Positions 1 to 64,000 of a DNA stretch of 64,000 nt are shown piece after piece. Source of the stretch: Vibrio atlanticus (GTDB lineage: Bacteria; Pseudomonadota; Gammaproteobacteria; Enterobacterales; Vibrionaceae); NCBI RefSeq assembly GCF_024347315.1, contig NZ_AP025460.1:2356001-2420000 (forward strand), written 5' to 3'. Each line of letters begins with the position of its first letter. Positions within the stretch are counted from its first letter, which is position 1. The notes under the pieces are model-generated. The model was not told the DNA's origin. It saw only the letters and a program-made list of their open reading frames with translations, and made no database searches. The translations under genes and the position numbers were made by a program.

Positions 1-10
1 GGGCACCTTT

Positions 11-505
11 ATGATTATTCTGACCACTAACTTTGGCGACATCGAAATTGAACTTAACCTTGAGAAAGCGCCAGTAAGTTCAAAAAACTTCCTTAGATAC
101 TGCCAAGAAGGCTTCTATGAAGGCACCACATTTCACCGTGTAATTGAGGGTTTCATGATTCAAGGTGGTGGACACACTATAGACATGACAGAGAAGCCAA
201 CACACGCACCTATCGTCAATGAAGCAAATCGTGGACTAAAGAACGTGATTGGCTCAGTGGCAATGGCTCGTACAGACGCACCACACTCAGCAACGGCGCA
301 GTTCTTTATCAACCTTGACGACAATGATTTCCTTGACCATACCGCGACCAGCAACGCAGGTTGGGGTTACGCAGTGTTTGGCAAAGTATCGGCAGGCATG
401 GACGTGGTCAACAAGATTGCTGTCGCTCCAACGACCACTCGCTGGGGACACGAAGATGTACCTTGCGAAGATATTATGATCACCAAGGTCACGATTCGCG
501 ATTAA
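11..505 (+). CDS. ppiB: Peptidyl-prolyl cis-trans isomerase B (cyclophilin)
   Basis: This 164-residue protein is a cytoplasmic cyclophilin that speeds up cis-trans isomerisation of proline peptide bonds during folding. The cyclophilin signature is clear: [13 protein letters not shown] near residues 41-53, then [17 protein letters not shown] near residues 85-101, which holds the active-site Arg and Phe residues. Its length and ends match Escherichia coli PpiB and there is no signal peptide, unlike PpiA. Only ten bases of upstream sequence are visible, so its promoter and any upstream partner (often cysS in gamma-proteobacteria) cannot be seen. The next gene is separated by an operator-like palindrome and is probably independent. 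Confidence 0.96.
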
Positions 506-578
506 TTCAAAATTAGCAGTCAATTCGCTTTTTTATCAAATAACGAAGCAATGTTGGTGCTAATTGCATCGGTATTAG

Positions 579-610
579 TTACGATGACAATAGTTGTAAT
601 GTCATCGTAA
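579..610. promoter_or_regulatory. Large inverted repeat in front of the MarR gene
   Basis: Perfect 11-bp arms (TTACGATGACA at 579-589 and its complement at 600-610) surround a 10-bp spacer. A second, offset palindrome ACAA-TAG-TTGT lies at 587-597. The site ends 17 bp before the marR start, where an autorepressor would be expected to bind. MarR proteins bind palindromes as dimers, so autoregulation is the natural inference. Confidence 0.6.
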
Positions 611-627
611 GAATTAGGTACTGACGG

Positions 628-1056
628 ATGTCACAAGAATTTGATAGGCAAAATAGCTTTGGTTGGATGATCAACGTGATCGCCAATAAAGCGAGCAAAG
701 ATTTCGACACAGAATTGAAAGAACATGGCTTAACCATTGCGCTCTGGCCAACCTTGATGTGCCTATGGGAAGAGGAAGGTATTACTCAGCGTGATATCGC
801 GGCAAAGTCCAAAGTCGAGAATTCAACGACGACTCGCACACTAGACAAGCTAGAAAAGCTTGAGCTGGTTGAACGCAGAGCCGATCCAAACAGTCGTCGT
901 TCTTTCAGAATCTACTTAACGGAAAAAGGGAAAGCACTCGAAGAACAGTTGATTCCAATCCCTACTCGTTTAAACAAAGAACTGATGAATGAGTTGGACG
1001 CTGAAGAACAACAGCAGATGATCAAGCTACTTCAAAAGATGGTCGCAGCAATCTGA
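628..1056 (+). CDS. MarR family transcriptional regulator
   Basis: A 142-residue winged helix-turn-helix regulator. The DNA-binding core is visible as ITQRDIAAKSKVENSTTTRTLDKLEKLELVERR (about residues 52-84), followed by the wing with the typical DPNSRRSFRIYLTEKG. Helices at both ends would form the dimer interface. MarR proteins are usually repressors released by small phenolic ligands or by oxidation. No cysteine suits a redox switch apart from one near residue 47. The gene is preceded by a strong inverted repeat, so it probably controls itself. Its other target is not evident: the convergent EamA exporter at 1151-2011 is a neighbour but has its own promoter. Confidence 0.9.
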   Translation: MSQEFDRQNSFGWMINVIANKASKDFDTELKEHGLTIALWPTLMCLWEEEGITQRDIAAKSKVENSTTTRTLDKLEKLELVERRADPNSRRSFRIYLTEKGKALEEQLIPIPTRLNKELMNELDAEEQQQMIKLLQKMVAAI

Positions 1057-1127
1057 TCTTACTGTGACCGGAGCTTACTGCTAGTACATGCTTAATGAGC
1101 TATAAACATGCGCTAACAACCAACGAG

Positions 1128-1157
1128 CACTCGGCCTTGCGCCGAGTGTTTTATTTT
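1128..1157. terminator. Bidirectional terminator between marR and the EamA gene
   Basis: An 8-bp GC-rich stem (CACTCGGC at 1128-1135 with its complement at 1141-1148), a 5-nt loop and the tail TTTTATTTT. It follows marR and overlaps the 3' end of the convergent EamA gene. Confidence 0.85.
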
Positions 1158-2011
1158 CGTCTCGACCATTTGATATAACAAAATAACGAACCAATAATTA
1201 CCGCTCCGCCTAGTAGCTTTTGCATCTCAACCGTTTCTCCCAACACGCTGACACTCAATAACAATGTCCACACCGGCTCAAGAATCATGATCAATGCCGC
1301 CACTTCCATGTTCACGGAGTGCTGACCGACAGTTTGCAATAAGTAACGGATCGATGTCGCGACAACCGCTGAGACGATAAACCAGAATATTAAGGTTTGA
1401 GTTATTTCAAACTCTGGTTGAGTGGTCATCGAAGCAAACGCTAACCCACTAACACCCACCACAAAAAGCTGAACGCAAATTGAAGCTATAGGTTTGATAT
1501 TAGTAATCACTCGCTTATTCATGACAAAGTGAACCGAAAGCAACATCGATGCTAATAGGAAATAGATCTGACTCTGCTCAACATGCCAGCCGTTAGTTAG
1601 GGTCAGTAGCAACATACCGATAATCGCAATTGGAAATGACATCCAAAAGGCGCGATTAGGCTTAACTCGAAATATAATCCAAGAGACAAACGGCGCGATG
1701 ATCATGGCTAAGCTCATGATAAACGCTCCTTCCGACAAACTTTCCGTCATCGATACCGCAAATACCCATACTTGCAATGAAGCTGACAGCAACAAGCCAA
1801 CGCCGCAAAGAGAAAGTATCTGCTTAAGCGAAAGCTTACGAATGTGATGAATACAAAATGGCAAAAGAATCAAACTCGCGACGAAGAATCGCACACCAAT
1901 GAACACTGGCCCAGGCATTTCTAACACCACCAGCTTAGATGCAATCCATCCAATCCCAGCTAACAGGGTAGCAAATAGGAGATAAAGCTCTCCGCGCATC
2001 GCTTTCATCAT
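1151..2011 (-). CDS. EamA/DMT-family permease
   Basis: A hydrophobic protein of about 286 residues with roughly ten membrane segments in two repeats, the layout of EamA (drug/metabolite transporter) permeases. The second repeat ends with IMILEPVWTLLLSVSVLGETVEMQKLLGGAVIIGS, the typical conserved EamA ending. Members export amino acids, metabolites or drugs; the substrate here is unknown. The open frame extends to 2053, but that stretch lies within the terminator of the upstream gene, so I chose the ATG at 2011 (MMKAMRGELY). The gene stands alone between the OYE gene and marR. Confidence 0.88.
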   Translation of the reverse strand: MMKAMRGELYLLFATLLAGIGWIASKLVVLEMPGPVFIGVRFFVASLILLPFCIHHIRKLSLKQILSLCGVGLLLSASLQVWVFAVSMTESLSEGAFIMSLAMIIAPFVSWIIFRVKPNRAFWMSFPIAIIGMLLLTLTNGWHVEQSQIYFLLASMLLSVHFVMNKRVITNIKPIASICVQLFVVGVSGLAFASMTTQPEFEITQTLIFWFIVSAVVATSIRYLLQTVGQHSVNMEVAALIMILEPVWTLLLSVSVLGETVEMQKLLGGAVIIGSLFCYIKWSRRK

Positions 2012-2032
2012 CTTACTTGGTCCAATAACAAA

Positions 2033-2063
2033 AAAAGCAACCCGACTCTGCAAGGTTGCTTTT
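2033..2063 (-). terminator. Rho-independent terminator of the gloA-nemA unit
   Basis: The stem AAAAGCAACC (2033-2042) pairs with GGTTGCTTTT (2054-2063). Read on the minus strand it ends in a run of seven T, downstream of the OYE gene. Confidence 0.85.
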
Positions 2064-2121
2064 TATAAACATTCAACAGGATCGAGATATTATCTCAATA
2101 CTCTGCTTCAGGCAGCTATTT

Positions 2122-3219
2122 TTAGCCTGCGTATTTTGGGTAATCCGTTAAACCTTTTTCAGCACCACCAAACAATGTGTTTGGATCGTGCGCTGCTAAT
2201 GGGTAACCATTTTGAATACGAGCGGGTAGATCCGGGTTCGCAACGAATGGACGACCAAAGCCAACCATGTCAGTTACGCCTTCAGCAACGGCTTTTTCGC
2301 CACGCTCGCTATCGTATTTACCCGCATAGATAAGGACACCATCGTAAGCTTCACGAACTGCCGCTTTAAATGCTTTTGGCGTTTCAGGTGCATCGTCCCA
2401 ATCAACTTCTGCAATGTGCAGGTAAACAATTTTGTATAGGTTAAGTAGTGCTGCAGCAGCTGTGTAAGTCTCTACTGGTGTAGCGTCAACCGTACCATTC
2501 AACGATGTGAACGGAGCAAGGCGTACACCAACACGGTCAGCACCAATCGCTTCAACCATAGCTTCAACCACTTCACCTAGGAAACGTAAACGGTTTTCAA
2601 TTGAACCACCGTATTCGTCAGTACGGTTGTTTGCTTCAGAATCGATGAATTGGTTGATTAAGTAACCATTCGCGGCGTGAAGTTCGATACCGTCAAAGCC
2701 TGCTTCAACTGCATTCAAAGCCGCTTGGCGATACTGTTCAACCACTTCTTTGATGTCTTCTTTCGTCATTTCACGAGGTTCAACCACATCAACAAAGCCC
2801 GGTTCATCAGTGCCATTATCGATGAATACTTTTACGTTCTCTGCTTTAAGTGCAGAAGACGAAATTGGTTGTTCACCACCAATGTTGTCTGGGTGTGTTA
2901 CACGGCCTACATGCCAAAGTTGAGCGAAGATAACGCCCTCTTTTTCATGTACTGCATCGGTGACTTTTTTCCAACCCGCAATCTGCTCATCAGAGTAGAT
3001 ACCCGGAGTCCAAGCGTAACCTTGACCCATAGGTGAAATTTGTGTGCCTTCAGCGATAATCAAACCTGCAGAAGCGCGTTGAGCGTAGTAAGCCGCCATC
3101 ATATCGTTTGCTGAATTGCCAGGTTGCGTTGCGCGAGAACGCGTCATCGGTGGCATAACAATACGGTTTTTAAGTTCGATATTACCAAGTTGAATTGGTT
3201 GAAATAGTGCGTTTGTCAT
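2122..3219 (-). CDS. nemA: Old yellow enzyme family alkene reductase (NemA-like)
   Basis: A 365-residue FMN-dependent NAD(P)H ene-reductase of the NemA/PETN-reductase type. It reduces activated C=C bonds and nitro or nitrate-ester groups and helps remove electrophiles such as N-ethylmaleimide and reactive aldehydes. Substrate-binding residues fall as expected: HAANGY gives His181, Asn184 and Tyr186. The N-terminal ALFQPIQLGNIELKNRIVMPPMTRSRA is classic for the family. The open frame runs further upstream, but the start at 3219 has a good GAGGATA ribosome site and lies just after gloA. The two genes form a gloA-nemA operon, resembling E. coli nemRA-gloA with reversed order and no nemR. Confidence 0.93.
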   Translation of the reverse strand: MTNALFQPIQLGNIELKNRIVMPPMTRSRATQPGNSANDMMAAYYAQRASAGLIIAEGTQISPMGQGYAWTPGIYSDEQIAGWKKVTDAVHEKEGVIFAQLWHVGRVTHPDNIGGEQPISSSALKAENVKVFIDNGTDEPGFVDVVEPREMTKEDIKEVVEQYRQAALNAVEAGFDGIELHAANGYLINQFIDSEANNRTDEYGGSIENRLRFLGEVVEAMVEAIGADRVGVRLAPFTSLNGTVDATPVETYTAAAALLNLYKIVYLHIAEVDWDDAPETPKAFKAAVREAYDGVLIYAGKYDSERGEKAVAEGVTDMVGFGRPFVANPDLPARIQNGYPLAAHDPNTLFGGAEKGLTDYPKYAG

Positions 3220-3233
3220 TGTTATATCCTCGA

Positions 3234-3611
3234 TTAACCCAGTTGAATCAGTTCGATTTGGTAACCATCTGGGTCTGTGATAAATGCGATGTGCGTTGAG
3301 CCACCTTTTACTGGCCCCGCTTCGCGAGTGACGTTGCCACCCAGTGATTTGATCTTGTCGCATGCGGCGTAAATATCTTCCACACCCAATGCCAAATGAC
3401 CAAACGCGCTGCCCATCTCGTACTCATTCGTGTCCCAGTTGTACGTGAGCTCGATAGTCGTGCCGCCTTGTTCGTATCCAACGAAAACCAAAGTGTAGCG
3501 GTAGTCGTTGTTTTCGTGGCGTTCAAGCTCTTTCATGCCTAATACTTTGGTGTAGAACTCGATAGACTTGTCTAAATCAGCAACTCGGATCATTGTGTGT
3601 AGGAATTTCAT
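3234..3611 (-). CDS. gloA: Lactoylglutathione lyase (glyoxalase I)
   Basis: A 125-residue glyoxalase I that converts the methylglyoxal-glutathione hemithioacetal to S-lactoylglutathione. Metal ligands line up with the E. coli Ni enzyme (His5, Glu56, His74, Glu122) as His5, Glu54, His72 and Glu120; two residues are missing from the 45-53 loop. ELTYNWD and [13 protein letters not shown] are diagnostic. It lacks the short C-terminal tail of E. coli GloA. It is the first gene of an operon with the OYE reductase 14 bp downstream, an electrophile-detoxification pair. The promoter region carries an inverted repeat (3716-3746) that recurs in front of the other VOC gene at 34678. Confidence 0.96.
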
Positions 3612-3715
3612 ATTTCACCCTTATTGGCACCACAAGCATTGCGCCGTTATGATTTTGAGTGGAGGTTATCCACTAATCTCTGAGTGAAATAATACGATTC
3701 AGCGAGGAATTAATG

Positions 3716-3746
3716 AAATTATCAAAAATTCTCAATGTGATAATTT
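3716..3746. promoter_or_regulatory. Operator-like inverted repeat in front of gloA
   Basis: AAATTATCA (3716-3724), 13 bp, then TGATAATTT (3738-3746). The same arms with the same 13-bp spacing occur at 35269-35299 in front of the VOC gene at 34678. A second small repeat AGTGGA-N5-TCCACT lies at 3658-3674. The regulator is unknown. Confidence 0.6.
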
Positions 3747-3785
3747 TTTGTTATGAACCTTATGACTAGCACGAACTCAATGACA

Positions 3786-3812
3786 CAAAAAAGGGAAGCC
3801 AATGCTTCCCTT
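3786..3812 (-). terminator. Terminator of the LysR gene
   Basis: A 9-bp stem AAGGGAAGC/GCTTCCCTT with a CAAT loop (3791-3812); on the minus strand it is followed by TTTTTT. Confidence 0.88.
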
Positions 3813-3828
3813 CGAGTTAGACTCTCAA

Positions 3829-4764
3829 TTAAAACCGCAAACGCCTATCTTTAAGCGTCTTCGACATAGCATCTGATGTACTGATGACTTGTTCTCGGAA
3901 CCATTTATGAGCAGGGTCATTATTCTGCTTCTTTAACCAAATCAAATAGTGAGATATAGGCTGATATTCAAAAGGTGGTTTAAACAACTGTAAACCTAGC
4001 CTTTCTTGAAACTGCACAGCCATAGATAAAGGCACTACGGTGATGTAATCCGATTGGCTACATAGCAAGATATTACTGAACAGTGAGCGCCCGTGAAACA
4101 CGATTTTACGCTTAGATAAATCCAATGATGTGTAGTGATTTAAACTGCGAACTTTACGCCGTGTTCTATCTAATACGGCATGCTTTTCATTCATGAATTG
4201 CGCTTCGCTGATTTCACCTTGGATTCGCGGGTGATCCTCTCTACACACGATCACAAACTCGCCTTCATATAGAGTTTCACTAACGATGCTTGGGTGTTCA
4301 GGTACCACAATATCGATCATTGCATCGAACTCTTGAGTCAAAAGGTCTTCGTAAATACGCTCATCACTGTCTGGTTGGTCAAAGACTTCTAGCGACAAGT
4401 TTTGATTGGGAAGCGCCGCGAAACTATTAAGTAAAATCCACTGTAAGTGCTCAGGTGCAGAAATCACAAACTTACGTTCAGAGGATTGTTCATCAAAATT
4501 AGCCATCGACTGAAATACATCATTCAATTCATGAATCGGCGTTTTGATTTGTTCATACAAACTTTGAGCATAAGAAGTAGGCGTAACACCTCGTCCTTTA
4601 CGAACAAAAAGCTCTTGGCCTATCTCTTTTTTCAGTCGTGCCAATGCGGTACTAATGGTCGATTGATTGGTGCTGAGTTGATCCGCAGCTTTACTCAAAC
4701 TGCCCTGCTCCATCACCGCAGAAAACACAGCAAGTAGGTTGAAATTGGGGATTTCGTTGCTCAT
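3829..4764 (-). CDS. LysR family regulator, divergent from an outer-membrane protein gene
   Basis: A 311-residue LysR-type regulator. The N-terminal helix-turn-helix is plain (NLLAVFSAVMEQGSLSKAADQLSTNQSTISTALARLKKEIGQELFVRKGRGVTPT, about residues 9-63), followed by a substrate-binding domain of the LeuO/NodD-like subgroup. It is transcribed away from the outer-membrane protein gene at 5113. The shared 348-bp gap holds the palindrome ATCGTAAAAACGAT at 4802-4815, 37 bp from its start. The same or a closely related palindrome precedes the HlyD operon and the alkyl sulfatase gene, so I infer that this regulator controls itself and all three units. Its co-inducer is unknown. Confidence 0.9.
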   Translation of the reverse strand: MSNEIPNFNLLAVFSAVMEQGSLSKAADQLSTNQSTISTALARLKKEIGQELFVRKGRGVTPTSYAQSLYEQIKTPIHELNDVFQSMANFDEQSSERKFVISAPEHLQWILLNSFAALPNQNLSLEVFDQPDSDERIYEDLLTQEFDAMIDIVVPEHPSIVSETLYEGEFVIVCREDHPRIQGEISEAQFMNEKHAVLDRTRRKVRSLNHYTSLDLSKRKIVFHGRSLFSNILLCSQSDYITVVPLSMAVQFQERLGLQLFKPPFEYQPISHYLIWLKKQNNDPAHKWFREQVISTSDAMSKTLKDRRLRF

Positions 4765-4801
4765 ATATCATTACTCGTTAGGCGACCATAAACACCATGC
4801 T

Positions 4802-4815
4802 ATCGTAAAAACGAT
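4802..4815. promoter_or_regulatory. Palindrome 1 of the LysR/sulfatase regulon
   Basis: ATCGTAAAAACGAT, with a further half site ATCGT at 4821-4825. It lies in the 348-bp gap between lysR and the outer-membrane protein gene, which otherwise holds no supportable gene. An identical 14-mer is at 8443-8456. Confidence 0.6.
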
Positions 4816-5112
4816 TAAATATCGTCAATAAAAACATTTATTAAAGGTATAACGCATTGATTATTTTGCTAATAAATAGCATATTAACCAGACTTTACTC
4901 ACACTCATCAACCCTCAATAAATCTTCATATATTGAGACAATAAAGCCCTCCCTTCTCCGTAAGCCCTTTAATAATGGGGCGTACTTCATGCAACGCGCT
5001 TTGAAACCACAACATTGTCTCAAATTACATGACACTGAGTTTCCGTTCGGTACATATACATTCCTTTTGTGAATACTACAATGGCACCAAAATAATGACC
5101 CTCGGTATCAAT

Positions 5113-6024
5113 ATGAAAAACACTAAAATAATTTCTCTACTCTTAAGCGGTGCGGCTATCGCTTACTCTGGTTCTGCGCTGGCTGAAAAGGAACAACTCT
5201 CAGTTCAGGAAGCCGCAAAAAAATCGGCTAACCCGGTATCTGACGTATGGATGCTAATCACTCAGAATGATTACACCTTTCTTGAGAAAGAAGATGGCCA
5301 CCATGAAATGCAAAACCGTTTCAGCTTTCAACCAGTAATGCCTGTTCCTATCATGGATGGCGAATGGAACTTGGTGAACCGTCTGGTAGCCAACCACTAC
5401 AGTTCACCAGGTGACCGTGAAAATGGTGATTTCTTTGAAGGTCGTACAAATGGCATGGGAGACACCGTCTTTCTGTCAATGGCAGCGCCTAACCGTGATG
5501 ACGGCTGGATTTGGGGTGTTGGTCCAACAGTGATCATGCCAACAGGTACTGATGGTTTAACCCAAGATAAATGGCAAGTAGGCCCTGCGGCAATGGTCGC
5601 TCGCCTTGGTAAAGAAACCGGTAACCCAGCAAGTATTGAAAGCTGGAACGTTGGTTTCTTAGCTCAGCAATGGTGGGATGTAGGCGGTAGCGACAGCGTG
5701 ACTGAATCAACCAATCAAGCGGACATCCAGTACTTCTTAAACTATCGTGTCAGCAACACCGCGTTAATTGGTATGACGCCTAATATTCAAATTGATTGGA
5801 CAAAAGATGGTTCCGACCAATTTACTGTACCTGTCGGGTTAGGCTATATCGATATGTTTAAGATTGGACCGATGCCTGTTCGTTGGGGTGTAGAACTTCA
5901 ATATTACGTAATGAAACCAGACGCAAATGTTAATACGACCAACCCAGCTGAGTATGTGCCATATGCACCAGATTGGAACCTAAAATTCTTTATTGCTCCT
6001 GTTACATTAAACCCGTTCAAATAA
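5113..6024 (+). CDS. Outer-membrane beta-barrel protein (transporter / 'neuromedin U'-annotated type)
   Basis: A 303-residue exported protein. A Sec signal peptide (residues 1-24, cleavage after SGSALA) leads into a sequence of alternating hydrophobic and polar strands rich in Trp, Gly and Tyr, ending in Phe-Lys after a strand-like segment, as in outer-membrane barrels. It resembles barrel proteins annotated as transporter or phenol-degradation MetA-pathway type; that assignment is from memory. The ATG at 5113 gives a clean signal peptide; an in-frame ATG at 5095 is possible. Position suggests LysR control through the 4802 palindrome, perhaps giving passage to an amphipathic substrate of the sulfatase at 8555. 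Confidence 0.75.
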   Translation: MKNTKIISLLLSGAAIAYSGSALAEKEQLSVQEAAKKSANPVSDVWMLITQNDYTFLEKEDGHHEMQNRFSFQPVMPVPIMDGEWNLVNRLVANHYSSPGDRENGDFFEGRTNGMGDTVFLSMAAPNRDDGWIWGVGPTVIMPTGTDGLTQDKWQVGPAAMVARLGKETGNPASIESWNVGFLAQQWWDVGGSDSVTESTNQADIQYFLNYRVSNTALIGMTPNIQIDWTKDGSDQFTVPVGLGYIDMFKIGPMPVRWGVELQYYVMKPDANVNTTNPAEYVPYAPDWNLKFFIAPVTLNPFK

Positions 6025-6046
6025 TCGATTAAAATCCTCCCTAGAG

Positions 6047-6085
6047 CTGGTCTAATTTATTCAATATTTTAGGCCAGTCTTTTTA
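6047..6085 (+). terminator. Terminator after the outer-membrane protein gene
   Basis: The stem CTGGTCTAA (6047-6055) pairs with TTAGGCCAG (6069-6077), with one G-U pair, followed by TCTTTTTA. Confidence 0.75.
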
Positions 6086-6657
6086 GTACTTTTCATCGAC
6101 TTCTATGATCCAAACCAAGTTAATGAACAATGTTTTCTATCTGTATATGAGCCTTTTCAAATAAATCACTTTACCGATTTAGAGTTATAACTACTAATCG
6201 TAATTACGATATTATCAAATCGTAATTCTGGGTAGATACTGGTCAAAACTCTTCCTATTATCCTGCTAACAAATCAATCACCAGCCCAAATAGAAAACTG
6301 ACAAATGTTTTACTTTGGTATGTCAATTGTCATGGAAGAGCCCCTCGATTGTCGAGGTAATACACGTAATAAAAACAGTCGCTAGAAAGCCGCGCGAATA
6401 TTAATTCGAACGCTTCATAGCCATTTCATTTACGTCTGCTGACAAATAATAAAGATTGATTTGTAGAGAAGCATATTCGCTTCTTGATACCGAGAATCGG
6501 TTGTCTGGACTGTGCAATATCACTTTAAATATCATCTATTACTTTTGTTTATTATGGACACTAATCTACCCACATAATAGACATCTACTTTTTAAGATGT
6601 CATTAAAGGTGACTTCTAGGCTGCAAATTCTCTCTTCTTATTGATGTAGGTTGAGAT
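6086..6657. other. Gene-free gap with the promoter of the HlyD unit
   Basis: About 570 bp without a convincing gene. A 62-codon frame at 6456-6644 has no ribosome site or protein character. The only structured signals seen are the palindrome at 6197-6210 and its partial repeat at 6219-6227. Confidence 0.5.
6197..6210. promoter_or_regulatory. Palindrome 2 of the LysR/sulfatase regulon
   Basis: ATCGTAATTACGAT is a perfect 14-bp palindrome with the same ATCGT/ACGAT arms as sites 4802 and 8443 but AATT in the centre. A half site ATCGTAATT follows at 6219-6227. It is far (about 450 bp) from the next start at 6658, so either the leader is long or the site acts at a distance. Confidence 0.5.
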
Positions 6658-7299
6658 ATGAACTTTATAAAAATCATTTTCCAGAAAATCTGGGCCGTTG
6701 TGATGGTCTTGATTAAATTCTGCCTGTTTATGGCGGTAATGTTTGCTGGTGCATGGGCTCTTGCACCGTTAGGCACTATCCATTCTAAAGACATCGACAT
6801 GTCTCAATTCAACAATCATCCCAATGAAATGATGATGAACTTCTTCCAGATGGAGTACTTCTCTGGTTACTTGTTCTCGGTGACCATTGCTGTGGTATTA
6901 GCCGGTGTTTACGGCATGTGGCAGTTGCATGAACTGGGTGTGCATAAAGCAAAAGAACACAAAAGCGCTCACGTACAGATCGTTTTTGCACTGTCACTTT
7001 GCGGGCTCTTCATCAGCAAAACATTCTGGGTTATCGCATTGGTTATCGCATTGGCGAACTGGAAACATATTGGTCAATCACTGAGTGATGTTATTCGCCG
7101 TGGTGTGCAGCCTAAACAAGACGCGACCAATTCAGAGGCAGCCGCAGTCCACGTATCACCTGAAAAATCGGCAGCAGAGCCGTCTCAAACACAACAGTCT
7201 CCAGTAGAACCGTCTTCAGAAGCTCAGCCTTCAAAAGAACAGTCTTCAGAAGATAAGGCTCCAACAAAACCATCCCCTACAGAAAAAGAGGTCGCATAA
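6658..7299 (+). CDS. Inner-membrane protein with Pro/Ser/Glu-rich tail, partner of an HlyD-type adaptor
   Basis: A 213-residue protein whose first 140 residues hold about four membrane segments (roughly 12-37, 68-88, 105-122 and 124-140). The last 65 residues form a low-complexity tail of Pro, Ser, Glu, Gln and Lys, probably disordered. I do not recognise the family firmly; the arrangement resembles E. coli yibI-yibH, where a small membrane protein precedes an HlyD-like protein. Its TAA stop overlaps the next ATG by one base (TAATG), so the two are translationally coupled. Role unknown; it may assemble with the adaptor in an export complex. Confidence 0.7.
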   Translation: MNFIKIIFQKIWAVVMVLIKFCLFMAVMFAGAWALAPLGTIHSKDIDMSQFNNHPNEMMMNFFQMEYFSGYLFSVTIAVVLAGVYGMWQLHELGVHKAKEHKSAHVQIVFALSLCGLFISKTFWVIALVIALANWKHIGQSLSDVIRRGVQPKQDATNSEAAAVHVSPEKSAAEPSQTQQSPVEPSSEAQPSKEQSSEDKAPTKPSPTEKEVA

Positions 7300-8288
7300 T
7301 GAAAGAGATGATGATTCCATACATCCTAATTGTATGGTCACTGTTTGCGACAGGTGCACTGAAGAAGAACTTCAAAAACTACACTTGGGCAGCCATTGGC
7401 GGTGTTACGATTCTTACAGTCTTAGCGGTTATCTCTCGCTTGTGGGCACCCGTTGATTTAACCAATTCAACCACAGTCAAAGCGCCACACGCGGTGATGT
7501 CACCTATCTTTGGCCAGCAGATCGACCAAGTGCTTGTTGAGCACAACCAAATGGTTAAAGAAGGCGATGTAATTTACACCCTCGTCGACATTGAGTCTGC
7601 CGCAGACAAAGCAAAGATCGAATCTTCAATAGTTAAAAAAGAAGAACAGATCAAGCAAATGACTCGCGACTTAGAACGTACTGAAACATCACCAGAGATA
7701 TTCAATGCTCGTGATGTAGAAAAGTACGACTCCGATCTTCGAGTACTGCACGCTGAACTTGTGTCGCTGAAAGCCGATCTACAAAAAGTAAACTGGGCAC
7801 AAGAAAAGAAAACCGTTAAAGCTGAGTTTGACGGTCAGGTATCGATAGTGAATATCGCTGAAGGTTCTGTCATGGGTAACATGCACCTCTACAACACCAG
7901 CAAAAAGTTCCTTGAGATGCGTATCTCAGACCAAACTTACGGCTACGTTCAAGTTGGTGACTTTGCGGAATTCTACGTTGATGCCTACCCAGGACACGTG
8001 TTCCGAGCAAAAGTACACAGCTTTAATGCCGGTACCGGTGAGTCGAGTATTTCTCCACTTCAGGGGCCACAAAGCGTCGGTCAACACGTGGTAAGAAACG
8101 GTAATGGTTTAGGTCGTACTATCGTACTTGAGATCATCGAACCAGAAGGTTACAACATCCCTATTGGTTCAACTGGCGCGGCTTGGATCTCGGCTGAGAA
8201 GCCACATCCGTTCTGGGGCTTCATTGATGTAATCGGTGCAGCAACGGTTCGCCTACAATCTTACAAGTCTTACTTAGGTGCTTGGTAA
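7299..8288 (+). CDS. HlyD-family membrane-fusion protein (YibH-like)
   Basis: A 329-residue periplasmic adaptor. It has two N-terminal membrane segments (about 5-20 and 28-50), a biotinyl-lipoyl-like half motif (VKAPHAVMSPIFGQQIDQVLVEHNQMVKEGDVIYTL), a coiled-coil stretch (about 105-170) and a second lipoyl half (VKAEFDGQVSIVNIAEGSVMG), then a beta-barrel domain. Such proteins bridge an inner-membrane component to an outer-membrane channel. No pump subunit follows, so its partner is either the preceding membrane protein or encoded elsewhere. It lies between the outer-membrane barrel and the alkyl sulfatase and may belong to their regulon. Confidence 0.82.
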   Translation: MKEMMIPYILIVWSLFATGALKKNFKNYTWAAIGGVTILTVLAVISRLWAPVDLTNSTTVKAPHAVMSPIFGQQIDQVLVEHNQMVKEGDVIYTLVDIESAADKAKIESSIVKKEEQIKQMTRDLERTETSPEIFNARDVEKYDSDLRVLHAELVSLKADLQKVNWAQEKKTVKAEFDGQVSIVNIAEGSVMGNMHLYNTSKKFLEMRISDQTYGYVQVGDFAEFYVDAYPGHVFRAKVHSFNAGTGESSISPLQGPQSVGQHVVRNGNGLGRTIVLEIIEPEGYNIPIGSTGAAWISAEKPHPFWGFIDVIGAATVRLQSYKSYLGAW

Positions 8289-8338
8289 GTACTCAGGTTC
8301 TCGGTAAACGCTTATATAACAGCCATTAGTTCCAAATT

Positions 8339-8365
8339 AAATGCCCTGAATGTCAGGGCATTTTT
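8339..8365 (+). terminator. Terminator of the HlyD operon
   Basis: An 11-bp stem AAATGCCCTGA with its complement, a 3-nt loop and a T run; textbook intrinsic terminator. Confidence 0.92.
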
Positions 8366-8442
8366 GTATCTGTCACAAGCTCATCTGGTTAATTGATTCA
8401 GATCAATTAAAATCGCTAATACAATCATTAACAAAATAAAAC

Positions 8443-8456
8443 ATCGTAAAAACGAT
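8443..8456. promoter_or_regulatory. Palindrome 3 of the LysR/sulfatase regulon
   Basis: ATCGTAAAAACGAT, identical to the site at 4802-4815, located 99 bp before the alkyl sulfatase start. This suits an activator site upstream of the promoter. Confidence 0.6.
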
Positions 8457-8554
8457 AGGTTGAAATCCTATTAGCGCGTAGATAGCGCCCCCTCTCCTGT
8501 CTATTATTTGGCTCAAGAAATCCAATTCCTGTATCCAAATATAAGGTCACTATC

Positions 8555-10531
8555 ATGACTAACACATTCAAAAAAATGGCACTTCCAGTTGCAATCGCAA
8601 GTGCACTATTTGCTTCTGGCTTTGCATCAGCAACACCCACTGTTGAAGCAGTATCGAAAGTAGGCCAAGAACTTCAAACGGCAAACGCAGCTCAATACCA
8701 AAACATCGATCTTGATGCACGCTACAAAAGCGAGGTTCTATTCGAACACGAATCAAACATGTTCTGGGGCAAGGGCGAACGCATCCAAGTTGTTTCGAAA
8801 ACGGGCGACTCTCTGGCTTACACAGAAAAATCTGATCACGTTCATCCAACTCTGACTAAGCATGGCCGAAAAATGGACCAAGCAATCATCAAAGTAGATG
8901 ACAACATTTACCTTGGTTACGGTTTTGGTCTCGATACACCAGTAATGATTGAAGGCACTGACGGTATCATCATTGTTGATCCAGGTGAGTCGGTAGAAAT
9001 GGCTCAATCGGTTAAAGAACAGTTCCGTCAAATCACAGACAAGCCGGTTAAAGCAATCATCTATTCTCACAACCACATCGACCACATTTCTGGTGTTCGT
9101 GCATGGGTGACTGATGAAGAAGTAGCATCAGGCGAAGTAAAAATCATCGCTGAAGAAGGCCTAACCGCAGCAGTGGCTAACTGGTCTTCAAACCTAGGTA
9201 CTCTATTTGGTCACCGTACTTCTTACACAGGTGCTAAGCACGTAGAAGAAGGTGAGCACGGCACAGTAAACGACGGCCTTGGTCCACGTTTCATGCAAGG
9301 TGCTATCTCGTTCATTGAACCAAACCTGCTTGTACCAAGCCAGAGTCACATCGAAATCGAAATCGCTGGCGTGAAAATGCACATCGAGAACGTGCCATCT
9401 GAAACTAAAGATGAGTTAGTGGTTTACTTCCCAGAGCAAAAAATCCTGCACGCGGCTGAAGTACTTCAAGGCGAAAACTTCCCTAACCTTCACACCATCC
9501 GTGGTACTAAATTCCGTGACCCATCAATGTGGTTCAAGGGCATCGACGTAATGCGTAAGTTCGACACTGAGATCATGATTAACTCTCACGGTCGCCCTGT
9601 TGAAGGTAAAGAAGCGGTAGCTGACGTATTAACAGCTTACCGTGATGCGATTCAATACACGCATGACCAAACAATCCGTTACATGAACAAAGGTATGACG
9701 CCGGACGAGCTAGTTGAAGTGGTTAAACTTCCTAAGCACCTTGCAGAACACCCTTGGTTAGGTGAGCACTACGGTACCGTTGCACATGCTGTTCGTCAGA
9801 TCTACGTTGGTTACAACGGTTTCTTCGAAGCAGATCCATGGCAATTAGAGCCAATGGCTTACGAGCAACGTGCTAAAGCGTTCGTAGAGATCATGGGCGG
9901 CCGTGAGAACATCCTTACGACTGCACAAGCAGCAATTAAGGCTGAAAACTACACATTTGCAGCAGAAATTCTTTCTTACCCAATCACGGTAAACAAGCAA
10001 GATATGGAAGCTCGCGAGATGAAAGCACAAGCTTACAAAGCATGGGCTGCAGACCAAGTGAACATCAACTGGCGTAACTGGGCGCTTAACGCGGCGGCTG
10101 AACTAGAGAACAAACGTGACTTCTCTAACATGATCAGCTTCGCTTCTGTTGACGTGCTTACTGCGCTACCAAGCAAGCAGATCTTCGACATGATGACTTC
10201 AACGCTTATCGCAGAAAACTCGTTAGACGTGAACATGATGCTAACGTACAACTTCTCTGATACGAACGAAGCATTCACTATCGAAATCCGTAACGGTATT
10301 GCTCAGTTACACGAAGAAGCAGTAAAAGGCGCAGACGTTCAAATCGACACCACTCGTGCAGTACTGAACCAAATCTTGATTGCGGGTCCAAACGCTCAAC
10401 AAGTGATTGGTAGCAACCTACAGTCTGGTGCATTCAAGTTCTCGAACGGCGACATCAAAGGCTTCGGTCAATTCATGAGCTACTTCGATAAGCCAATGAC
10501 TCCAGAAGAGATCATGCTAATCGTTCGTTAA
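8555..10531 (+). CDS. Secreted alkyl sulfatase (metallo-beta-lactamase fold, SdsA1/YjcS type)
   Basis: A 658-residue exported enzyme that cleaves sulfate from primary or secondary alkyl sulfates such as surfactants. Residues 1-26 are a Sec signal peptide. The di-zinc motif HNHIDH (His172, His174, Asp176, His177) marks the metallo-beta-lactamase domain. It is followed by a helical dimerisation domain with DQTIRYMNKGMTPDELVEV and HYGTVAHAVRQIYVGYNGFF, then a C-terminal SCP2-like domain (last 120 residues), the three-domain order of SdsA1. It is a single gene ending in its own terminator. The palindrome shared with the LysR promoter suggests control by that regulator; released sulfate or fatty alcohol would be the useful products. 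Confidence 0.9.
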   Translation: MTNTFKKMALPVAIASALFASGFASATPTVEAVSKVGQELQTANAAQYQNIDLDARYKSEVLFEHESNMFWGKGERIQVVSKTGDSLAYTEKSDHVHPTLTKHGRKMDQAIIKVDDNIYLGYGFGLDTPVMIEGTDGIIIVDPGESVEMAQSVKEQFRQITDKPVKAIIYSHNHIDHISGVRAWVTDEEVASGEVKIIAEEGLTAAVANWSSNLGTLFGHRTSYTGAKHVEEGEHGTVNDGLGPRFMQGAISFIEPNLLVPSQSHIEIEIAGVKMHIENVPSETKDELVVYFPEQKILHAAEVLQGENFPNLHTIRGTKFRDPSMWFKGIDVMRKFDTEIMINSHGRPVEGKEAVADVLTAYRDAIQYTHDQTIRYMNKGMTPDELVEVVKLPKHLAEHPWLGEHYGTVAHAVRQIYVGYNGFFEADPWQLEPMAYEQRAKAFVEIMGGRENILTTAQAAIKAENYTFAAEILSYPITVNKQDMEAREMKAQAYKAWAADQVNINWRNWALNAAAELENKRDFSNMISFASVDVLTALPSKQIFDMMTSTLIAENSLDVNMMLTYNFSDTNEAFTIEIRNGIAQLHEEAVKGADVQIDTTRAVLNQILIAGPNAQQVIGSNLQSGAFKFSNGDIKGFGQFMSYFDKPMTPEEIMLIVR

Positions 10532-10580
10532 TTAGATATACACAAGCAAAGGCATGCTAAGGATGGCGAGCCGATAACTT

Positions 10581-10605
10581 AGGGACCCATTGTGGTCCCT
10601 TTATC
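10581..10605 (+). terminator. Terminator of the alkyl sulfatase gene
   Basis: A 7-bp stem AGGGACC/GGTCCCT with a 6-nt loop and a short T-rich tail (TTAT). Confidence 0.75.
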
Positions 10606-10698
10606 GTTTATTTATTGGTACAGTTCGCAACCTTCACTCAACAATCTCGATCTATTGTTGAAGTAAGAAAACTGCCCTAGTTCGTTTAAGGTTCACAC

Positions 10699-11187
10699 AT
10701 GCTAAAACGATTTGCTCTCATTCTTTCACTCACCTCTTCACTCACGTTTGCCTGTGGTCTTCACCAAGATACCGGATTTAGTTTAGTGACAGAGCCCGGT
10801 TCACTCGAGGTATTTGGCAACGTCATTACAGCCAGACAAGACGATGAATTCAACAACCTCAATAAGCCAGATCACTTTCGACTCTTTGCCATCAAGGCTG
10901 CGCTTGCGAAACCCCACCCAAGCAAAATTGAGTTCAACTTGTTCGAAGCAATCAAAGGTCATTACAGCCAAGTGAAATTTGAGAAGGGGGTCGATGTCTC
11001 AGGCCGAGATACTTTGCCTACTGAAGAAGACCTATTACTGATTACGGAACTCGATGTGTTCGATGCGCTAGCTACTGGCACTATATCTTGGGATCACGCG
11101 ACACTAAATGGCTTAGTGATCATCAATGGCCCACAAGATAAACGAGAGCAACTTGAAGATTGGCTTAGTGATATTTTTGAAGGGTAG
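10699..11187 (+). CDS. Small exported protein of unknown function
   Basis: A 162-residue protein with a Sec signal peptide (residues 1-18). The cleavage region SLTFACGL could be a weak lipobox with Cys19, so it may be a lipoprotein or a soluble periplasmic protein. The mature part is acidic with no membrane segment or motif I recognise. It has a fair ribosome site (AAGG), stands alone and converges on the RND operon. It may be an accessory to the upstream sulfatase locus, but its promoter lacks the ATCGT palindrome. Confidence 0.72.
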   Translation: MLKRFALILSLTSSLTFACGLHQDTGFSLVTEPGSLEVFGNVITARQDDEFNNLNKPDHFRLFAIKAALAKPHPSKIEFNLFEAIKGHYSQVKFEKGVDVSGRDTLPTEEDLLLITELDVFDALATGTISWDHATLNGLVIINGPQDKREQLEDWLSDIFEG

Positions 11188-11215
11188 TTGGAATGAATTT
11201 AGTGAGAGAACAACG

Positions 11216-11247
11216 CCATAATCGAACCAGATACGGCTCGATTATGG
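11216..11247. terminator. Hairpin between convergent genes
   Basis: A 10-bp perfect stem (CCATAATCGA with its complement) around a 12-nt loop, between convergent genes. No T run follows on either strand, so termination is likely but weak. Confidence 0.45.
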
Positions 11248-11278
11248 GTAATTGAAGAGAAGTGAAATAGAAAAGCAG

Positions 11279-14200
11279 TTATGCCGCTTGAGTCGCGATG
11301 TTTTTCCGCTGATTTCGAGTCATCAAATGATAAACCACAGGCACAAAGTAGAACGAGATAAGCGTGGTTAACACAGTACCGCCCACAATCGCGACCGCAA
11401 ACGGAGGCCAGAAGCCACCACCTGCGATGATCAATGGCATAAAGCCGCCAACAGTCGTTATCGTGGTTGAACTGATATGTCGAGTACATGACATCACAGC
11501 TTCAACGACTGCATCTACATTCCCGGAGGAAGCCTCTTTATCGAGTTTCAATTCGGTCAGAATCACAATGGCCGCGTTAATCGCTAAGCCCGCAATCCCA
11601 AGCATCGCGATGATCACCGTAAAACCAAATGGATAACCGAAGATCCACACCGACAACAACCCTAGCCCACCAGCCAATCCTGCTACCATGAAGATGATGC
11701 TACTCATTCGGAACGAGTTAAACGACATCACCACCACCAACACCATCAATACGACAACGACAGCGACATTCGAGATGAGGCTGTTGACTGAATTATCTCG
11801 TTCAGCGGATTCACCACCAAAACCAATCGTATAGCCCGATGGCATCTGATAGCTTTCTAGGCGTTTTTGGAATTCATTGAGCACGGTTTGAGGCAATACA
11901 CCCGCTTCAATATAACCCTCAATGGTATTCACACGTTGCCCATTTCTGCGCGTAATCGCACCACGACTTGTGGTCAGTTCAAGCTTAGCTAAGGTAGACA
12001 CATTGATACCCGTAGAATAGACATCAGAGCTTATCGGCAAGCGAATATTACTCAGGTGCGTCAAGTTCTCACGCGCATCATCCGCCACACGAACACGGAT
12101 AGGCACCGACTCGCTGCCCTCAATCACCGAGCCACTTTCACGACCTGTCAGCGTAGTTTGCAACATACCAGCAAACTGGTTCAATGAAATACCGTTGAGT
12201 TTTGCGGTGTCTTCATCGACCTTCAACCACACCTTCGGCGTACCCGGTTGCAGCGTTTCCCTTGTGTGCGTGACATGAGGAACACCTGCCAGAATCAATC
12301 GCACATCTTCACCAATTGCTTTTAGGGTATCGAGGTTTTCACCGTATACTCGCAGTTCAACGGGCGCGGTAAATGGAGGCCCTTGGTTGAGCTTACGTAC
12401 CAAGATTTGTGCTTCCGGCACCTCTTCATCCAACACCTTTTGCAGCTCAGGAATCAGCGCGTTAGCTTGGTCAAAGTTCTCTGTTTTCACCATCGCTTGC
12501 GAAAAGTATGGCGCGTTGTTTTGCCTTGCTTGCAAGTTGTAATAGAAGGATGGGAAGTTTGCGCCCACTAGCCAATCGATACGCTCCACTTCAGGGTAAC
12601 GATGAATGATGTCATCGATTTTCTCAGAGGTGTTTTTGGTGGCGTAAATGCTCGCTTGAGGCGGCATGTAAACCTGAATCTCAAACATGTCTCGGTCTGA
12701 TGGCGGGAAGAATTGCTCAGTCAGCTGAGACATGCTCCAGTAACCAGTAAATGGAACCAACAACACCAAAGCAATCGTGATGATTGGATGCGTGACACCA
12801 AAGCGGACAGAAGATGAGAACCAGCGCGTCAAAGCCGGGATTCTCAAACCCGTCATGTACCAATGGTGCTGCCCTTTCTTATCAACGTCGCTGAGTTGTT
12901 TCGGCAGTAACTTGGTCGCTAAGCCTGCGATTAAGGTGTGCGAAATAATGTAAGAGCCGATCAACGAGAAAGACACGGTAATCGCAATGCCACCGACAAA
13001 CTCACCCGATGCTCCCGGCATCAAAATAATCGGGGCAAACGCCAATACGGTGGTTAAGGTTGAGCCTAATAACGGCACCCATAAATGCTTCAATGCATTC
13101 ATGGTCGCTTCAGCTCGTTGTTGCCCTTTCAAGCGATAAGCCTGAATGGTATCAACCATCACCACTGCGTTATCGACCATGATCCCGAGCGCCACAATTA
13201 GGCCCGTCACCGACATTTGGTTAATCGGTACACCGGTCATTTTCATGATCGACAGGGTCAATAATGAGGTTAACGGCAGAGAAATTGCCACTAAGATCGC
13301 GGCACGCACGCCTAAAGTGACAAACAACACAATCAAGATCAGACCAAAACCGATCATCAAGCTTTTGCCTAAATCGTCTAAGCGAGTTTCGGTATAACCT
13401 TGCTGATTAAAGAGCACCGTCACCTTAACGTTACTTGGTAACTCTTGCTCAAATTTACCAATCAGAGCATTAGCTCGCGACGTCCAGTTGTCAACTCGCA
13501 GATCAGGGTGCATTCTTGCCGCGACAATCACACCCGGCTCACCATCAATAATAGCAATCTGGTCTTGTGGGGTTTTCTCACCACGTTTCACCGAAGCAAT
13601 GTCTTCCATACGGATGATGTGACCTTTGCTATCAGTGGCTATTGGCACTTGCTTAATGCGTTCAATAGAATCGAGTTCAGATTTAATTTCTAAGCCAAAG
13701 CGAGAATAAGCACTCACTAACTCGCCGGCGGAGTTCTTGGCGTCCGCCCCTTCGAGCGATTCAGCGATATTGGCACTTGAACGCCCTAGAGCAGCGGCAT
13801 CGGCAGTGCGTAAACTGATTTGAATCTCTTCTTGCGGCATCCCGTATTCATCAACGAATTCGGTACCCGACAAGGTTCGCAACCGCTTAGCGAGCTCTTT
13901 GGCATAGCGCCCGAGAGTTAATCTGTCAGGCTCGCCTGCACCAGACCAAGTTAGAGATGCGATGGTTGTGAAAGCATAGGTATGGTCGCTATCGAGATCG
14001 GGAGATTGAGAGCCCGCAGGCAAAATGGATTCGATGTCAGATAGTTTGTCGCGAGCTTGCGACCAGACGGGTTCAGGCTCGGTGATGGTGTCATTCAATT
14101 CGAGCGTGACAATAGACACGCCCGGTCTTGAGGTTGAGCTCACGAGTTTAACTTCACTCAGCTCACGCAGCTTGTTCTCGATAACTTCTGTTACCAAGGT

Positions 14201-14377
14201 TTCAACACGCTCGGCACTGGCTCCGGGGAAACTGGTAGTAATGTTCGCGTAACGGTTGATGATGACTGGGTCTTCTGCACGTGGCAACGTCATGAACGCC
14301 GAAATACCACTCACCATCAGCAGCGCGGTCATCAAGATAAGCAGTCGAGTGTTGGAAATAGTCTCTATAATTTTCAT
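11279..14377 (-). CDS. RND efflux transporter, inner-membrane permease
   Basis: A 1032-residue AcrB-superfamily pump that uses proton flow to drive drugs or other hydrophobic compounds out through a tripartite complex. Typical features are one N-terminal membrane helix, two large periplasmic loops and two blocks of transmembrane helices. The proton-relay helix reads GLIVALGIMVDNAVVMVDTI (near residue 395). The second half ends with PLIIAGGGFWPPFAVAIVGGTVLTTLISFYFVPVVY. It resembles the VmeI/AcrB-like single-gene pumps of Vibrio that borrow an outer-membrane channel. It starts 8 bp after the membrane-fusion gene, in one operon controlled by the divergent TetR gene. Confidence 0.94.
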   Translation of the reverse strand: MKIIETISNTRLLILMTALLMVSGISAFMTLPRAEDPVIINRYANITTSFPGASAERVETLVTEVIENKLRELSEVKLVSSTSRPGVSIVTLELNDTITEPEPVWSQARDKLSDIESILPAGSQSPDLDSDHTYAFTTIASLTWSGAGEPDRLTLGRYAKELAKRLRTLSGTEFVDEYGMPQEEIQISLRTADAAALGRSSANIAESLEGADAKNSAGELVSAYSRFGLEIKSELDSIERIKQVPIATDSKGHIIRMEDIASVKRGEKTPQDQIAIIDGEPGVIVAARMHPDLRVDNWTSRANALIGKFEQELPSNVKVTVLFNQQGYTETRLDDLGKSLMIGFGLILIVLFVTLGVRAAILVAISLPLTSLLTLSIMKMTGVPINQMSVTGLIVALGIMVDNAVVMVDTIQAYRLKGQQRAEATMNALKHLWVPLLGSTLTTVLAFAPIILMPGASGEFVGGIAITVSFSLIGSYIISHTLIAGLATKLLPKQLSDVDKKGQHHWYMTGLRIPALTRWFSSSVRFGVTHPIITIALVLLVPFTGYWSMSQLTEQFFPPSDRDMFEIQVYMPPQASIYATKNTSEKIDDIIHRYPEVERIDWLVGANFPSFYYNLQARQNNAPYFSQAMVKTENFDQANALIPELQKVLDEEVPEAQILVRKLNQGPPFTAPVELRVYGENLDTLKAIGEDVRLILAGVPHVTHTRETLQPGTPKVWLKVDEDTAKLNGISLNQFAGMLQTTLTGRESGSVIEGSESVPIRVRVADDARENLTHLSNIRLPISSDVYSTGINVSTLAKLELTTSRGAITRRNGQRVNTIEGYIEAGVLPQTVLNEFQKRLESYQMPSGYTIGFGGESAERDNSVNSLISNVAVVVVLMVLVVVMSFNSFRMSSIIFMVAGLAGGLGLLSVWIFGYPFGFTVIIAMLGIAGLAINAAIVILTELKLDKEASSGNVDAVVEAVMSCTRHISSTTITTVGGFMPLIIAGGGFWPPFAVAIVGGTVLTTLISFYFVPVVYHLMTRNQRKNIATQAA

Positions 14378-14385
14378 ACTATTTC

Positions 14386-15501
14386 CTATTCAGCAGTAAC
14401 GCTAGCTGGCTTTACGGTTTGTCCGGGAACTAAACGATGTAAACCACTGGCAATCACTTGTTCACCGTCTTCAATCGCCCCACTTACGTACGCTTGTTGA
14501 TTGTTAGCAAACAACACCTGAACGCTTCGACGTTCGACCTTGTTGTCTTCACCAATCACAAAGATGTTCCACACACCGCGTAGGCCGTCAATCAAACCCG
14601 TTAATGGCACCCAGTAGCCTTGGTCATCAATCTGTTCATCAAATTTCAGATAGGCAAGTTGCCCTTCTAATACCGACGATTGTTCAGGAAAAAGATAACG
14701 CAAACCGACACTGCGAGACTGTGTGTCGACCATTGCGCCCGGATTCAACAGGCTCACAGCAAATTCATCTCGCCCGACGCGAATACTTGGGGCGGAAAGT
14801 GAAGTAACCTTTTTCATTTGATGGGCAGGAATACCGATAAAGGCTTCCTTCCCTTCAGAGGCAAGCAGTGTAAGAGTTGGATTCCCTACATTCACTACAT
14901 CTCCAAGCGAGACAAAGCGTGTTGCGATGGTGCCAGAATAAGGCGCACGAACTGTCGATTTCACCAACTTCAATTGATTGCCTTTTACCGAGGCATCGAT
15001 GCGTAGCAAGTTAGCCCGCAATACGCGTTGTTCACTGGTGAGAGAATCAATCTCCGCTTCGGCACTGAAGCCTTTCGCTTTCAACGAACGTTGACGCTTT
15101 AAGTTAGCAGCAACAAGACTCAACTGAGCTTTCACTTCTTCAGCCTGCGCTTTCAGTTGGCTAGACTCAGTTTCCAAAAGTTGAGTATCCAATCGAATCA
15201 ACGGCTGACCCGTTGTAACTGTGTCACCGACATCCACCAGAATCTCGTTTACTTTGCCCGCCAGTTCGAAACCTAAATTAGCCTGCTGACCCGCCTTAAC
15301 CACACCGACATATTCACGCTGAACTGCATAAGAGGAAGACAGCGCCAAGGCCATCGTTTCCACCGTTAAAATGGTTTGGACGCTCGATGCCGTTTCAGCG
15401 GTTGAATCAACCGACTCTTGGGCTTGTTCCTTTTCGCCACATCCAACAAGAAAAGCCGACAACGCCACTGCCACTGCGCTTCCCTTCATCAATTTATACA
15501 T
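14386..15501 (-). CDS. RND efflux periplasmic adaptor (membrane-fusion lipoprotein)
   Basis: A 371-residue lipoprotein: signal peptide with lipobox LVGC (Cys21). It then has the split lipoyl domain (AGKVNEILVDVGDTVTTGQPLIRLDTQ and STVRAPYSGTIATRFVSLGDVVNVG) flanking an alpha-helical hairpin (about residues 110-170), then beta-barrel and membrane-proximal domains. It links the RND pump to an outer-membrane channel. It is first in the operon, just before the pump gene. A 27-bp palindrome lies 51 bp before its start and probably binds the divergent TetR repressor. Confidence 0.93.
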   Translation of the reverse strand: MYKLMKGSAVAVALSAFLVGCGEKEQAQESVDSTAETASSVQTILTVETMALALSSSYAVQREYVGVVKAGQQANLGFELAGKVNEILVDVGDTVTTGQPLIRLDTQLLETESSQLKAQAEEVKAQLSLVAANLKRQRSLKAKGFSAEAEIDSLTSEQRVLRANLLRIDASVKGNQLKLVKSTVRAPYSGTIATRFVSLGDVVNVGNPTLTLLASEGKEAFIGIPAHQMKKVTSLSAPSIRVGRDEFAVSLLNPGAMVDTQSRSVGLRYLFPEQSSVLEGQLAYLKFDEQIDDQGYWVPLTGLIDGLRGVWNIFVIGEDNKVERRSVQVLFANNQQAYVSGAIEDGEQVIASGLHRLVPGQTVKPASVTAE

Positions 15502-15552
15502 ACGTACTGTTCCTATGCGGTACTCAATTATGTTCTTTTTTTAGACTAACCA

Positions 15553-15579
15553 AATCAAACTAGACTGTCTAGTTTGATT
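15553..15579. promoter_or_regulatory. TetR operator candidate (27-bp perfect palindrome)
   Basis: Arms AATCAAACTAGAC and its exact complement flank one central T. It lies in the 201-bp gap between the RND operon and the tetR gene, so one bound repressor could shut both. TetR-family operators are typically palindromes of this size. Confidence 0.75.
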
Positions 15580-15702
15580 GTGTTAAAAATAAGTTTCATC
15601 GTTAATGATTGATAAAACCATCACAAAAAGCATAATGCTTAGCGCAGAACGAAATGCATTGAACTGAGCAACACCAAGTACCAAGTAGCGAGAAGCAAGC
15701 AC

Positions 15703-16317
15703 GTGACTAAAATCATCAAGAGTGAACAGAAGAGATCGCAGATCTTAACCGCAGCCAGCCAACTTTTCTCTGAACATGGCTTCAAGATCAATATGGATCA
15801 GATAGCCAAAGCAGCGAACGTTTCTAAGCAAACGGTCTACTCTCACTTTAAAAACAAAGACGAACTTTTCGAAACCTGCATGCAAACCAAGTGTGCGGAG
15901 CGAGAACTCAGTCCTGCAGCCTTTGATATGGATGCTGCGGTGGGTGATGAGTTGGTGAAGTTTGGTGTGAAGTTTCAGGATTTATTACTTGATGAACAAT
16001 CTAGACAAACCTTTCAAAATGCCATTAGCCAAGCGAATACGCATCCAGAGATCGCCTCTATCTATTTAGAAACTGGCCCTCAGAAAACCACAAAATTACT
16101 CGCTGATTATTTGCAGTCGAAAATAGACTCTGGTGATCTCACACTGTCGACATCAAGCTCACCAGTTATTGCAGCACGCCAACTGTTGCTGATGTTTCAC
16201 GGCAAATCGGCATATTGGGGATTCTTCGGACACGATAGCGGAGAATCTGAAGAAGAAAGACTTCACTACACTCGCGAATGTGTCGCGCTGTTCTTAAACG
16301 GCAATCAGCCTCACTAG
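15703..16317 (+). CDS. TetR family repressor of the RND operon
   Basis: A 204-residue TetR/AcrR-type regulator. The DNA-binding domain occupies residues 8-55 (RSQILTAASQLFSEHGFKINMDQIAKAANVSKQTVYSHFKNKDELFE), with a C-terminal ligand and dimerisation domain of the TetR_C AefR/RamR-like kind. It begins with GTG at 15703. The gene is transcribed away from the efflux operon across a perfect 27-bp palindrome, the usual arrangement for a pump repressor released by its substrate. The inducer is unknown. Confidence 0.92.
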   Translation: MTKIIKSEQKRSQILTAASQLFSEHGFKINMDQIAKAANVSKQTVYSHFKNKDELFETCMQTKCAERELSPAAFDMDAAVGDELVKFGVKFQDLLLDEQSRQTFQNAISQANTHPEIASIYLETGPQKTTKLLADYLQSKIDSGDLTLSTSSSPVIAARQLLLMFHGKSAYWGFFGHDSGESEEERLHYTRECVALFLNGNQPH

Positions 16318-16339
16318 TTTGAGCCCGACTAAATGAGGG

Positions 16340-17251
16340 TTAGTTAGCAGGAGCAGCTGACTCAAGAAGTAACTCATAGAAACGTTGAGCAGCAGGGCCT
16401 GTCTTGGCTCCTTTTGGTAAAGTCAGGTGCAGCGGAACGTGATACCCACTGCCATTTTCGACATTCAACACAGTGAGCTTGTCACTTCCTCGGCTTTCAA
16501 CAATGTGCTTTGGTAGTCGACAATACCCGACTCCCTGCTCTACCGCGCCAAACGCATGGTCGAAATTGTCCACCGTAATACGCTGACTCGACTTCAACCA
16601 GCCCACATCCTGTTTGTTCCCTTGCTTTTTGCTGCCTTGACTAGTTTGAGCACCTAAATCTCGCACCACAATTTGCGGCAAAGACGACAGTTGATTCAAC
16701 GACACTGAAACGGCACTTGCTAACGGATGTGAGCTAGCAACTACTGGCTCCATCATCGTAAAACCAAAGGCTTCGGCTGAGTAATTAGTAATAGGCAAGT
16801 TGATGATAGCCACATCAGCCAGTTCTTGAGTCACCAGTTCGGTTGTTTTAGACAGAGACGTTTCAATCACTTGTATCGATGTGGTGTTGTTCTCCGTCAA
16901 AAATGCAGCCATCGGTTGATAAAGGCGTTCAAGGCAGCACAAGTGATCAACAGCAACCACAATTTCAGACTCAACACCTTTCGCTAGCTGTTCACTGATC
17001 AACTCTAGCTCGCGAGCTTGTTCCAACATACTGCTTGCACGGCGCAACAGTGATTTCCCATCCTCCGACAATACCGCCCTACGACCTTCAACCTGCACTA
17101 AAGAAACACCCAATTGGTCTTCCAATTTTCTCAACGCATAAATCAGCGTGGTGTGGCTCTTGTTCAATTGCAGTGCCGCCGCCTGAATACTGCCTGCGCG
17201 GTCAATCTCGTAAAGGGTTTGCCATTGGTCGAGGGTGGTTTTCAATCTCAT
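16340..17251 (-). CDS. LysR family transcriptional regulator
   Basis: A 303-residue LysR-type regulator with HTH residues 7-60 (WQTLYEIDRAGSIQAAALQLNKSHTTLIYALRKLEDQLGVSLVQVEGRRAVLS) and a periplasmic-binding-like effector domain. It is divergent from the YdhR-like monooxygenase gene at 17408 across 156 bp, so it probably regulates that gene and the membrane protein behind it. The ligand is not predictable from sequence. It converges with tetR with only 22 bp between them and no clear terminator. Confidence 0.88.
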   Translation of the reverse strand: MRLKTTLDQWQTLYEIDRAGSIQAAALQLNKSHTTLIYALRKLEDQLGVSLVQVEGRRAVLSEDGKSLLRRASSMLEQARELELISEQLAKGVESEIVVAVDHLCCLERLYQPMAAFLTENNTTSIQVIETSLSKTTELVTQELADVAIINLPITNYSAEAFGFTMMEPVVASSHPLASAVSVSLNQLSSLPQIVVRDLGAQTSQGSKKQGNKQDVGWLKSSQRITVDNFDHAFGAVEQGVGYCRLPKHIVESRGSDKLTVLNVENGSGYHVPLHLTLPKGAKTGPAAQRFYELLLESAAPAN

Positions 17252-17407
17252 CGGTCTAAAATCCTGACAGTTAATAACTATATTATGAACTTTTCTGTCT
17301 GTTTTTTACAGGTAATATCTATTCCAACAGGCAATCAAGCCCCCTACGTTTTGCGAAATGACCATGAGTCTCAGCGCAATACCAAGTAACTGTTTGGAGA
17401 AATAACC

Positions 17408-17713
17408 ATGAAATTATTACAAGTTGATTTTGAATTTAGCGGCCCATTTGGTGAAGAGATGTCAAACGCACTCGTTGACCTAGCAAAGTCTATTAACAAC
17501 GAACCGGGTATGATCTGGAAAATCTGGACAGAAAACGAAGCTGAAAGACTGGGCGGTGGTGTCTATCTTTTTGAAGACCAACTCAGTGCAGAGGCTTACC
17601 TAGCGATGCATAGCGCTCGCTTAAAAGAGATGGGTGTTGAAGAAGTGCGTGGTGTGATTTTTGACGTGAACCAGCCTTTAACTACCATTAATAAAGGCCC
17701 AATCAACGACTAG
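17408..17713 (+). CDS. YdhR-like putative monooxygenase (dimeric alpha/beta barrel)
   Basis: A 101-residue protein of the YdhR/ABM-superfamily fold. Diagnostic stretches are LLQVDFEFSGPFG at the N-terminus, PGMIWKIWTENEAERLGGGVYLFED in the middle and the ending EEVRGVIFDVNQPLTTINKGPI, close to E. coli YdhR in length and motif. Such small dimeric barrels resemble cofactor-less monooxygenases acting on aromatic compounds, but the physiological reaction is unproven. Ribosome site TTGGAGA precedes the ATG. The divergent LysR gene is the likely regulator, and the small membrane protein 76 bp downstream may be co-transcribed. Confidence 0.85.
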   Translation: MKLLQVDFEFSGPFGEEMSNALVDLAKSINNEPGMIWKIWTENEAERLGGGVYLFEDQLSAEAYLAMHSARLKEMGVEEVRGVIFDVNQPLTTINKGPIND

Positions 17714-17789
17714 TTAATTCGCTGAATGAAAACAAAGCGATTGGAATGAATAAAGAATTAGCGACAGGCACGAGATAGAGAGATAACAA

Positions 17790-18164
17790 ATGAACAATAA
17801 AACGTTTTTAAGCCTACACGGCATTATTTACGCAGGGTTTGCCATCGCACTGTTTTTTATCCCAACGGTAATGTGGCCCATGTATGGTGTGGAAATTAAT
17901 GATAAGTACGCTTACTTTCTCTCTCAACACACCAGTATCTTTCTGGGTGGTATCGCAGCAATAAGCTGGTTGCTTAGAGACATTGAACCCGGCGTATCAG
18001 CTAAAAAACTCATCCAAGGTTTAGTGGTTACGAATATGCTTGGCGCCATCATCACTCTGTATGCCGCGTTTACCGGCATTTTTGTTGGTTTTGGTTGGAG
18101 TGACCCTGCGTTCTTCCTATCGCTATCGGTGCTCAGCGTGTTGCAGGTTCGTCGACAAGGCTAG
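17790..18164 (+). CDS. Small four-helix membrane protein of unknown function
   Basis: A 124-residue hydrophobic protein with about four membrane segments (roughly 8-28, 44-62, 75-95 and 98-118) and no motif I recognise. It follows the YdhR-like gene by 76 bp, has a ribosome site (GAGAGATAAC) and ends before a strong terminator, so the two probably form one transcription unit under LysR control. It might be a quinone- or aromatic-related accessory, but that is only context. Confidence 0.7.
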   Translation: MNNKTFLSLHGIIYAGFAIALFFIPTVMWPMYGVEINDKYAYFLSQHTSIFLGGIAAISWLLRDIEPGVSAKKLIQGLVVTNMLGAIITLYAAFTGIFVGFGWSDPAFFLSLSVLSVLQVRRQG

Positions 18165-18186
18165 TTCATAAAAAACCAAACCAATA

Positions 18187-18223
18187 AAAAAGGAACAGAT
18201 GCACTCATCATCTGTTCCTTTTT
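18187..18223. terminator. Strong bidirectional terminator
   Basis: A perfect 15-bp stem (AAAAAGGAACAGATG with its complement) with a 7-nt loop, A-rich on the left and T-rich on the right, between convergent genes. Confidence 0.93.
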
Positions 18224-18257
18224 CTCAATCAACTGTCGTTAACCTAGCGCGCTCAGC

Positions 18258-18776
18258 TTATTTACTGTGCTCAACGTAAATCAATTCATCAGTATTGAAG
18301 CCACGCTCTTTAGACATCGCTTTGAACTTCTCCATCACTTCTGGTGCAACCTCTGGTGTTCTTGAAAGTAACCACAAGTAGTCGGTATCTGGGCCCGAAA
18401 CAAACGCGTATTGGTAATTCTCTTTGTCCAACTCAAACACCACATAAGCTCCGTAGAAGGGGCCAAAGAACGACACTTTTAGATAACCCTGATCGCTGCC
18501 TTCGACAAAGTACGCCTTACCTTCCGCTTCGTTCCATTCGCCATCTTCAGCCGAATAGCCGCGGTTAATCACCTTAACGCCACCATCATCACGCAAGCTA
18601 TATTCGGCACTGATGTTATCTAAGCCACGCTCAAACGAGTGGTCTAAACGAGCAACTTCGTACCATTTGCCCAAGTATCTATCCAATTCAAACTGTTGAA
18701 CGGGCTTTACTGTTTCAGGCATGCCCACGCAACCACCCAATAGAATCACACTAAGCAGCAATAATATTTTTTTCAT
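18258..18776 (-). CDS. blc: Outer-membrane lipocalin lipoprotein
   Basis: A 172-residue bacterial lipocalin. The signal peptide ends in lipobox LGGC (Cys16) with no Asp at +2, so outer-membrane sorting is expected. The lipocalin signature YLGKWYEVARLDHSFERGL (GxW motif) starts near residue 34. NISAEYSLRDDGGVKVINRGY and DTDYLWLLSRTP follow, as in E. coli Blc and Vibrio VlpA. It binds lysophospholipids or fatty acids and is linked to membrane stress. It is a single gene facing the strong terminator. Confidence 0.94.
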   Translation of the reverse strand: MKKILLLLSVILLGGCVGMPETVKPVQQFELDRYLGKWYEVARLDHSFERGLDNISAEYSLRDDGGVKVINRGYSAEDGEWNEAEGKAYFVEGSDQGYLKVSFFGPFYGAYVVFELDKENYQYAFVSGPDTDYLWLLSRTPEVAPEVMEKFKAMSKERGFNTDELIYVEHSK

Positions 18777-19067
18777 CCTAACCTCGGCTTGTTTTTATTA
18801 GTAATGCGAGTAAGCCTTGTGAAAACATAAACTTACATCCTTGGTAATACGTTAGAGCCTTTTTTATAGTTCATATAACAGTAAATTATTCAGAAGCTTA
18901 TGGGAATAGTTTAGTCTGCGAATGAATCAATGGTGTTTCATTGATGTTCAGTAAAGTGGGAGTCATCGTCTCGACAAGACACAAATTAGCGCATCAAAGT
19001 TTGACACAAAGCCGTTTACTTGCAGCTGTTAACTGATTCACTAAAAAGTATCAGGGGAAATATAAGA

Positions 19068-20273
19068 TTAAGCTTGCTCAGCGAGCTTGGTATTTCCCTT
19101 TATTTTTACAACATAAGTCGTCGCGAAAATCAGTAGAGAAAATAGCCCACATAAGTAGATGGGATACTGAGGGTTCAAGGTTGAAGTAAACGCTAGCATT
19201 GAAGCAACCCCGTAACCTAGAGTATGAGACATGGCGATATACCCTGCGGCTGCGCCCGGAGCCTCACTTTGCTTTTCGGTGGCGAATAACGTGTAAGCAG
19301 GAACAAGCAGCGCTGCGCCAATCGCCGTCACTACCATCGCCACAGCAAACGCCCACATACTGGGAATCAAGAACATTCCAAAGCCGACAAGCAAACCCAA
19401 TGCCCCCCAACGGTACATAACAAACGGTGTCAGCTTTTCTTTTTTGATCACCAAGAGTTGAGTAGCAAAAGTACAGGCAGCACTGATAGTCAAAAGAATC
19501 CCGATCGTGTCACTTATTTGATCGGTAGGCCAACGGGTGATCGAATAGATAAGTGGAGAAAAACTGTATTGCAACAACGCGACTGCGGCACACAACAACA
19601 ACCCGCAAGATAAAAAAGGCAGTAATGTTTTATTCGGTAACCAAGGTGCTTGCCCTATTCCTTCAGCCTTCCGAGTTTCTTCTTTAGGGGTTGGTAACAA
19701 CATCGTGACAAGTAAAGCAACACACGGCAAAAAGATCATCACGATCAGGGGAGCAAAAGGCGATAACTTTAACGCTAAAATGGAGACCAAAGGCCCAATT
19801 AATCGACCAACACTTAGGCCAAGACTCACTGATGTAATAGCCTGTAAACGGTTCTTCTCACCACACAATAATATCGCCCAATGCTGACTCGCAGGCACCA
19901 TTCCAGACACCGTACAACCATAAATAATTCGCGCGACCACCAGCCCAATCAAACAAAACACGAATGCCTGCCCCTGTTTGCTAAACATGGCGAAAAAACA
20001 CAACAAAGCAAAGCTGATAGCCATGCCTATCAGTGCTTGAATGACTACTTTTTTAGGGCCATATTTGTCGCTCTGCCTTCCCCAAAACGGCGCAGATGGC
20101 AGAAATAATATGCTTCCTATTGCGATAAGAATCGACCACGTAGGCAAGCTAAATGAAGACTGTTCCACAAGAAAAGGCAGGGAAACGAGTAAGCCGTTTT
20201 GCCCAATTCCCATAAGAGCCGAAGCAAGACCAATAGCCAATAGTTGAAATTTTTTATTTTGTATCACAGACAT
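19068..20273 (-). CDS. MFS transporter divergent from the vat operon
   Basis: A major facilitator permease of about 401 residues with twelve membrane segments and an MFS loop motif (PFWGRQSDKYGPKKV, near residue 60). The open frame reaches 20324, but starting at 20273 (MSVIQNKKFQ) gives a normal first helix. It is divergent from vatC across a Fur-box-like site, so it is probably iron-regulated. In such settings MFS proteins export or import siderophores or their precursors; the direction and substrate here are unknown. No siderophore synthesis genes are visible. Confidence 0.83.
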   Translation of the reverse strand: MSVIQNKKFQLLAIGLASALMGIGQNGLLVSLPFLVEQSSFSLPTWSILIAIGSILFLPSAPFWGRQSDKYGPKKVVIQALIGMAISFALLCFFAMFSKQGQAFVFCLIGLVVARIIYGCTVSGMVPASQHWAILLCGEKNRLQAITSVSLGLSVGRLIGPLVSILALKLSPFAPLIVMIFLPCVALLVTMLLPTPKEETRKAEGIGQAPWLPNKTLLPFLSCGLLLCAAVALLQYSFSPLIYSITRWPTDQISDTIGILLTISAACTFATQLLVIKKEKLTPFVMYRWGALGLLVGFGMFLIPSMWAFAVAMVVTAIGAALLVPAYTLFATEKQSEAPGAAAGYIAMSHTLGYGVASMLAFTSTLNPQYPIYLCGLFSLLIFATTYVVKIKGNTKLAEQA

Positions 20274-20350
20274 AAACTCGAAGGCGCTAGATAAGGTGGG
20301 TAGGTTCGTAGTGGGCACGAGCACATTACAATGATAAATAGATTGATTTA

Positions 20351-20369
20351 GCGAATAATTATCATTTTG
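20351..20369. promoter_or_regulatory. Fur box candidate between the MFS gene and vatC
   Basis: The 19-mer GCGAATAATTATCATTTTG matches 14 of 19 positions of the Fur consensus in one orientation, with the core AATTATCATT. It lies between divergent iron-transport genes. Confidence 0.6.
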
Positions 20370-20425
20370 ATTTCACTGTGTTACATTAGCGGCTAGCAGC
20401 CCATAACTCAACTTCATATTGCATT

Positions 20426-21193
20426 ATGTACACACTTACCAATGCCTCGTTCGAAATCGACGGTAAGAAAATCCTTTCGCCAACGACTTTGACCTTTGAA
20501 CCAAAGAAGATCACCACCTTGCTTGGTCATAATGGATGTGGAAAATCGACACTCATTAAACTGTTAAGTCGACAAAACGCGCCAACAGAAGGTGACGTTT
20601 TCTTCAATGAGCAACCACTCACCTCATACAGTAACCTTGAATTTGCACACCAAGTCGCCTACTTGCCGCAGAACCCACCGATTACTGATGGCGTGACCGT
20701 TCGTGAACTGGTTTGCTTTGGCCGTTATCCATGGAAAGGCGCATTTGGACGTTACAGCAAAGATGATTATGCCATCGTAGACGAAGCGATTGAGAAAGTT
20801 GGCCTTAACGCCTTTTCTGACCGATTTGTCGCAACACTTTCCGGCGGAGAAAGACAAAGAGCTTGGGTCGCCATGCTGCTTGCTCAGCAAAGCCAATGTA
20901 TTTTGCTTGATGAACCAACCTCAGCACTCGATGTCGCGCACCAGCATGAATTGCTCGCTTTAATCAGAGAGCTTAATCAGTCACTCGGCTTAACCGTGAT
21001 CATGGTGCTTCATGATGTGAACATGGCCGCCAAATTCAGTGATCATTTGATTGCGCTTCATTCTGGAAAAGTGATTGCTTCCGGTTCGCCTAAAGATTTG
21101 ATGACGCCAGAAACACTGATGCAAATCTACGGAATGGAGCTTGCGCTCTTTAAACACCCTGAGACAGGGCAACCTATCAGCTACATCCCTTAA
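20426..21193 (+). CDS. vatC: Ferric hydroxamate/aerobactin ABC transporter ATPase
   Basis: A 255-residue FhuC/FepC-type ATPase energising siderophore import. Walker A is GHNGCGKST (residues 34-42), the signature LSGGE is at 138-142, Walker B CILLDE at 158-163, and the H-loop His lies in MVLHD. It heads a vatC-vatD-vatB operon equivalent to fhuCDB. With the IutA receptor and GntR regulator nearby, this matches the Vibrio aerobactin-utilisation cluster. The name vatC rests on gene order and context, since fhuC-type ATPases are hard to tell apart by sequence. Confidence 0.9.
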   Translation: MYTLTNASFEIDGKKILSPTTLTFEPKKITTLLGHNGCGKSTLIKLLSRQNAPTEGDVFFNEQPLTSYSNLEFAHQVAYLPQNPPITDGVTVRELVCFGRYPWKGAFGRYSKDDYAIVDEAIEKVGLNAFSDRFVATLSGGERQRAWVAMLLAQQSQCILLDEPTSALDVAHQHELLALIRELNQSLGLTVIMVLHDVNMAAKFSDHLIALHSGKVIASGSPKDLMTPETLMQIYGMELALFKHPETGQPISYIP

Positions 21194-21210
21194 ATCAAAA
21201 GGAACCTGTT

Positions 21211-22122
21211 GTGAAAAAGTTCATCACCATGCTGTTCACAGTATTAGCTTTCAACGCCCTTGCTCTAGAGAGCGTTCACGCACTAGAAATCAAACATGAA
21301 ATGGGCAGTGTCTCTTTCGATGCTACACCTAAAAAAGTGGTGGCTTTAGATTGGGCACTCACCGAAACCGTATTAAGCCTAGGCGTTGAGTTGCAAGGTG
21401 TGGCAGACGCACAAGGTTATCAGCAATGGGTGGTAAAACCTGCGTTAAATGCAGACGTGACAGATGTGGGATCTCGAAGAGAACCAAACCTAGAGCTACT
21501 AACAGAACTCAAACCTGACGTCATTTTAATCAGTGAGCATATGGCGGCGGCCTACCACCAGCTCAATAAAATCGCACCTGTCTTGGTTTACAGTGTCTAC
21601 AGCAAAAAGAAACAACCTCTTGAATCCGCAACTTCGGTTACCCTCTCTTTAGGCAAGCTATTTAACAAAGCACAACGCGCCCAACAAGTGATTGATGAGA
21701 CAAACAAGAGACTAAGCGATAACGGTGAAAAAATACGTGCCGCAGGCAACTCAGACAAACCACTGATTTTTGCACGCTTTATCAACGACAAAACCTTACG
21801 CATTCATAGCCAAGGTTCATTAGCGCAAGCCACCATAAGCAGCATGGGTCTTAAAAACGACTGGCAAGAGCAGACAAACCTCTGGGGTTTTACCACTACA
21901 GGTACTGAAAGGCTCGCTGAACACCAACAGACGAATGTGATGATCTTTGGCCCGCTAACGGAAGAAGAGCATAAGAAACTGACTCAATCCCCTCTTTGGC
22001 AAGCGATGGCGTTTACGCGTACAGACTCCGTTTACGAACTTCCTACCATCTGGACCTTCGGTGGGCTAATCGCCGCTCAAAGGTTTAGTGACCACATTAC
22101 CGAACTGCTTATCCAAAAATAA
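21211..22122 (+). CDS. vatD: Siderophore periplasmic binding protein
   Basis: A 303-residue FhuD-type binding protein. It starts with GTG after an AAAAGGAA ribosome site and has a signal peptide ending near ALESVHA. The iron-siderophore binding fold is marked by KKVVALDWALTETVLSLGVELQGVAD and EPNLELLTELKPDVILISEH. It hands ferric hydroxamate (aerobactin by context) to the VatB permease. Its TAA stop overlaps the vatB ATG (TAATG), so translation is coupled. Confidence 0.9.
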   Translation: MKKFITMLFTVLAFNALALESVHALEIKHEMGSVSFDATPKKVVALDWALTETVLSLGVELQGVADAQGYQQWVVKPALNADVTDVGSRREPNLELLTELKPDVILISEHMAAAYHQLNKIAPVLVYSVYSKKKQPLESATSVTLSLGKLFNKAQRAQQVIDETNKRLSDNGEKIRAAGNSDKPLIFARFINDKTLRIHSQGSLAQATISSMGLKNDWQEQTNLWGFTTTGTERLAEHQQTNVMIFGPLTEEEHKKLTQSPLWQAMAFTRTDSVYELPTIWTFGGLIAAQRFSDHITELLIQK

Positions 22123-24119
22123 TGGCTACCGTAAAGATCGAAAAAACCGTCACCGGGCGATTCAATATCAAGGCAGCGGCACTACCTGTCGCTGCTGTTT
22201 TGTTGATCAGCTCGCTACTGCAAATTACCGCTCCTTACTCGCAAGGGTTTGGCTTGATTTGGGGTACGCTGTTTCACTTTGATTCTTCAAATTATCAGCA
22301 TCTGATTACTCACCTCACCTATTTACCTAGGCTTACCGTCGCTCTCATTTGTGGTTTTGCACTGGCAGTCGCTGGGTGTGTGATGCAATTTGTACTGCGT
22401 AACCCCATTGCCTCACCTACAACATTGGGTGTTGCTGCGGGCGCAGAACTCGGCATGGTATTAGGGATCCTTTTAATTCCTGCGAACCTAGCTATCCCAG
22501 GGTTTATTCCCGCTTTCATCGGGGGCTGCCTTGCAACAGGCTTAGTTTTTACTTTAAGTTCTGCACGAGGCTTTTCACCATTACACATGGTGTTAGCCGG
22601 TATGGTGGTCAGCCTATTTTTAGGCTCACTCAACACCATGTTGCTCATGCTGCATGAACAACGGCTTACCAGTATTTTTGTTTGGGGTGCAGGTGTACTG
22701 AATCAGAATGATTGGTCGAGCGTGCAGGTTCTCATACCTTTAGTCTCGATCCCGACGCTGTTATTACTGGTTTTACAGCGTCCATTATCAGCGCTGCAAT
22801 TTGGCGATAATGTCGCCACTTCGCTTGGTGTAAACATCAAACAAATCAAATTGCTTTGCTTATCGTTGGCGATCTTTATTACTGCAGCCGTAGTCAGTGA
22901 AGTAGGCTTAATCGGATTCGTTGGCATTGTGGCTCCTGCTATCGCTAGGCTTATCGGCGTAAGAGCACTCGCGAAACAGATTCTGGTCAGCGGGTTGGTA
23001 GGCAGCTTCATTCTATTGATTGTGGATTTAGTGATTCAGCCCTTCTCTGGCTTCGGTGGCGAACTGCTCCCTACCGGCGCAATGACGGCGCTACTGGGTG
23101 CTCCTTTCTTATTGTGGTTACTGCAACGTACCAAGCTGCAGTCCGATCTCAAAAACCGCAGTGAAACCATTGAGCACTACAAATTCGTCAGTACGCGTAA
23201 AGTACTTGCCGCGATGTCAGTACTATTGATGGCAATGTGTGTTCTTGCCCTTACAGTAGGTAAAAACCAGTTCGGCTGGAATCTTGAACTCAACCCATCG
23301 CTATTCGATCTACGTCTACCGCGTGTATTAGTCGCGCTATTGGCAGGGATCGGGCTTGCGTTTGCAGGCACGATTATTCAACGCATCTCAAACAACCCAA
23401 TGGCGAGCCCCGAAGTATTGGGGATCAGCTCAGGGGCTGCTCTGGCGTTAGTGCTCGGCACACTATTTGGCATAGCAGTCGGCCGAGAAGAGCAAATGCT
23501 GCTTGGTACACTCGGCGCAACTTCAGTGACTGCCGTGGTTTGGTTAATGGGAAGAAAACACAATTTCGCCCCAACGCAAACCTTGTTAACAGGCATCGCG
23601 CTAAGTGCAGGGCTCGACGCTCTACTGCGCATCACAATGAGCTCGGGTAATGAGAATGCAACCGCGCTCCTCACTTGGCTTTCAGGATCGACTTATTTAG
23701 TCGCGAATCAAGATGTCATTTTGCTCGCCGTTGGGGTTACCATCATCAGTGCAGTGGCGCTGTCGTTGAATCGCTGGATAGAGCTGATTAACTTAGACGA
23801 CGTCACCACAAGCAGCCTAGGTATGAGCACAACCGCTGTTCGATTGGCTTTGCTTTTGCTTGTCGCGGCACTAACAACTCTGTGCACCATCGTCATTGGG
23901 CCATTAAGTTTCATTGGATTATTGGCGCCGCACATGGCACGTTCGCTTCACCAATATCGCGCGATTCCTCAAATGCTCACTGCAGCATTATTAGGCGCTA
24001 TCATCATGGTTGCTGCCGACTGGGTTGGTCGTACGCTATGGTTTCCTTGGCAGTTCCCTGCAGGTCTATTAGCCTCTCTGATTGGTGGCGGCTACTTCCT
24101 CTATCTAATGAGAAAATAA
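22122..24119 (+). CDS. vatB: Siderophore ABC permease, fused double-length FhuB type
   Basis: A 665-residue inner-membrane permease made of two tandem FecCD-like halves (about residues 20-335 and 350-665), each with about ten helices. Both carry the family signatures: LPRLTVALICGFALAVAGCVMQ with NPIASPTTLGVAAGAELG, and LPRVLVALLAGIGLAFAGTIIQ with NNPMASPEVLGISSGAALA. The fused arrangement is that of FhuB, used for hydroxamate siderophores, rather than two separate permeases. It is the last gene of the vat operon. Confidence 0.94.
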   Translation: MATVKIEKTVTGRFNIKAAALPVAAVLLISSLLQITAPYSQGFGLIWGTLFHFDSSNYQHLITHLTYLPRLTVALICGFALAVAGCVMQFVLRNPIASPTTLGVAAGAELGMVLGILLIPANLAIPGFIPAFIGGCLATGLVFTLSSARGFSPLHMVLAGMVVSLFLGSLNTMLLMLHEQRLTSIFVWGAGVLNQNDWSSVQVLIPLVSIPTLLLLVLQRPLSALQFGDNVATSLGVNIKQIKLLCLSLAIFITAAVVSEVGLIGFVGIVAPAIARLIGVRALAKQILVSGLVGSFILLIVDLVIQPFSGFGGELLPTGAMTALLGAPFLLWLLQRTKLQSDLKNRSETIEHYKFVSTRKVLAAMSVLLMAMCVLALTVGKNQFGWNLELNPSLFDLRLPRVLVALLAGIGLAFAGTIIQRISNNPMASPEVLGISSGAALALVLGTLFGIAVGREEQMLLGTLGATSVTAVVWLMGRKHNFAPTQTLLTGIALSAGLDALLRITMSSGNENATALLTWLSGSTYLVANQDVILLAVGVTIISAVALSLNRWIELINLDDVTTSSLGMSTTAVRLALLLLVAALTTLCTIVIGPLSFIGLLAPHMARSLHQYRAIPQMLTAALLGAIIMVAADWVGRTLWFPWQFPAGLLASLIGGGYFLYLMRK

Positions 24120-24142
24120 GCACACACGAGAAGTCACTTTCT

Positions 24143-24194
24143 CCGCTTAAAGCCCCCGTTTGAAGCCTCTATTTGAAGTCGAGGCTTTAAGCGG
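24143..24194 (+). terminator. Hairpin after vatB
   Basis: CCGCTTAAAGCC (24143-24154) pairs perfectly with 24183-24194. An inner alternative stem AAGCCTC/GAGGCTT (24163-24169/24181-24187) competes for the same right arm. The tail CTCTCTTCTT is pyrimidine-rich but not a clean T run. Confidence 0.5.
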
Positions 24195-24310
24195 GCTCTC
24201 TTCTTACCCACTCATCAACACACTTGCCAACAAAGCTATCACTAACCGATCAATTCCCTATGAACCGCTAAATTACCAACCAACCTATCCATTGCAACAG
24301 GTTGATTAAC

Positions 24311-24337
24311 ATTGTCTTTTGGTTACAAAAACACAAT
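24311..24337. promoter_or_regulatory. IutR operator candidate in front of iutR
   Basis: ATTGTCTTTT-N7-AAAACACAAT, an imperfect palindrome with one mismatch. The same motif with the same 7-bp spacing recurs at 25640-25666 before iutA, and the two share the identical 13-mer ACAAAAACACAAT. This suggests autoregulation by IutR. Confidence 0.6.
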
Positions 24338-24401
24338 TTATGGTATTTAAGCCTTTTTGTGTTTACCATGGAATCAAGATTAAACACATACTCTGAGCGT
24401 C

Positions 24402-25358
24402 ATGGACACAACGACAATTACAAAGCTCCAACAAAATTTGTTATTCAAGGTCATCGCGAGGCTAAAAGCCGACAACGCGAAAGCGGGAAGCAGCCTAAAC
24501 GAATCATCTTTGGCGCAGCAATTCGAAGTATCAAGAAGCCCTATTCGAGCGGTGCTAAAACACTTGTCAGCGCAAGGCATCACTAAAGTCGTCCCTTATA
24601 AAGGGTCTGTATTACAAACCGATGCGGCAGATATCGAAATTTCAGGCCAAGACAACGACCAACAACCTCGCCAAGAACAATTATACCTGCGCGTACTCAT
24701 GGATTTATTCTTTAGTGAGTTAGGTCAGTCGTTTTCCGAGAAAGACCTGCAACAACGTTATGATGCCAACCGTGGTGAGATGCAAAGCGTACTGCGCCTA
24801 TTAGAAAACGATGGTATTTTTCGTCGCAGTCCAGGATACAAATGGCAGCTTGATGGTGTGTTGAACACCCTAGAAAGACACACCGAAAGTTATCGCTGTC
24901 GACTCATTTTCGAGCCTGCTGGCCTACTCGAACCAACATGGACACTTGATAACAGTGCAATTGAAAGCTGCCGAGATCGCCATGCTCAAGCGATTCAGAC
25001 CCCAGAATCTGTCAACGCCAGTCAACTCTTTAGCCTCAGTGCTGAGTTTCACGAGCAACTTGCCGCATGTTCAGGAAATCGCTTCTTATTGAGCACCATG
25101 CAACAACATAATCGCCTACGTAAAGCGACAGATCTCGTCTCGATGCACATTCAATCTTCGGTCACTAAATCGTGCCAGCGTCGCCTAGAGATCATCGAAT
25201 TGGTGCTAGAAGGTGACAACCAAACGGCCTCGACAAAATTAGCTCAGCTACTGGAAAATGACATTCGAGTCATGAAACGCACCTACAACGACGTAATGAC
25301 GGTCTCTATGGAGCAGCGAGAAAGTTTAATCAACAGCATCATTGCAAAAAACAGTTAA
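24402..25358 (+). CDS. iutR: GntR family regulator of aerobactin utilisation
   Basis: A 318-residue regulator. Residues about 5-72 form a GntR winged helix (SSLNESSLAQQFEVSRSPIRAVLKHLSAQGITKVVPYKGSVL). Residues about 85-150 look like a second winged helix (FSEKDLQQRYDANRGEMQSVLRLLENDGIFRRSPGYKWQL). The rest resembles an all-helical FCD ligand domain. A GntR-type repressor, IutR, is known next to iutA in V. vulnificus, and position and family fit. Palindromes in front of iutR and iutA share arms and spacing, consistent with control of both. The start ATG at 24402 is followed immediately by the HTH domain. Confidence 0.82.
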   Translation: MDTTTITKLQQNLLFKVIARLKADNAKAGSSLNESSLAQQFEVSRSPIRAVLKHLSAQGITKVVPYKGSVLQTDAADIEISGQDNDQQPRQEQLYLRVLMDLFFSELGQSFSEKDLQQRYDANRGEMQSVLRLLENDGIFRRSPGYKWQLDGVLNTLERHTESYRCRLIFEPAGLLEPTWTLDNSAIESCRDRHAQAIQTPESVNASQLFSLSAEFHEQLAACSGNRFLLSTMQQHNRLRKATDLVSMHIQSSVTKSCQRRLEIIELVLEGDNQTASTKLAQLLENDIRVMKRTYNDVMTVSMEQRESLINSIIAKNS

Positions 25359-25440
25359 CTACGTGAGCAGTCAAATCATGGCTGCCCTTATCGTGTCCTT
25401 CTACCATCGAAAATGGCATTCTTACTTCATGAACACACGA

Positions 25441-25574
25441 GGCCTGTTTAACTTTCGTTGTTAAATTTTGTTCAAAAGATCAACAGGCCCTAATACCTGC
25501 ACTTTCACACCTTCTGAATTATACGTATCACACCCGCAAAACACTTGCGGAACAAGGCACTGGCTCTGTTCCGC
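25441..25574. other. Two hairpins in the iutR-iutA gap
   Basis: The 602-bp gap holds GGCCTGTT (25441-25448) pairing with AACAGGCC (25482-25489), and GCGGAACA (25547-25554) pairing with TGTTCCGC (25567-25574). Neither has a T run. They may end iutR mRNA or protect it. The rest of the gap holds the iutA control sites and leader. Confidence 0.45.
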
Positions 25575-25639
25575 CCGAGTGACTAACCCCCCCGGCAAAC
25601 AAGTGTTTCCAAATCTATAAAATAAAATTGCATTTTCAT

Positions 25640-25666
25640 ATTGTATTTTCGCAACAAAAACACAAT
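25640..25666. promoter_or_regulatory. IutR operator candidate in front of iutA
   Basis: ATTGTATTTT-N7-AAAACACAAT, one mismatch, same architecture as the site at 24311-24337. It abuts and slightly overlaps the Fur box at 25664-25682, so iutA could integrate iron status and a GntR-type signal at one promoter. Confidence 0.62.
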
Positions 25667-25682
25667 AATAATGATTCTTATT
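25664..25682. promoter_or_regulatory. Fur box candidate in front of iutA
   Basis: AATAATAATGATTCTTATT matches 13 of 19 positions of the Fur consensus. Its position near a TonB receptor gene fits iron repression. Confidence 0.6.
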
Positions 25683-25753
25683 TAGAATTAATAAACTTAA
25701 CGATAATACTTCGTACTTTAACTATTGAAGTAGTAACCGCTTAGGTGGCGTGA

Positions 25754-25816
25754 ATGCGAACGTATACAAGCTTGAAAGATATCGAGATGAGTATGTTTGG
25801 GGCCATAAGTAAGTGA
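25754..25816 (+). CDS. Possible 20-residue leader peptide in the iutA 5' region
   Basis: A short frame (ATG to TGA) with a good AGGTGG ribosome site 5 nt before the ATG, inside the roughly 280-nt region between the iutA control sites and the iutA start. The peptide begins MRTYTSLKD and resembles nothing known to me. It might be chance or a leader peptide. Confidence 0.25.
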   Translation: MRTYTSLKDIEMSMFGAISK

Positions 25817-25960
25817 CCACTGTTAACCTCTTTTCTAATTTAGGAGGCTTCATTTATTACTAACCAGTAAAGATGAACGCTTGTTTACTTATAAAAAACA
25901 AAGTCATCGCACAAATATGAGTCTTTGTGCAGCCTTTTATTGATCAAGATTGAGAACAAA

Positions 25961-28114
25961 ATGAAAACCGAAAAAGGAAGTTTCAAGCTTTCCACCGTTA
26001 CGCTAGCGATTGTCGCAGCAAGCACAGTGTTTACAGCCCAAGCACAAGAATACACAACCGAAGAGAACATGGTGGTTGTCGCTAGCCGAACACCAAAAGC
26101 GATCAGCGATATTCCGGGAACAGTTTGGTACATCGACGCAGATAAAATCGAACAAGAATATCGTGGTGGTAAATCATTAGGTGAAATTCTATCGGCGAGT
26201 ATTCCCTCTTTAGATGTAAGCAGCGGCGCTCGCACTAACTATGGTCAAAATCTACGTGGCCGTAAGATGCTCGTTATGATTGATGGTGTTTCACTGCAAT
26301 CCTCTCGCCAAATCAGCCGCCACTTAGATTCAATCGACCCATTTAACATTGATCGCATCGAAGTGTTATCGGGTGCAACGTCTATCTACGGTGCGGGTGC
26401 TTCTGGTGGTGTCATCAACATCATCACCAAAAAAGCACAAGGTGAAGAGTTAGAATTCGAATCTTATGTCGGTGGCTCATCGGGCTTTAATTCAGGTGAA
26501 GATTTCGATTACAAAGTCGGTCAATCTATCTCTGGCGGTAACGACAAAGTTCAAGCTCGCTCTTCTGTGGTTTACACCGAGACACAAGGTGTATTCGATG
26601 CAGATGGCGATATTGTTACTCCTGACATTTCACAAGGCTCACTGCAGTTCAACAAGACGGTAGATTTCCTGACAACTGTTGGCGTGAACCTGTCTGAGAC
26701 CAAGAAGCTCAACTTCCTAGCACAATATTACGATAGCCAGCAGAACTCTCCTTACGGCCTATACATCACCGGACGCGATTTTGTTGACGTACGCAAAGGG
26801 TTTTACTCGGATCGCGAACACGGAACTGAGCGCATCATGCTGAGTGCCTCTTACGTCGATGATCAATTCCTTGGGCATCAGTTTATTGCTGAAGCTTCAT
26901 ACCGTAAAGAAGACCAAACTTACACGCCTTACTTCCAATCTTCTGGTCAACAAATTACCGATGTTATTTCATTAAAAACAGCACTGGCTAAGAGCTTCAA
27001 TAAGTTCAATATTGTTTATGGTATCGATGCGTATCAAGATCAGCTTGATAGCAATCAAGCGCTTTACGATCGCACCATTGCGAACAATTCAGGCAACTTA
27101 ATTAACAAGACCTATGCACAAGTGGGTCGCTATGCAGGTGTTAAAGTCAGCTCTATCGCGGGCTTTGTACAATCTGACTATGCGATCACCGATGATTGGA
27201 CGGTGGAAGGTGGATTCCGCTACCAATACATCTCTAACAAGATTGATGATTTTGTCGGCTACAGAGAACAGAAGAAAATTGCTGCAGGTAAAGGGAAAAC
27301 AGCAGACGCAGTACCAGGTGGTGAAACCGATTACGGTGTTGGCTTATTTAACCTAGGTACGATCTACCACCTCACTAACGAGTCTCAGCTCTGGGCAAAC
27401 TTCTCGCAGGGCTTCGACCTTGCAGACCCAGCTAAATACTACGGACAAGGTAATTACAAGCTCGTTGGCGATCACTGGAAACTCAACGACAGCATCAACG
27501 TTAATGACTCAAAAATGTCTGGTATCAAAACCAACAGTTTCGAGTTAGGTTATCGCCTTGACACTGGCGAGCTAAGCTTGCAAACCGCGGCTTACTACTC
27601 ACAATCTGACAAATCAGTGAAGTACAACAGAAAGACATTGCTGATTGAAAACATCAATGACAAAAAGCGAGTGTACGGGCTAGAGGCGATGGCTTCTTAC
27701 TGGGTACATGACAACATTCAACTGGGCGCCTCTGGTCACTACGTCACCTCTGAAGTGAAAGGTAACGACGGTTGGAAAGATGTATCTGCAGGAAGTGCAA
27801 GTACTTCTAAAGCAAGTGCTTGGGCAGGTTGGTATGACTCAGACCTATCCGTAAAAGTACAAAGCCAAACCATGTTTGATTACGAAGACGACAAAAACAA
27901 ACTGGATGGCTACACCGTGTTTGATCTAGTGAGTACCTATCAGCTTCCTGTCGGTAGTCTAGGTTTTGGTATTCAAAACTTGCTGAACAAAGACTACACC
28001 ACAGTTTGGGGTCAACGTGCTCAAATCCTTTACTCCTCTCATTACGATTCAGCGGCGTATGACTACAAAGGCCGCGGCCGTACTTACACTCTGAACTACC
28101 AAGTTAAGTACTAA
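25961..28114 (+). CDS. iutA: TonB-dependent ferric aerobactin receptor
   Basis: A 717-residue outer-membrane receptor. A signal peptide (residues 1-29, ending AQA) is followed by a TonB-box-like segment ENMVVVASR, the plug domain and a 22-strand barrel ending in an aromatic C-terminus. The plug strongly resembles E. coli IutA: GGKSLGEILSASIPSLDVSSGARTNYG, IDGVSLQSSRQISRHLDSIDPFNIDRIEVLSGATSIYGAG. The start at 25961 is chosen for the signal peptide. It imports ferric aerobactin, or a related citrate-hydroxamate, to the periplasm for VatDBC. No aerobactin synthesis genes are seen, so this is piracy of a foreign siderophore. Confidence 0.92.
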   Translation: MKTEKGSFKLSTVTLAIVAASTVFTAQAQEYTTEENMVVVASRTPKAISDIPGTVWYIDADKIEQEYRGGKSLGEILSASIPSLDVSSGARTNYGQNLRGRKMLVMIDGVSLQSSRQISRHLDSIDPFNIDRIEVLSGATSIYGAGASGGVINIITKKAQGEELEFESYVGGSSGFNSGEDFDYKVGQSISGGNDKVQARSSVVYTETQGVFDADGDIVTPDISQGSLQFNKTVDFLTTVGVNLSETKKLNFLAQYYDSQQNSPYGLYITGRDFVDVRKGFYSDREHGTERIMLSASYVDDQFLGHQFIAEASYRKEDQTYTPYFQSSGQQITDVISLKTALAKSFNKFNIVYGIDAYQDQLDSNQALYDRTIANNSGNLINKTYAQVGRYAGVKVSSIAGFVQSDYAITDDWTVEGGFRYQYISNKIDDFVGYREQKKIAAGKGKTADAVPGGETDYGVGLFNLGTIYHLTNESQLWANFSQGFDLADPAKYYGQGNYKLVGDHWKLNDSINVNDSKMSGIKTNSFELGYRLDTGELSLQTAAYYSQSDKSVKYNRKTLLIENINDKKRVYGLEAMASYWVHDNIQLGASGHYVTSEVKGNDGWKDVSAGSASTSKASAWAGWYDSDLSVKVQSQTMFDYEDDKNKLDGYTVFDLVSTYQLPVGSLGFGIQNLLNKDYTTVWGQRAQILYSSHYDSAAYDYKGRGRTYTLNYQVKY

Positions 28115-28176
28115 TTGAACGGTCTACATAAGCTGAATTAGTCGCCCACTCTGAAGTGTGGGATGGCTAAAAGACA

Positions 28177-28206
28177 AAAAGGGTTGGCAAACATGCCAAC
28201 CCTTTT
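28177..28206. terminator. Bidirectional terminator after iutA
   Basis: A perfect 13-bp stem (AAAAGGGTTGGCA with its complement) and AACA loop, A-rich left and T-rich right, between convergent genes. Confidence 0.93.
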
Positions 28207-28254
28207 CAATTGAGGGTTCATTCCGAACTCCCCTATGTTTAACTCTACTTATGC

Positions 28255-28734
28255 TTAAGCTGTCTTTTCTTTCAAGTTTGATTCTTGTTTATCATCAAGC
28301 GCAAAGTAGATCTTCGATACAATTATTTCAGCAATCAGAATCGTAAATACCACGGCGAAGAACGCCACTACACCATTCCAAGGGCCTGTAAAGCTCACCT
28401 TCTCGCCGAACAATAAGTTAATCGCTTCTAGCATCACGAACTTTGAACCCACCAAGATGATGTAAGTAGTGATGGCTCGATAAACCTTAGGCGCGGTACC
28501 CGGTTTACTTTTGAAGTGCTCAGCAATCTTGTGCTCTAAGCCAATAGAGAGCTTCAACAATAACTGCAGTAATAACGCTGCTATCAAAGAAATAGTGAAA
28601 GACTCAATGTTGACGAAGTCCCAGTACTCATCGAAAAAGTTAAGTACCACTAAGTCCACCAGCACAGCTAACGTGTAACCTACAAATAGACGTTGTGGTG
28701 TGTTGAACCCGTAAACTTTGTCTGATTTAGTCAT
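28255..28734 (-). CDS. Four-helix inner-membrane protein of unknown function
   Basis: About 159 residues with four predicted membrane segments (roughly 14-33, 45-66, 86-108 and 120-142) and a charged C-terminus. I chose the ATG at 28734 (MTKSDKVYGF) because of the preceding AGAGAGAC ribosome site; the frame extends to 28827. No family recognised. The region before it (28829-28841) holds AATAAT-C-ATTATT, which resembles a minimal Fur 6-1-6 element, so iron control is conceivable. It converges with iutA. Confidence 0.72.
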   Translation of the reverse strand: MTKSDKVYGFNTPQRLFVGYTLAVLVDLVVLNFFDEYWDFVNIESFTISLIAALLLQLLLKLSIGLEHKIAEHFKSKPGTAPKVYRAITTYIILVGSKFVMLEAINLLFGEKVSFTGPWNGVVAFFAVVFTILIAEIIVSKIYFALDDKQESNLKEKTA

Positions 28735-28995
28735 TCTGTCTCTCTCTAATTTGATAAGTCGCCTTGATTTGAAATACATCTTAGCGCTCGAAAAGGAGCA
28801 AAACTTACCATTTTGTGACACCACCAATAATCATTATTCAAATTAATGATTCGACAGAAATCCCCCTTCCTTCTCTTATAGCAATAGCAAAAACACACCC
28901 AATTCATCACTGTCACCAAATGGCCATTCTTCAAATGCTGCCCCCATATGATGACTCCATCAGCGACACACACTCATTTCCAAAAGGTGCAGACT

Positions 28996-29292
28996 ATGAA
29001 AAAGCTAATCACTAACGTGAACGTATTTAACGGTGTTGATAACAACCTTATCGAGAACGTATCTATCCTGATCGAAGATAATCTTATCACTCAGATTGGA
29101 GATATTGACCCAACCATTACCGATGAAACGATTAATGCTCAAGGAGGCAAGTTAGGTCAGATCGTTGAAGGCGCGTATGCCGACTTATTGATCATCGATG
29201 GCAATCCATTAGAAGGTGTTGCTTGTGTGGCGGACACAGAGACACAAAAATTGATCATGAAAGACGGTAAGGTGTACAAAAACACGCTTTAA
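28996..29292 (+). pseudogene. Amidohydrolase with the catalytic core deleted in frame
   Basis: A 98-residue frame joins the N-terminal strand region of an amidohydrolase (KKLITNVNVFNGVDNNLIENVSILIEDNLITQIGD) directly to its C-terminal end (GQIVEGAYADLLIIDGNPLEGV...IMKDGKVYKNTL). Normal family members have roughly 400 residues, with the metal-binding HxH and TIM barrel between these parts; all of that is absent. The junction lies near residues 51-54 (NAQGGKLGQ). Frame and ribosome site (AAAAGG) are kept, so a mini-protein of two beta-sandwich halves could still be made, but hydrolase activity is not possible. Most likely a deletion remnant. Confidence 0.82.
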
Positions 29293-29571
29293 TTTCTAAA
29301 AGCTCTTGTCCCTTGGCCAAAAAAAACCAATCTAAGGTAAATAACCGCGGTTACTAATTTGGTTGTTTGCTTTTGGGGTCAGGTAAAAGAACCAATAACT
29401 AAACGTTTCCTACATCAGTAATGAAACTACCGGCGCGATCTAAATACATACTCAAGAACAACATATGACCTAACTCTCTGTTTTCTTGCTACTATTAAAC
29501 TCATGCTGTTTGTTTATGTATAAAATTGTTGATTGAAGGACGAAGCTTATTGACATGGGGATGAGATTAGA

Positions 29572-30818
29572 ATGAGGCGATTACTTACTGCATGCTTACT
29601 CAGTACAGTGCTGTTAATCAGTACAGTGTTATCAGGATGCGGAAACTTTAGAAATCTATCTAATGAGATAGAAGCAATTGATGCCTATACCGACCAGTAC
29701 CAAATCATTTTGACCGAACCAGCGTCGGGCTCAGCCGTCGTTATTCAACAGATAAAAGATATCAATAAAAGCGAAGTTGATGGCTACGACGGCATAATAG
29801 ATAGCGACAGTATTCAATTGCAGCTATCTAGAAAAATACACTACCTACTTGTCTTTGATGATAAAAACCAAGATTTAACCCTACAAGCTGACGAACCATT
29901 CAGTGTCGTTAATCTGCATGATCACCAAGACAAATCAACCATAAAGGTCTCACTAACCATTGATGAAAATAAAGCTCCCAGCGCCTTTGTTGATCGATCA
30001 TTGTCCTCTTTATTGAAAATAGAGTTAGACCTCGTCGATATCGGAACCGTGGCGAATTTAACGGACCCTCCTTTTAAGAAAGGAAACGCAAAACTCGGTA
30101 TGTGGCAACCACTGACATTCTTGCTTGAAGATAACGCCGGGCTCTATTTTCTATCTGAATATGACCCTAACAAAACCCCTATCCTTTTGTGCATGGGATC
30201 AATGCGACCGCTTTAGACTTTGCATCACTCATTGAAAAAGTCGACCAGTCTAAATACCAAATATGGGTATTTAACTACCCTTCAGGGTTGTCTCTCTCCT
30301 TGAATTCAAAAGGCTTAAATAACCTGTTACACACGGTGGTGACTGAATATAAGGTCCAACAACTACATGTTGTTGCACACAGTATGGGCGGCTTGATCGT
30401 GACAAACAGTATTCGTCAGTGCCAAATCGGACAGTTGTGCAATTTTGTCAGTAGCATCACCACCATATCTTCCCCGTTTGGTGGGGTGGCATCTGCCAAG
30501 CAAGGGGTTGAATACTCCCCTATCGTGATGCCAGCCTGGGTAGATTTAAATCCAGACGGAAAATTTATCGCCGAGTTATTTGGTAGTAAGACTAAAAACC
30601 ATACCCCGCACTTTTTAGCGTTTGGATACAATTCAGGGGAATTATTTAATACCAACAGTAATGATGGCGTAATTGACCTATCAAGCCAGCTTTCGCGTCC
30701 AGCTCAATTAAACGCCGACCAAATTCTTGGTTACGATGAAAACCATTTAAGCATCTTAGACAACGACGACTTGTTTGAAGATCTTTCTGAGTTTTGGTTG
30801 AGATCAGAACAGGAGTAA
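29572..30818 (+). pseudogene. Lipase-like alpha/beta-hydrolase lipoprotein, frameshifted
   Basis: Two adjacent frames make one protein of about 415 residues. The first (29572-30216) has a lipoprotein signal (VLSGC) and an N-terminal domain. The second (from about 30189) carries the hydrolase core: HGINATALDF, typical of the oxyanion strand, nucleophile motif VVAHSMGGLI, and a late His in DENHLSILD. The break is at the T run 30185-30188: one additional T would give PILFVHGIN and restore the frame. This could be a true mutation, a phase-variable tract (only four T, so unlikely) or a sequencing error. Unbroken, it would be a surface or periplasmic lipase or acyltransferase. Confidence 0.82.
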
Positions 30819-31191
30819 ATACCGGGCGTATTGGATATGGGTGAATCAACCTCAAGTATTACTGCTAGCAGATGCTGATTAAGGGGAGGTTAGGAGGGGA
30901 TTTAGTTATGAGCTAACACGGATTTGCCCCGTTGTTGGATAGACCTTTTGCTCATTCGCATCCTATTTATGTGAGTTTTCCCTACTAAAAATTATCTGAA
31001 CCAGAATAGTAATTCTGATACTGGGATCTGCAAGCAACAAACGTAAATTGTTTGAGTTGCAAAGAGCGCCATAAAACTCCGCTTTGTTGTTCGGGGGAAG
31101 TTGATTTTTCGTATGCATACAATTAACTAGCACTTTTAAGAATAACATTGATAATATGCACTCCATTCAGATGTCTAACGTATTGTTATAA
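30819..31191. other. Gene-free gap with a dispersed purine repeat
   Basis: 373 bp with no supportable gene. It contains the purine-rich repeat at 30881-30902; the remainder is AT-rich and probably holds the promoter of the orphan gene at 31192. Confidence 0.5.
30881..30902 (+). repeat. Dispersed purine-rich repeat, copy 1
   Basis: AAGGGGAGG-T-TAGGAGGGGATT differs by one base from the copy at 33837-33858. Similar runs are common between Vibrio genes, as far as I recall. Function unknown. Confidence 0.6.
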
Positions 31192-32313
31192 ATGTCAAAA
31201 ATATTGTTCTCATTGTTGTTAGTTAATATAGCGGTACTTTTCCTATTGCTTGATTTCATCCAAGTGTCTTTGTATCTGTATATCCCGCTTTTATCTCTTT
31301 TAACTTTTAAGATTATTTGGTGGGAACTACTAGAATCTAAACCTCATCCACCTTCTAGCGTATACACATACTTCACAACTAAGTATGTAAACTTGCACTG
31401 TAAATACATCCTTAGAACTAAGATAAAAAATGGAGTTATTGACGCTCTGCTTTCCGCTTTCTTTGTAATTAGGAGTACAGAAGCGCGTAACCTAATAACA
31501 ATATTAATAATGTCATTTTCACTATTGATACTTAGTCTTTGTAAATCTGAGGATGAACTGTTACTCAGTTCAATCTTCTCATCGATATTCGCCGCATGTA
31601 TTTTTGACTTTGTAATAATTCGGCTTCCTGACGAAATAAAAAAGATAAGGTACAGTGAAAACATCGGTATATCAGTCTCATATATACAAACAATAAGACG
31701 TTCTATGTCCCATGCTCTGGGGGACGAAGATTTCTTCACGCAAGCTATAGACAGACACAATTATGAGTTAAACCTAAACCAGTATTCTCGTATAGATTGC
31801 CGCAAACCAGTTGAATCTAGAATAGTGTTTGGTGATAGCTACATTCAGTCTCTAATGATAAAGCGTATAAAAATCAGGAAAGCGCTTACAGGGAAGGATT
31901 ATATTTCAATAAATGACTATTTGTGTATTTGTATAATGGTATTAAATTATGTTGTGGATGATCTGTTGAGTAAAGATGAGTTACATCACTACCCTGATGT
32001 TAGAGTATCTATTTTGAACCTGAAATCGGCAATGAAGAATGACATAACTTCTACTTCTATTGATACTGATTATAAAGTAAACCAAAAAACTATTTATGAT
32101 TTAGAATTAAGGTGCTCTCATAGAATGAGAGACTTTTTTGATCACTATATACTACCCATGGAAACAGTAGAATTCTGGTTTGTAAGGAAGATGCGAAAAT
32201 ATTCTCGACATTATGGTATTCCCAATTCACATTTCTCTTATGATGCGACTCAAATGCACCTTAAAAACATGCAAGATAGACTGTGCATTAGCCTACATAA
32301 GAGCGCAGAGTAA
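31192..32313 (+). CDS. Orphan AT-rich membrane protein of unknown function
   Basis: A 373-residue protein with two N-terminal membrane helices (about 4-24 and 27-46), two more near 101-118 and 125-145, and a charged, probably cytoplasmic C-terminal half (about 150-373) rich in Ile, Arg, Lys, Tyr and His. No family is recognised. Codon use is visibly unlike its neighbours, with many ATA, AGA, TTA and AAT codons. The ATG lacks a good ribosome site. This suggests recent transfer. It stands alone between a broken lipase gene and a broken pyrophosphatase gene. Confidence 0.7.
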   Translation: MSKILFSLLLVNIAVLFLLLDFIQVSLYLYIPLLSLLTFKIIWWELLESKPHPPSSVYTYFTTKYVNLHCKYILRTKIKNGVIDALLSAFFVIRSTEARNLITILIMSFSLLILSLCKSEDELLLSSIFSSIFAACIFDFVIIRLPDEIKKIRYSENIGISVSYIQTIRRSMSHALGDEDFFTQAIDRHNYELNLNQYSRIDCRKPVESRIVFGDSYIQSLMIKRIKIRKALTGKDYISINDYLCICIMVLNYVVDDLLSKDELHHYPDVRVSILNLKSAMKNDITSTSIDTDYKVNQKTIYDLELRCSHRMRDFFDHYILPMETVEFWFVRKMRKYSRHYGIPNSHFSYDATQMHLKNMQDRLCISLHKSAE

Positions 32314-32351
32314 GCACTGTAGAGAAGCAAACTAGCTGGGTCGGTTTACAC

Positions 32352-32383
32352 TACAAAAGGGATTGGTATCTCTACCAATCCCT
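32352..32383 (-). terminator. Terminator of the pyrophosphatase gene
   Basis: A 10-bp stem AGGGATTGGT/ACCAATCCCT with a 6-nt loop (32358-32383), followed on the minus strand by TTTTG. The hairpin core is the same as at 34605-34628. Confidence 0.82.
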
Positions 32384-32403
32384 CTCCCAAACTCTCTTTC
32401 TAC

Positions 32404-33417
32404 TTACAAGCTCTCAATTGCCTTTTGCACTGCAGGGCCAATCTGACGCTTCCGAGAAGTGACGCCCTCTAGGGTCAGCATGTCGCTTGTCGGTTCAGCG
32501 TTGAAAGCCGACTTGATAACTTGGTAGTCGCTTTCATCCACCCACAATAGGTTCGCTTCTTTATTCTTGGTGTCTGTGATGGAGAAGAACAGATGATCTA
32601 AGCCGTTCTCTTCTTTATAAGACTTCATCGCTGCCAAAAGCTCGTCTTTGCGGTCAATCAGTTATTGAGCGGTTAGCGTTTCAGCGACACCAATGCCCAC
32701 CTGTTTGCCACCGTACTTAAAGTTTTTGTAATCCAGAGTCAGAATGGTTTCAGATGAAAGGTGGCTAAGATCCGATTTAGCAACCAACATCTGTTGACCG
32801 AAATCTTCAATATCTGAAACGCCTGCAACCTTCGCCAGCTTCTCTGCGTATTCACGATCATGCTCAGTCGTGGTTGCTGATTGGAATACCACAGTGTCAG
32901 AAAGAATCGCACCCAGTCCGACACAAGCAAGGTGTTTAGGTAAGGTCACATCGAGCTTTTCAGCGTTGTCAGCCAGAATAGTGGCAGCTGAACCCCAACC
33001 TCGAATATCCATCTCGACAATTTGTGGTGTGTTAATCGGAGAGCCACCAATCGTGTGATGATCGACCACAGCCACAATAGATGACTGATCGATGGTTGGC
33101 GCTAATTGAGTCACTTGGTTGAAGTCCACCAGCCCCACTCGATATGAAGAGTAATCTGTCTCTACACGTGGTGATTCCGCATTGCAGTAGTTCAAGATAA
33201 ACGTCGATTCAGGGTTGATAGGCTCAGGCACTGTCGCCGTGCCGCCATAGATATGAGCCGCGAGCATCGCAGACATTACCGTGTCGCTGTCTGGGCTAAG
33301 GTGCCCTGTCCATACGAGATCTTCACTGTTTTCATTGGCTGATTGTTGCAAGCTAAAAGCAAAACTTGCTGAACTGAATGACATAATTACGGCGGCAACG
33401 ACAGGTGTTAGCTTCAC
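32404..33417 (-). pseudogene. ppaC: Exported manganese-dependent inorganic pyrophosphatase, interrupted by a stop codon
   Basis: A family II (DHH/DHHA2) pyrophosphatase of 337 codons with one in-frame TAA at 32662-32664. DHH motifs are present: GHLSPDSDTVMSA, VGLVDFNQ, VVDHHTIG. After the stop the same frame continues with the DHHA2 end (LFFSITDTKNKEANLLWVDE...GVTSRKRQIGPAVQKAIESL), including the substrate-binding SRKRQ. A CAA-to-TAA change (Gln) would explain it. I start at GTG 33417, with ribosome site TAAGGAAG 5 nt away. A signal peptide follows (ending ASFA), so this is the unusual exported form. Truncation before DHHA2 should abolish activity. Confidence 0.85.
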
Positions 33418-33720
33418 GGGTACTTCCTTATTTGGATTCGTTTTAGAACCCCATAAACTAGCCAGCAAAAATTTCAAAACCGTGTCAGCGATGTTTCAGA
33501 TTTACTTCAGTAAGTAACGAAATGTAATTCCCTTTTCCTTCTCCTTGCCAATTAAATTACAACTCACTTTGGATTAGGTCATCTTTTCATTATTTCACAA
33601 TGAATTTTAATGAAGCTTGGTGAACCGACATGTAAACCACTGAATCATTGAGATATAAAAGACCCAATTCAAATTCTAAGAATTAGATAATCTAACTAAA
33701 AAATGATGGTAGAAAGGATC

Positions 33721-33743
33721 AAAAAAGGCCGCAAACGCAGCCT
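33721..33743 (-). terminator. Terminator after the RlpA-like gene
   Basis: GGCTGC-GTTT-GCGGCC hairpin on the minus strand followed by six T. It lies about 115 bp past the stop codon. Confidence 0.75.
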
Positions 33744-33836
33744 AATCAAGTAAGCATAAATGTACTGTACATTCATCAAGGTCGACGGTCAGTTCCTCCC
33801 CTTTCTATTGCAAGTAAGGGGTCGGAGATGTAAACC

Positions 33837-33858
33837 AAGGGGAGGCTAGGAGGGGATT
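33837..33858 (+). repeat. Dispersed purine-rich repeat, copy 2
   Basis: AAGGGGAGG-C-TAGGAGGGGATT, one base different from 30881-30902. It ends directly at the stop codon of the RlpA-like gene. Confidence 0.6.
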
Positions 33859-34284
33859 CTAGTGCTTATACCTAAAGGTATTACTGTCATCAACAATCTC
33901 GATTTTGACAGGCACAGTACCTTGCTTAACATTGCCGATTTTTGCAAATGCCTTATGCGAGAGGTCAATCACTCGGCCTTTTACGTAAGGGCCTCGATCG
34001 TTAATTTTAACTTCGACAGACTTATTATTGGCGGTGTTAGTCACTCTCACGATCGTCCCCAAGAGCAAGGTTTTATGAGCCGCTGTGTAGGCATTCATGT
34101 TGTATGTCTCACCACTTGCTGTGAGTTTTCCATGGAATTTATCGCCATACCAAGAAGCTTTACCCACAAGAGCATGTGACTTGGCATAGTCCTTTGTTTT
34201 AGAACTGCCGACAGCCGACGTTGAGGTGCATCCGGCTAATATCATAAGAATAAGAGCGGTAAAGATGATGTGTAGTTTTTTCAT
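33859..34284 (-). CDS. RlpA-like septal ring lipoprotein
   Basis: A 141-residue lipoprotein: signal peptide with lipobox LAGC (Cys19), then one RlpA double-psi beta-barrel (GKASWYGDKFHGKLTASGETYNMNAYTAAHKTLLLGTIVRVTN...VKINDRGPYVKGRVIDLSHKAFAKIG). The acidic residue of NDRGPY and the His of AAHKTL are kept, as in active RlpA transglycosylases and expansin-like proteins. The C-terminal SPOR domain of full RlpA is absent, so it is a short paralogue rather than the septal RlpA itself. The start at 34284 gives a clean signal sequence. It is a single gene. Confidence 0.88.
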   Translation of the reverse strand: MKKLHIIFTALILMILAGCTSTSAVGSSKTKDYAKSHALVGKASWYGDKFHGKLTASGETYNMNAYTAAHKTLLLGTIVRVTNTANNKSVEVKINDRGPYVKGRVIDLSHKAFAKIGNVKQGTVPVKIEIVDDSNTFRYKH

Positions 34285-34604
34285 GTGATTTGGGAACGCT
34301 AATCTGTGCATGTTTCTCTATTTTCGTTGTTGTTGGTTAGCAATATTGTGCTGAGTATAGTCACAACTCAGTCGAGGCAACCATTCGGTATGAGCCCGCA
34401 ATATTTCCATGAACTACGCTTCCTTCCGTCATATTCATGAAAGGTTTTATCCTGAAAACGTCAACTTTAACAACGCCTTAAATCTTTTTCTTTATTAGTC
34501 ATTCAACACAAACAAACTGCGGTTCAAAGAACACCCGAAGACAGGTTGATTTATGCCCGAGTCTAATATTAAGTGCCCCTTCTCTCATCAAAGAAACGCA
34601 AAAA
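34285..34604. other. Gene-free gap
   Basis: About 320 bp between the RlpA-like promoter side and the VOC-gene terminator. I see no gene, repeat or clear site in it. Confidence 0.4.
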
Positions 34605-34628
34605 AGGATTGGTATCTCTACCAATCCT
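34601..34628 (-). terminator. Terminator of the VOC gene
   Basis: A 9-bp stem AGGATTGGT/ACCAATCCT with the same ATCTCT loop as 32358-32383, followed by TTTTTT on the minus strand. Confidence 0.9.
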
Positions 34629-34677
34629 CTTTAGGGGGTGTTTCGGTTTTCTACCTTATGACAGGTAGGTAGCGCGA

Positions 34678-35169
34678 TTACTCGTAATCAGTCGCGTACG
34701 TGTCTTCGTATGTGTGCGAGTAGAATTCGAATAGGTTGCCAAATGGGTCTTCTAAGTAAACCATTTGCGCTTGTTTTAGTTCGTCTTCTGGGTGGTAACG
34801 CATGATGTCCATACGAACCTTACCGCCATACTCTTCAACGCGCTTAATAGCTGAATGAAACTGCTCTTTTGGAAGCTGTAAACAGAAATGGAAGATACCT
34901 AGACGAGAGAAGTCTACTTCGTGACGCTCTTGGCGATCTTTCATTTCGAACAGCTCAACACCGATACCATCAGAAGTTACTAGGTGTGCAATGTTGAAGC
35001 CTTTGAAGCCTTCGCCAAATACTGCGATACACATACGGCCGATTGCTGATTCGCGCTCTTCCATAACCTTAGTGTTGTTCATTACGATTCTTAGACCCAG
35101 AGCCTTAGTGTAAAACTCGACTGCCTTGTCCATGTCGCCAACCATGATGCCTACGTGATTCATTTTCAT
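34678..35169 (-). CDS. VOC-superfamily (glyoxalase/dioxygenase fold) protein
   Basis: A 163-residue single-domain metalloprotein of the vicinal oxygen chelate fold. It has paired beta-alpha-beta motifs beginning MNHVGIMVGDMDKAVEFYTKALGLRIV and FHFCLQLPKEQFHSAIKRVEEYGGKVRMD, and the ending YLEDPFGNLFEFYSH. Likely metal ligands are His (MNHVG), Glu (GVELFEM), His (IFHFCL) and the final Glu (FEFY). The substrate is unknown: possibly an electrophile, thiol adduct or aromatic. The ATG at 35169 follows a GGAGCAAG ribosome site. Its promoter shares the AAATTATCA-N13-TGATAATTT repeat with gloA, pointing to joint control. Confidence 0.86.
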   Translation of the reverse strand: MKMNHVGIMVGDMDKAVEFYTKALGLRIVMNNTKVMEERESAIGRMCIAVFGEGFKGFNIAHLVTSDGIGVELFEMKDRQERHEVDFSRLGIFHFCLQLPKEQFHSAIKRVEEYGGKVRMDIMRYHPEDELKQAQMVYLEDPFGNLFEFYSHTYEDTYATDYE

Positions 35170-35268
35170 AACTTGCTCCAAATTCGTTTTTAATTCTGTG
35201 CTTTCCGAAGATTAGCTTCGGTGTTTCGTTTCGATGAAGAGAGTATATGGAGATGCGAAGATTAACTA

Positions 35269-35299
35269 AAATTATCATAAATTATATTAATGATAATTT
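35269..35299. promoter_or_regulatory. Operator-like inverted repeat in front of the VOC gene
   Basis: AAATTATCA (35269-35277), 13 bp, TGATAATTT (35291-35299). The perfect pairing extends one base outward and one inward on each side here. It matches the gloA site at 3716-3746 in arms and spacing. Confidence 0.62.
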
Positions 35300-35361
35300 T
35301 TTGTTATTTACAGGTTTAGCATCAGATCCCAGCTCACTTAAAGAAGCCATGCCTGCCCTTG

Positions 35362-35401
35362 CCTACTTACCTACTTACCTACTTGGATACATAGATACAT
35401 A
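35362..35401 (+). repeat. Two adjacent 8-bp tandem repeats
   Basis: CCTACTTA repeated almost three times (35362-35384), then GATACATA twice (35386-35401), in the 496-bp gap before ahpC. The rest of that gap holds the VOC operator and the OxyR site. Confidence 0.7.
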
Positions 35402-35543
35402 GAGGCTTACGTGAATAGAGATAAGCCTAAATAGAGAACAACCTAAAGAGCATAGCTACTCAAATTATGGGGTGCTGATGTTTGATGGCTTTTTTTAATC
35501 GTTTTTGTTGATAGCTTTTGCCGATAGTCCTTTCCTTTCGAAG

Positions 35544-35580
35544 ATAGGATTCGCCTATTGAATCTATAGAAATGTCCGAT
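35544..35580. promoter_or_regulatory. OxyR binding site in front of ahpC
   Basis: ATAG-N7-CTAT-N7-ATAG-N7-CGAT: three of the four OxyR quarter sites are perfect, the fourth has one mismatch, and the spacing is exact. It lies 86 bp before the ahpC start. An additional ATAG-N7-CGAT half lies at 35511-35525. Confidence 0.88.
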
Positions 35581-35665
35581 TTCACTAATTTTCGGTGCGA
35601 ATGCAATATAGCTCCATCGACGCGGGATAGCGTTAAACACTACAAATTAGAAAGAGAGTCGAATC

Positions 35666-36223
35666 ATGATCAACACAGAAATCAAACCATTCAACGCAAC
35701 AGCATTCAAAAACGGCGAATTCGTAGAAATCACTGAGCAAGACGTTAAAGGCAAGTGGGCTGTATTCTTCTTCTACCCAGCAGACTTCACGTTTGTATGT
35801 CCAACTGAGCTAGTTGACCTACAAGACAAATACGCAGAGCTTCAATCTCGCGGCGTAGAAGTTTTCTCAGTATCAACTGACACGCACTTCTCTCACAAAG
35901 CATGGCACGATACTTCTGACAAAATCGGCACTATCGAATACTTCATGGTCGGCGACCAAACAGGCAACATCACAAACAACTTCAACGTTATGCGTGAAGG
36001 TCAAGGCCTTGCAGACCGTGCAACGTTCCTAATCGACCCTGAAGGCGTTATCCAAGCAATGGAAATCACAGCTGAAGGCATCGGCCGTGACGCTGAAGAC
36101 CTACTACGCAAGGTTAAAGCTGCACAATACGTAGCCGCTCACCCAGGTGAAGTTTGCCCTGCAAAATGGAAAGAAGGCGAAGAGACTCTAGCGCCATCTC
36201 TAGACCTAGTAGGCAAGATTTAA
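35666..36223 (+). CDS. ahpC: Alkyl hydroperoxide reductase, peroxiredoxin subunit
   Basis: A 185-residue typical 2-Cys peroxiredoxin that reduces hydrogen peroxide, organic peroxides and peroxynitrite. The peroxidatic Cys45 lies in FTFVCPTEL and the resolving Cys164 in [10 protein letters not shown]. The ending is of the robust AhpC1 type matched with AhpF. The ribosome site GAAAGAGAG precedes the ATG. An OxyR site lies upstream, so peroxide induction is expected. ahpF follows after 226 bp containing a GC-rich hairpin. Confidence 0.97.
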
Positions 36224-36291
36224 TCTAAGCCTAGTTCAAACAAGAACAGCTAGAAAGAACAAGTAAAACAGAACAGTTAAACGGTTCTACA

Positions 36292-36330
36292 GGCGCGCTT
36301 CGGCCCCCTCCTAAAGGGCAGTTGCGCGCC
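36292..36330 (+). other. GC-rich hairpin between ahpC and ahpF
   Basis: GGCGCGC (36292-36298) pairs with GCGCGCC (36324-36330), with an inner GCCC/GGGC stem. There is no T run after it, so it may limit read-through or stabilise ahpC mRNA, letting ahpC exceed ahpF. Confidence 0.6.
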
Positions 36331-36449
36331 ACCCTTTCAAAAAATCAACACCACAATATTTGCCGACTTGCGCCCCCTTTTTATTTTCCTTTTTCAGCAA
36401 GAAGGTATTGGTCAATACCAAGACACAGAATTTAAGAGCAGGCACGATT

Positions 36450-38042
36450 ATGTTAGATCAAGCAATGAAGCAGCAGCTAAAAGCATACCTAGAAAACCTA
36501 AAAACCAAGGTTCAGTTAGTCCTTAGCCTTGATGACAGCGACACCGCGAACAAACTTCAAGATCTGGCGAATGATATCGCCTCTCTCACCGACAAAATTG
36601 AAGTAATTCGAGATGATAACGCAAGCACTCGCCGCCCAATTATGCAGGTCGTGAACCAAGAGAAAGGCACTGCGATCGGTTTCGCTGGCTTACCAATGGG
36701 TCACGAGTTCACATCTCTGGTACTTGCACTGCTTCATAGTGGTGGTCACCCTATCAAGCTTGAAGCTGACGTAATCGAGCAAATTAAAGAACTCGATCAA
36801 GAGCTTAATGTAGAGATTTTCATCTCGCTATCGTGCCAAAACTGTCCAGAAGTGGTTCAAGCCTTCAACATGATGTCGGCGATTAACCCTCTGGTTAAGA
36901 CAACGATGATTGATGGCGCAGCATTCCAAGACGAAGTGAAGTCTCGCGACATCATGGCAGTACCAAGCGTGTTTATTAACGGTGAGCTATTTGGTCAAGG
37001 CCGTATGTCACTGGCAGAGATCCTTAACAAAGTTGATTCAGGCGCTGCAGAAAAGAAAGCAGCAAACCTAAACCAACAAGCACCCTTTGATGTATTGGTT
37101 GTCGGCGGTGGCCCTGCGGGTTCTTCAGCCGCTATCTATGCGGCACGTAAAGGCATTCGTACCGGTGTGGTTGCTGACCGATTCGGTGGTCAAGTGATGG
37201 ATACGATGGCGATTGAGAACTTTATCTCAGTGAAAGCGACAACTGGCCCTAAGTTAGTGGCCAGCCTTGAAGAGCACGTAAAAGAGTACGGTGTTGAAGT
37301 GATGACTGAGCAGCGCGCTGCAAACATCATTGCGGCAGAAAACACTGAAGACGGTTACATCCACGTAGAGCTAGAGAGCGGCGCAACACTACGAGCTCGC
37401 ACGGTTATCACAAGTACCGGTGCTCGCTGGCGTGAAATGAACGTTCCGGGTGAGCAAGAGTACCGCAATAAAGGTGTAGCTTACTGCCCACACTGTGACG
37501 GTCCTTTATTCAAAGGCAAGAAAACAGCGGTTATCGGTGGTGGTAACTCAGGCATCGAAGCGGCAATTGATTTAGCGGGTATCGTTGAACACGTAACCGT
37601 ACTTGAATTTGCAGACACACTGCGTGCCGACCAAGTGCTTATCGACAAAGCGAACGCAACACCAAACATCGAAATCATCAAGATGGCGCAAACAACGCAA
37701 GTGATTGGTGATGGCAACCGCGTAACCGGTCTGGAATACAAAGACCGCAACACCGATGAACTTAAACAGATTGAACTAGCAGGTATCTTTGTTCAAATCG
37801 GCCTGATGCCAAACAGCGAATGGTTGAAGGGTTCGAAGGTAGAGCTTTCACCACGCGGTGAAATTGAAATTAACGCTCATGGCGCAACATCAATGAAAGG
37901 TGTGTTTGCGGCGGGTGATGTAACAACCGTACCTTACAAACAGATCATCATTGCAATGGGTGAAGGTGCAAAAGCAAGCTTAGGTGCATTTGACCACCTA
38001 ATCCGTAACTCAGCTCCAGTTAAAGAGGCTGAAACGGCTTAA
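36450..38042 (+). CDS. ahpF: Alkyl hydroperoxide reductase subunit F (NADH:peroxiredoxin reductase)
   Basis: A 530-residue flavoprotein that passes electrons from NADH to AhpC. The N-terminal double thioredoxin fold carries the redox pair CQNC (Cys129 and Cys132, the same numbers as in Salmonella AhpF). The FAD motif [19 protein letters not shown] begins near residue 214, the CPHC redox pair follows near 345, and the NAD motif [16 protein letters not shown] after it. The start at 36450 fits family length; the frame extends further upstream without homology. It ends before a strong terminator. Confidence 0.97.
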
Positions 38043-38167
38043 TCTTTAAACCTAAAACTTAAAAATTAAAACTTAAAAGCTTCTAGGCATAAAAGCTTTT
38101 AGCTCAAGTTCCTTAAATATTTGTTAACTTAATTCTTTACTGTTAACGACTTAGTCGACATTTAGAC

Positions 38168-38199
38168 ACCACTCCTATGGATTTAGGAGTGGTTTTTTT
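38168..38199 (+). terminator. Terminator of ahpF
   Basis: A 10-bp stem ACCACTCCTA with its complement, a TGGATT loop and seven T. Confidence 0.93.
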
Positions 38200-38208
38200 C
38201 TTTGTGAT

Positions 38209-38808
38209 TTATGCCGGTTGATAAAGCATAAAGGCAACCACAAGTGCGAGACTACCGCCTAAGCAACGGTTCACAAACATCATCTGCTTTGGCGATTGCA
38301 GTAGCTTTTTAAGCATGGTTCCACAATACGCCCACACCAACATGCAAGGCACACCGGTAATAACCATGCCCGCGATAATAGTCACTACTTGGATCAAGTA
38401 ATCTGCATTCGGGGTGATGAACTGCGAAAACACGGTTAATGAAGCAATCCAACCTTTAGGGTTCAACACCTGCACCAACACGCCTGACATAAAGCCCGAG
38501 CGATTATCAGTCGTGCTTTCTTCGATTTGCATGTTCGCAATCGACCACGCCATAAACAGCAAGTAAGCCGCACCCGCGTATTTCAAAATGTTATAAAGAT
38601 CTGGGTAAAGGGTAAATAGACTCACCAAACCGACACTAGAACCCGCCAGTACGATGATGATGCCGACAGCATTCCCAAAGATAAAAGGTAAAGTCGCTGC
38701 AAATCCATAACGACTTGAAATCCCAAGTAATGCGATATTGCCTGCCCCAGGTGTAATTGCAATTGATGTTGAAAATAGCAAGAACGCCAGCATTAATTGA
38801 GAGCTCAT
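38209..38808 (-). CDS. LysE/RhtB family amino-acid exporter
   Basis: A 199-residue inner-membrane protein with about six helices and the LysE/RhtB signature ITPGAGNIALLGISSRYGFAATLPFIFGNAVG near the N-terminus, followed by YAGAAYLLFMAW and LNPKGWIASLTVFSQFI. These export amino acids such as threonine, homoserine, lysine or arginine. It is divergent from the Lrp-type regulator at 38931 (122 bp apart), the common pairing in which the regulator senses the exported amino acid. Which one is unknown. Confidence 0.93.
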   Translation of the reverse strand: MSSQLMLAFLLFSTSIAITPGAGNIALLGISSRYGFAATLPFIFGNAVGIIIVLAGSSVGLVSLFTLYPDLYNILKYAGAAYLLFMAWSIANMQIEESTTDNRSGFMSGVLVQVLNPKGWIASLTVFSQFITPNADYLIQVVTIIAGMVITGVPCMLVWAYCGTMLKKLLQSPKQMMFVNRCLGGSLALVVAFMLYQPA

Positions 38809-38930
38809 TTCCTCTCACTCCTAATAAGTAAAGTATTTATACGGAGAGAGTTTACAGATTCGACTAGGAATTAAATTGCTATATAGGCTAATATTAATGC
38901 AAATTTGAGCAAGATTTTTCTAAAACACCC

Positions 38931-39416
38931 ATGAAACAGAAAGAATCCACCAAAGAAGTATTAGATGACACTGATATCGCCATCTTAGAACATATCCAAC
39001 AAGACGGACGAATGAGCAACAGTAAGCTCGCAGAGAAAGTGAACCTCAGCGAAACCCCATGTTGGCGCCGTTGGAAACGCATGGAAGAGGCCGGCTATAT
39101 CGATGGTTATGCCGCGAAGCTAAACCGCAAAAAGCTTGGTTTTCATGTGGCTGGTTTTACTCTTGTGACCTTGGGTAACCATGAAGTAGAAAACACAGAA
39201 CCGTTTGAAGAGTTTGTCGAAGTAACCGATTGGATTCCTATGTGTCACTGTATTGCAGGCGGCGCAGATTATATGATTCAAGTGCTAGCGAAAGATTTGG
39301 AAGAGTACTTTGAGCGTATTAGCTCGATCAGGCGAGTAAAAGGCGTGAGTGCGATCCAGTCCAATATCTCGGTTAAAGAGTTGAAAAACAGCTATCTGCT
39401 TCCTCTTGGAGAATAA
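38931..39416 (+). CDS. Lrp/AsnC family regulator
   Basis: A 161-residue Lrp-type regulator: helix-turn-helix LDDTDIAILEHIQQDGRMSNSKLAEKVNLSETPCWRRWKRMEEAGYIDGY (about residues 11-60), then a RAM ligand-binding domain (from KLGFHVAGFTLVTL). It most resembles the local, exporter-linked Lrp proteins such as BkdR or DecR rather than global Lrp. It is divergent from the LysE exporter and probably activates it when the amino acid accumulates. Confidence 0.93.
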   Translation: MKQKESTKEVLDDTDIAILEHIQQDGRMSNSKLAEKVNLSETPCWRRWKRMEEAGYIDGYAAKLNRKKLGFHVAGFTLVTLGNHEVENTEPFEEFVEVTDWIPMCHCIAGGADYMIQVLAKDLEEYFERISSIRRVKGVSAIQSNISVKELKNSYLLPLGE

Positions 39417-39468
39417 TCTTGCTCCAAGTTGATAAGCAGTCGTCTTCTTTCAACAAGAATGATACTTA

Positions 39469-39539
39469 AAAGCCCAGTCACCTTAAAGCCTTGAAGCCTT
39501 GAAGCCTTGAAGCCTTGAAGTCTAACGCTACTGGGCTTT
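39469..39539. terminator. Terminator hairpin with a tandem repeat in its loop
   Basis: AAAGCCCAGT (39469-39478) pairs with ACTGGGCTTT (39530-39539). The 51-nt loop contains four copies of the 8-mer GCCTTGAA (39488-39519). It lies between convergent lrp and the serine deaminase gene. Confidence 0.65.
39488..39519 (+). repeat. 8-bp tandem repeat, four copies
   Basis: GCCTTGAA repeated four times without change inside a terminator loop; copy number probably varies between strains. Confidence 0.85.
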
Positions 39540-39569
39540 GATATTGAGCCTAATTAATCTGTTTGATCG

Positions 39570-40940
39570 CTACTCACATGGTGCTGCAAGATGAATCAGA
39601 GCAAGGCCACCGAGTGAAGTTTCACGATACTTCTTGTTCATGTCCTTACCCGTTTGATACATGGTCGCGATAACCTTATCCAATGAGATCAGACTTTTGC
39701 TATTACGTTTAAGAGCCATTCGTGAAGCATTAATCGCTTTCATGGAACCCATCGCATTTCGTTCAATACATGGCACTTGTACTAAGCCACCAATTGGGTC
39801 ACATGTCATACCTAGCGAATGTTCCATCGCGATTTCGGCTGCAATACAAATCTGCTCGTTGCTGCCGCCGCGTAATGCCGTTAAACCCGCTGCCGCCATA
39901 GAAGATGACACGCCCACTTCACCTTGGCACCCTACTTCCGCACCAGAAATAGAAGCGTTGGTCTTGTACAAAATACCAATCGCACCCGATACGGCTAAGA
40001 AGTCTTTTAACTGCTTGGTATCGAGTTCTTTAATGAAGCGATGGTAATACATCAATACCGCAGGGAGAACACCGGCCGCACCATTGGTGGGTGATGTCAC
40101 CACTTGACCGCCAGCTGCATTTTCTTCACTCACCGCAAAAGCGAACAAGTTAATCCAGTCCATGATTTCCATTGGGTCGTTTTCAACGGCTGCATTCGCT
40201 TCGAGCTTCTTCAACAAGTTTGGCGCACGACGTGTTACGTTCAAACCACCATCAAGAATGCCTTCGGTTTCAAAGCCACGCTCCATGCAACGAGTCATTA
40301 CTCGCCAGATTTGATCGGCCTTTCCTGAAATAATATCCGCGCTTTGGAAAGCTGCTTCATTTTTCAGAATCATGCCACCCAAGCTCATGCCGCTGTCTTC
40401 TGCTTTTCTCAGCATTTCATCGGCATTTTTGAATGGGAAAGGGACTTCTACGGCTTGGGTTTGAGTGCCATTCTGCAGTTCATCCGCGGTTGCGATAAAA
40501 CCGCCGCCAATCGAATAGTAAGTTTCATCAACAATTACGCTTCCACTTTGGTCAAACGCGGTAATCATCATGCCGTTTTCATGCAGAGGCAGATTGTCTT
40601 CATGAAATAGCATGTCGGTTTGATAATTGAAGCCAATGGTGTGATGGCCACTCAGCTGCATTTCACCACTGTCGATAGCAAGACGCATCGCTTCATTAGC
40701 GCTGGTGATCTTAATCGTGTCTGGTTTATTTCCAAGCAAACCCAAGATGGTTGCTCTGTCGGTGTGGTGGCCTATGCCAGTCAATGACAAAGAACCGTAT
40801 AAATCCACCTGAACACGCGTCACATCTGCGATTCTATCAGCGATTAATTGTGTGAAATGAAAACCCGCAATCATTGGGCCGTTGGTGTGAGAGCTCGATG
40901 GCCCAACACCAATTTTGTAGATATCAAAGATCGATAACAT
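39570..40940 (-). CDS. L-serine ammonia-lyase (iron-sulfur type)
   Basis: A 456-residue single-chain L-serine dehydratase of the SdaA/SdaB type that turns L-serine into pyruvate and ammonia with a [4Fe-4S] cluster. MLSIFDIYKIGVGPSSSHTNGPM marks the N-terminal beta domain. The alpha domain has GCQGEVGVSSSMAAAGL and GMTCDPIGGLVQVPCIERN, with cluster cysteines, and the chain ends in a Cys-containing tail. The start at 40940 matches the family. It lies 26 bp behind the sodium symporter in one operon, which suggests uptake and deamination of serine or of a compound giving serine. sdaA and sdaB cannot be told apart here. Confidence 0.93.
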   Translation of the reverse strand: MLSIFDIYKIGVGPSSSHTNGPMIAGFHFTQLIADRIADVTRVQVDLYGSLSLTGIGHHTDRATILGLLGNKPDTIKITSANEAMRLAIDSGEMQLSGHHTIGFNYQTDMLFHEDNLPLHENGMMITAFDQSGSVIVDETYYSIGGGFIATADELQNGTQTQAVEVPFPFKNADEMLRKAEDSGMSLGGMILKNEAAFQSADIISGKADQIWRVMTRCMERGFETEGILDGGLNVTRRAPNLLKKLEANAAVENDPMEIMDWINLFAFAVSEENAAGGQVVTSPTNGAAGVLPAVLMYYHRFIKELDTKQLKDFLAVSGAIGILYKTNASISGAEVGCQGEVGVSSSMAAAGLTALRGGSNEQICIAAEIAMEHSLGMTCDPIGGLVQVPCIERNAMGSMKAINASRMALKRNSKSLISLDKVIATMYQTGKDMNKKYRETSLGGLALIHLAAPCE

Positions 40941-40966
40941 AGATATACCAGTAATAAATCGGTCAA

Positions 40967-42508
40967 TTAAGAAAGAGCGGCATAAAGCCAATCAGGGATA
41001 ACAGTACAAGCAGCAATCGTCACAACAGCGAACACCAACAAGCCGTAATGACTCGCGGTAGGCTTTGCAAACAAATGCTTTTGTTTGGCTATAAATTCAT
41101 TTTGTTGCTCGGTTACTTCTCCCCAGAAACGACTCACAACAACGCCTAACACCAAGAAAACCACAGTGCCAATCAAGGCAAACCAAGGCCAAGCTATGCC
41201 GCTGTATTTAGCGATGAATACGACGGCCACACTGCCAATACTGCCTGCAATCACCCCTTTCTCATTTGCCTTTTTAAAGAACAAACCCAGGATGAAAGAG
41301 CCAAGGCGAATACCAACAAAAATAGAGGTCAGGCTCGCAATAGTTTTAAGCACTGATTCATTAGAAACCGCCAGTAATGCAGGAACAACAACCGACGCTG
41401 CAGCAACCAAGCTCATTTTTCTAGCCACTGATTCATAATGTGCATCGGAAGCTTTCTTACGGAACAAACGCTTATAGAAATCGAACGTTGCCACTGTCGC
41501 CATTGAGTTATAAGTTGAATCCAAGGTCGACATTGCCGCTGCCGAGAGTGCTGAAATCACCAAACCAACAACGATTGGGTTGGTATGGTTAAACACAAAA
41601 TCGAGAATCACTTCATTGCTGTTTTCAAAGCTTTGCTCTTGATAAAAAACACTCAATAAAACGCCCATTACAGAGAAAAACAGGTAAATAAAGAACGCGC
41701 CGTAACCACAAAGCAGCATCGATTTTTGTGCAGTCTTAACGTTCTTGGTCGCCAATGTTCTTTGAATAATCAGTTGGTTTGTGCCATACACACTCAAGTG
41801 TAAGAAGCTCACTGCCACTACGCCTGCCCACAATGTGGTATCAACACCCAAGTCAAAATCGAGGTTGATGATATTCAGATGTTCAGGAGACAACACCTCC
41901 CCTGCATCAATCTTCATCAGCAATAAAGCAAAGATCGCAATGCTGCCGATGATCAGCACCGCCGACTGCAACATGTCTGTCCATATGACAGTCGAGATAC
42001 CGCCCGCATAGGTATACAAAGCGGTAAATAAGCTGATGTAGATGATTGCCTCGGAGATACTCACCGGCAACACTTGCACCAAGATCAGTGCAACCGCATA
42101 CAAAATCACACCTGCCGAAATACACTGAACCACAATAAACACGATAGAGTTGATCGTGCGAGCAACAACGCCAAAGCGGTGCTCTAGGTATTCATAAATC
42201 GAGGTTAGGCCGAGTTTGTAAAACACCGGGACAAAGAAAACCACAGCGAAAAAGATCACTATTGGGTAATTCAAATGGACGCTCATCGCTTCCATGCCTG
42301 AGCTATAAACCCAGCCCGGCATGCCCACGAACGTCATCGCACTGATGTAGGTTGCAAGAATCGACACACCTGCCGTAAACCAACCAAATTGTTTTCCGCC
42401 CGTTGAGAAATCGCCACCAACGCTATAACGCTTATTCACTAAGTAACTGATAAATAGAGTAGTTAGTACATAAAGAGCAATAACCACAAAACTTGAGTAC
42501 GTAACCAT
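40967..42508 (-). CDS. Sodium:solute symporter (SSS family)
   Basis: A 513-residue permease with about 13 membrane segments. Family marks are GVSILATYISAMTFVGMPGWVYSSG at the first core helices, SIYEYLEHRFG, and LSAAAMSTLDSTYNSMATVATFDFYKRL near the sodium-binding helix 8. It belongs to the SLC5-like group whose members carry sugars, carboxylates or amino acids. It is operonic with L-serine deaminase, so serine or a serine-yielding solute is a fair inference but unproven. It is divergent from an MFS gene across a 349-bp gap with a 22-bp palindrome. Confidence 0.9.
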   Translation of the reverse strand: MVTYSSFVVIALYVLTTLFISYLVNKRYSVGGDFSTGGKQFGWFTAGVSILATYISAMTFVGMPGWVYSSGMEAMSVHLNYPIVIFFAVVFFVPVFYKLGLTSIYEYLEHRFGVVARTINSIVFIVVQCISAGVILYAVALILVQVLPVSISEAIIYISLFTALYTYAGGISTVIWTDMLQSAVLIIGSIAIFALLLMKIDAGEVLSPEHLNIINLDFDLGVDTTLWAGVVAVSFLHLSVYGTNQLIIQRTLATKNVKTAQKSMLLCGYGAFFIYLFFSVMGVLLSVFYQEQSFENSNEVILDFVFNHTNPIVVGLVISALSAAAMSTLDSTYNSMATVATFDFYKRLFRKKASDAHYESVARKMSLVAAASVVVPALLAVSNESVLKTIASLTSIFVGIRLGSFILGLFFKKANEKGVIAGSIGSVAVVFIAKYSGIAWPWFALIGTVVFLVLGVVVSRFWGEVTEQQNEFIAKQKHLFAKPTASHYGLLVFAVVTIAACTVIPDWLYAALS

Positions 42509-42692
42509 TTTTAGATTCCGTTTATTGTATTTCGCAAATCATTCGCCGCCAATAGTACTTAAAATTGGATATATTCCCTCAAAAACCCACAGTAAGTGTG
42601 AGTATTGTCACTAATATAGATGAATAAACGCTCAAAACGTCCTAATCAGCGCAAACACACGATCTAATGAGATCCAGATCACCAAAATACAT

Positions 42693-42714
42693 AAAATGGG
42701 TACGCACTCATTTT
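42693..42714. promoter_or_regulatory. LacI-type operator candidate in the divergent SSS/MFS promoter
   Basis: A 22-bp palindrome with 9 of 11 pairs, arms AAAATGGGTAC and GCACTCATTTT. A related core (TGAGTACGTACCTA) lies in front of the lacI gene at 46812. It sits 144 bp before the MFS start and 185 bp before the symporter start, in a 349-bp gap with no other gene. Confidence 0.55.
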
Positions 42715-42857
42715 AAAATTGACCTTGATCACGGATCTAATAACCACAAAAATTCTATTATCTCTCCCGAAACGAAGACGGTGTAGTGAACATCAATAAC
42801 CACTGCACAATAATCAAAACTAAAAACACCCTATAAAAAAATAAAGGTTTATCGGTC

Positions 42858-44153
42858 ATGACTATTAAAAAACACATGAGCGAAGTTCCTATGATTCAAA
42901 GGGTAGCTGCTTATCTAGCAATTCTAGTTGGCTACTTTTTCTATTGTTATAACTTTGTAATTATTGACTACGTACGCCCCTACATCGTTGATGCGTACGA
43001 TGGTATTAACTTGGCGGATACCGCTCAGTTCTATACATGGCAGTCGGTTGGCGCACTTATTGGTGCCCTAAGCTGTGCATGGGTGGCATCAAACTTTGGT
43101 AAGAAATCGACTCTTATTGTCATCACCGCACTGAATGGTGGCGCAACCATCATCAACATGATGTTTACTGATTACGCGATGTGGGCAGCAATGCGTTTCA
43201 TCATCGGTATTTCTTTGGGTGGCTACTTCACAGTAGCAGTAAGCCTGATGATTGGCCTATTCACACCAAGCGTTCGCGGTAAGTTAACGGCATTCGCTTC
43301 TTCTATGTTCTCGGTTGCTCTAATGGCAATGGGCGCATACGCGGCATTCATTTCTAGCATCGATGCACCTTGGCAGAGCCTAATGTGGGTGGGTGGTATT
43401 CCTCCTCTAGTTGCTGCTGCACTGATGATCTTCATCCTGCCTAGCGACAAGAAAGTGATCGCTTACGGTGAAGAAGATCAAGCCGTAGCTGAAGCATCGA
43501 ATAAACCAGCGAAGAAAGGTTCTTGGGGTGAAATGCTAAGCGCGCCTTACCGCAAGCTAACCATCACTTGTCTACTACTGGCTGGCCTTAACTTCTATGG
43601 CTACCAATTCTTCTCAGGCTTCGTGACAACATACCTGAAAGAAGTTCGCCAATTTGACGGTTCAACTATCGGCATCATCTTCTCTATCTCAGCATTCGGT
43701 TCTCTATTCGGTGCTTGGGTATGGGGTGCAATCGCCGACAAATACGGCCGTAAAGTGAACGCGTTTGGTTTCATCCTTGCGGGTGTTATGGCTTCAGTCT
43801 TCTTCGTTGCACCAAGCGACGTGATGATCGGCAGCCTAAACATGCTGGCTATCCTAGGTCTTATCTACAACTTCGGTCTGTCTGCTTCTGCGGTATGGGG
43901 TGGCTACTTCTCTGAGTTGTTCCCTGCTCACCTACGTAGCTTCGGTGCAGCTCTGTTCCACGGTGGTCGTATCATCGGCATGTGGGCACCAATGGTGTTG
44001 GTATTCATCCAAGAGCGCAGCGACCTTGCGACTGCAATGTGGGGCTCGCCAATCGTATGGATTCTAGCTGGTCTACTGTGGCTATCTCTACCAGAAACAT
44101 TGAAAGGCGGCATTTTCGACAAGAGCAAAAAAGCGGAAACAGCAAAAGCTTAA
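42858..44153 (+). CDS. MFS transporter (sugar/acid permease type)
   Basis: A 431-residue major facilitator permease with twelve helices. It shows two loop motifs of the sugar-porter/SHS kind: NFGKKSTLIV after helix 2 and ADKYGRKVNAFGF in the second half, and the MRFIIGISLGGYFTVAVSLMIG helix. The substrate is probably an organic acid or small sugar-like compound, unproven. It heads a rightward row with the SnoaL-like protein and a porin, closed by a LacI regulator, suggesting outer-membrane entry, uptake and processing of one substrate. Confidence 0.9.
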   Translation: MTIKKHMSEVPMIQRVAAYLAILVGYFFYCYNFVIIDYVRPYIVDAYDGINLADTAQFYTWQSVGALIGALSCAWVASNFGKKSTLIVITALNGGATIINMMFTDYAMWAAMRFIIGISLGGYFTVAVSLMIGLFTPSVRGKLTAFASSMFSVALMAMGAYAAFISSIDAPWQSLMWVGGIPPLVAAALMIFILPSDKKVIAYGEEDQAVAEASNKPAKKGSWGEMLSAPYRKLTITCLLLAGLNFYGYQFFSGFVTTYLKEVRQFDGSTIGIIFSISAFGSLFGAWVWGAIADKYGRKVNAFGFILAGVMASVFFVAPSDVMIGSLNMLAILGLIYNFGLSASAVWGGYFSELFPAHLRSFGAALFHGGRIIGMWAPMVLVFIQERSDLATAMWGSPIVWILAGLLWLSLPETLKGGIFDKSKKAETAKA

Positions 44154-44160
44154 TCCCCTT

Positions 44161-44211
44161 AAGTTGAAGACTTCTAAAAGTTGAAAACCTCTAGAAGTTG
44201 AAGACCTCTAA
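44161..44211 (+). repeat. 17-bp tandem repeat, three imperfect copies
   Basis: AAGTTGAAGACTTCTAA, AAGTTGAAAACCTCTAG and AAGTTGAAGACCTCTAA follow each other exactly, starting 8 bp after the MFS stop codon. Confidence 0.85.
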
Positions 44212-44232
44212 AGACACGAAATAAACATCAAT

Positions 44233-44252
44233 CCGGCTGAGAAGTCAGCCGG
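44233..44252 (+). other. Hairpin between the MFS and SnoaL-like genes
   Basis: CCGGCTGA-GAAG-TCAGCCGG, an 8-bp perfect stem with a four-base loop and no T run. It may protect or process the mRNA between two operon genes. Confidence 0.6.
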
Positions 44253-44315
44253 TAACAAAATCCAAATCGAGTCCTGTTCCGAATGTTGGCTCGACAACAA
44301 AAAAGAGAATTTACT

Positions 44316-45332
44316 ATGTCTAAATATCAAGAAGCTAAACGCATTGTTCGCGATTACTTTGACGCTATCGAAAACGCAACACACGAGAACGTTGCTGAAG
44401 TTTTAAAAGCGCACACGTCTGAAGATTACTTATGGCGCGGTGTTTACCCATTCCGTGAGCAAGAAGGCGCACAAGCAGCTGCTGACGTATTCTGGGCGCC
44501 AATGATGAAGTCAATGACTCGCATGCAGCGTCGTCAAGACATCTTCATCGGTGGTAACAACGAAGTTAACCCAGATGAGATTTGGGTAATGAGCATGGGT
44601 CACTTCATGGGTCTATTCGACGCTGAATACCTAGGCATGCGCCCTACTGGCAAGATCATGAACGTTCGCTACGCAGAGTTTAACTGTGTGGTTGACGGCA
44701 AAATCACTAAGACAGGCCTGTTCCTAGACCTTCTAGGCATGATGGATCAAGCGGGTTGCTACCCACTTCCACCATCAACTGGTAAGCACTTCGTTTACCC
44801 TGGCCCACGTAACCACGATGGTCTGTTGTTTGAAGACGCGGCTCCAGAAGAAGGCGTTGCAACGCTTGCTCTAGTAAACAAAATGGTTGATGACCTGTCT
44901 GCTCTTAACGACAGCGGCGCGATGGGTTGCCCACCAGAAGTACTCGCGAAGAGCTGGTCAAAAGACATGATTTGGTACGGTCCATGTGGCATCGGCGCGT
45001 CTTACACAATTCCTCGCTACCAACAACAGCACCAACTTCCTTTCCGTAACAACCTGAAAGACAAGAAGTTCAACGGCCACGTTTGTCGTTTCGCTGAGGG
45101 TAACTTCTCTTGTTTCTTCGGTTGGCCAAACCTATCAAACACACCAACAGGTGGCTTCCTTGGTATGACTGGCGGCGAAGTACGCGCAAACATGCAAGTG
45201 GTTGACGTGTACTACCGTGACGGCGACAAACTGTCTGAGAACTGGGTTCTTATCGACCTTCCTTACTGGCTACAACAGCAAGGTCTGGATGTGTTCGAGC
45301 GCACTTCATCTATCATGAACCCTACGTTGTAA
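44316..45332 (+). CDS. Tandem SnoaL-like / NTF2-fold protein
   Basis: A 338-residue cytoplasmic protein made of two SnoaL-like alpha+beta-barrel domains (about residues 1-160 and 185-330). Conserved-looking segments are YLWRGVYPFREQEG with FWAPMMKSMTRMQRRQDIFIGG in the first, and MIWYGPCGIGASYTIPRYQQQHQLPFRNNL with MQVVDVYYRDGDKLSENWVLIDLPYWLQQQGLDV in the second. SnoaL-fold enzymes do cyclisations, isomerisations or hydrations; the reaction here is unknown. The ATG at 44316 follows AAAGAGAA. Codon use is very regular, suggesting high expression. By context it acts on whatever the MFS permease and porin bring in. Confidence 0.82.
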   Translation: MSKYQEAKRIVRDYFDAIENATHENVAEVLKAHTSEDYLWRGVYPFREQEGAQAAADVFWAPMMKSMTRMQRRQDIFIGGNNEVNPDEIWVMSMGHFMGLFDAEYLGMRPTGKIMNVRYAEFNCVVDGKITKTGLFLDLLGMMDQAGCYPLPPSTGKHFVYPGPRNHDGLLFEDAAPEEGVATLALVNKMVDDLSALNDSGAMGCPPEVLAKSWSKDMIWYGPCGIGASYTIPRYQQQHQLPFRNNLKDKKFNGHVCRFAEGNFSCFFGWPNLSNTPTGGFLGMTGGEVRANMQVVDVYYRDGDKLSENWVLIDLPYWLQQQGLDVFERTSSIMNPTL

Positions 45333-45369
45333 CCATGTCCTATTGTCTACCTAGTCCTTACCTACGCTA

Positions 45370-45506
45370 GGCAGGCATGACTGCCGAGGGCTCCTTCTCG
45401 CCCTCGACAACTTGCTCCACCCAAGATAACCAACTTGTGCCTCACGGATGGGCACACCCTGCCAAACCATTACCTATATAACGGGCTTGAAAGCACGGTG
45501 GCTTTC
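45370..45506 (+). promoter_or_regulatory. Multi-hairpin leader before the porin gene
   Basis: Four short stems follow in series: GGCAG/CTGCC (45370-45385), CGAGGGC/GCCCTCG (45385-45406), GTGCC/GGCAC (45437-45455) and GAAAGC/GCTTTC (45489-45506). None has a T run. They may stabilise porin mRNA or uncouple it from the upstream genes. Confidence 0.5.
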
Positions 45507-45531
45507 TGCGGCCTGAATAAAGAGAACAACA

Positions 45532-46608
45532 ATGAACAAGTCGATACTTTCTGCAGTGATCCTGACGGCACTTACATCAGGTTCAGCTTTTGCTGCACAC
45601 ACTTTTACCAATGACGCGGGCGATAGCCTTACTTTAGACGGTCGTTTCGACGTTCGTTACCAAGACAAAGGTGGCGATCATAATGGCGAATGGAACAGCG
45701 GTAGTTCTCGTTTCGGCCTTAAAGGTCAAATGGGACTAGACAACGATTGGACTGGCTTTGGCCATGCCGAATGGGGTTATAACTCAGGTGCTAACGGCGA
45801 CAATATTTACGACCGACTTCTATACGCAGGCGTAGAGCACGAAAAATACGGCAAGATTGCTGCGGGTACTAAACAGTGGTCTACCTTTTACGATGTGGCT
45901 TGGTTTACCGATATGGGTCGTGTTTTTGGTTCACGTGGTTCTGGTTACTACAACCTTTCTGACTGGGGTATTGCTTCTGGTACAGGCCGCGCGGAAAACT
46001 CTATCACTTACCGCAACAACATCAGCGATAACTGGAAATACGGCTTCACTTATCAGACAACTCGTGAAGATGTTGGCCTTGCGGATGGTTTAACCGCAAC
46101 ACTGAAAAACGGTATGGGCGCTTCAACGCTTTATACCATCACTGACGGCCTAACCATTGGTTTGGCTTACCATCAGAATGAATTTGACGATGTCGATGCT
46201 GGCGTTAAAAACATCAAAGATGGCGATACACAACGTATCGGTTTATTAGGTTTGAACTACACCAATAATGGTCTGTTTGTTGGCTTCACCTACAGCCAAG
46301 GTTCTAACTGGGAAACCACCAGCAAAGCAGAATTCTACGACCACCGTGGTGCTGAATTCTTCACCTACTACCACTTTGAAAATGGTCTACGTCCAACCTT
46401 TAACGTTAACTACTTAACGGACACAGACGACAACGCGAATGGTTACGAACGTCAGCTTATTATCCCTGGCCTTGAGTACCACTTTAAGAAGAACAAGTTC
46501 TTAGTATGGACGGAGTACCAATTCGACAACGGTAAAGATTCATACAATGGTGTGAAATACGAAAACAACGATGATCAGTTCGCTGCCGGTATTCGTTACT
46601 ACTTCTAA
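45532..46608 (+). CDS. Gram-negative porin
   Basis: A 358-residue outer-membrane porin. The signal peptide MNKSILSAVILTALTSGSAFA is followed by sixteen-strand-type alternating sequence with typical pieces: LTLDGRFDVRYQDKG, SRFGLKGQMGLDNDWTGFGHAEWGYN, KYGKIAAGTKQW, and a C-terminal aromatic strand (FAAGIRYYF). The final Phe is the BAM insertion signal. It resembles Vibrio substrate-induced porins near sugar-use genes. Its ribosome site is AAAGAGAAC. It has its own leader and terminator but shares direction with MFS and SnoaL-like genes. Confidence 0.92.
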   Translation: MNKSILSAVILTALTSGSAFAAHTFTNDAGDSLTLDGRFDVRYQDKGGDHNGEWNSGSSRFGLKGQMGLDNDWTGFGHAEWGYNSGANGDNIYDRLLYAGVEHEKYGKIAAGTKQWSTFYDVAWFTDMGRVFGSRGSGYYNLSDWGIASGTGRAENSITYRNNISDNWKYGFTYQTTREDVGLADGLTATLKNGMGASTLYTITDGLTIGLAYHQNEFDDVDAGVKNIKDGDTQRIGLLGLNYTNNGLFVGFTYSQGSNWETTSKAEFYDHRGAEFFTYYHFENGLRPTFNVNYLTDTDDNANGYERQLIIPGLEYHFKKNKFLVWTEYQFDNGKDSYNGVKYENNDDQFAAGIRYYF

Positions 46609-46652
46609 CGATGTAGCGGTATGTAGTTCATTTTTGAGTAAATTCGTAATCT

Positions 46653-46680
46653 AAAGCTCTGCTTCTAAGCAGAGCTTTTT
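46653..46680 (+). terminator. Terminator of the porin gene
   Basis: An 11-bp stem AAAGCTCTGCT with its complement, a 4-nt loop and TTTTT. Confidence 0.92.
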
Positions 46681-46811
46681 AGTCACTATTTATTTGAAGC
46701 TACATTTTTGTAACGACATTTGTAGCGACACAGTTAATGGGTTGTACCCAACATAGAATTCAAAATAACCATTATTCCTTATTTTTCATATCATTCGTTG
46801 GCATTACTTTA

Positions 46812-46825
46812 TGAGTACGTACCTA
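46812..46825. promoter_or_regulatory. LacI-type operator candidate in front of lacI
   Basis: TGAGTACGTACCTA: the centre GTACGTAC is a perfect 8-bp palindrome with partial outer symmetry, 47 bp before the lacI start. It resembles the core of the 42693 palindrome (in reverse, TGAGTGCGTACCCA). Confidence 0.5.
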
Positions 46826-46871
46826 ATCATGTTACTCTGTGCGCAGTCAATTTGGTTCAAAAGTATGGTCT

Positions 46872-47903
46872 ATGAACTCTCCAAAACACTCCACGGCGTC
46901 AAAGCCAACCGTCACCTCTAAAGATGTCGCTAAGCTTGCTGGCGTTTCTCAATCAACTGTATCTCGCGTATTTGTACCGGGCAGTTCAGTGTCTGAAAAG
47001 ACCAAGCAGAAAGTGTTCGATGCAGCAAAATCGTTGAATTATCGTCCCAATGCCTTTGCCCGCAGTCTGACGACAAATGAATCCAAATTGATTGGGTTAG
47101 TTTTCCCAGATGCCGACTACCCTATTCACATGAAAACACTGCAGCTTATCTCTACTGAGCTACAAAAACAGGGGTACTCTGCGGTATTGATTCCTTGGCA
47201 AGTTGATGGAAACGATAACCACTCTATTCCTAACATCTTCCAGTACCGTGTTGATGGCGTGATTGCCGCTTCTGCGACCTTTAATAAGTCGCTTTATGAA
47301 GAATGTGAAGAGTTCGACATCCCTATCGTTCAGTTCGCGCGGGTTGTTGAAGGGACTAAGAGTAACCATGTGGTGAGCGACAACTACGCTGCAGGTCAAT
47401 TTGCTGCTCAGCACTTTCATAAACTTGATATCAAGTCAGCTACTTACCTCACAGGTAACGTCCCGACATTTACCAATGGCGAGCGCCAAGTGGGTTTCTG
47501 CACAGAATTTGAAGACCTAACGGGCAAACAAGCTCGCGTGATTGAAGCTGACTACGATTACCTTGATTCACTCGAGATAATCAGAGCCATGTTCAAAGAA
47601 GCTTCTCATCCTGAAGCCATATTTTGTGCGACGGACAATCTCGCTATGGCAGTGATGGACGTGGCTCGTTTAGAGTTCGGGCTCCGTATCCCAGAAGACC
47701 TACAAGTGATTGGGTTTGATGACATCCCACAAACTCAGTGGCTGAACTACCAATTGACCACTTTCAAGCAGGATTTCCGACGCCTTGCACGTGAGTCCGT
47801 GAAGATTGTCGTTAGCCAAATTCAAGAGCAAGACACTAGCTTAGTAAAGCTAATGGTGCCTGTTCAATTTGTAGAACGTAACACTACGTTGAAAGCAAAA
47901 TAG
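46872..47903 (+). CDS. LacI/GalR family regulator
   Basis: A 343-residue LacI-type regulator: helix-turn-helix TSKDVAKLAGVSQSTVSRVFVPGSSVSEKTKQKVFDAAKSLNYRPNAFARSL (about residues 15-65), then a periplasmic-binding-like effector domain with LIGLVFPDADYPIH and the ending QVIGFDDIPQTQWLNYQLTTFKQD. It follows the MFS-SnoaL-porin row after a terminator and has its own promoter with a palindrome also seen in the SSS/MFS promoter. It probably represses the row, and perhaps the symporter-serine deaminase operon, until the substrate or a product is present. Confidence 0.92.
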   Translation: MNSPKHSTASKPTVTSKDVAKLAGVSQSTVSRVFVPGSSVSEKTKQKVFDAAKSLNYRPNAFARSLTTNESKLIGLVFPDADYPIHMKTLQLISTELQKQGYSAVLIPWQVDGNDNHSIPNIFQYRVDGVIAASATFNKSLYEECEEFDIPIVQFARVVEGTKSNHVVSDNYAAGQFAAQHFHKLDIKSATYLTGNVPTFTNGERQVGFCTEFEDLTGKQARVIEADYDYLDSLEIIRAMFKEASHPEAIFCATDNLAMAVMDVARLEFGLRIPEDLQVIGFDDIPQTQWLNYQLTTFKQDFRRLARESVKIVVSQIQEQDTSLVKLMVPVQFVERNTTLKAK

Positions 47904-47954
47904 CGTTTTCTTCAGCCTTTGTTTGCATGATTAAAACACGCTTTTAAACAACCC

Positions 47955-48009
47955 AAATACAAAAAAAACCGTTGGCGACGATTAGAGTCTCCAACGGGAT
48001 TTTGTATTT
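47955..48009. terminator. Bidirectional terminator between lacI and the sulfatase gene
   Basis: CCGTTGG (47969-47975) pairs with CCAACGG (47991-47997). The flanks AAATACAAAA and TTTTGTATTT pair further outside, giving A- and T-rich ends. Confidence 0.82.
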
Positions 48010-48052
48010 CTACTCAGCCTTTTCTGCCCCGACTACTTGAGACAAGTGCGAA

Positions 48053-49555
48053 TTAATTACCCACACCACCTGTTTTCTCAGCTGGTAAATCTGGTGTCAC
48101 TGGGGGCCACTCTTGGAAGGTCGCTAGATGTTGTTGTACAGCAGCTTGTGCAGGACCAAACGCCCACATCTTCTGACCCATCCACTTCAAGTACATACCC
48201 GACTCTTCAGCTGCTCGCTCATATGGGTCGCGACGCAAATTGAACAGTAGCGGTGCGTTAAGCTCTTCTTTCGGACCACTCCAACCGTGATTCTGTACCA
48301 CGAAGTGCGCTTTCCAGTCACCTATGCGAACGGCTTGTAGCTTATCTCGTTCGTAGTAGTAAATCTCTTTACGATTCGACTCGCCTTTTTCAGTTAACAT
48401 GTCCACTTGGTTGTAACCATCGAGGTGCGCTTTAAAGCCATCATGACCTGTCAGCATCTTCTTTTTCAGATCCGTGGGCCCACCAGCTGCAGCCACTAAT
48501 GTTGGAAGCCAATCCATACCATCAAAGATGCCGTTACCCACGCTTCCTGCTGGAATTTTACCAGGCCAACTCACTAGCGCAGGAGCACGAACGCCACCTT
48601 CCCATGTTGTGCCTTTCTCGCCATGGAATGGTGTCATACCGCCATCTGGCCATGTCATGATCTCAGGGCCATTATCCGCAGTGAAAATGATGATGGTGTT
48701 ATCGGCAATACCAAGTTCCTCCATTTTCGCCATCATCTCACCAACATGGTCATCAAGATCTTTCATGACCACTTCTTGAAGTCCCCAACCGTTTTGGCCA
48801 AGCATGGCTTCGTATTCAGGTGACAGGTGCGTCCAAACGTGACCACGTGATGGACAGTACCAAGTAAAGAATGGCTTATCCGCTTCAACCGCCCTTTCGA
48901 TGAAGTTGATCGCGTGTTTATTCACTTCATCATCCAGTGTGCGCATACGCTCAATCGACAAGGCACCATCATCTTCAATGGTTTGTCCGCCTTTACCATC
49001 GGCTCTTGAATAAATTACATTACGAGGCGCAAAGGCATCTAACGACCCATCTTTTGGCCAATCTGGATCTTCTGTGTATTCCATTGCATTCAAGTGATAC
49101 AACCAACCCCAATACTCATCAAAACCGTGCATTGTCGGTAGGAATTCATCTCGATCACCAAGGTGGTTTTTACCAAACTGCCCCGTGACATAACCCATGG
49201 TTTTAAGAACCTCAGGAAGCGTTGGCGTGTCGGCACTTAAACCAACTGGGCCACCCGGTAACCCAACTGAGTGCATGCCTGTTCGAACGGGTAATTGCCC
49301 TGTTAAGAAAGCAGAACTACCCGCGGTACATGATGGTTGAGCGTAGTAATCTGTGAGCAACATGCCTTTCTCGGCAATGCTGTCGATGTTCGGAGTCTCG
49401 CTGCTCATCACGCCGTTGTGATACGCACTTAGGTTTGAAATACCCACATCATCGGTGAAGATAACAAAGATATTTGGCTGCTCTTGAGCTGACCATGCCG
49501 ATAGCGAAAAGCTACTCAACACACTCAGAGTAAGAAGGTGAAAAATCCCTTTCAT
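48053..49555 (-). CDS. Exported sulfatase with a degenerate formylglycine motif
   Basis: A 500-residue family S1 (type I) sulfatase with a signal peptide ending WSA. Metal-site pieces are intact: FTDDVG (Asp35, Asp36) and TADNGPE. The catalytic Cys76 is present, but the maturation motif reads C-T-A-G-S where the family needs C-X-A/P-X-R; Arg80 has become Ser (AGT; CGT would be Arg). That arginine is required for recognition by the formylglycine-generating enzyme and sits in the active site, so the protein may be inactive. The gene is downstream of the broken DUF4345 gene by 9 bp, in one operon. Confidence 0.87.
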   Translation of the reverse strand: MKGIFHLLTLSVLSSFSLSAWSAQEQPNIFVIFTDDVGISNLSAYHNGVMSSETPNIDSIAEKGMLLTDYYAQPSCTAGSSAFLTGQLPVRTGMHSVGLPGGPVGLSADTPTLPEVLKTMGYVTGQFGKNHLGDRDEFLPTMHGFDEYWGWLYHLNAMEYTEDPDWPKDGSLDAFAPRNVIYSRADGKGGQTIEDDGALSIERMRTLDDEVNKHAINFIERAVEADKPFFTWYCPSRGHVWTHLSPEYEAMLGQNGWGLQEVVMKDLDDHVGEMMAKMEELGIADNTIIIFTADNGPEIMTWPDGGMTPFHGEKGTTWEGGVRAPALVSWPGKIPAGSVGNGIFDGMDWLPTLVAAAGGPTDLKKKMLTGHDGFKAHLDGYNQVDMLTEKGESNRKEIYYYERDKLQAVRIGDWKAHFVVQNHGWSGPKEELNAPLLFNLRRDPYERAAEESGMYLKWMGQKMWAFGPAQAAVQQHLATFQEWPPVTPDLPAEKTGGVGN

Positions 49556-49564
49556 AAAATGTCC

Positions 49565-49961
49565 TTATACTGTTTCAGATTGCTCGTTATGAATCATTTT
49601 TAAACCGACTAAACCAAAGCCCAACTCCAAGATCAGATAGATGAAAAGTAGCCAGTGCGGCATGCCATCCAATACCAAGCTGATGACTCGTCCAGCAGCT
49701 AAACGCAACATGAAAACCACCAAACTATAGAGCGCTGGCAGTTGATATTTCTTGATCAGTACAGTGCTAATCCAAAACAAAGCCAGTGACAAGTACAGCC
49801 CCATTACTGCACGAAATATGTGAGTTACGTTGATAGGGCTAGCATCAATTCCAAAATGGTAATCCAGTGTCCAGTGAAATAATCGGAGCATAACCATAAG
49901 ACAAAGCAATCGGCGCTAAGCCCAAAACGGCGGCTAATAAGAAAGCACTCTGCTGTTTCAT
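49565..49961 (-). pseudogene. DUF4345-like membrane protein, frameshifted by a 7-bp duplication
   Basis: From the ATG at 49961, which has a good GTGAGGG ribosome site, the frame encodes MKQQSAFLLAAVLGLAPIALSYG and then runs into a stop. The rest of the protein (FGIDASPINVTHIFRAVMGLYLSLALFWIS onward) continues in another frame to 49565. The cause is visible: CACTGGA occurs twice in tandem (49863-49876, minus strand), and with one copy the frame reads SLDYHFGIDAS without a break. The intact product would be a four-helix inner-membrane protein of about 130 residues, resembling DUF4345 proteins of unknown function. It leads the sulfatase operon. Confidence 0.8.
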
Positions 49962-50013
49962 ACCCTCACTCTTTAAATTTGCCTCTTTAATAAAAAACAT
50001 AGTCTACAATCAA

Positions 50014-50691
50014 AAATGGCAACACAGCATTGAGATTTATGCTCAAGCTCTGAATATTCGTGGTGACACCACCATTGGAAGACTCTCTAGTGATGTCGAT
50101 GTTGACCCAGCATTTATCATGGATAATTTAGATATGGGAGCCATGCTTCGCCTTGAAGGGATTTATGACAATCAATGGGGTTACTACCTTGATTACAGTT
50201 TCATGGAGCTCAGTGCTAAATCCAATTCGGTTATCGGTAATGCTGGGATTCTCAATGGCAAACTTGAGATTAGGCAAGGTGTGTTAGAAGCGAAAGGTTT
50301 CAAGCGTTACCAATACGATATTGGCAATATTGACTATATGATCGGGATACGTTGGTGGGATAACGATATTGATTCGAAACTCTATACAAGTAACGGCACA
50401 CCCCTCAATTCAAGGTCTTTGGATGAAGATTGGGTCGATTATCTTGTCGGTGTTCGATGGACCAAAGAACTCAACAAAAATTGGACAGTACACACCAACC
50501 TAGACATGGGGCTTGGCAGCGACACTGACTTTACCAGTTCTTTGCTAACAGGAGTTCGTTATCAAATTAACGACTGGTCAGATTTAAATCTCGCCTACAA
50601 ATCCACTTGGGTTGATTACGAAAATAAAGGCACGTTTGAATACGATACTGCCACACAAGGCTTCTTGGTGGGCTGGGCTACTCATTTTTGA
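50014..50691 (+). pseudogene. Outer-membrane beta-barrel protein lacking its 5' end
   Basis: The reading frame is open from 49900 but has no ATG before 50119. Outer-membrane-like coding sequence already begins at about 50014 (KWQHSIEIYAQALNIRGDTTIG, then VDPAFIMDNLDMGAMLRLEGIYD). The barrel is complete at the C-terminus (TQGFLVGWATHF, ending in Phe). No signal peptide is encoded, so a product from 50119 could not be exported. A deletion seems to have removed the start and promoter, leaving the gene abutting the divergent DUF4345 gene. Function unknown; it may have been the outer-membrane partner of the sulfatase. Confidence 0.72.
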
Positions 50692-50717
50692 TTAGAGAGT
50701 CAGGATATTAGAAATTT

Positions 50718-50745
50718 AGGTAAGCCGTATTCATGGCTTACCTTT
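50718..50745. terminator. Terminator between the barrel remnant and the globin gene
   Basis: A 9-bp stem AGGTAAGCC with its complement and an 8-nt loop; short T stretches on both sides. Confidence 0.65.
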
Positions 50746-50787
50746 CAAATGAAGTCTACCTTTCAAGAAAAGCTGTTGCTGACTTAC

Positions 50788-51207
50788 TTATTGATTCACA
50801 GGGTGTGGCACAACACATTCTTGTTTCATGATCTTGAGGCCAGCATCAAGCGTTTCTGCCCACGCTTGCTCAACTTGCTCGTTATAATGCGGGTCGTACT
50901 TTTTAACGGTGTTGAGCAACGAATTAAACCACTCGTTTAGCTCTTGCTCTGAGATATCCATCCCTAAATCTTTGTGTCGCTTACCCAGCTTCTTCACCGA
51001 ATTTCGAACACTCGACAGACCAGCAGAGTTGTGGATGAGGATGATCGAAGCTTTAAGCATCTTGGTTTGTTGCTCTAACCCTATCTTTTCAAAACGTTCT
51101 GAAAATCTTGGATTATGCTCGCAAAAATCCGCCAGAAAGCTCTCCAAAAATTCTTGGTCAATCCGGCAGCGCTCAAAGCTTTCATAAAACAGTTCGTTCG
51201 GTTTCAT
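50788..51207 (-). CDS. Globin-like heme protein
   Basis: A 139-residue single-domain bacterial globin. The pattern FYESFERCRIDQEFLESFLADFCEHNPRFSERFEKIGLEQQTKMLKASIILI fits helices A-E, and the proximal-His helix is KKLGKRHKDLGM (His about residue 78). It ends in the G-H helices EQVEQAWAETLDAGLKIM. Such proteins bind oxygen or NO, or act in signalling; the role here is unproven. It is a single gene with no obvious partner. Confidence 0.85.
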   Translation of the reverse strand: MKPNELFYESFERCRIDQEFLESFLADFCEHNPRFSERFEKIGLEQQTKMLKASIILIHNSAGLSSVRNSVKKLGKRHKDLGMDISEQELNEWFNSLLNTVKKYDPHYNEQVEQAWAETLDAGLKIMKQECVVPHPVNQ

Positions 51208-51345
51208 CTAGCAAGTCCTTTGCAATAGTCAGCAGGTTTTTAAAATAACAGGTTAGTTCAGAGCAGCGATAAACTAACTCCGAACTATCAACACACTCTA
51301 ATTATACGCCACTGTGGCATATTTTGAACGATGACATAAGGCGAA

Positions 51346-51726
51346 CTATGGCATAAAGTGAGTCGCACAGATCTTGTTTCCATCAGGATCTCGCAAATAA
51401 GCCATGTACAAGCGACGCTCGTCAGAACCTCTCGCACCGGGGCCATTTTCAATGCTTGTGCCGCCATTTTCTACGCCAACACGATGCCAGTCATCTACAG
51501 CTTCAGGAGAAGACGCTAAAAAACCTACCGTCATGCCATTGCCGTGCGTTGCTGGCTGACCATCAATTGGTTTGGTTAAACCTAATACACCGGTTTGGCT
51601 AACGTAAATGCAGCGCCCTTTGGGATCAACAGAACCTTCGCTATAACCAAGCACCTTCATGATTGGGTTATAGAAAGACTTCGCGCGTTCAATATCTTCG
51701 GTACCGAGAAAAACATGGCTGAACAT
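51346..51726 (-). CDS. VOC-family protein (glyoxalase/bleomycin-resistance fold)
   Basis: A 126-residue single-domain VOC protein: FSHVFLGTEDIERAKSFYNPIMKVLGYSEG at the N-terminus and AYLRDPDGNKICATHF at the end. His3/His4-region and His122 could be ligands, but the usual final Glu is replaced, so it belongs to the branch often annotated as glyoxalase-like without known activity. It lacks the AAATTATCA repeat found at the other two VOC promoters. It is a single gene before the lysR at 51803. Confidence 0.85.
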   Translation of the reverse strand: MFSHVFLGTEDIERAKSFYNPIMKVLGYSEGSVDPKGRCIYVSQTGVLGLTKPIDGQPATHGNGMTVGFLASSPEAVDDWHRVGVENGGTSIENGPGARGSDERRLYMAYLRDPDGNKICATHFMP

Positions 51727-51802
51727 AACTAACCTCTTCTTTTATTGAAAGAACAACCTAAACTAGGCCTATAATTCGTGTTTGTCTAGGCATGCTATTC
51801 GG

Positions 51803-52687
51803 TCATAACTGCTGCTTAACCCATTGAGTAAACACCTGAAACTTAGTTCGTTGCTCCATGCCTTTCGGGCACACCAAATCATAGCCTTTACCGGATTCAA
51901 TATTCATAAGCGGAGCGACTAACAACCCTTGCTCAATCTGCGGTTTCATAAACTCTAACCGCCCTAATGCCACGCCCATCGATAACATAGCCGCATCCAT
52001 TGCCAAGCGATTATCGCTATAATAATCACACTGCAGAGCACAATTAGCGTTACTTTGAGCCTCATGCAACCAACGCTGCCACGCGGTGATATCACCATTA
52101 TGGATAAACCGGACATCACCCAAGTGTTCTATGCCTTTCTCTAGGTTGAACTGTTTTGCATATTCAGGGCTACACACAGGGGTTCTTACTCCACTGAATA
52201 ATCGCTCGCTATAATGGTTTGGGTAATGGCCTTCGCTATAGAAAATTGCCACGTCATAAGGTTCAAACTGGAAGTCTGCCTGGCTCTGTTTGGTTTGCAG
52301 TTTGATGCTTAGATTCGGATACAAGCGTCTGAATTCTGGCAAACGCGGCATTAACCACGAGGAAGCGAAATAAGGCGATGTCGCGATATATAACTCACCG
52401 CTCAGCTCTCCGGTTTGAATGTCCACTAGCTCAGAAAAAATAGATTCGAAAGAGACATTCAACATAGCCAGAACGCGTTGCCCTTCGGGGGTGAGTTCAA
52501 GCTTTCTTGTCTTGCGCACAAACAAGTTGAACTTCAATTGTTGTTCTAGTTTTTTGATACGATGACTGACTCCACCTTGAGTCAGAAATAGTTCTTCGGC
52601 AGCAAGAGTAAAACTCAAATACTTGGCCGAAACACTGAATGTGTGCAACAGCGACAGCGTTTGTTGGCGATTTTCAAATAAGCCCAT
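51803..52687 (-). CDS. LysR family regulator, GcvA-like
   Basis: A 294-residue LysR-type regulator of the GcvA/AmpR-like subgroup: HTH LHTFSVSAKYLSFTLAAEELFLTQGGVSHRIKKLEQQLKFNLFVRKTRKLELTPEG (about residues 14-70), with SERLFSGVRTPVCSPEYA in the effector domain. It is divergent from the GH4 gene at 52790 by about 100 bp, so it probably regulates the GH4-chbG pair, though GcvA-like regulators rarely control sugar genes. Confidence 0.88.
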   Translation of the reverse strand: MGLFENRQQTLSLLHTFSVSAKYLSFTLAAEELFLTQGGVSHRIKKLEQQLKFNLFVRKTRKLELTPEGQRVLAMLNVSFESIFSELVDIQTGELSGELYIATSPYFASSWLMPRLPEFRRLYPNLSIKLQTKQSQADFQFEPYDVAIFYSEGHYPNHYSERLFSGVRTPVCSPEYAKQFNLEKGIEHLGDVRFIHNGDITAWQRWLHEAQSNANCALQCDYYSDNRLAMDAAMLSMGVALGRLEFMKPQIEQGLLVAPLMNIESGKGYDLVCPKGMEQRTKFQVFTQWVKQQL

Positions 52688-52789
52688 AGATTAACCTCAC
52701 TAATGCATAAACCATCGATACTGGTTTGTCGGTGTACTTTCTCATCATATAGATTAAACCATGTAATCTAAATAATAATGGTGAGTAAA

Positions 52790-54130
52790 ATGATGCAAAA
52801 GCAAAAACTAAAAGTCGCGGTGATTGGTAGTGGATCAAGTTACACCCCTGAACTCATCGAAGGCTTACTAAAACGCTATCACGAATTACCTATTTCTGAT
52901 CTTTGGCTGGTCGATATCAAAGAAGGTATGGAAAAAGCGCAAGTGATTGCCGATTTAACGCAGCGAATGATTAAAAAAACCAACTGTGACATCACGGTAC
53001 ACCTCACGACAGACCGAAAAGCGGCGCTCGTTGACGCAAACTTTGTCTGTTCTCAATTTCGAGCAGGTCGGTTAGAAGCAAGATTACGCGACGAAAGAAT
53101 TGCACTTAAATATCGCATGATAGGCCAAGAGACTAACGGATTAGGTGGTTTTTCTAACGCTTGTCGAACAATACCCATTGCTTTAGAAATCGCAAAAGAG
53201 ATGGAAGCACTTTGTCCGAATGCATGGTTGCTCAATTTTACTAACCCATCAGGCATGGTGACCGAAGCCTTAATTAAGCACTCAACCATCAAAACGGTCG
53301 GTTTGTGTAATATCCCCGTGAACATGGAACGTGGTGCAGCAAAAATGCTTGGCGCTGAACGCAAAGATATCACCATGCAAATCGCAGGTTTAAATCACCT
53401 TGTTTGGGCTCGAAAAGTGCTTCATAACGGCGAAGACAAACTTCAAGAAGTGATTGAGCAACTCCTCGGAGGCAATGATCAAATGATGCCCAAGAACATC
53501 CCACTATTTGAATGGGATTCCGAGTTAATTCGATCATTGAATCTGGTGCCGTGTGCTTACCTACGTTACTACTATCAGTCACGAGATATTCTAGACAAAG
53601 AGTTTTCGGCGTCTGAAAAGAGCGAAAATCGTGCTGACTTGGTTGCAAAAGTTGAACAACAATTGCTCGAAATCTACAGAGATCCGATGCTGGATACCAA
53701 ACCGAAATTATTAGAAGAACGAGGTGGTGCCCATTATTCTGAAGCAGCTTGTGAACTGATGAGCAGTATTCACAACAACAAGCGTTCTATCATGCATGTC
53801 AATACCCGCAACAATGGTGCGATTCAAGGGCTTCCAGATGACTGCGCGGTAGAAGTCAGCTCTGTTATCACCAGTAGTGCAATCCTGCCACTGAACGTCG
53901 AACCCTTTGATAGCGATACACTTCGTCTCATACAACAAATGAAAGAGTTTGAAACCTTAACCGTTAAAGCGGCCATGACCGGCGATATTGTGTTAGCAAA
54001 GCGTGCTTTGATTCTGAACCCTATAGTCGATAGTGGTTCTCATATCGATGAAGCATTACAAGAAACGATTCGAGAGAACCTAGACTTCATGCCTGCGTTT
54101 GCTCATCGATTGGCACAAAATGAACAGTAA
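52790..54130 (+). CDS. chbF: Glycoside hydrolase family 4, 6-phospho-beta-glucosidase type
   Basis: About 446 residues. GH4 enzymes use NAD+ and Mn2+ in a redox mechanism to cleave phosphorylated glycosides. The N-terminal Rossmann motif is AVIGSGSSYTPELIEGLLKRYHELP, followed by MIGQETNGLGGF, the metal-binding Cys in VGLCNIPVN and His in LNHLVW, and YSEAACELMSSIHNNKR. The order matches E. coli ChbF. I start at 52790, where GGTGAG gives a proper ribosome site; 52778 is an in-frame alternative. It is followed by chbG, supporting use of a chito- or cello-oligosaccharide phosphate. No PTS genes are in the window. Confidence 0.88.
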   Translation: MMQKQKLKVAVIGSGSSYTPELIEGLLKRYHELPISDLWLVDIKEGMEKAQVIADLTQRMIKKTNCDITVHLTTDRKAALVDANFVCSQFRAGRLEARLRDERIALKYRMIGQETNGLGGFSNACRTIPIALEIAKEMEALCPNAWLLNFTNPSGMVTEALIKHSTIKTVGLCNIPVNMERGAAKMLGAERKDITMQIAGLNHLVWARKVLHNGEDKLQEVIEQLLGGNDQMMPKNIPLFEWDSELIRSLNLVPCAYLRYYYQSRDILDKEFSASEKSENRADLVAKVEQQLLEIYRDPMLDTKPKLLEERGGAHYSEAACELMSSIHNNKRSIMHVNTRNNGAIQGLPDDCAVEVSSVITSSAILPLNVEPFDSDTLRLIQQMKEFETLTVKAAMTGDIVLAKRALILNPIVDSGSHIDEALQETIRENLDFMPAFAHRLAQNEQ

Positions 54131-54206
54131 CTTTATGTACATTAGCCCAATCGAAATTAGGTTAATCCAAGTCGTTCACATTCCATTTTAGTCACCAGAG
54201 GTCACG

Positions 54207-54977
54207 ATGAAACTAATACTAAACGCCGACGATTTCGGTCTCACTGAAACGGTAAACCATGGTATTGTTGAGTGCTTCAAAGCAGGCGTGGTGAAGTCGA
54301 CCACCATCATGATGAACCAACCGGGCACACAACACGCCATCGATCTTTACCATCAAGGTTTGGTTCCAGAAGTTGGCTTGCACTTTACGGTTACTTCAGG
54401 GAAACCTCTTAGTGCACCAGAGTTAGTACCAAGTTTGGTCGATGACCAAGGTAACTTCTTAGATAAAGCGGTTTTATTTAACAAAGCTGGTGTAGTCGAA
54501 GATGAGGTTGTGCTGGAGCTTAACGCGCAGTATCAAGCTGCCATCAATGCCGGTTTAAAGATCAATCATATCGACAGCCATCATTTTGGTGGCGTATTCA
54601 AACCTCTCAAAACGGCGTTTACTAAAACAGCAAATACTATTGGCTTGCCAGTAAGACGCATCGACAACATTGTGAGTGGGCAAGGTTCACTGTTGGTGCC
54701 TACACCGGACGCTTTTGATATGCGATTTTTTGATCAAGGAATCTCCCTTAACTGCTTGCAAGATATTCTGTTGAGCTACCAAACTACCATGCCTAACAGC
54801 ACCGTAGAGTTAATGTGTCACCCATCGCTTTCTGTGAGTGAAGAACTGAAATCATTATCTGGATATGACGATAAGAGAGTAGAAGAATACAATCTTTTAA
54901 CCAGTACGTCGTTGAAACAATGGCTCAGCGACAACCATATCGAGTGTGTTGGATTCGATGAATTACGAATTCGTTAA
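54207..54977 (+). CDS. chbG: Chitooligosaccharide deacetylase ChbG/YdjC type
   Basis: A 256-residue YdjC-superfamily carbohydrate deacetylase. Metal-site motifs are visible: LNADDFGLTETVNHG (Asp8, Asp9), GLHF (His59), HIDSHHFGG (His121, Asp123, His125, His126) and MCHP near residue 210. In E. coli ChbG removes an acetyl group from chitobiose-6-phosphate, making the inducer and the ChbF substrate. The gene lies 76 bp behind the GH4 gene with ribosome site AGAGG, forming a two-gene unit. Confidence 0.9.
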   Translation: MKLILNADDFGLTETVNHGIVECFKAGVVKSTTIMMNQPGTQHAIDLYHQGLVPEVGLHFTVTSGKPLSAPELVPSLVDDQGNFLDKAVLFNKAGVVEDEVVLELNAQYQAAINAGLKINHIDSHHFGGVFKPLKTAFTKTANTIGLPVRRIDNIVSGQGSLLVPTPDAFDMRFFDQGISLNCLQDILLSYQTTMPNSTVELMCHPSLSVSEELKSLSGYDDKRVEEYNLLTSTSLKQWLSDNHIECVGFDELRIR

Positions 54978-55009
54978 ACTCAGAACGACGAACAACCAAG
55001 GAACAGGCA

Positions 55010-55450
55010 CTAATCGACAATGCGTTGTGCTCCCTGTCCTTGGTCGTGCAGGATGTCTTCAGGGTTCAGTAAATGGCATTTCTGCATACTCAAACAACCA
55101 CAGCCGATACAGCCGGTTAGATTCTCTTGTAACGAACGGATTTGTGCCATCTTGCTGTCGAGTTGCCCTTGCCACTTCTTCGCAACGCGTTCCCAATCTC
55201 GCTTAGTCGCGGTATGGTTCATTGGCAGTGTTGATAACTCTTCGGTGATCTCTTCGAGCGTGAAGCCTATCGACTGCGCGACTTGTATCAACGCAATTCG
55301 TCTCAACATCGCCGACTGATACCGGCGTTGATTTCCGTTAGTACGAATCGAAGCAATCAACCCTTTGGTTTCATAAAAGCGCAGCGCTGAAGGTGCCACA
55401 CCACTTCGCTCCGCCAATTGGCCTATGGTGAGATATACGATGTTTCTCAT
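55010..55450 (-). CDS. soxR: Redox-sensitive MerR-family activator SoxR
   Basis: A 146-residue MerR-type regulator with the helix-turn-helix LTIGQLAERSGVAPSALRFYETKGLIASIRTNGNQRRY and dimerisation helix. The [2Fe-2S] cluster ligands are CIGCGCLSMQKC (Cys114, Cys117, Cys119, Cys125), equal in spacing to E. coli SoxR. It senses redox-cycling compounds. No soxS lies beside it; in non-enteric bacteria SoxR directly controls efflux or oxidoreductase genes. It converges with chbG, and their ends are 32 bp apart. Confidence 0.96.
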   Translation of the reverse strand: MRNIVYLTIGQLAERSGVAPSALRFYETKGLIASIRTNGNQRRYQSAMLRRIALIQVAQSIGFTLEEITEELSTLPMNHTATKRDWERVAKKWQGQLDSKMAQIRSLQENLTGCIGCGCLSMQKCHLLNPEDILHDQGQGAQRIVD

Positions 55451-55584
55451 GATCTTTCACTTCCTGTTTGAATAGCCGTTTCATCCTGATAATGACCAGT
55501 ATAATAGAGTTCACTTTAACTTGATGTTTGGGTTAGGTTACAAAATACGCGTAACAAAGCAACCTAACGTATTGATTTTTTGAG

Positions 55585-56544
55585 CTATGATTTTGTTCGC
55601 TGATTACCATACATGTCGTCAAATCCAGGAATGCCTTGCTCCCACACGGGTTTATCTTCACCGACAATAGTTTTCAATGTATCAATGAAGAGCTTAGTTT
55701 TTATGGGTGCATCTCGATGTGGGTACACCGCATAGAAAGTGCCAAAGTCATCCAAGTTTAAGTGAGTCATAATAGGCACCAACTCACCACTGATTACTTC
55801 ATCTTCAATCATCTGTGCCGTGACTACTGCGAGCGTACTGCCCGTTAAAGCACTCTTGGAAATCATCTCAACATCATTCACTTTATAAGTCGCGTTGAGC
55901 TGAAAATGCTGCGCTTGCCCTTTTTGGTCAACATAGGAAAACTTGTCGATCAGCAATCCCGGTGCGGCATAAATGGTGGCAGGTAATGACTCTAGCTTTT
56001 CGATGGTATTGATCTCTCCATGCTCAGCAATGAACTCTGGGGAAGCAACAATCAGCAATCGACTTCTGGCAATCTTACGGCTAATCAGGCTCGAATTCTT
56101 TGGCTTACCGATACGAAAACCGATATCAAACCCTTCTTTAACCATGTCTACGATTCGGTCTTCTAGTCTCAATTCAAAATCGACATCCGGATATTGTTTT
56201 TGAAACACAGCAATCGCTTGCTGAACATACTGTCGACCAAACATGGTCGAGCTGGTGATTCTTAATAACCCTCGAGGCTCTGCATGATAATTTTGCGCCA
56301 AGCGTCGAGTATCGTTCAATAGTGCACGAAGCTGATGCGCTTGATTGACCATCTCATTGCCTGCAGCTGTCAGAGATAACGAACGAGTGGTGCGATTGAG
56401 TAATCGAACATCTAGCTCTTCTTCAAGACGGCTGATCTGTTTAGAGATAACGGAACGGTCGACGTTTCTTTGCTCCGCCACTTTGACAAACGAACCCAGC
56501 TCAACCACTTCAAGTAACAATAATAAACGACTCGATATATCCAT
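55585..56544 (-). CDS. LysR family transcriptional regulator
   Basis: A 319-residue LysR-type regulator of the CrgA/AaeR-like subgroup: HTH LLLLLEVVELGSFVKVAEQRNVDRSVISKQISRLEEELDVRLLNRTTRSLSLTAAG (about residues 7-62). The effector domain begins EPRGLLRITSSTMFGRQYVQQAIAVFQKQYPDV. It is divergent from the enoyl-CoA hydratase-like gene at 56675 across 130 bp containing the palindrome CAATATTG (56571-56578), so control of that gene is likely. Confidence 0.9.
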   Translation of the reverse strand: MDISSRLLLLLEVVELGSFVKVAEQRNVDRSVISKQISRLEEELDVRLLNRTTRSLSLTAAGNEMVNQAHQLRALLNDTRRLAQNYHAEPRGLLRITSSTMFGRQYVQQAIAVFQKQYPDVDFELRLEDRIVDMVKEGFDIGFRIGKPKNSSLISRKIARSRLLIVASPEFIAEHGEINTIEKLESLPATIYAAPGLLIDKFSYVDQKGQAQHFQLNATYKVNDVEMISKSALTGSTLAVVTAQMIEDEVISGELVPIMTHLNLDDFGTFYAVYPHRDAPIKTKLFIDTLKTIVGEDKPVWEQGIPGFDDMYGNQRTKS

Positions 56545-56674
56545 AACGCCCTTTGTTGCATTTCAAGCACCAATATTGTGCCAATTTGCCTGTTTTTCTC
56601 ATCTTATTACAAATCTATAGTAGCTGCACATAACGGAGACAACATTCAGTCCCGAACTAATAGAGGAACATCCC

Positions 56675-57487
56675 ATGACACTACTATCTGTGACTAACCA
56701 AAATGGCATTGCAACTGTATCTATCAACAACCCACCAGTGAACGTACTGACTTTCGATTTGATCAATGAGATCAACGCATTCGTTCTTTCATTGAAAGAT
56801 GATCGTGATACCAAGGTTGTAGTCTTTAAATCATTGAATGAAAGCTTCTTTTTAGCTCACTTAGATCTCAATGTGATCAACGGTACGCAAGGTGGACAAG
56901 CGGGTTCGATTGAATTCAATCACATGATTGAGAACATCAAATCAATGAAGCAAGTGTCTGTTGCAGTGGTTGATGGTGTGGCTCGTGGGGGCGGTAATGA
57001 ATTTGTGATGGCGTGTGACCTAGCTTATGGCACTGAAAACTCAGCATTCGCACAACCAGAAATTCATGTAAACATCCCAACGGGTGGCCAAGGCGCAGTG
57101 CAATTTGCAAGACGCATGGGTAAAAACAAAGCGCTACAAGCATTGTTACTCGGCAACGATTTCACTGCTCAACAAGCAGAGAGCCGTAACATCATCACGC
57201 AGTTCGTACCGAAGGCCGACCTAGACGATTTCTTAGCAACAACGTTAGGTGTGATCAGCCAGTTAGAAGTACGTGACATCGTGATGTACAAAGAGATCAT
57301 CGCGGCTTCAATCAAAGACGAACAAGCGGGCGCAGAGCTAGAGCTTCGTTACTTCTTAGAGCGTGCAAAAGAGCAAAAAACAGCGGCAATCATTGGCGCG
57401 TTTCTAAAACATGGCGGACAAACAGAGCGTGAAGCTAAAGATATGCCAGGTATCTTCGCCGATACTGCAGCTGAGCTATCTAAATAA
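56675..57487 (+). CDS. Enoyl-CoA hydratase/isomerase family protein
   Basis: A 270-residue crotonase-fold protein. The oxyanion-hole regions read FFLAHLDLNVI (near residue 52) and VDGVARGGGNEFVMACDLAYG (near residue 102), followed by FAQPEIHVNIPTGGQGAVQFARRMG. The usual catalytic Glu pair is not obvious: PEIHVNIPTG replaces the typical PExxxGxxPG, with GLU present only in the first position. The substrate is unknown. It is a lone gene with a divergent LysR regulator and its own terminator. Confidence 0.85.
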   Translation: MTLLSVTNQNGIATVSINNPPVNVLTFDLINEINAFVLSLKDDRDTKVVVFKSLNESFFLAHLDLNVINGTQGGQAGSIEFNHMIENIKSMKQVSVAVVDGVARGGGNEFVMACDLAYGTENSAFAQPEIHVNIPTGGQGAVQFARRMGKNKALQALLLGNDFTAQQAESRNIITQFVPKADLDDFLATTLGVISQLEVRDIVMYKEIIAASIKDEQAGAELELRYFLERAKEQKTAAIIGAFLKHGGQTEREAKDMPGIFADTAAELSK

Positions 57488-57511
57488 TCAGCCATGTAAT
57501 CATCATACAAA

Positions 57512-57540
57512 AAACGGTCACCTGAGGGTGGCCGTTTCTG
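57512..57540. terminator. Terminator between convergent genes
   Basis: AAACGGTCACC pairs with GGTGGCCGTTT through a TGAG loop, with one G-U pair; flanked by A-rich and T-rich ends. Confidence 0.75.
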
Positions 57541-57628
57541 TGCTTAATTAATCACGAGCTTACAACCTAAGACTCAACCTTAATAACTGGACACCTGAGG
57601 TTTATATTTGAGGCTTAGTATTTAAGGT

Positions 57629-58150
57629 TCAAAGCTTACTCATGATCGATTTAAGGTTCTCTAATATTTCAGCGTTGGTCACTTCCCCTGTCTCCACATC
57701 AAAATTGTCGTAAAAACTCGGCACAGACAGTTTGCCTTTGATGTTCGCAGCAAAATATGGCGCAGAGTTTACAGCAGAAGATAGCACCGATGTTGCGCCG
57801 CCTGGGCCCGGTGATGCGGCCAACATAACGACAGGCTTGCCTTGGTAAACCTTCATATCAATTCGAGATGCCCAGTCGAACACATTCTTAAAGGCTGCGG
57901 TGTATGAACCGTTGTACTCTGCAAAAGAGATGACCACAGCATCTGCTTCGCCAATCTTGCTAAAAAAACGCTGCGCGTGTTGATGAACGCCAGACTCTTT
58001 TTCTCTGTCTTCACTATAAATAGGCATCTCGAAATCATTAAGATCGAGCACCTCTACTTGTGCGCCCTCAACTAAGCTTGCGGTGTACGCTGCCAATTGT
58101 TGGTTAATCGATGCTTTACTGTTGGTCGCGCCAATCGCTAATACTTTCAT
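57629..58150 (-). CDS. NADPH-dependent FMN reductase family protein
   Basis: A 173-residue flavodoxin-fold protein: phosphate loop GATNSKASINQQLAAYTASL at the N-terminus, then FSKIGEADAVVISFAEYNGSYTAAFKNVFDWASRID and GKPVVMLAASPGPGGATSVL, the signature of NAD(P)H-dependent FMN, azo or quinone reductases (ArsH/ChrR/YieF relatives). It probably reduces quinones or metals and limits redox cycling. The ATG at 58150 precedes the P-loop directly; the frame extends to 58186. It is a single gene. Confidence 0.92.
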   Translation of the reverse strand: MKVLAIGATNSKASINQQLAAYTASLVEGAQVEVLDLNDFEMPIYSEDREKESGVHQHAQRFFSKIGEADAVVISFAEYNGSYTAAFKNVFDWASRIDMKVYQGKPVVMLAASPGPGGATSVLSSAVNSAPYFAANIKGKLSVPSFYDNFDVETGEVTNAEILENLKSIMSKL

Positions 58151-58430
58151 TGTTGATCCTTGTTCATTTTTCTCACCTTTTTGCACTCATGACTTCAATT
58201 ACGGAGCTCAAAGTTCATAACTGAAGATTCGTAACGTCTGTTTGATAACATCAAAACCTGCACTAGGCGACAAGGTGATAGATTGTGTTTTTAGATTGGG
58301 GACGATGATAGAACTTCAAGTTAACTTGAGGTAAAGCGATATTTTCAAAAAATAGGAAATAATTTAAAAACACTTATAAAGCAGTTAATTACAGCATGTG
58401 GAATATGGATTTGTATTGCATGGCAAGAAT
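58151..58430. other. Gene-free gap
   Basis: About 280 bp holding the FMN reductase promoter side and nothing else that I can identify before the hairpin at 58431. Confidence 0.4.
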
Positions 58431-58461
58431 AAGCACACCCAAAAGTGCAGTGGGTGTGCTT
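58431..58461 (-). terminator. Terminator of the CDGSH/glutamate-synthase gene
   Basis: A 10-bp stem AAGCACACCC with its complement and an 11-nt loop; the minus-strand tail is TTATTCTTG. Confidence 0.75.
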
Positions 58462-58475
58462 TATTGAAGTGTTAT

Positions 58476-60038
58476 TTACTTAGATTGATTTAATGGGCTA
58501 ACGCCCGAATAAGTAACGCCTGACAACTCTGCCATTTCACGATTCCATGTCGCTAAATCGTGAGGGTTAAACTGATTTAAATGATCATGGCCGCACGCTC
58601 TCGCCATCACTTGCATCAATTCATTCGAAGCTTCGAAGAAGTTCTTGAGTTGATTCGACGCTTTCTCGACATTCAAGCGTTGGCGTAAATCGGCTTTTTG
58701 AGTCGCGATGCCTGCTGGGCAATTGTTGGTATTACACATTCTCGCCGCCACACAACCAATCGACTGCATGGCGCTGTTCGAAATGGCGACACCATCAGCG
58801 CCAAGCGCCATCGCTTTTACAAAGTCCATAGGAACACGAAGTCCGCCAGTAATGATTAAGGTGACTCTGTCACTTACACCTTGCTTGTCTAAATAAGCTC
58901 TGGCACGAGCAAGTGCTGGAATGGTGGGAACACTGATATGGTCTCGGAACATTTCAGGCGCAGCGCCTGTACCACCTCCGCGCCCATCCAAGATGATGTA
59001 ATCAGCACTGGCATCGAGTGCAAACTGAATATCCTCTTCAATATGATTGGCACTTAACTTGAAGCCAATTGGGATTCCGCCTGTCACCTCTCGAACTCGG
59101 TTGGCGAACTTTTTAAAATCCTCGACGGTTTTTAGATCAACAAAGGTTGGTGGAGAAATCGCAGCCGTACCCGCTTCAATGCCGCGTACCTCTGCAATCT
59201 TGCCGATGTTCTTCGCACCCGGTAAGTGCCCACCTGTTCCGGTTTTAGCCCCCTGCCCACCTTTAAAGTGAAAGGCTTGGACATTCTTGAGCTTAGATTC
59301 ATCGTAACCAAACTGAGCACTGGCCAGTTCATAAAAGTAACGTGAGTTCGCGGCTTGCTCTTCGGGTAACATACCGCCCTCTCCAGAACAGATACCTGTG
59401 CCTGCGAGTTCCGCGCCTGTCGCCAACGAGACTTTCGCTTCTTCAGACAAAGACCCAAAACTCATATCAGAAACAAACAAGGAGATGTTCAATTTAAGCG
59501 GCTTTTTCGCTTTTGGCCCAATAATCAGCTCAGTACCGACTGGCACATGTTCCAACAGAGGTTTGGTCGCCATTTGAGCAACCATCACTTGAATATCATC
59601 CCAGTGAGGTAATAGATATCTTGGAACACCCATTGAAGTCATTGGCCCATGGTGACCCACTTTGGATAAGCCATCTCGTGCTAATTGATGAATGAATTCG
59701 ACCGTGGGCTCTTCTTTGGTTGCAGAAGCCGCAGGTGAGAGATCGGGCGTTGCCGCTTGGATGTGAACATCGGGGCCTTCTTGGCCCACTTGCTCAGCCG
59801 TAAACTGTTTATGGGTGCCATCACAGAAAGGGAGATTGTTCGAATATTTACAGCGGCATAGGTAAGCGTCGCCGTTTTCTTCGGCCACAAAACTCTTCGG
59901 TTTAAAGCCGGTACCGGCATGAGAGCCGTCGCAGTACGGCTGGTTTTTCGATTTACCACAGGTACAGAAGTAATACTCCTCCCCTTCAGTTAGCTCCACT
60001 TTGATTGGCTTGGTATCCGCTATTACTGGATTCTTCAT
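58476..60038 (-). CDS. Double CDGSH iron-sulfur domain fused to a glutamate-synthase-like FMN domain
   Basis: A 520-residue fusion. Two CDGSH motifs open it: Cys25, Cys27, Cys36, His40 and Cys61, Cys63, Cys72, His76, each expected to hold a [2Fe-2S] cluster. From about residue 120 onward it is a GltS-type FMN barrel: LNISLFVSDMSFGSLSEEAKVSLATGAELAG, HFKGGQGAKTGTGGHLPGAK, DYIILDGRGGGTGAAPEMF, and a cysteine motif MCNTNNCPAGIATQ for a 3Fe-4S-type cluster. The glutaminase domain of true GltB is absent, so it is not full glutamate synthase; an electron-transfer oxidoreductase role is likely. The start at 60038 follows GGTGAACG. Confidence 0.88.
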   Translation of the reverse strand: MKNPVIADTKPIKVELTEGEEYYFCTCGKSKNQPYCDGSHAGTGFKPKSFVAEENGDAYLCRCKYSNNLPFCDGTHKQFTAEQVGQEGPDVHIQAATPDLSPAASATKEEPTVEFIHQLARDGLSKVGHHGPMTSMGVPRYLLPHWDDIQVMVAQMATKPLLEHVPVGTELIIGPKAKKPLKLNISLFVSDMSFGSLSEEAKVSLATGAELAGTGICSGEGGMLPEEQAANSRYFYELASAQFGYDESKLKNVQAFHFKGGQGAKTGTGGHLPGAKNIGKIAEVRGIEAGTAAISPPTFVDLKTVEDFKKFANRVREVTGGIPIGFKLSANHIEEDIQFALDASADYIILDGRGGGTGAAPEMFRDHISVPTIPALARARAYLDKQGVSDRVTLIITGGLRVPMDFVKAMALGADGVAISNSAMQSIGCVAARMCNTNNCPAGIATQKADLRQRLNVEKASNQLKNFFEASNELMQVMARACGHDHLNQFNPHDLATWNREMAELSGVTYSGVSPLNQSK

Positions 60039-60174
60039 AGTTCGTTCACCTTTATCTTTTTTATCATTTGATGACTGAAGCGATGGCTTGCTCACAAGAG
60101 TAAAGTAAAGGTGAGATACGCGGCTAATTCAATAAATGGGATAGTTCGATAAGATTAATGAACCGCTCAACACA

Positions 60175-60205
60175 TACAAAAATGGCCACCTAATCGGCAG
60201 CCATT
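60175..60205 (-). terminator. Terminator of the DUF1439 gene
   Basis: AATGGC...GCCATT stem (60181-60205), extended by wobble pairs, followed on the minus strand by TTTTTG. Confidence 0.7.
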
Positions 60206-60241
60206 ATGTTCAAATCTTAGTCCAAGCTAAAACGAAAAAGG

Positions 60242-60799
60242 TTAATCAAACAATTCGATAACCAACTTATTATCTCGGATCACTAGATTCGGTTCCGATG
60301 ACTTAATCAACGACTCTTGCACTTTATTGCTGTCGAGCTTGTAAACGGGAGACTGGGACAAAGCAAAACCAATCATGGAAACGGCAGGCTTAAGCAGTTT
60401 GGCAATCTCTGGCGAAAGCTGTTTATCTTTTTCTTCAAAGCGCTCTAAACGCAGTGATTTCAAATAAATCTCGCCGCTCTCTTTGTCGTATTCAGGAATC
60501 GCACTGAACTCGATATCCAAGTCCAACCCCATATTCGGCATATTGAACACCTGAACTTTTGCATTGGTGTTCGCTAAAACAGACACACGCTCGGTATCAG
60601 CTCTACCAATCTGCACCGCTAAATCATCAACAGCGACTTGCGCATACATAACGCTTTGCACACCGACTTCTTGTTCTAACATCACCGAATCTTGCAGGTA
60701 GTTCGTCATTTCTTGTTCAGTCACACTGTAGCTAACACAACCGCCGAGCATCAGCGCAGAAGCTGCTAAAATGAACTTTTTTGCTACGTTAATTATCAT
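60242..60799 (-). CDS. DUF1439 family lipoprotein
   Basis: A 185-residue lipoprotein (signal MIINVAKKFILAASALMLGGC, Cys21). The mature part SYSVTEQEMTNYLQDSVMLEQEVGVQSVMYAQVAVDDLAVQIGR resembles YceB-type DUF1439 proteins, which have a lipid-binding tubular fold, and ends NLVIRDNKLVIELFD. Function unknown; envelope-associated. The ATG at 60799 is chosen for the signal peptide, although the frame starts at 60892. An IS element lies about 100 bp upstream and could affect its promoter. Confidence 0.88.
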   Translation of the reverse strand: MIINVAKKFILAASALMLGGCVSYSVTEQEMTNYLQDSVMLEQEVGVQSVMYAQVAVDDLAVQIGRADTERVSVLANTNAKVQVFNMPNMGLDLDIEFSAIPEYDKESGEIYLKSLRLERFEEKDKQLSPEIAKLLKPAVSMIGFALSQSPVYKLDSNKVQESLIKSSEPNLVIRDNKLVIELFD

Positions 60800-60898
60800 C
60801 AATATCAGCTCTTTATCGTTAGTGATTAGCGCGGGGTTTACTGTGTATTCATCAGCAAACAAAAAGTAAAAACACGATATCCGTGAATACATTTACTA

Positions 60899-61781
60899 GG
60901 GCGTGTTGATCTTTGCTGTACATTTTGTGTTCAACAATACATCGGTAGCCACATTAACATGAATGCCAGCGATAACATGCTGGCATAATTCCTTTCTAGC
61001 TTGTCATATCTACTTGAAATAGCTCGATAATGCTTAATTCTCCCAAAGGCATTTTCGACCAAGTGACGATACTTGTATAGACACCAATCCATACTGTCTT
61101 TGTCTATATCTTGTCCGTAATTGCGTTTAGCAATTACCGTTTCTCCGCCACGTTCCTTAACAAAAGTACGGAAAGGTTCGCTGTCATATCCTTTATCACA
61201 AACGATAGTATTAACTTCATCGAGTTGTTCAACTAAGCTTTCGGCATGCACTATATCGTGGCGTTGTCCTTCTGATAAATCAAAGCAAATCGGCAGACCA
61301 CCACTATCTACGGCTAAGTGAATTTTGGTTGAGTTGCCCCCGCGACTTTTTCCTATTTGCTCTGAGCTTTCAGTAGCTGCACCTGTACTATGCTGATGCG
61401 CTCGAACTATAGAGCCATCAAGAAAGACCCATTCAAAATCAGCCATGCTAGATAAGCTTTTGAAAAGTTTATCTAAAATCCCTTTCTTTGACCAAAGATT
61501 AAATCGTCTGTAAACGGTACTCCACTCTCCGAACTCAGAGGGTAGATCTCGCCAAGGAATACCTGTTCTCATTCGATAAAGTATTCCTTCAAATGTCATT
61601 CGATGTTCAGTTTTATCGTAAATACGACCTGTACTTTTCATAACTTGGAGTAGCAGTTCCCAGCGAATATCAGTTAGCATTGTTCTTGGCATGGTATTGG
61701 TTATGGTTTTACTTTTGGCGAAGCAAATTATAACTCTTTACCATGCTGTTCAAAAAACACTCACGAAAGATCAACACGCCC
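60899..61781 (-). mobile_element. IS5-family insertion sequence, complete copy
   Basis: An 883-bp element with terminal inverted repeats (GGGCGTGTTGATCTTTG on the left, its complement ending CAACACGCCC on the right, 16 or more matching bases). It carries a single transposase gene. Flanks read CTA before and TAA after, compatible with a 2-bp TA (or CTA) target duplication as in the IS427-like part of the IS5 family. A second copy starts at 63327. Confidence 0.9.
60931..61692 (-). CDS. IS5-family transposase
   Basis: A 253-residue DDE transposase encoded in one frame. The N-terminal part has DIRWELLLQVMKSTGRIYDKTEHRMTFEGILYRMRTGIPWRDLPSEFGEWSTVYRRFNLW. The catalytic triad falls in FLDGSIVRAHQHS (Asp), VCDKGYDSEPFR (Asp) and HLVENAFGRIKHYRAISSRYDK (Glu). 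Length and motifs indicate an intact enzyme. The visible part of the second copy encodes the same protein. Confidence 0.94.
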   Translation of the reverse strand: MPRTMLTDIRWELLLQVMKSTGRIYDKTEHRMTFEGILYRMRTGIPWRDLPSEFGEWSTVYRRFNLWSKKGILDKLFKSLSSMADFEWVFLDGSIVRAHQHSTGAATESSEQIGKSRGGNSTKIHLAVDSGGLPICFDLSEGQRHDIVHAESLVEQLDEVNTIVCDKGYDSEPFRTFVKERGGETVIAKRNYGQDIDKDSMDWCLYKYRHLVENAFGRIKHYRAISSRYDKLERNYASMLSLAFMLMWLPMYC

Positions 61782-61970
61782 TAATAGCATGAATATCAGT
61801 AAGTAAAGCACCAGATTAACTTTCTCGCTTGAAAAAATGCCCACTTGTCAGCTAAACACCGTCAAATTTGTGTACTCGAATTAATTGAATTTTGCTTCTA
61901 AGCTTATGGGATATTTAGGGGGCTTACTGAAGGTTTCATCATGGACATCGAAACATGAAGAGTGAGCACA

Positions 61971-63314
61971 ATGCCATCAAAAAGAGTATCACCTGAGCCA
62001 ATAACTCGTTCTGTGATTTTGTTATGCAACACCGCGTGCCTGCACCATAGTCAGTGGGTTGGAGAACTGCGTCTCCATAACTGGGAAGCTCAAGTTGCAG
62101 AAACGACCGAACAGGCCATTCACTTACTCGAGACACGCAGCGAAAGCTACGCACCAATTGTGGTTTCTTGTCTAACATCATCCTCAATCGACAAACAATG
62201 TGAGCAAATATCAGCGTTAAAGGTTCACTCTCCAAGTTTAAAAGCAATCGCTATTTGCAACCAACCACCAAGCCGCAACTTATCACTCATTAAGCAAACC
62301 TTTTGGGATTATTACCACCTGCCTATTGATACAGAATGGCTTTGTCGAAATTTAGGGCATGCGTATGGCATGGTAGACATCAAGCAAACTAGACCTAAAC
62401 CTGTCTCGTGCCATGAATGTCAATTGGTGGGGCAATCCAGAACCATCCAGCAACTTAAAAAGAAGATAGCCAAGATCGCTAACAACGATTTTCCAGTGCT
62501 GATTCAAGGGGAAACCGGAACAGGAAAAAGCCTATGTGCGCGTTTAATACATGAGGCCTCAGCCCGCAGTCAAAAACCTTTCATCGCTGTAAATTGTGGC
62601 GCAATTCCACAATCCCTGATTCACTCAGAGTTATTTGGCTTTGAAAAAGGCTCGTTCACGGGTGCAAACAAACGCTACGTCGGACACGTGGAAAGAGCGA
62701 ATGGTGGCACACTATTTTTGGATGAGATCGGCGACCTTGAACTTTCGCTGCAAACTTACCTGCTCCACTTTCTTGAAAATAGTTCGATAGAACGACTCGG
62801 TAGTAATAACCAATTGCCCGTAGATTGCCGTGTAATTTTCGCCACCAACGTCAATATCGAACAAGCCGTTGCTGCGGGTAAATTTCGAAAGGATCTATTT
62901 CATCGCATCAATGTACTTCCATTAGACCTAGTACCACTCAATGATCACAAAGAAGACATTGAAGATTTGGTTCGATTTGAACTGAAGCACAATTACGCAT
63001 CCAAAACCAAACTGCCTAGTGACACCCTTGAGCAAATGAAACAGTACCATTGGCCGGGCAATGTCAGAGAATTATTTAACTGCATAAAAAGAGCGATTGT
63101 TCTTTCTAACTCAAGCGCCCTCTCTACTCGTCATATGGGGATTCAATTAAAAGACGCGTCGCCCGATACTGAGAGTGACACTCGACTTTCTTCAAAAAAT
63201 GTTCGTCGAGTGATTCAGCAACACCACTACAATATTTCCCAATCTGCTAAAGCGTTGTGTATTTCCCGAACGACCTTATACAAGCTGATCAAGAAACATC
63301 AGATAGTAATTTAA
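61971..63314 (+). CDS. VpsR-like sigma-54 type transcriptional activator between two IS copies
   Basis: A 447-residue enhancer-binding protein. Residues 12-135 resemble the degenerate receiver domain of Vibrio VpsR and lack a clear phospho-acceptor site. A Cys-rich link (CHEC, 147-150) follows, then the AAA+ domain with Walker A GETGTGKS (180-187), GSFTGA (227-232, canonical GAFTGA apart from Ser) and Walker B GGTLFLDEIGD (245-255). It ends with a Fis-type HTH (NISQSAKALCISRTTLYKLIKKH). A near-complete GAFTGA suggests sigma-54 contact, unlike VpsR itself. GTG at 61962 is an alternative start. No target operon is adjacent; the gene lies alone between same-orientation IS elements. Confidence 0.88.
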   Translation: MPSKRVSPEPITRSVILLCNTACLHHSQWVGELRLHNWEAQVAETTEQAIHLLETRSESYAPIVVSCLTSSSIDKQCEQISALKVHSPSLKAIAICNQPPSRNLSLIKQTFWDYYHLPIDTEWLCRNLGHAYGMVDIKQTRPKPVSCHECQLVGQSRTIQQLKKKIAKIANNDFPVLIQGETGTGKSLCARLIHEASARSQKPFIAVNCGAIPQSLIHSELFGFEKGSFTGANKRYVGHVERANGGTLFLDEIGDLELSLQTYLLHFLENSSIERLGSNNQLPVDCRVIFATNVNIEQAVAAGKFRKDLFHRINVLPLDLVPLNDHKEDIEDLVRFELKHNYASKTKLPSDTLEQMKQYHWPGNVRELFNCIKRAIVLSNSSALSTRHMGIQLKDASPDTESDTRLSSKNVRRVIQQHHYNISQSAKALCISRTTLYKLIKKHQIVI

Positions 63315-63326
63315 GTCGCCTAACTA

Positions 63327-64000
63327 GGGCGTGTTGATCTTTGCTGTACATTTTGTGTTCAACAATACATCGGTAGCCACATTAACATGAATGCCAGCGA
63401 TAACATGCTGGCATAATTCCTTTCTAGCTTGTCATATCTACTTGAAATAGCTCGATAATGCTTAATTCTCCCAAAGGCATTTTCGACCAAGTGACGATAC
63501 TTGTATAGACACCAATCCATACTGTCTTTGTCTATATCTTGTCCGTAATTGCGTTTAGCAATTACCGTTTCTCCGCCACGTTCCTTAACAAAAGTACGGA
63601 AAGGTTCGCTGTCATATCCTTTATCACAAACGATAGTATTAACTTCATCGAGTTGTTCAACTAAGCTTTCGGCATGCACTATATCGTGGCGTTGTCCTTC
63701 TGATAAATCAAAGCAAATCGGCAGACCACCACTATCTACGGCTAAGTGAATTTTGGTTGAGTTGCCCCCGCGACTTTTTCCTATTTGCTCTGAGCTTTCA
63801 GTAGCTGCACCTGTACTATGCTGATGCGCTCGAACTATAGAGCCATCAAGAAAGACCCATTCAAAATCAGCCATGCTAGATAAGCTTTTGAAAAGTTTAT
63901 CTAAAATCCCTTTCTTTGACCAAAGATTAAATCGTCTGTAAACGGTACTCCACTCTCCGAACTCAGAGGGTAGATCTCGCCAAGGAATACCTGTTCTCAT
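63327..64000 (-). mobile_element. IS5-family insertion sequence, second copy (cut by window edge)
   Basis: 674 bp identical by eye to the first copy, offset by 2428 bp and in the same orientation. The left end begins at 63327 after CTA, as at the first copy; the right end is outside the window. With the first copy it brackets 61782-63326. Confidence 0.92.
63359..64000 (-). CDS. IS5-family transposase, partial at window edge
   Basis: The C-terminal 213 residues of the same transposase as at 60931, with all three catalytic segments. The N-terminal 40 residues lie beyond the window. No amino-acid difference from copy 1 was seen. Confidence 0.92.
   Translation of the reverse strand: MRTGIPWRDLPSEFGEWSTVYRRFNLWSKKGILDKLFKSLSSMADFEWVFLDGSIVRAHQHSTGAATESSEQIGKSRGGNSTKIHLAVDSGGLPICFDLSEGQRHDIVHAESLVEQLDEVNTIVCDKGYDSEPFRTFVKERGGETVIAKRNYGQDIDKDSMDWCLYKYRHLVENAFGRIKHYRAISSRYDKLERNYASMLSLAFMLMWLPMYC

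Follow-up and report, generated by a model that had tools for sequence, protein, structure and literature searches.

A putative LysR-type regulon marked by a shared palindrome links a type III alkyl sulfatase to envelope genes in Vibrio atlanticus

The window analysed here comprises 64,000 nucleotides of Vibrio atlanticus DNA (contig NZ_AP025460.1, positions 2,356,001 to 2,420,000), and all coordinates below refer to it. On the minus strand lies lysR (3829..4764), encoding a LysR-type regulator (LTTR) of 311 residues with HTH_1 and LysR_substrate domains (66.1 and 62.4 bits, Pfam). The plus strand carries a gene for a 303-residue protein with a signal-peptide-like hydrophobic N-terminus, a putative barrel according to an earlier note on this DNA and here called OMP (5113..6024); a gene for a small membrane protein with hydrophobic segments, MP213 (6658..7299); a gene for an HlyD-family periplasmic adaptor (7299..8288), followed by a terminator-like hairpin (8339..8363); a gene for a type III alkyl sulfatase (8555..10531); and, beyond a second terminator-like hairpin (10581-10600), a gene for a 162-residue protein, p162 (10699..11187). 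The adaptor exceeded the Pfam cut-offs for Biotin_lipoyl_2 and HlyD_D23. MP213 is named 'magnesium transporter' in many sources and had no credible Pfam family, and OMP matched no Pfam or NCBIfam family. Some OMP homologues are named 'Neuromedin U', and no Pfam domain was found in the 120 listed of 197 homologues. The earlier calls for the regulator, the adaptor and the sulfatase held up, the first two passing Pfam cut-offs and the third having all three type III sulfatase domains.

The sulfatase is a 658-residue protein with a signal-peptide-like N-terminus, in which we found the metallo-beta-lactamase domain (PF00753, 59.4 bits), the dimerisation domain (PF14863, 129.9 bits) and the C-terminal SCP2-like domain (PF14864, 52 bits). 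Its zinc ligands (HxHxDH at 172, E283, E302 and H345) line up with those of 2cfu and are invariant in 8 aligned sequences of the 15 genus orthologues. The type III motif is described as THxHxDHxGG-102-E-18-AE-44-H (PMC4207315), and the corresponding residues here read SHNHIDHISG-102-E-17-AE-42-H. Similarity to 2cfu (SdsA1) is remote (E 4.7e-68, 233 bits), as is the best match among solved sulfatases (245 bits over 566 residues), and it is from family membership that we infer activity on alkyl sulfates. A 73-kDa aryl/alkyl sulfatase appears in a secretome table for V. tapetis (PMC4234667), and one reported view is that the activity of type III enzymes on SDS may be incidental (PMC3346939).

The gene set that the earlier note had assembled was upheld, but it had overlooked p162, which stands in the sulfatase gene row in 15/15 genus genomes and was found, at 50% or more, in exactly the 15 genus genomes that have the sulfatase. 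The N-terminus of p162 is signal-peptide-like by eye and was not flagged in a hydrophobicity scan. The family was aligned from 46 of 58 hits together with the window's own protein, short or near-identical sequences being dropped, and its 47 members gave Pfam matches to SCP_3 (6 members, best 0.065), SCP2 (4, best 1e-6) and Alkyl_sulf_C (3, best 1.2e-5); the window's own p162 matched none of the three, and a PDB search returned a weak match to an SCP2 chain (E 0.93). These matches suggest a weak resemblance to sterol-carrier proteins. We rejected the idea that p162 is a copy of the C-terminal sulfatase domain, as hhalign found nothing and the Pfam matches were weak.

Three ATCGTAAWWACGAT palindromes were found in the window, starting at 4802, 6197 and 8443, and all three are intergenic, as had been claimed. 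An identical 14-mer, ATCGTAAAAACGAT, forms operator A (4802..4815), whose near edge lies at -38 from the lysR ATG and which is predicted to be autoregulatory, and operator S (8443..8456, plus strand), which starts at -112 from the sulfatase ATG. Operator A is also the only site in the window, at up to one mismatch, that precedes the OMP gene. Operator B (6197..6210, plus strand) is the variant ATCGTAATTACGAT with the same arms; it precedes the MP213/HlyD unit, separated from its ATG by 447 bp that had gone unmentioned before. When up to two mismatches were allowed on both strands, the window contained 10 palindrome matches against 1.88 expected from shuffled sequence (shuffle maximum 6). In its own 5.1 Mb genome, ATCGTAANNACGAT occurs at four places, three of them within the window and one roughly 300 bp ahead of a putative transposase ORF; the reversed pattern, used as a control, gave 3 strand hits.

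The palindrome sits in a longer predicted promoter, in which a -10 hexamer is found at a fixed offset. A second half-site resembling an activation site follows operator B (CAAATCGTAATT, 6216..6227, plus strand) and operator S (GAAATCCTATTAGC, 8462..8475, plus strand), kept in the aligned HlyD sites and in 25 aligned sulfatase sites, respectively. It is followed in both cases, at equal offsets from the operator, by a predicted plus-strand promoter composed of TAGATA at the -35 position, 17 nt and TATTAT at -10 (6233..6261 for the HlyD unit and 8479..8507 for the sulfatase). TANNAT stood at one fixed offset in 23 of 25 sulfatase sites and in all 17 HlyD sites; averaged over offsets 5-74, the counts were 0.46 and 0.24. 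At the lysR-side sites it was present in just 9 of 21, our genome reading TTATTT there, and the OMP sites of relatives had a -10-like hexamer one base off in 6 of 7. A search of the V. atlanticus genome with the 42-base footprint at up to three mismatches returned only the two sites of this locus, and the control returned none. LTTRs are described as binding a dyad box, T-N9/10/11-A, near -65 and an activation site near the promoter (PMC8407307). ATCGT-N4-ACGAT is a T-N10-A sequence and fits that box in sequence only, and its centre falls at -64.5 from the predicted transcription start, with the conserved second half-site behind it. The earlier note had found the palindromes but missed the rest of the promoter.

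Between the predicted start and the MP213 ATG lies a predicted 390-nt leader (6268..6657, plus strand) with a fold z-score of -4.1. In an alignment fold of 12 of 16 leaders, 25 pairs were predicted and 5 of them had changes on both sides. Near the ATG, the long helix varies so little that it is uninformative on pairing. The GAGAAT part of the leader did not turn up in the 300 bp preceding 11 other HlyD units, and a search for known RNA families across 3500-11300 gave two matches, both below gathering score.

Conservation of the palindrome was examined in 118 same-genus genomes and in a set of 24 named loci that overlaps them; of the relatives, the best 80 of 120 were kept, and locus L172 was left out of site tables A and B as it is the same record as G046. 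A lysR orthologue was present in 19 of the 118 genomes, and the palindrome, at up to one mismatch, lay within 250 bp upstream of it in 19/19 as well as in 24/24 named loci, which include Shewanella, Moritella, Psychromonas, Aliivibrio and Alginatibacterium. Fifty-eight scrambled palindromes gave means of 0.16 (of 19) and 0.40 (of 24), with maxima of 3 and 5. Thirteen further loci, 10 of them outside the genus, were fetched after an order search, and all 12 readable ones had the palindrome upstream of lysR. Ahead of the sulfatase gene, 24 of the 27 loci had it within 175 bp of the ATG at up to one mismatch, compared with a mean of 0.34 and a maximum of 5 in the controls; of the three misses, L172 has two mismatches, and no LysR orthologue was found in L186 and L189. 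The sulfatase itself (at least 80% identity) is present in 15 of the 118 genomes, all among the 19 with lysR. In three Moritella-type loci (L181, L333 and L334), lysR and the sulfatase gene stand in tandem, each preceded by a one-mismatch palindrome, which argues that the operator follows the genes. The earlier proposal of a regulon is supported by these counts and by the recurrence of the genes together, and it withstands the check on conservation in related genomes by which the earlier note had said it could be refuted.

How far the sequence is scattered outside the module depends on the form that is searched. The bare 14-mer is widespread: ATCGTAANNACGAT was present in 86 of the 118 same-genus genomes, and for that reason was rejected as a regulon finder by itself. 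It adjoins a presumably ubiG-like ORF in two genomes without the LysR, and the reversed control likewise matched in many of the 118 (not summed). The extended 25-bp form, on the other hand, is nearly always confined to the module. Of 227 genomes, 28 contained exact matches, 32 in all, and the control gave none. Module genes were present at 29 of the 30 loci that were read, two more matches fell inside the module by place, and the lone match outside (genome G181) is inside an ORF that is presumably alanine racemase. Operator specificity comes from clustering and the longer promoter footprint rather than from the 14-mer alone.

Eight non-Vibrio loci have a single palindrome followed by one row of five genes, for the sulfatase, p162, the membrane protein, HlyD and FadL. 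Membership of the set is not obligatory, since 4 of the 19 genomes with lysR retain the HlyD unit but lack the sulfatase, and p162 was not found in the Moritella loci. The earlier note had overlooked the porin of the relatives, a member of the FadL/OmpP1/TodX family (PF03349, 230.6 bits). FadL is not at the locus in our genome, where the best FadL-like match elsewhere is 36% identical. OMP is the loosest member of the module and its weakest link: 5 of the 118 genus genomes had it in the module, it followed FadL with its own degenerate site in seven loci of relatives, and orthologues in two genomes lay outside the module, with no palindrome upstream of either. The adaptor shares the Biotin_lipoyl_2 and HlyD_D23 domains of HlyD/EmrA-type proteins, but unlike them is paired with a small membrane protein and no conserved adjoining pump, none being found beside the module in the maps compared. 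An RND gene at 11279-14377 was rejected as a partner, as it is on the opposite strand and not conserved beside the module; G076, G009 and G074 also have it close to the module, and G115, G046, G017 and G006 have other genes in its place.

We consider it likely, with a probability of roughly 0.8, that the locus is an LTTR regulon devoted to an amphiphilic sulfate ester, a judgement drawn from sequence comparison. That the LysR encoded at 3829-4764 recognises ATCGT-N4-ACGAT is well supported by comparison. In P. aeruginosa, sdsB1 adjoins sdsA1. Here lysR neighbours a type III sulfatase gene, an SdsB-like trait, and a LysR-type ORF was within 4 kb in 25 of 52 more distant sulfatase loci, some of which are on short contigs. 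The module would best be read as a widened relative of the SdsB/SdsA pair of Pseudomonas sp. ATCC 19151, in which a LysR-type regulator likewise controls a type III (metallo-beta-lactamase fold) alkyl sulfatase (PMC3696852); PA0739 of P. aeruginosa is listed as SdsB1 among LTTRs whose role is known (PMC8407307). The present clade goes beyond SdsB/SdsA and SdsB1/SdsA1 in having p162, MP213-HlyD, and FadL or OMP. This LysR scores best in NCBIfam against LeuO (177 bits) and BsrA (167 bits), falling short of the curated cut-off each time (262 and 480), and BsrA has 765 bound regions (PMC8407307), compared with two footprint places in this genome. The slf operon of Psychrobacter plasmid pP62BP1 is likewise a regulated cluster around a type III alkyl sulfatase, but is described with an AraC/XylS regulator, two dehydrogenases and a fatty-acid-CoA ligase (PMC3346939). 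A search of mainly open-access literature gave no paper on this LysR regulon.

At its target promoters, LysR would bind some 65 bp ahead of the predicted start, and the second half-site, weak -35 and good -10 that follow would make up the usual layout for activators of the family, and the same site beside lysR probably serves autoregulation. The targets would be the sulfatase gene with p162 behind it, the MP213/HlyD pair and, more loosely, OMP. When bound by an alkyl-sulfate-like inducer, LysR may switch on the module, whereupon substrate could enter through the outer membrane (by FadL in relatives, perhaps by OMP here), the exported sulfatase would convert the ester to alcohol and sulfate, p162 might bind substrate or product, and MP213-HlyD may perform a step between inner membrane and periplasm, either export or envelope protection.

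That short palindromes arise near genes in an AT-rich genome is a chance explanation to which the commonness of the 14-mer in the genus might lend some weight, but it is contradicted by the shuffle, scrambled-palindrome, footprint and offset controls, which bear out the earlier view that a chance repeat is improbable, and we give it almost no credence. The palindromes might instead be targets of a different, unlinked regulator, with lysR merely another target, as the 14-mer is also found away from the module; yet the palindrome tracks this LysR, standing upstream of all 19 + 24 orthologues, and was not found in the few cases examined where the sulfatase (2 cases), the HlyD unit (4 genomes, 4-kb loci of a 66% unit) or OMP (2, upstream) occurs without this LysR at the locus, so that this explanation appears improbable.

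Two further proposals concern function, and the first of them is compatible with the regulon. The module may protect the envelope against host or algal amphiphiles, such as sulfated sterols or bile-like compounds, desulfation being detoxification rather than nutrition and HlyD-MP213 serving efflux or repair. HlyD adaptors usually serve export, and the unit persists with lysR in the four genomes without the sulfatase. Nor did an alcohol-oxidation gene recur in the module maps, unlike the situation described for the slf operon (PMC3346939). Against this, the FadL of relatives points to uptake and no transporter partner of HlyD is conserved beside the module; we hold protection to be a plausible though somewhat less favoured function. 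More speculative, and in our judgement rather unlikely, is that the whole constitutes a complete route through the envelope dedicated to some naturally occurring marine sulfated lipid, not SDS, with FadL or OMP as entry, p162 as carrier and MP213-HlyD as outlet. Here p162 would be secreted and SCP2-like and, as a stand-alone counterpart of the sulfatase's own SCP2-like domain, would ferry the amphiphile through the periplasm to the enzyme, MP213-HlyD would pass on or expel the desulfated lipid, and a single LysR operator would have been copied along with the genes upon operon splitting.

If the LTTR regulon reading holds, the regulator with its defined and probable operator, together with the constant partner gene and the recurring envelope genes, would offer a direct handle on the substrate of a type III alkyl sulfatase, as finding the inducer of LysR would indicate the natural substrate class. 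The locus would also illustrate cleanly how an operon can break up into units, each of which keeps an operator copy, and, with the set recurring in several marine bacteria, would represent a credible and easily tested pathway for soap-like sulfated fats.

Near matches of the ATCGTAAGGACGATAG type, in at least five genomes (G017, G011, G072, G005 and G001), were rejected as operators, as the site is within a long ORF in all five, and no module gene was close to them. Locus L281, which has a ATCGTAAGGACGATAG-type site, carries a LysR-like ORF (26%) and an ORF resembling a type I sulfatase.

Three copies of the palindrome ATCGT-N4-ACGAT, a candidate LysR operator, lie exactly where the earlier note had placed them, at 4802 on the lysR side, 6197 before the HlyD unit and 8443 before the sulfatase. 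They are clustered in the window: ATCGTAANNACGAT occurs at 4 places in the 5.1-Mb genome, 3 of them inside this 3.7 kb. The genes around them are lysR (3829-4764, minus strand), a gene for a putative outer-membrane protein of 303 aa with no family match (OMP; 5113-6024), those for a 213-aa membrane protein (MP213) and an HlyD adaptor, which overlap by one base (6658-8288), a type III alkyl sulfatase gene (8555-10531) and p162, encoding 162 aa with a signal-peptide-like start (10699-11187). The earlier note had overlooked p162. The fourth genomic palindrome is about 300 bp before an ORF of locus L001 (1822-2583) that is nearly identical to a window ORF (60931-61692) with a near-palindrome inside it, at 61615; we take both ORFs for transposases.

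The proposal that one palindrome marks a LysR regulon was borne out at lysR in three sets of relatives, which share some members. Among 118 sampled Vibrio genomes, 19 carry a LysR orthologue (E up to 1e-80, 57-100% identical), and all 19 carry the palindrome, allowing at most one mismatch, in the 250 bp upstream of lysR (exact in 15); at these loci, also at one mismatch, 58 scrambled palindromes averaged 0.16, with 3 as the maximum. A second set comprises named genomes identified through a sulfatase alignment, from the best 80 of 120 relatives. In 26 of their loci the sulfatase is at least 76% identical; 24 of the 26 also have a LysR, and the palindrome precedes lysR in 24/24 (exact in 14; mean 0.40 and maximum 5 in the control). 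A gene-order search recovered LysR in 23 of 394 genomes, and 13 of the 23 loci were taken, one ending at a contig edge; the palindrome was present at lysR in all 12 readable loci, 10 of them outside the genus (exact in 8, one mismatch in 2). Where module genes lie without LysR at the locus, the palindrome was not found at the sulfatases of L186 (591 bp upstream covered) and L189, at the 66%-identical HlyD units of G030, G056, G100 and G109, or upstream of the OMP orthologues of G022, which lies elsewhere in that genome, and G041, which has one near match inside the OMP gene. Judged from these loci, the putative operator follows the regulator. The bare 14-mer is not exclusive to the module, because ATCGTAATTACGAT was found at position 1501 of L026 and L047, from two genomes without LysR, beside an ORF that is presumably ubiG-like.

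When 25 sulfatase sites were aligned on the palindrome, they read ATCGTAAaaaCGATA.aTtGAAATCgtAtTaGC, followed by a -10 hexamer. At a single fixed offset, TANNAT is present in 23/25 sulfatase, 17/17 HlyD and 9/21 lysR-side sites, the background means over offsets 5-74 being 0.46, 0.24 and 0.21, respectively; among the OMP sites of relatives (n = 7), TAGAT keeps the usual offset in 6, but their -10-like hexamer is shifted by one base. The predicted HlyD and sulfatase promoters of the window are both TAGATA-17-TATTAT at equal distance from the palindrome, whose centre is at -64.5 from the predicted start. According to PMC8407307, regulators of the LysR type typically combine a recognition site around -65 with an activation site at the promoter, and T-N9/10/11-A dyads are usual. 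In the window's genome the 42-base footprint is confined to the HlyD and sulfatase promoters when up to 3 mismatches are allowed (control 0), and the exact 25-bp footprint gave 32 matches in 28 of 227 genomes (control 0); 29 of the 30 loci read have module genes and 1 does not, and two further matches belong to the module by place. The conserved element thus appears to be a promoter, more than a palindrome. The lysR-side palindrome starts 38 bp before the lysR ATG, which suggests autoregulation.

Sulfatase orthologues (at least 80%) were found in 15 of the 118 genus genomes, all with LysR, and p162 (at least 50%) in the same 15, within the sulfatase's gene row and directly behind it except in G093, where MP213-HlyD intervene; three further genus genomes have remote p162 relatives (27-31%). 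HlyD of at least 76% identity is present in 14 genus genomes, all with LysR. LysR and the HlyD unit are present in G006, G009, G074 and G076, in which no sulfatase was found. A FadL porin gene (PF03349) follows the lysR-side palindrome in six genomes (G005, G011, G072, G087, G018, G021); it is absent from the window's locus, and the best FadL-like match elsewhere in that genome is 36%. Sulfatase, p162, MP213, HlyD and FadL form one row behind a single palindrome in Shewanella L183, L184, L185 and L195 and in L337-L340, with one mismatch in L184, L185 and L195. The order is sulfatase-MP213-HlyD-p162 in V. tapetis (L180) and sulfatase-p162-FadL in V. fluminensis (L192) and L342. Moritella loci L181, L333 and L334 (L181 and L334 being the same record) have lysR and sulfatase in tandem, a one-mismatch palindrome before each, and no p162 was found in them. 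Within the window's clade the row has been broken up, and each separate unit has an operator copy of its own. Since V. fluminensis falls with Shewanella in the sulfatase tree (98/93) and, weakly, in the LysR tree (80/71), joint transfer of the LysR-sulfatase pair is suggested. The module is decaying in L058 (G087), where a stop codon interrupts lysR and about 2.1 kb, with a 543-aa ORF in it, separates the parts of the sulfatase. G107 (L069, 2946-7626) has another group of comparable genes next to its module: a FadL-like porin, HlyD, a small membrane protein resembling DUF3302 (below cut-off) and a sulfatase of type I (PF00884). No exact palindrome occurs among them.

The window sulfatase has the three SdsA-class domains and the metal ligands. 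Control of such an enzyme by a LysR-type regulator has a known precedent in SdsA/SdsB (PMC3696852); SdsB1 is given as PA0739 (PMC8407307). Of 52 sulfatase loci that are more distant, 25 likewise hold a LysR-type ORF within 4 kb. Sequence comparison gives good support to a LysR regulon that is genuine and conserved, and that would be a broader version of the SdsB/SdsA kind, which likewise joins a LysR-type regulator to a type III alkyl sulfatase. OMP is the least secure member of the regulon, because in seven loci of relatives it comes after FadL with its own degenerate site and here only the lysR-side site precedes it. Between lysR and the HlyD unit of L062 (G006) and L176, the C-terminal end of OMP survives as a remnant (about residues 260-303, 44%), a trace of deletion.

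Among 47 members of the p162 family, 6 match SCP_3 (best 0.065), 4 SCP2 (best 1e-6) and 3 Alkyl_sulf_C (best 1.2e-5). Because these similarities to SCP2-related families are weak and the window's own p162 matches none of the three, we treat them as a lead. In SdsA enzymes, according to PMC6107682, the presumed role of the SCP2-like domain is the recruitment of hydrophobic substrates. Residues C19, H22, E83, H88, D119 and D122 are invariant in the 47 aligned members, a pattern that could reflect a metal or catalytic site and not simply a lipid carrier.

MP213 has no credible family and HlyD no conserved pump adjoining it. MP213 homologues vary in length, chiefly at the C-terminal end. The public names 'magnesium transporter' for MP213 and 'Neuromedin U' for some OMP homologues look like automatic misnomers. 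In L119 and L120, FadL-like and LysR-like segments have nearby MP213-HlyD pairs that are paralogous (about 50% identity), with no sulfatase match within these 4-kb loci. The predicted leader of the HlyD unit (6268-6657, about 390 nt) folds better than 100/100 shuffles (z -4.1), and 12 aligned sequences share, close to the start codon, a GAGAAT...ATTCTC pairing that is almost invariant; they also have a small hairpin with some two-sided changes.
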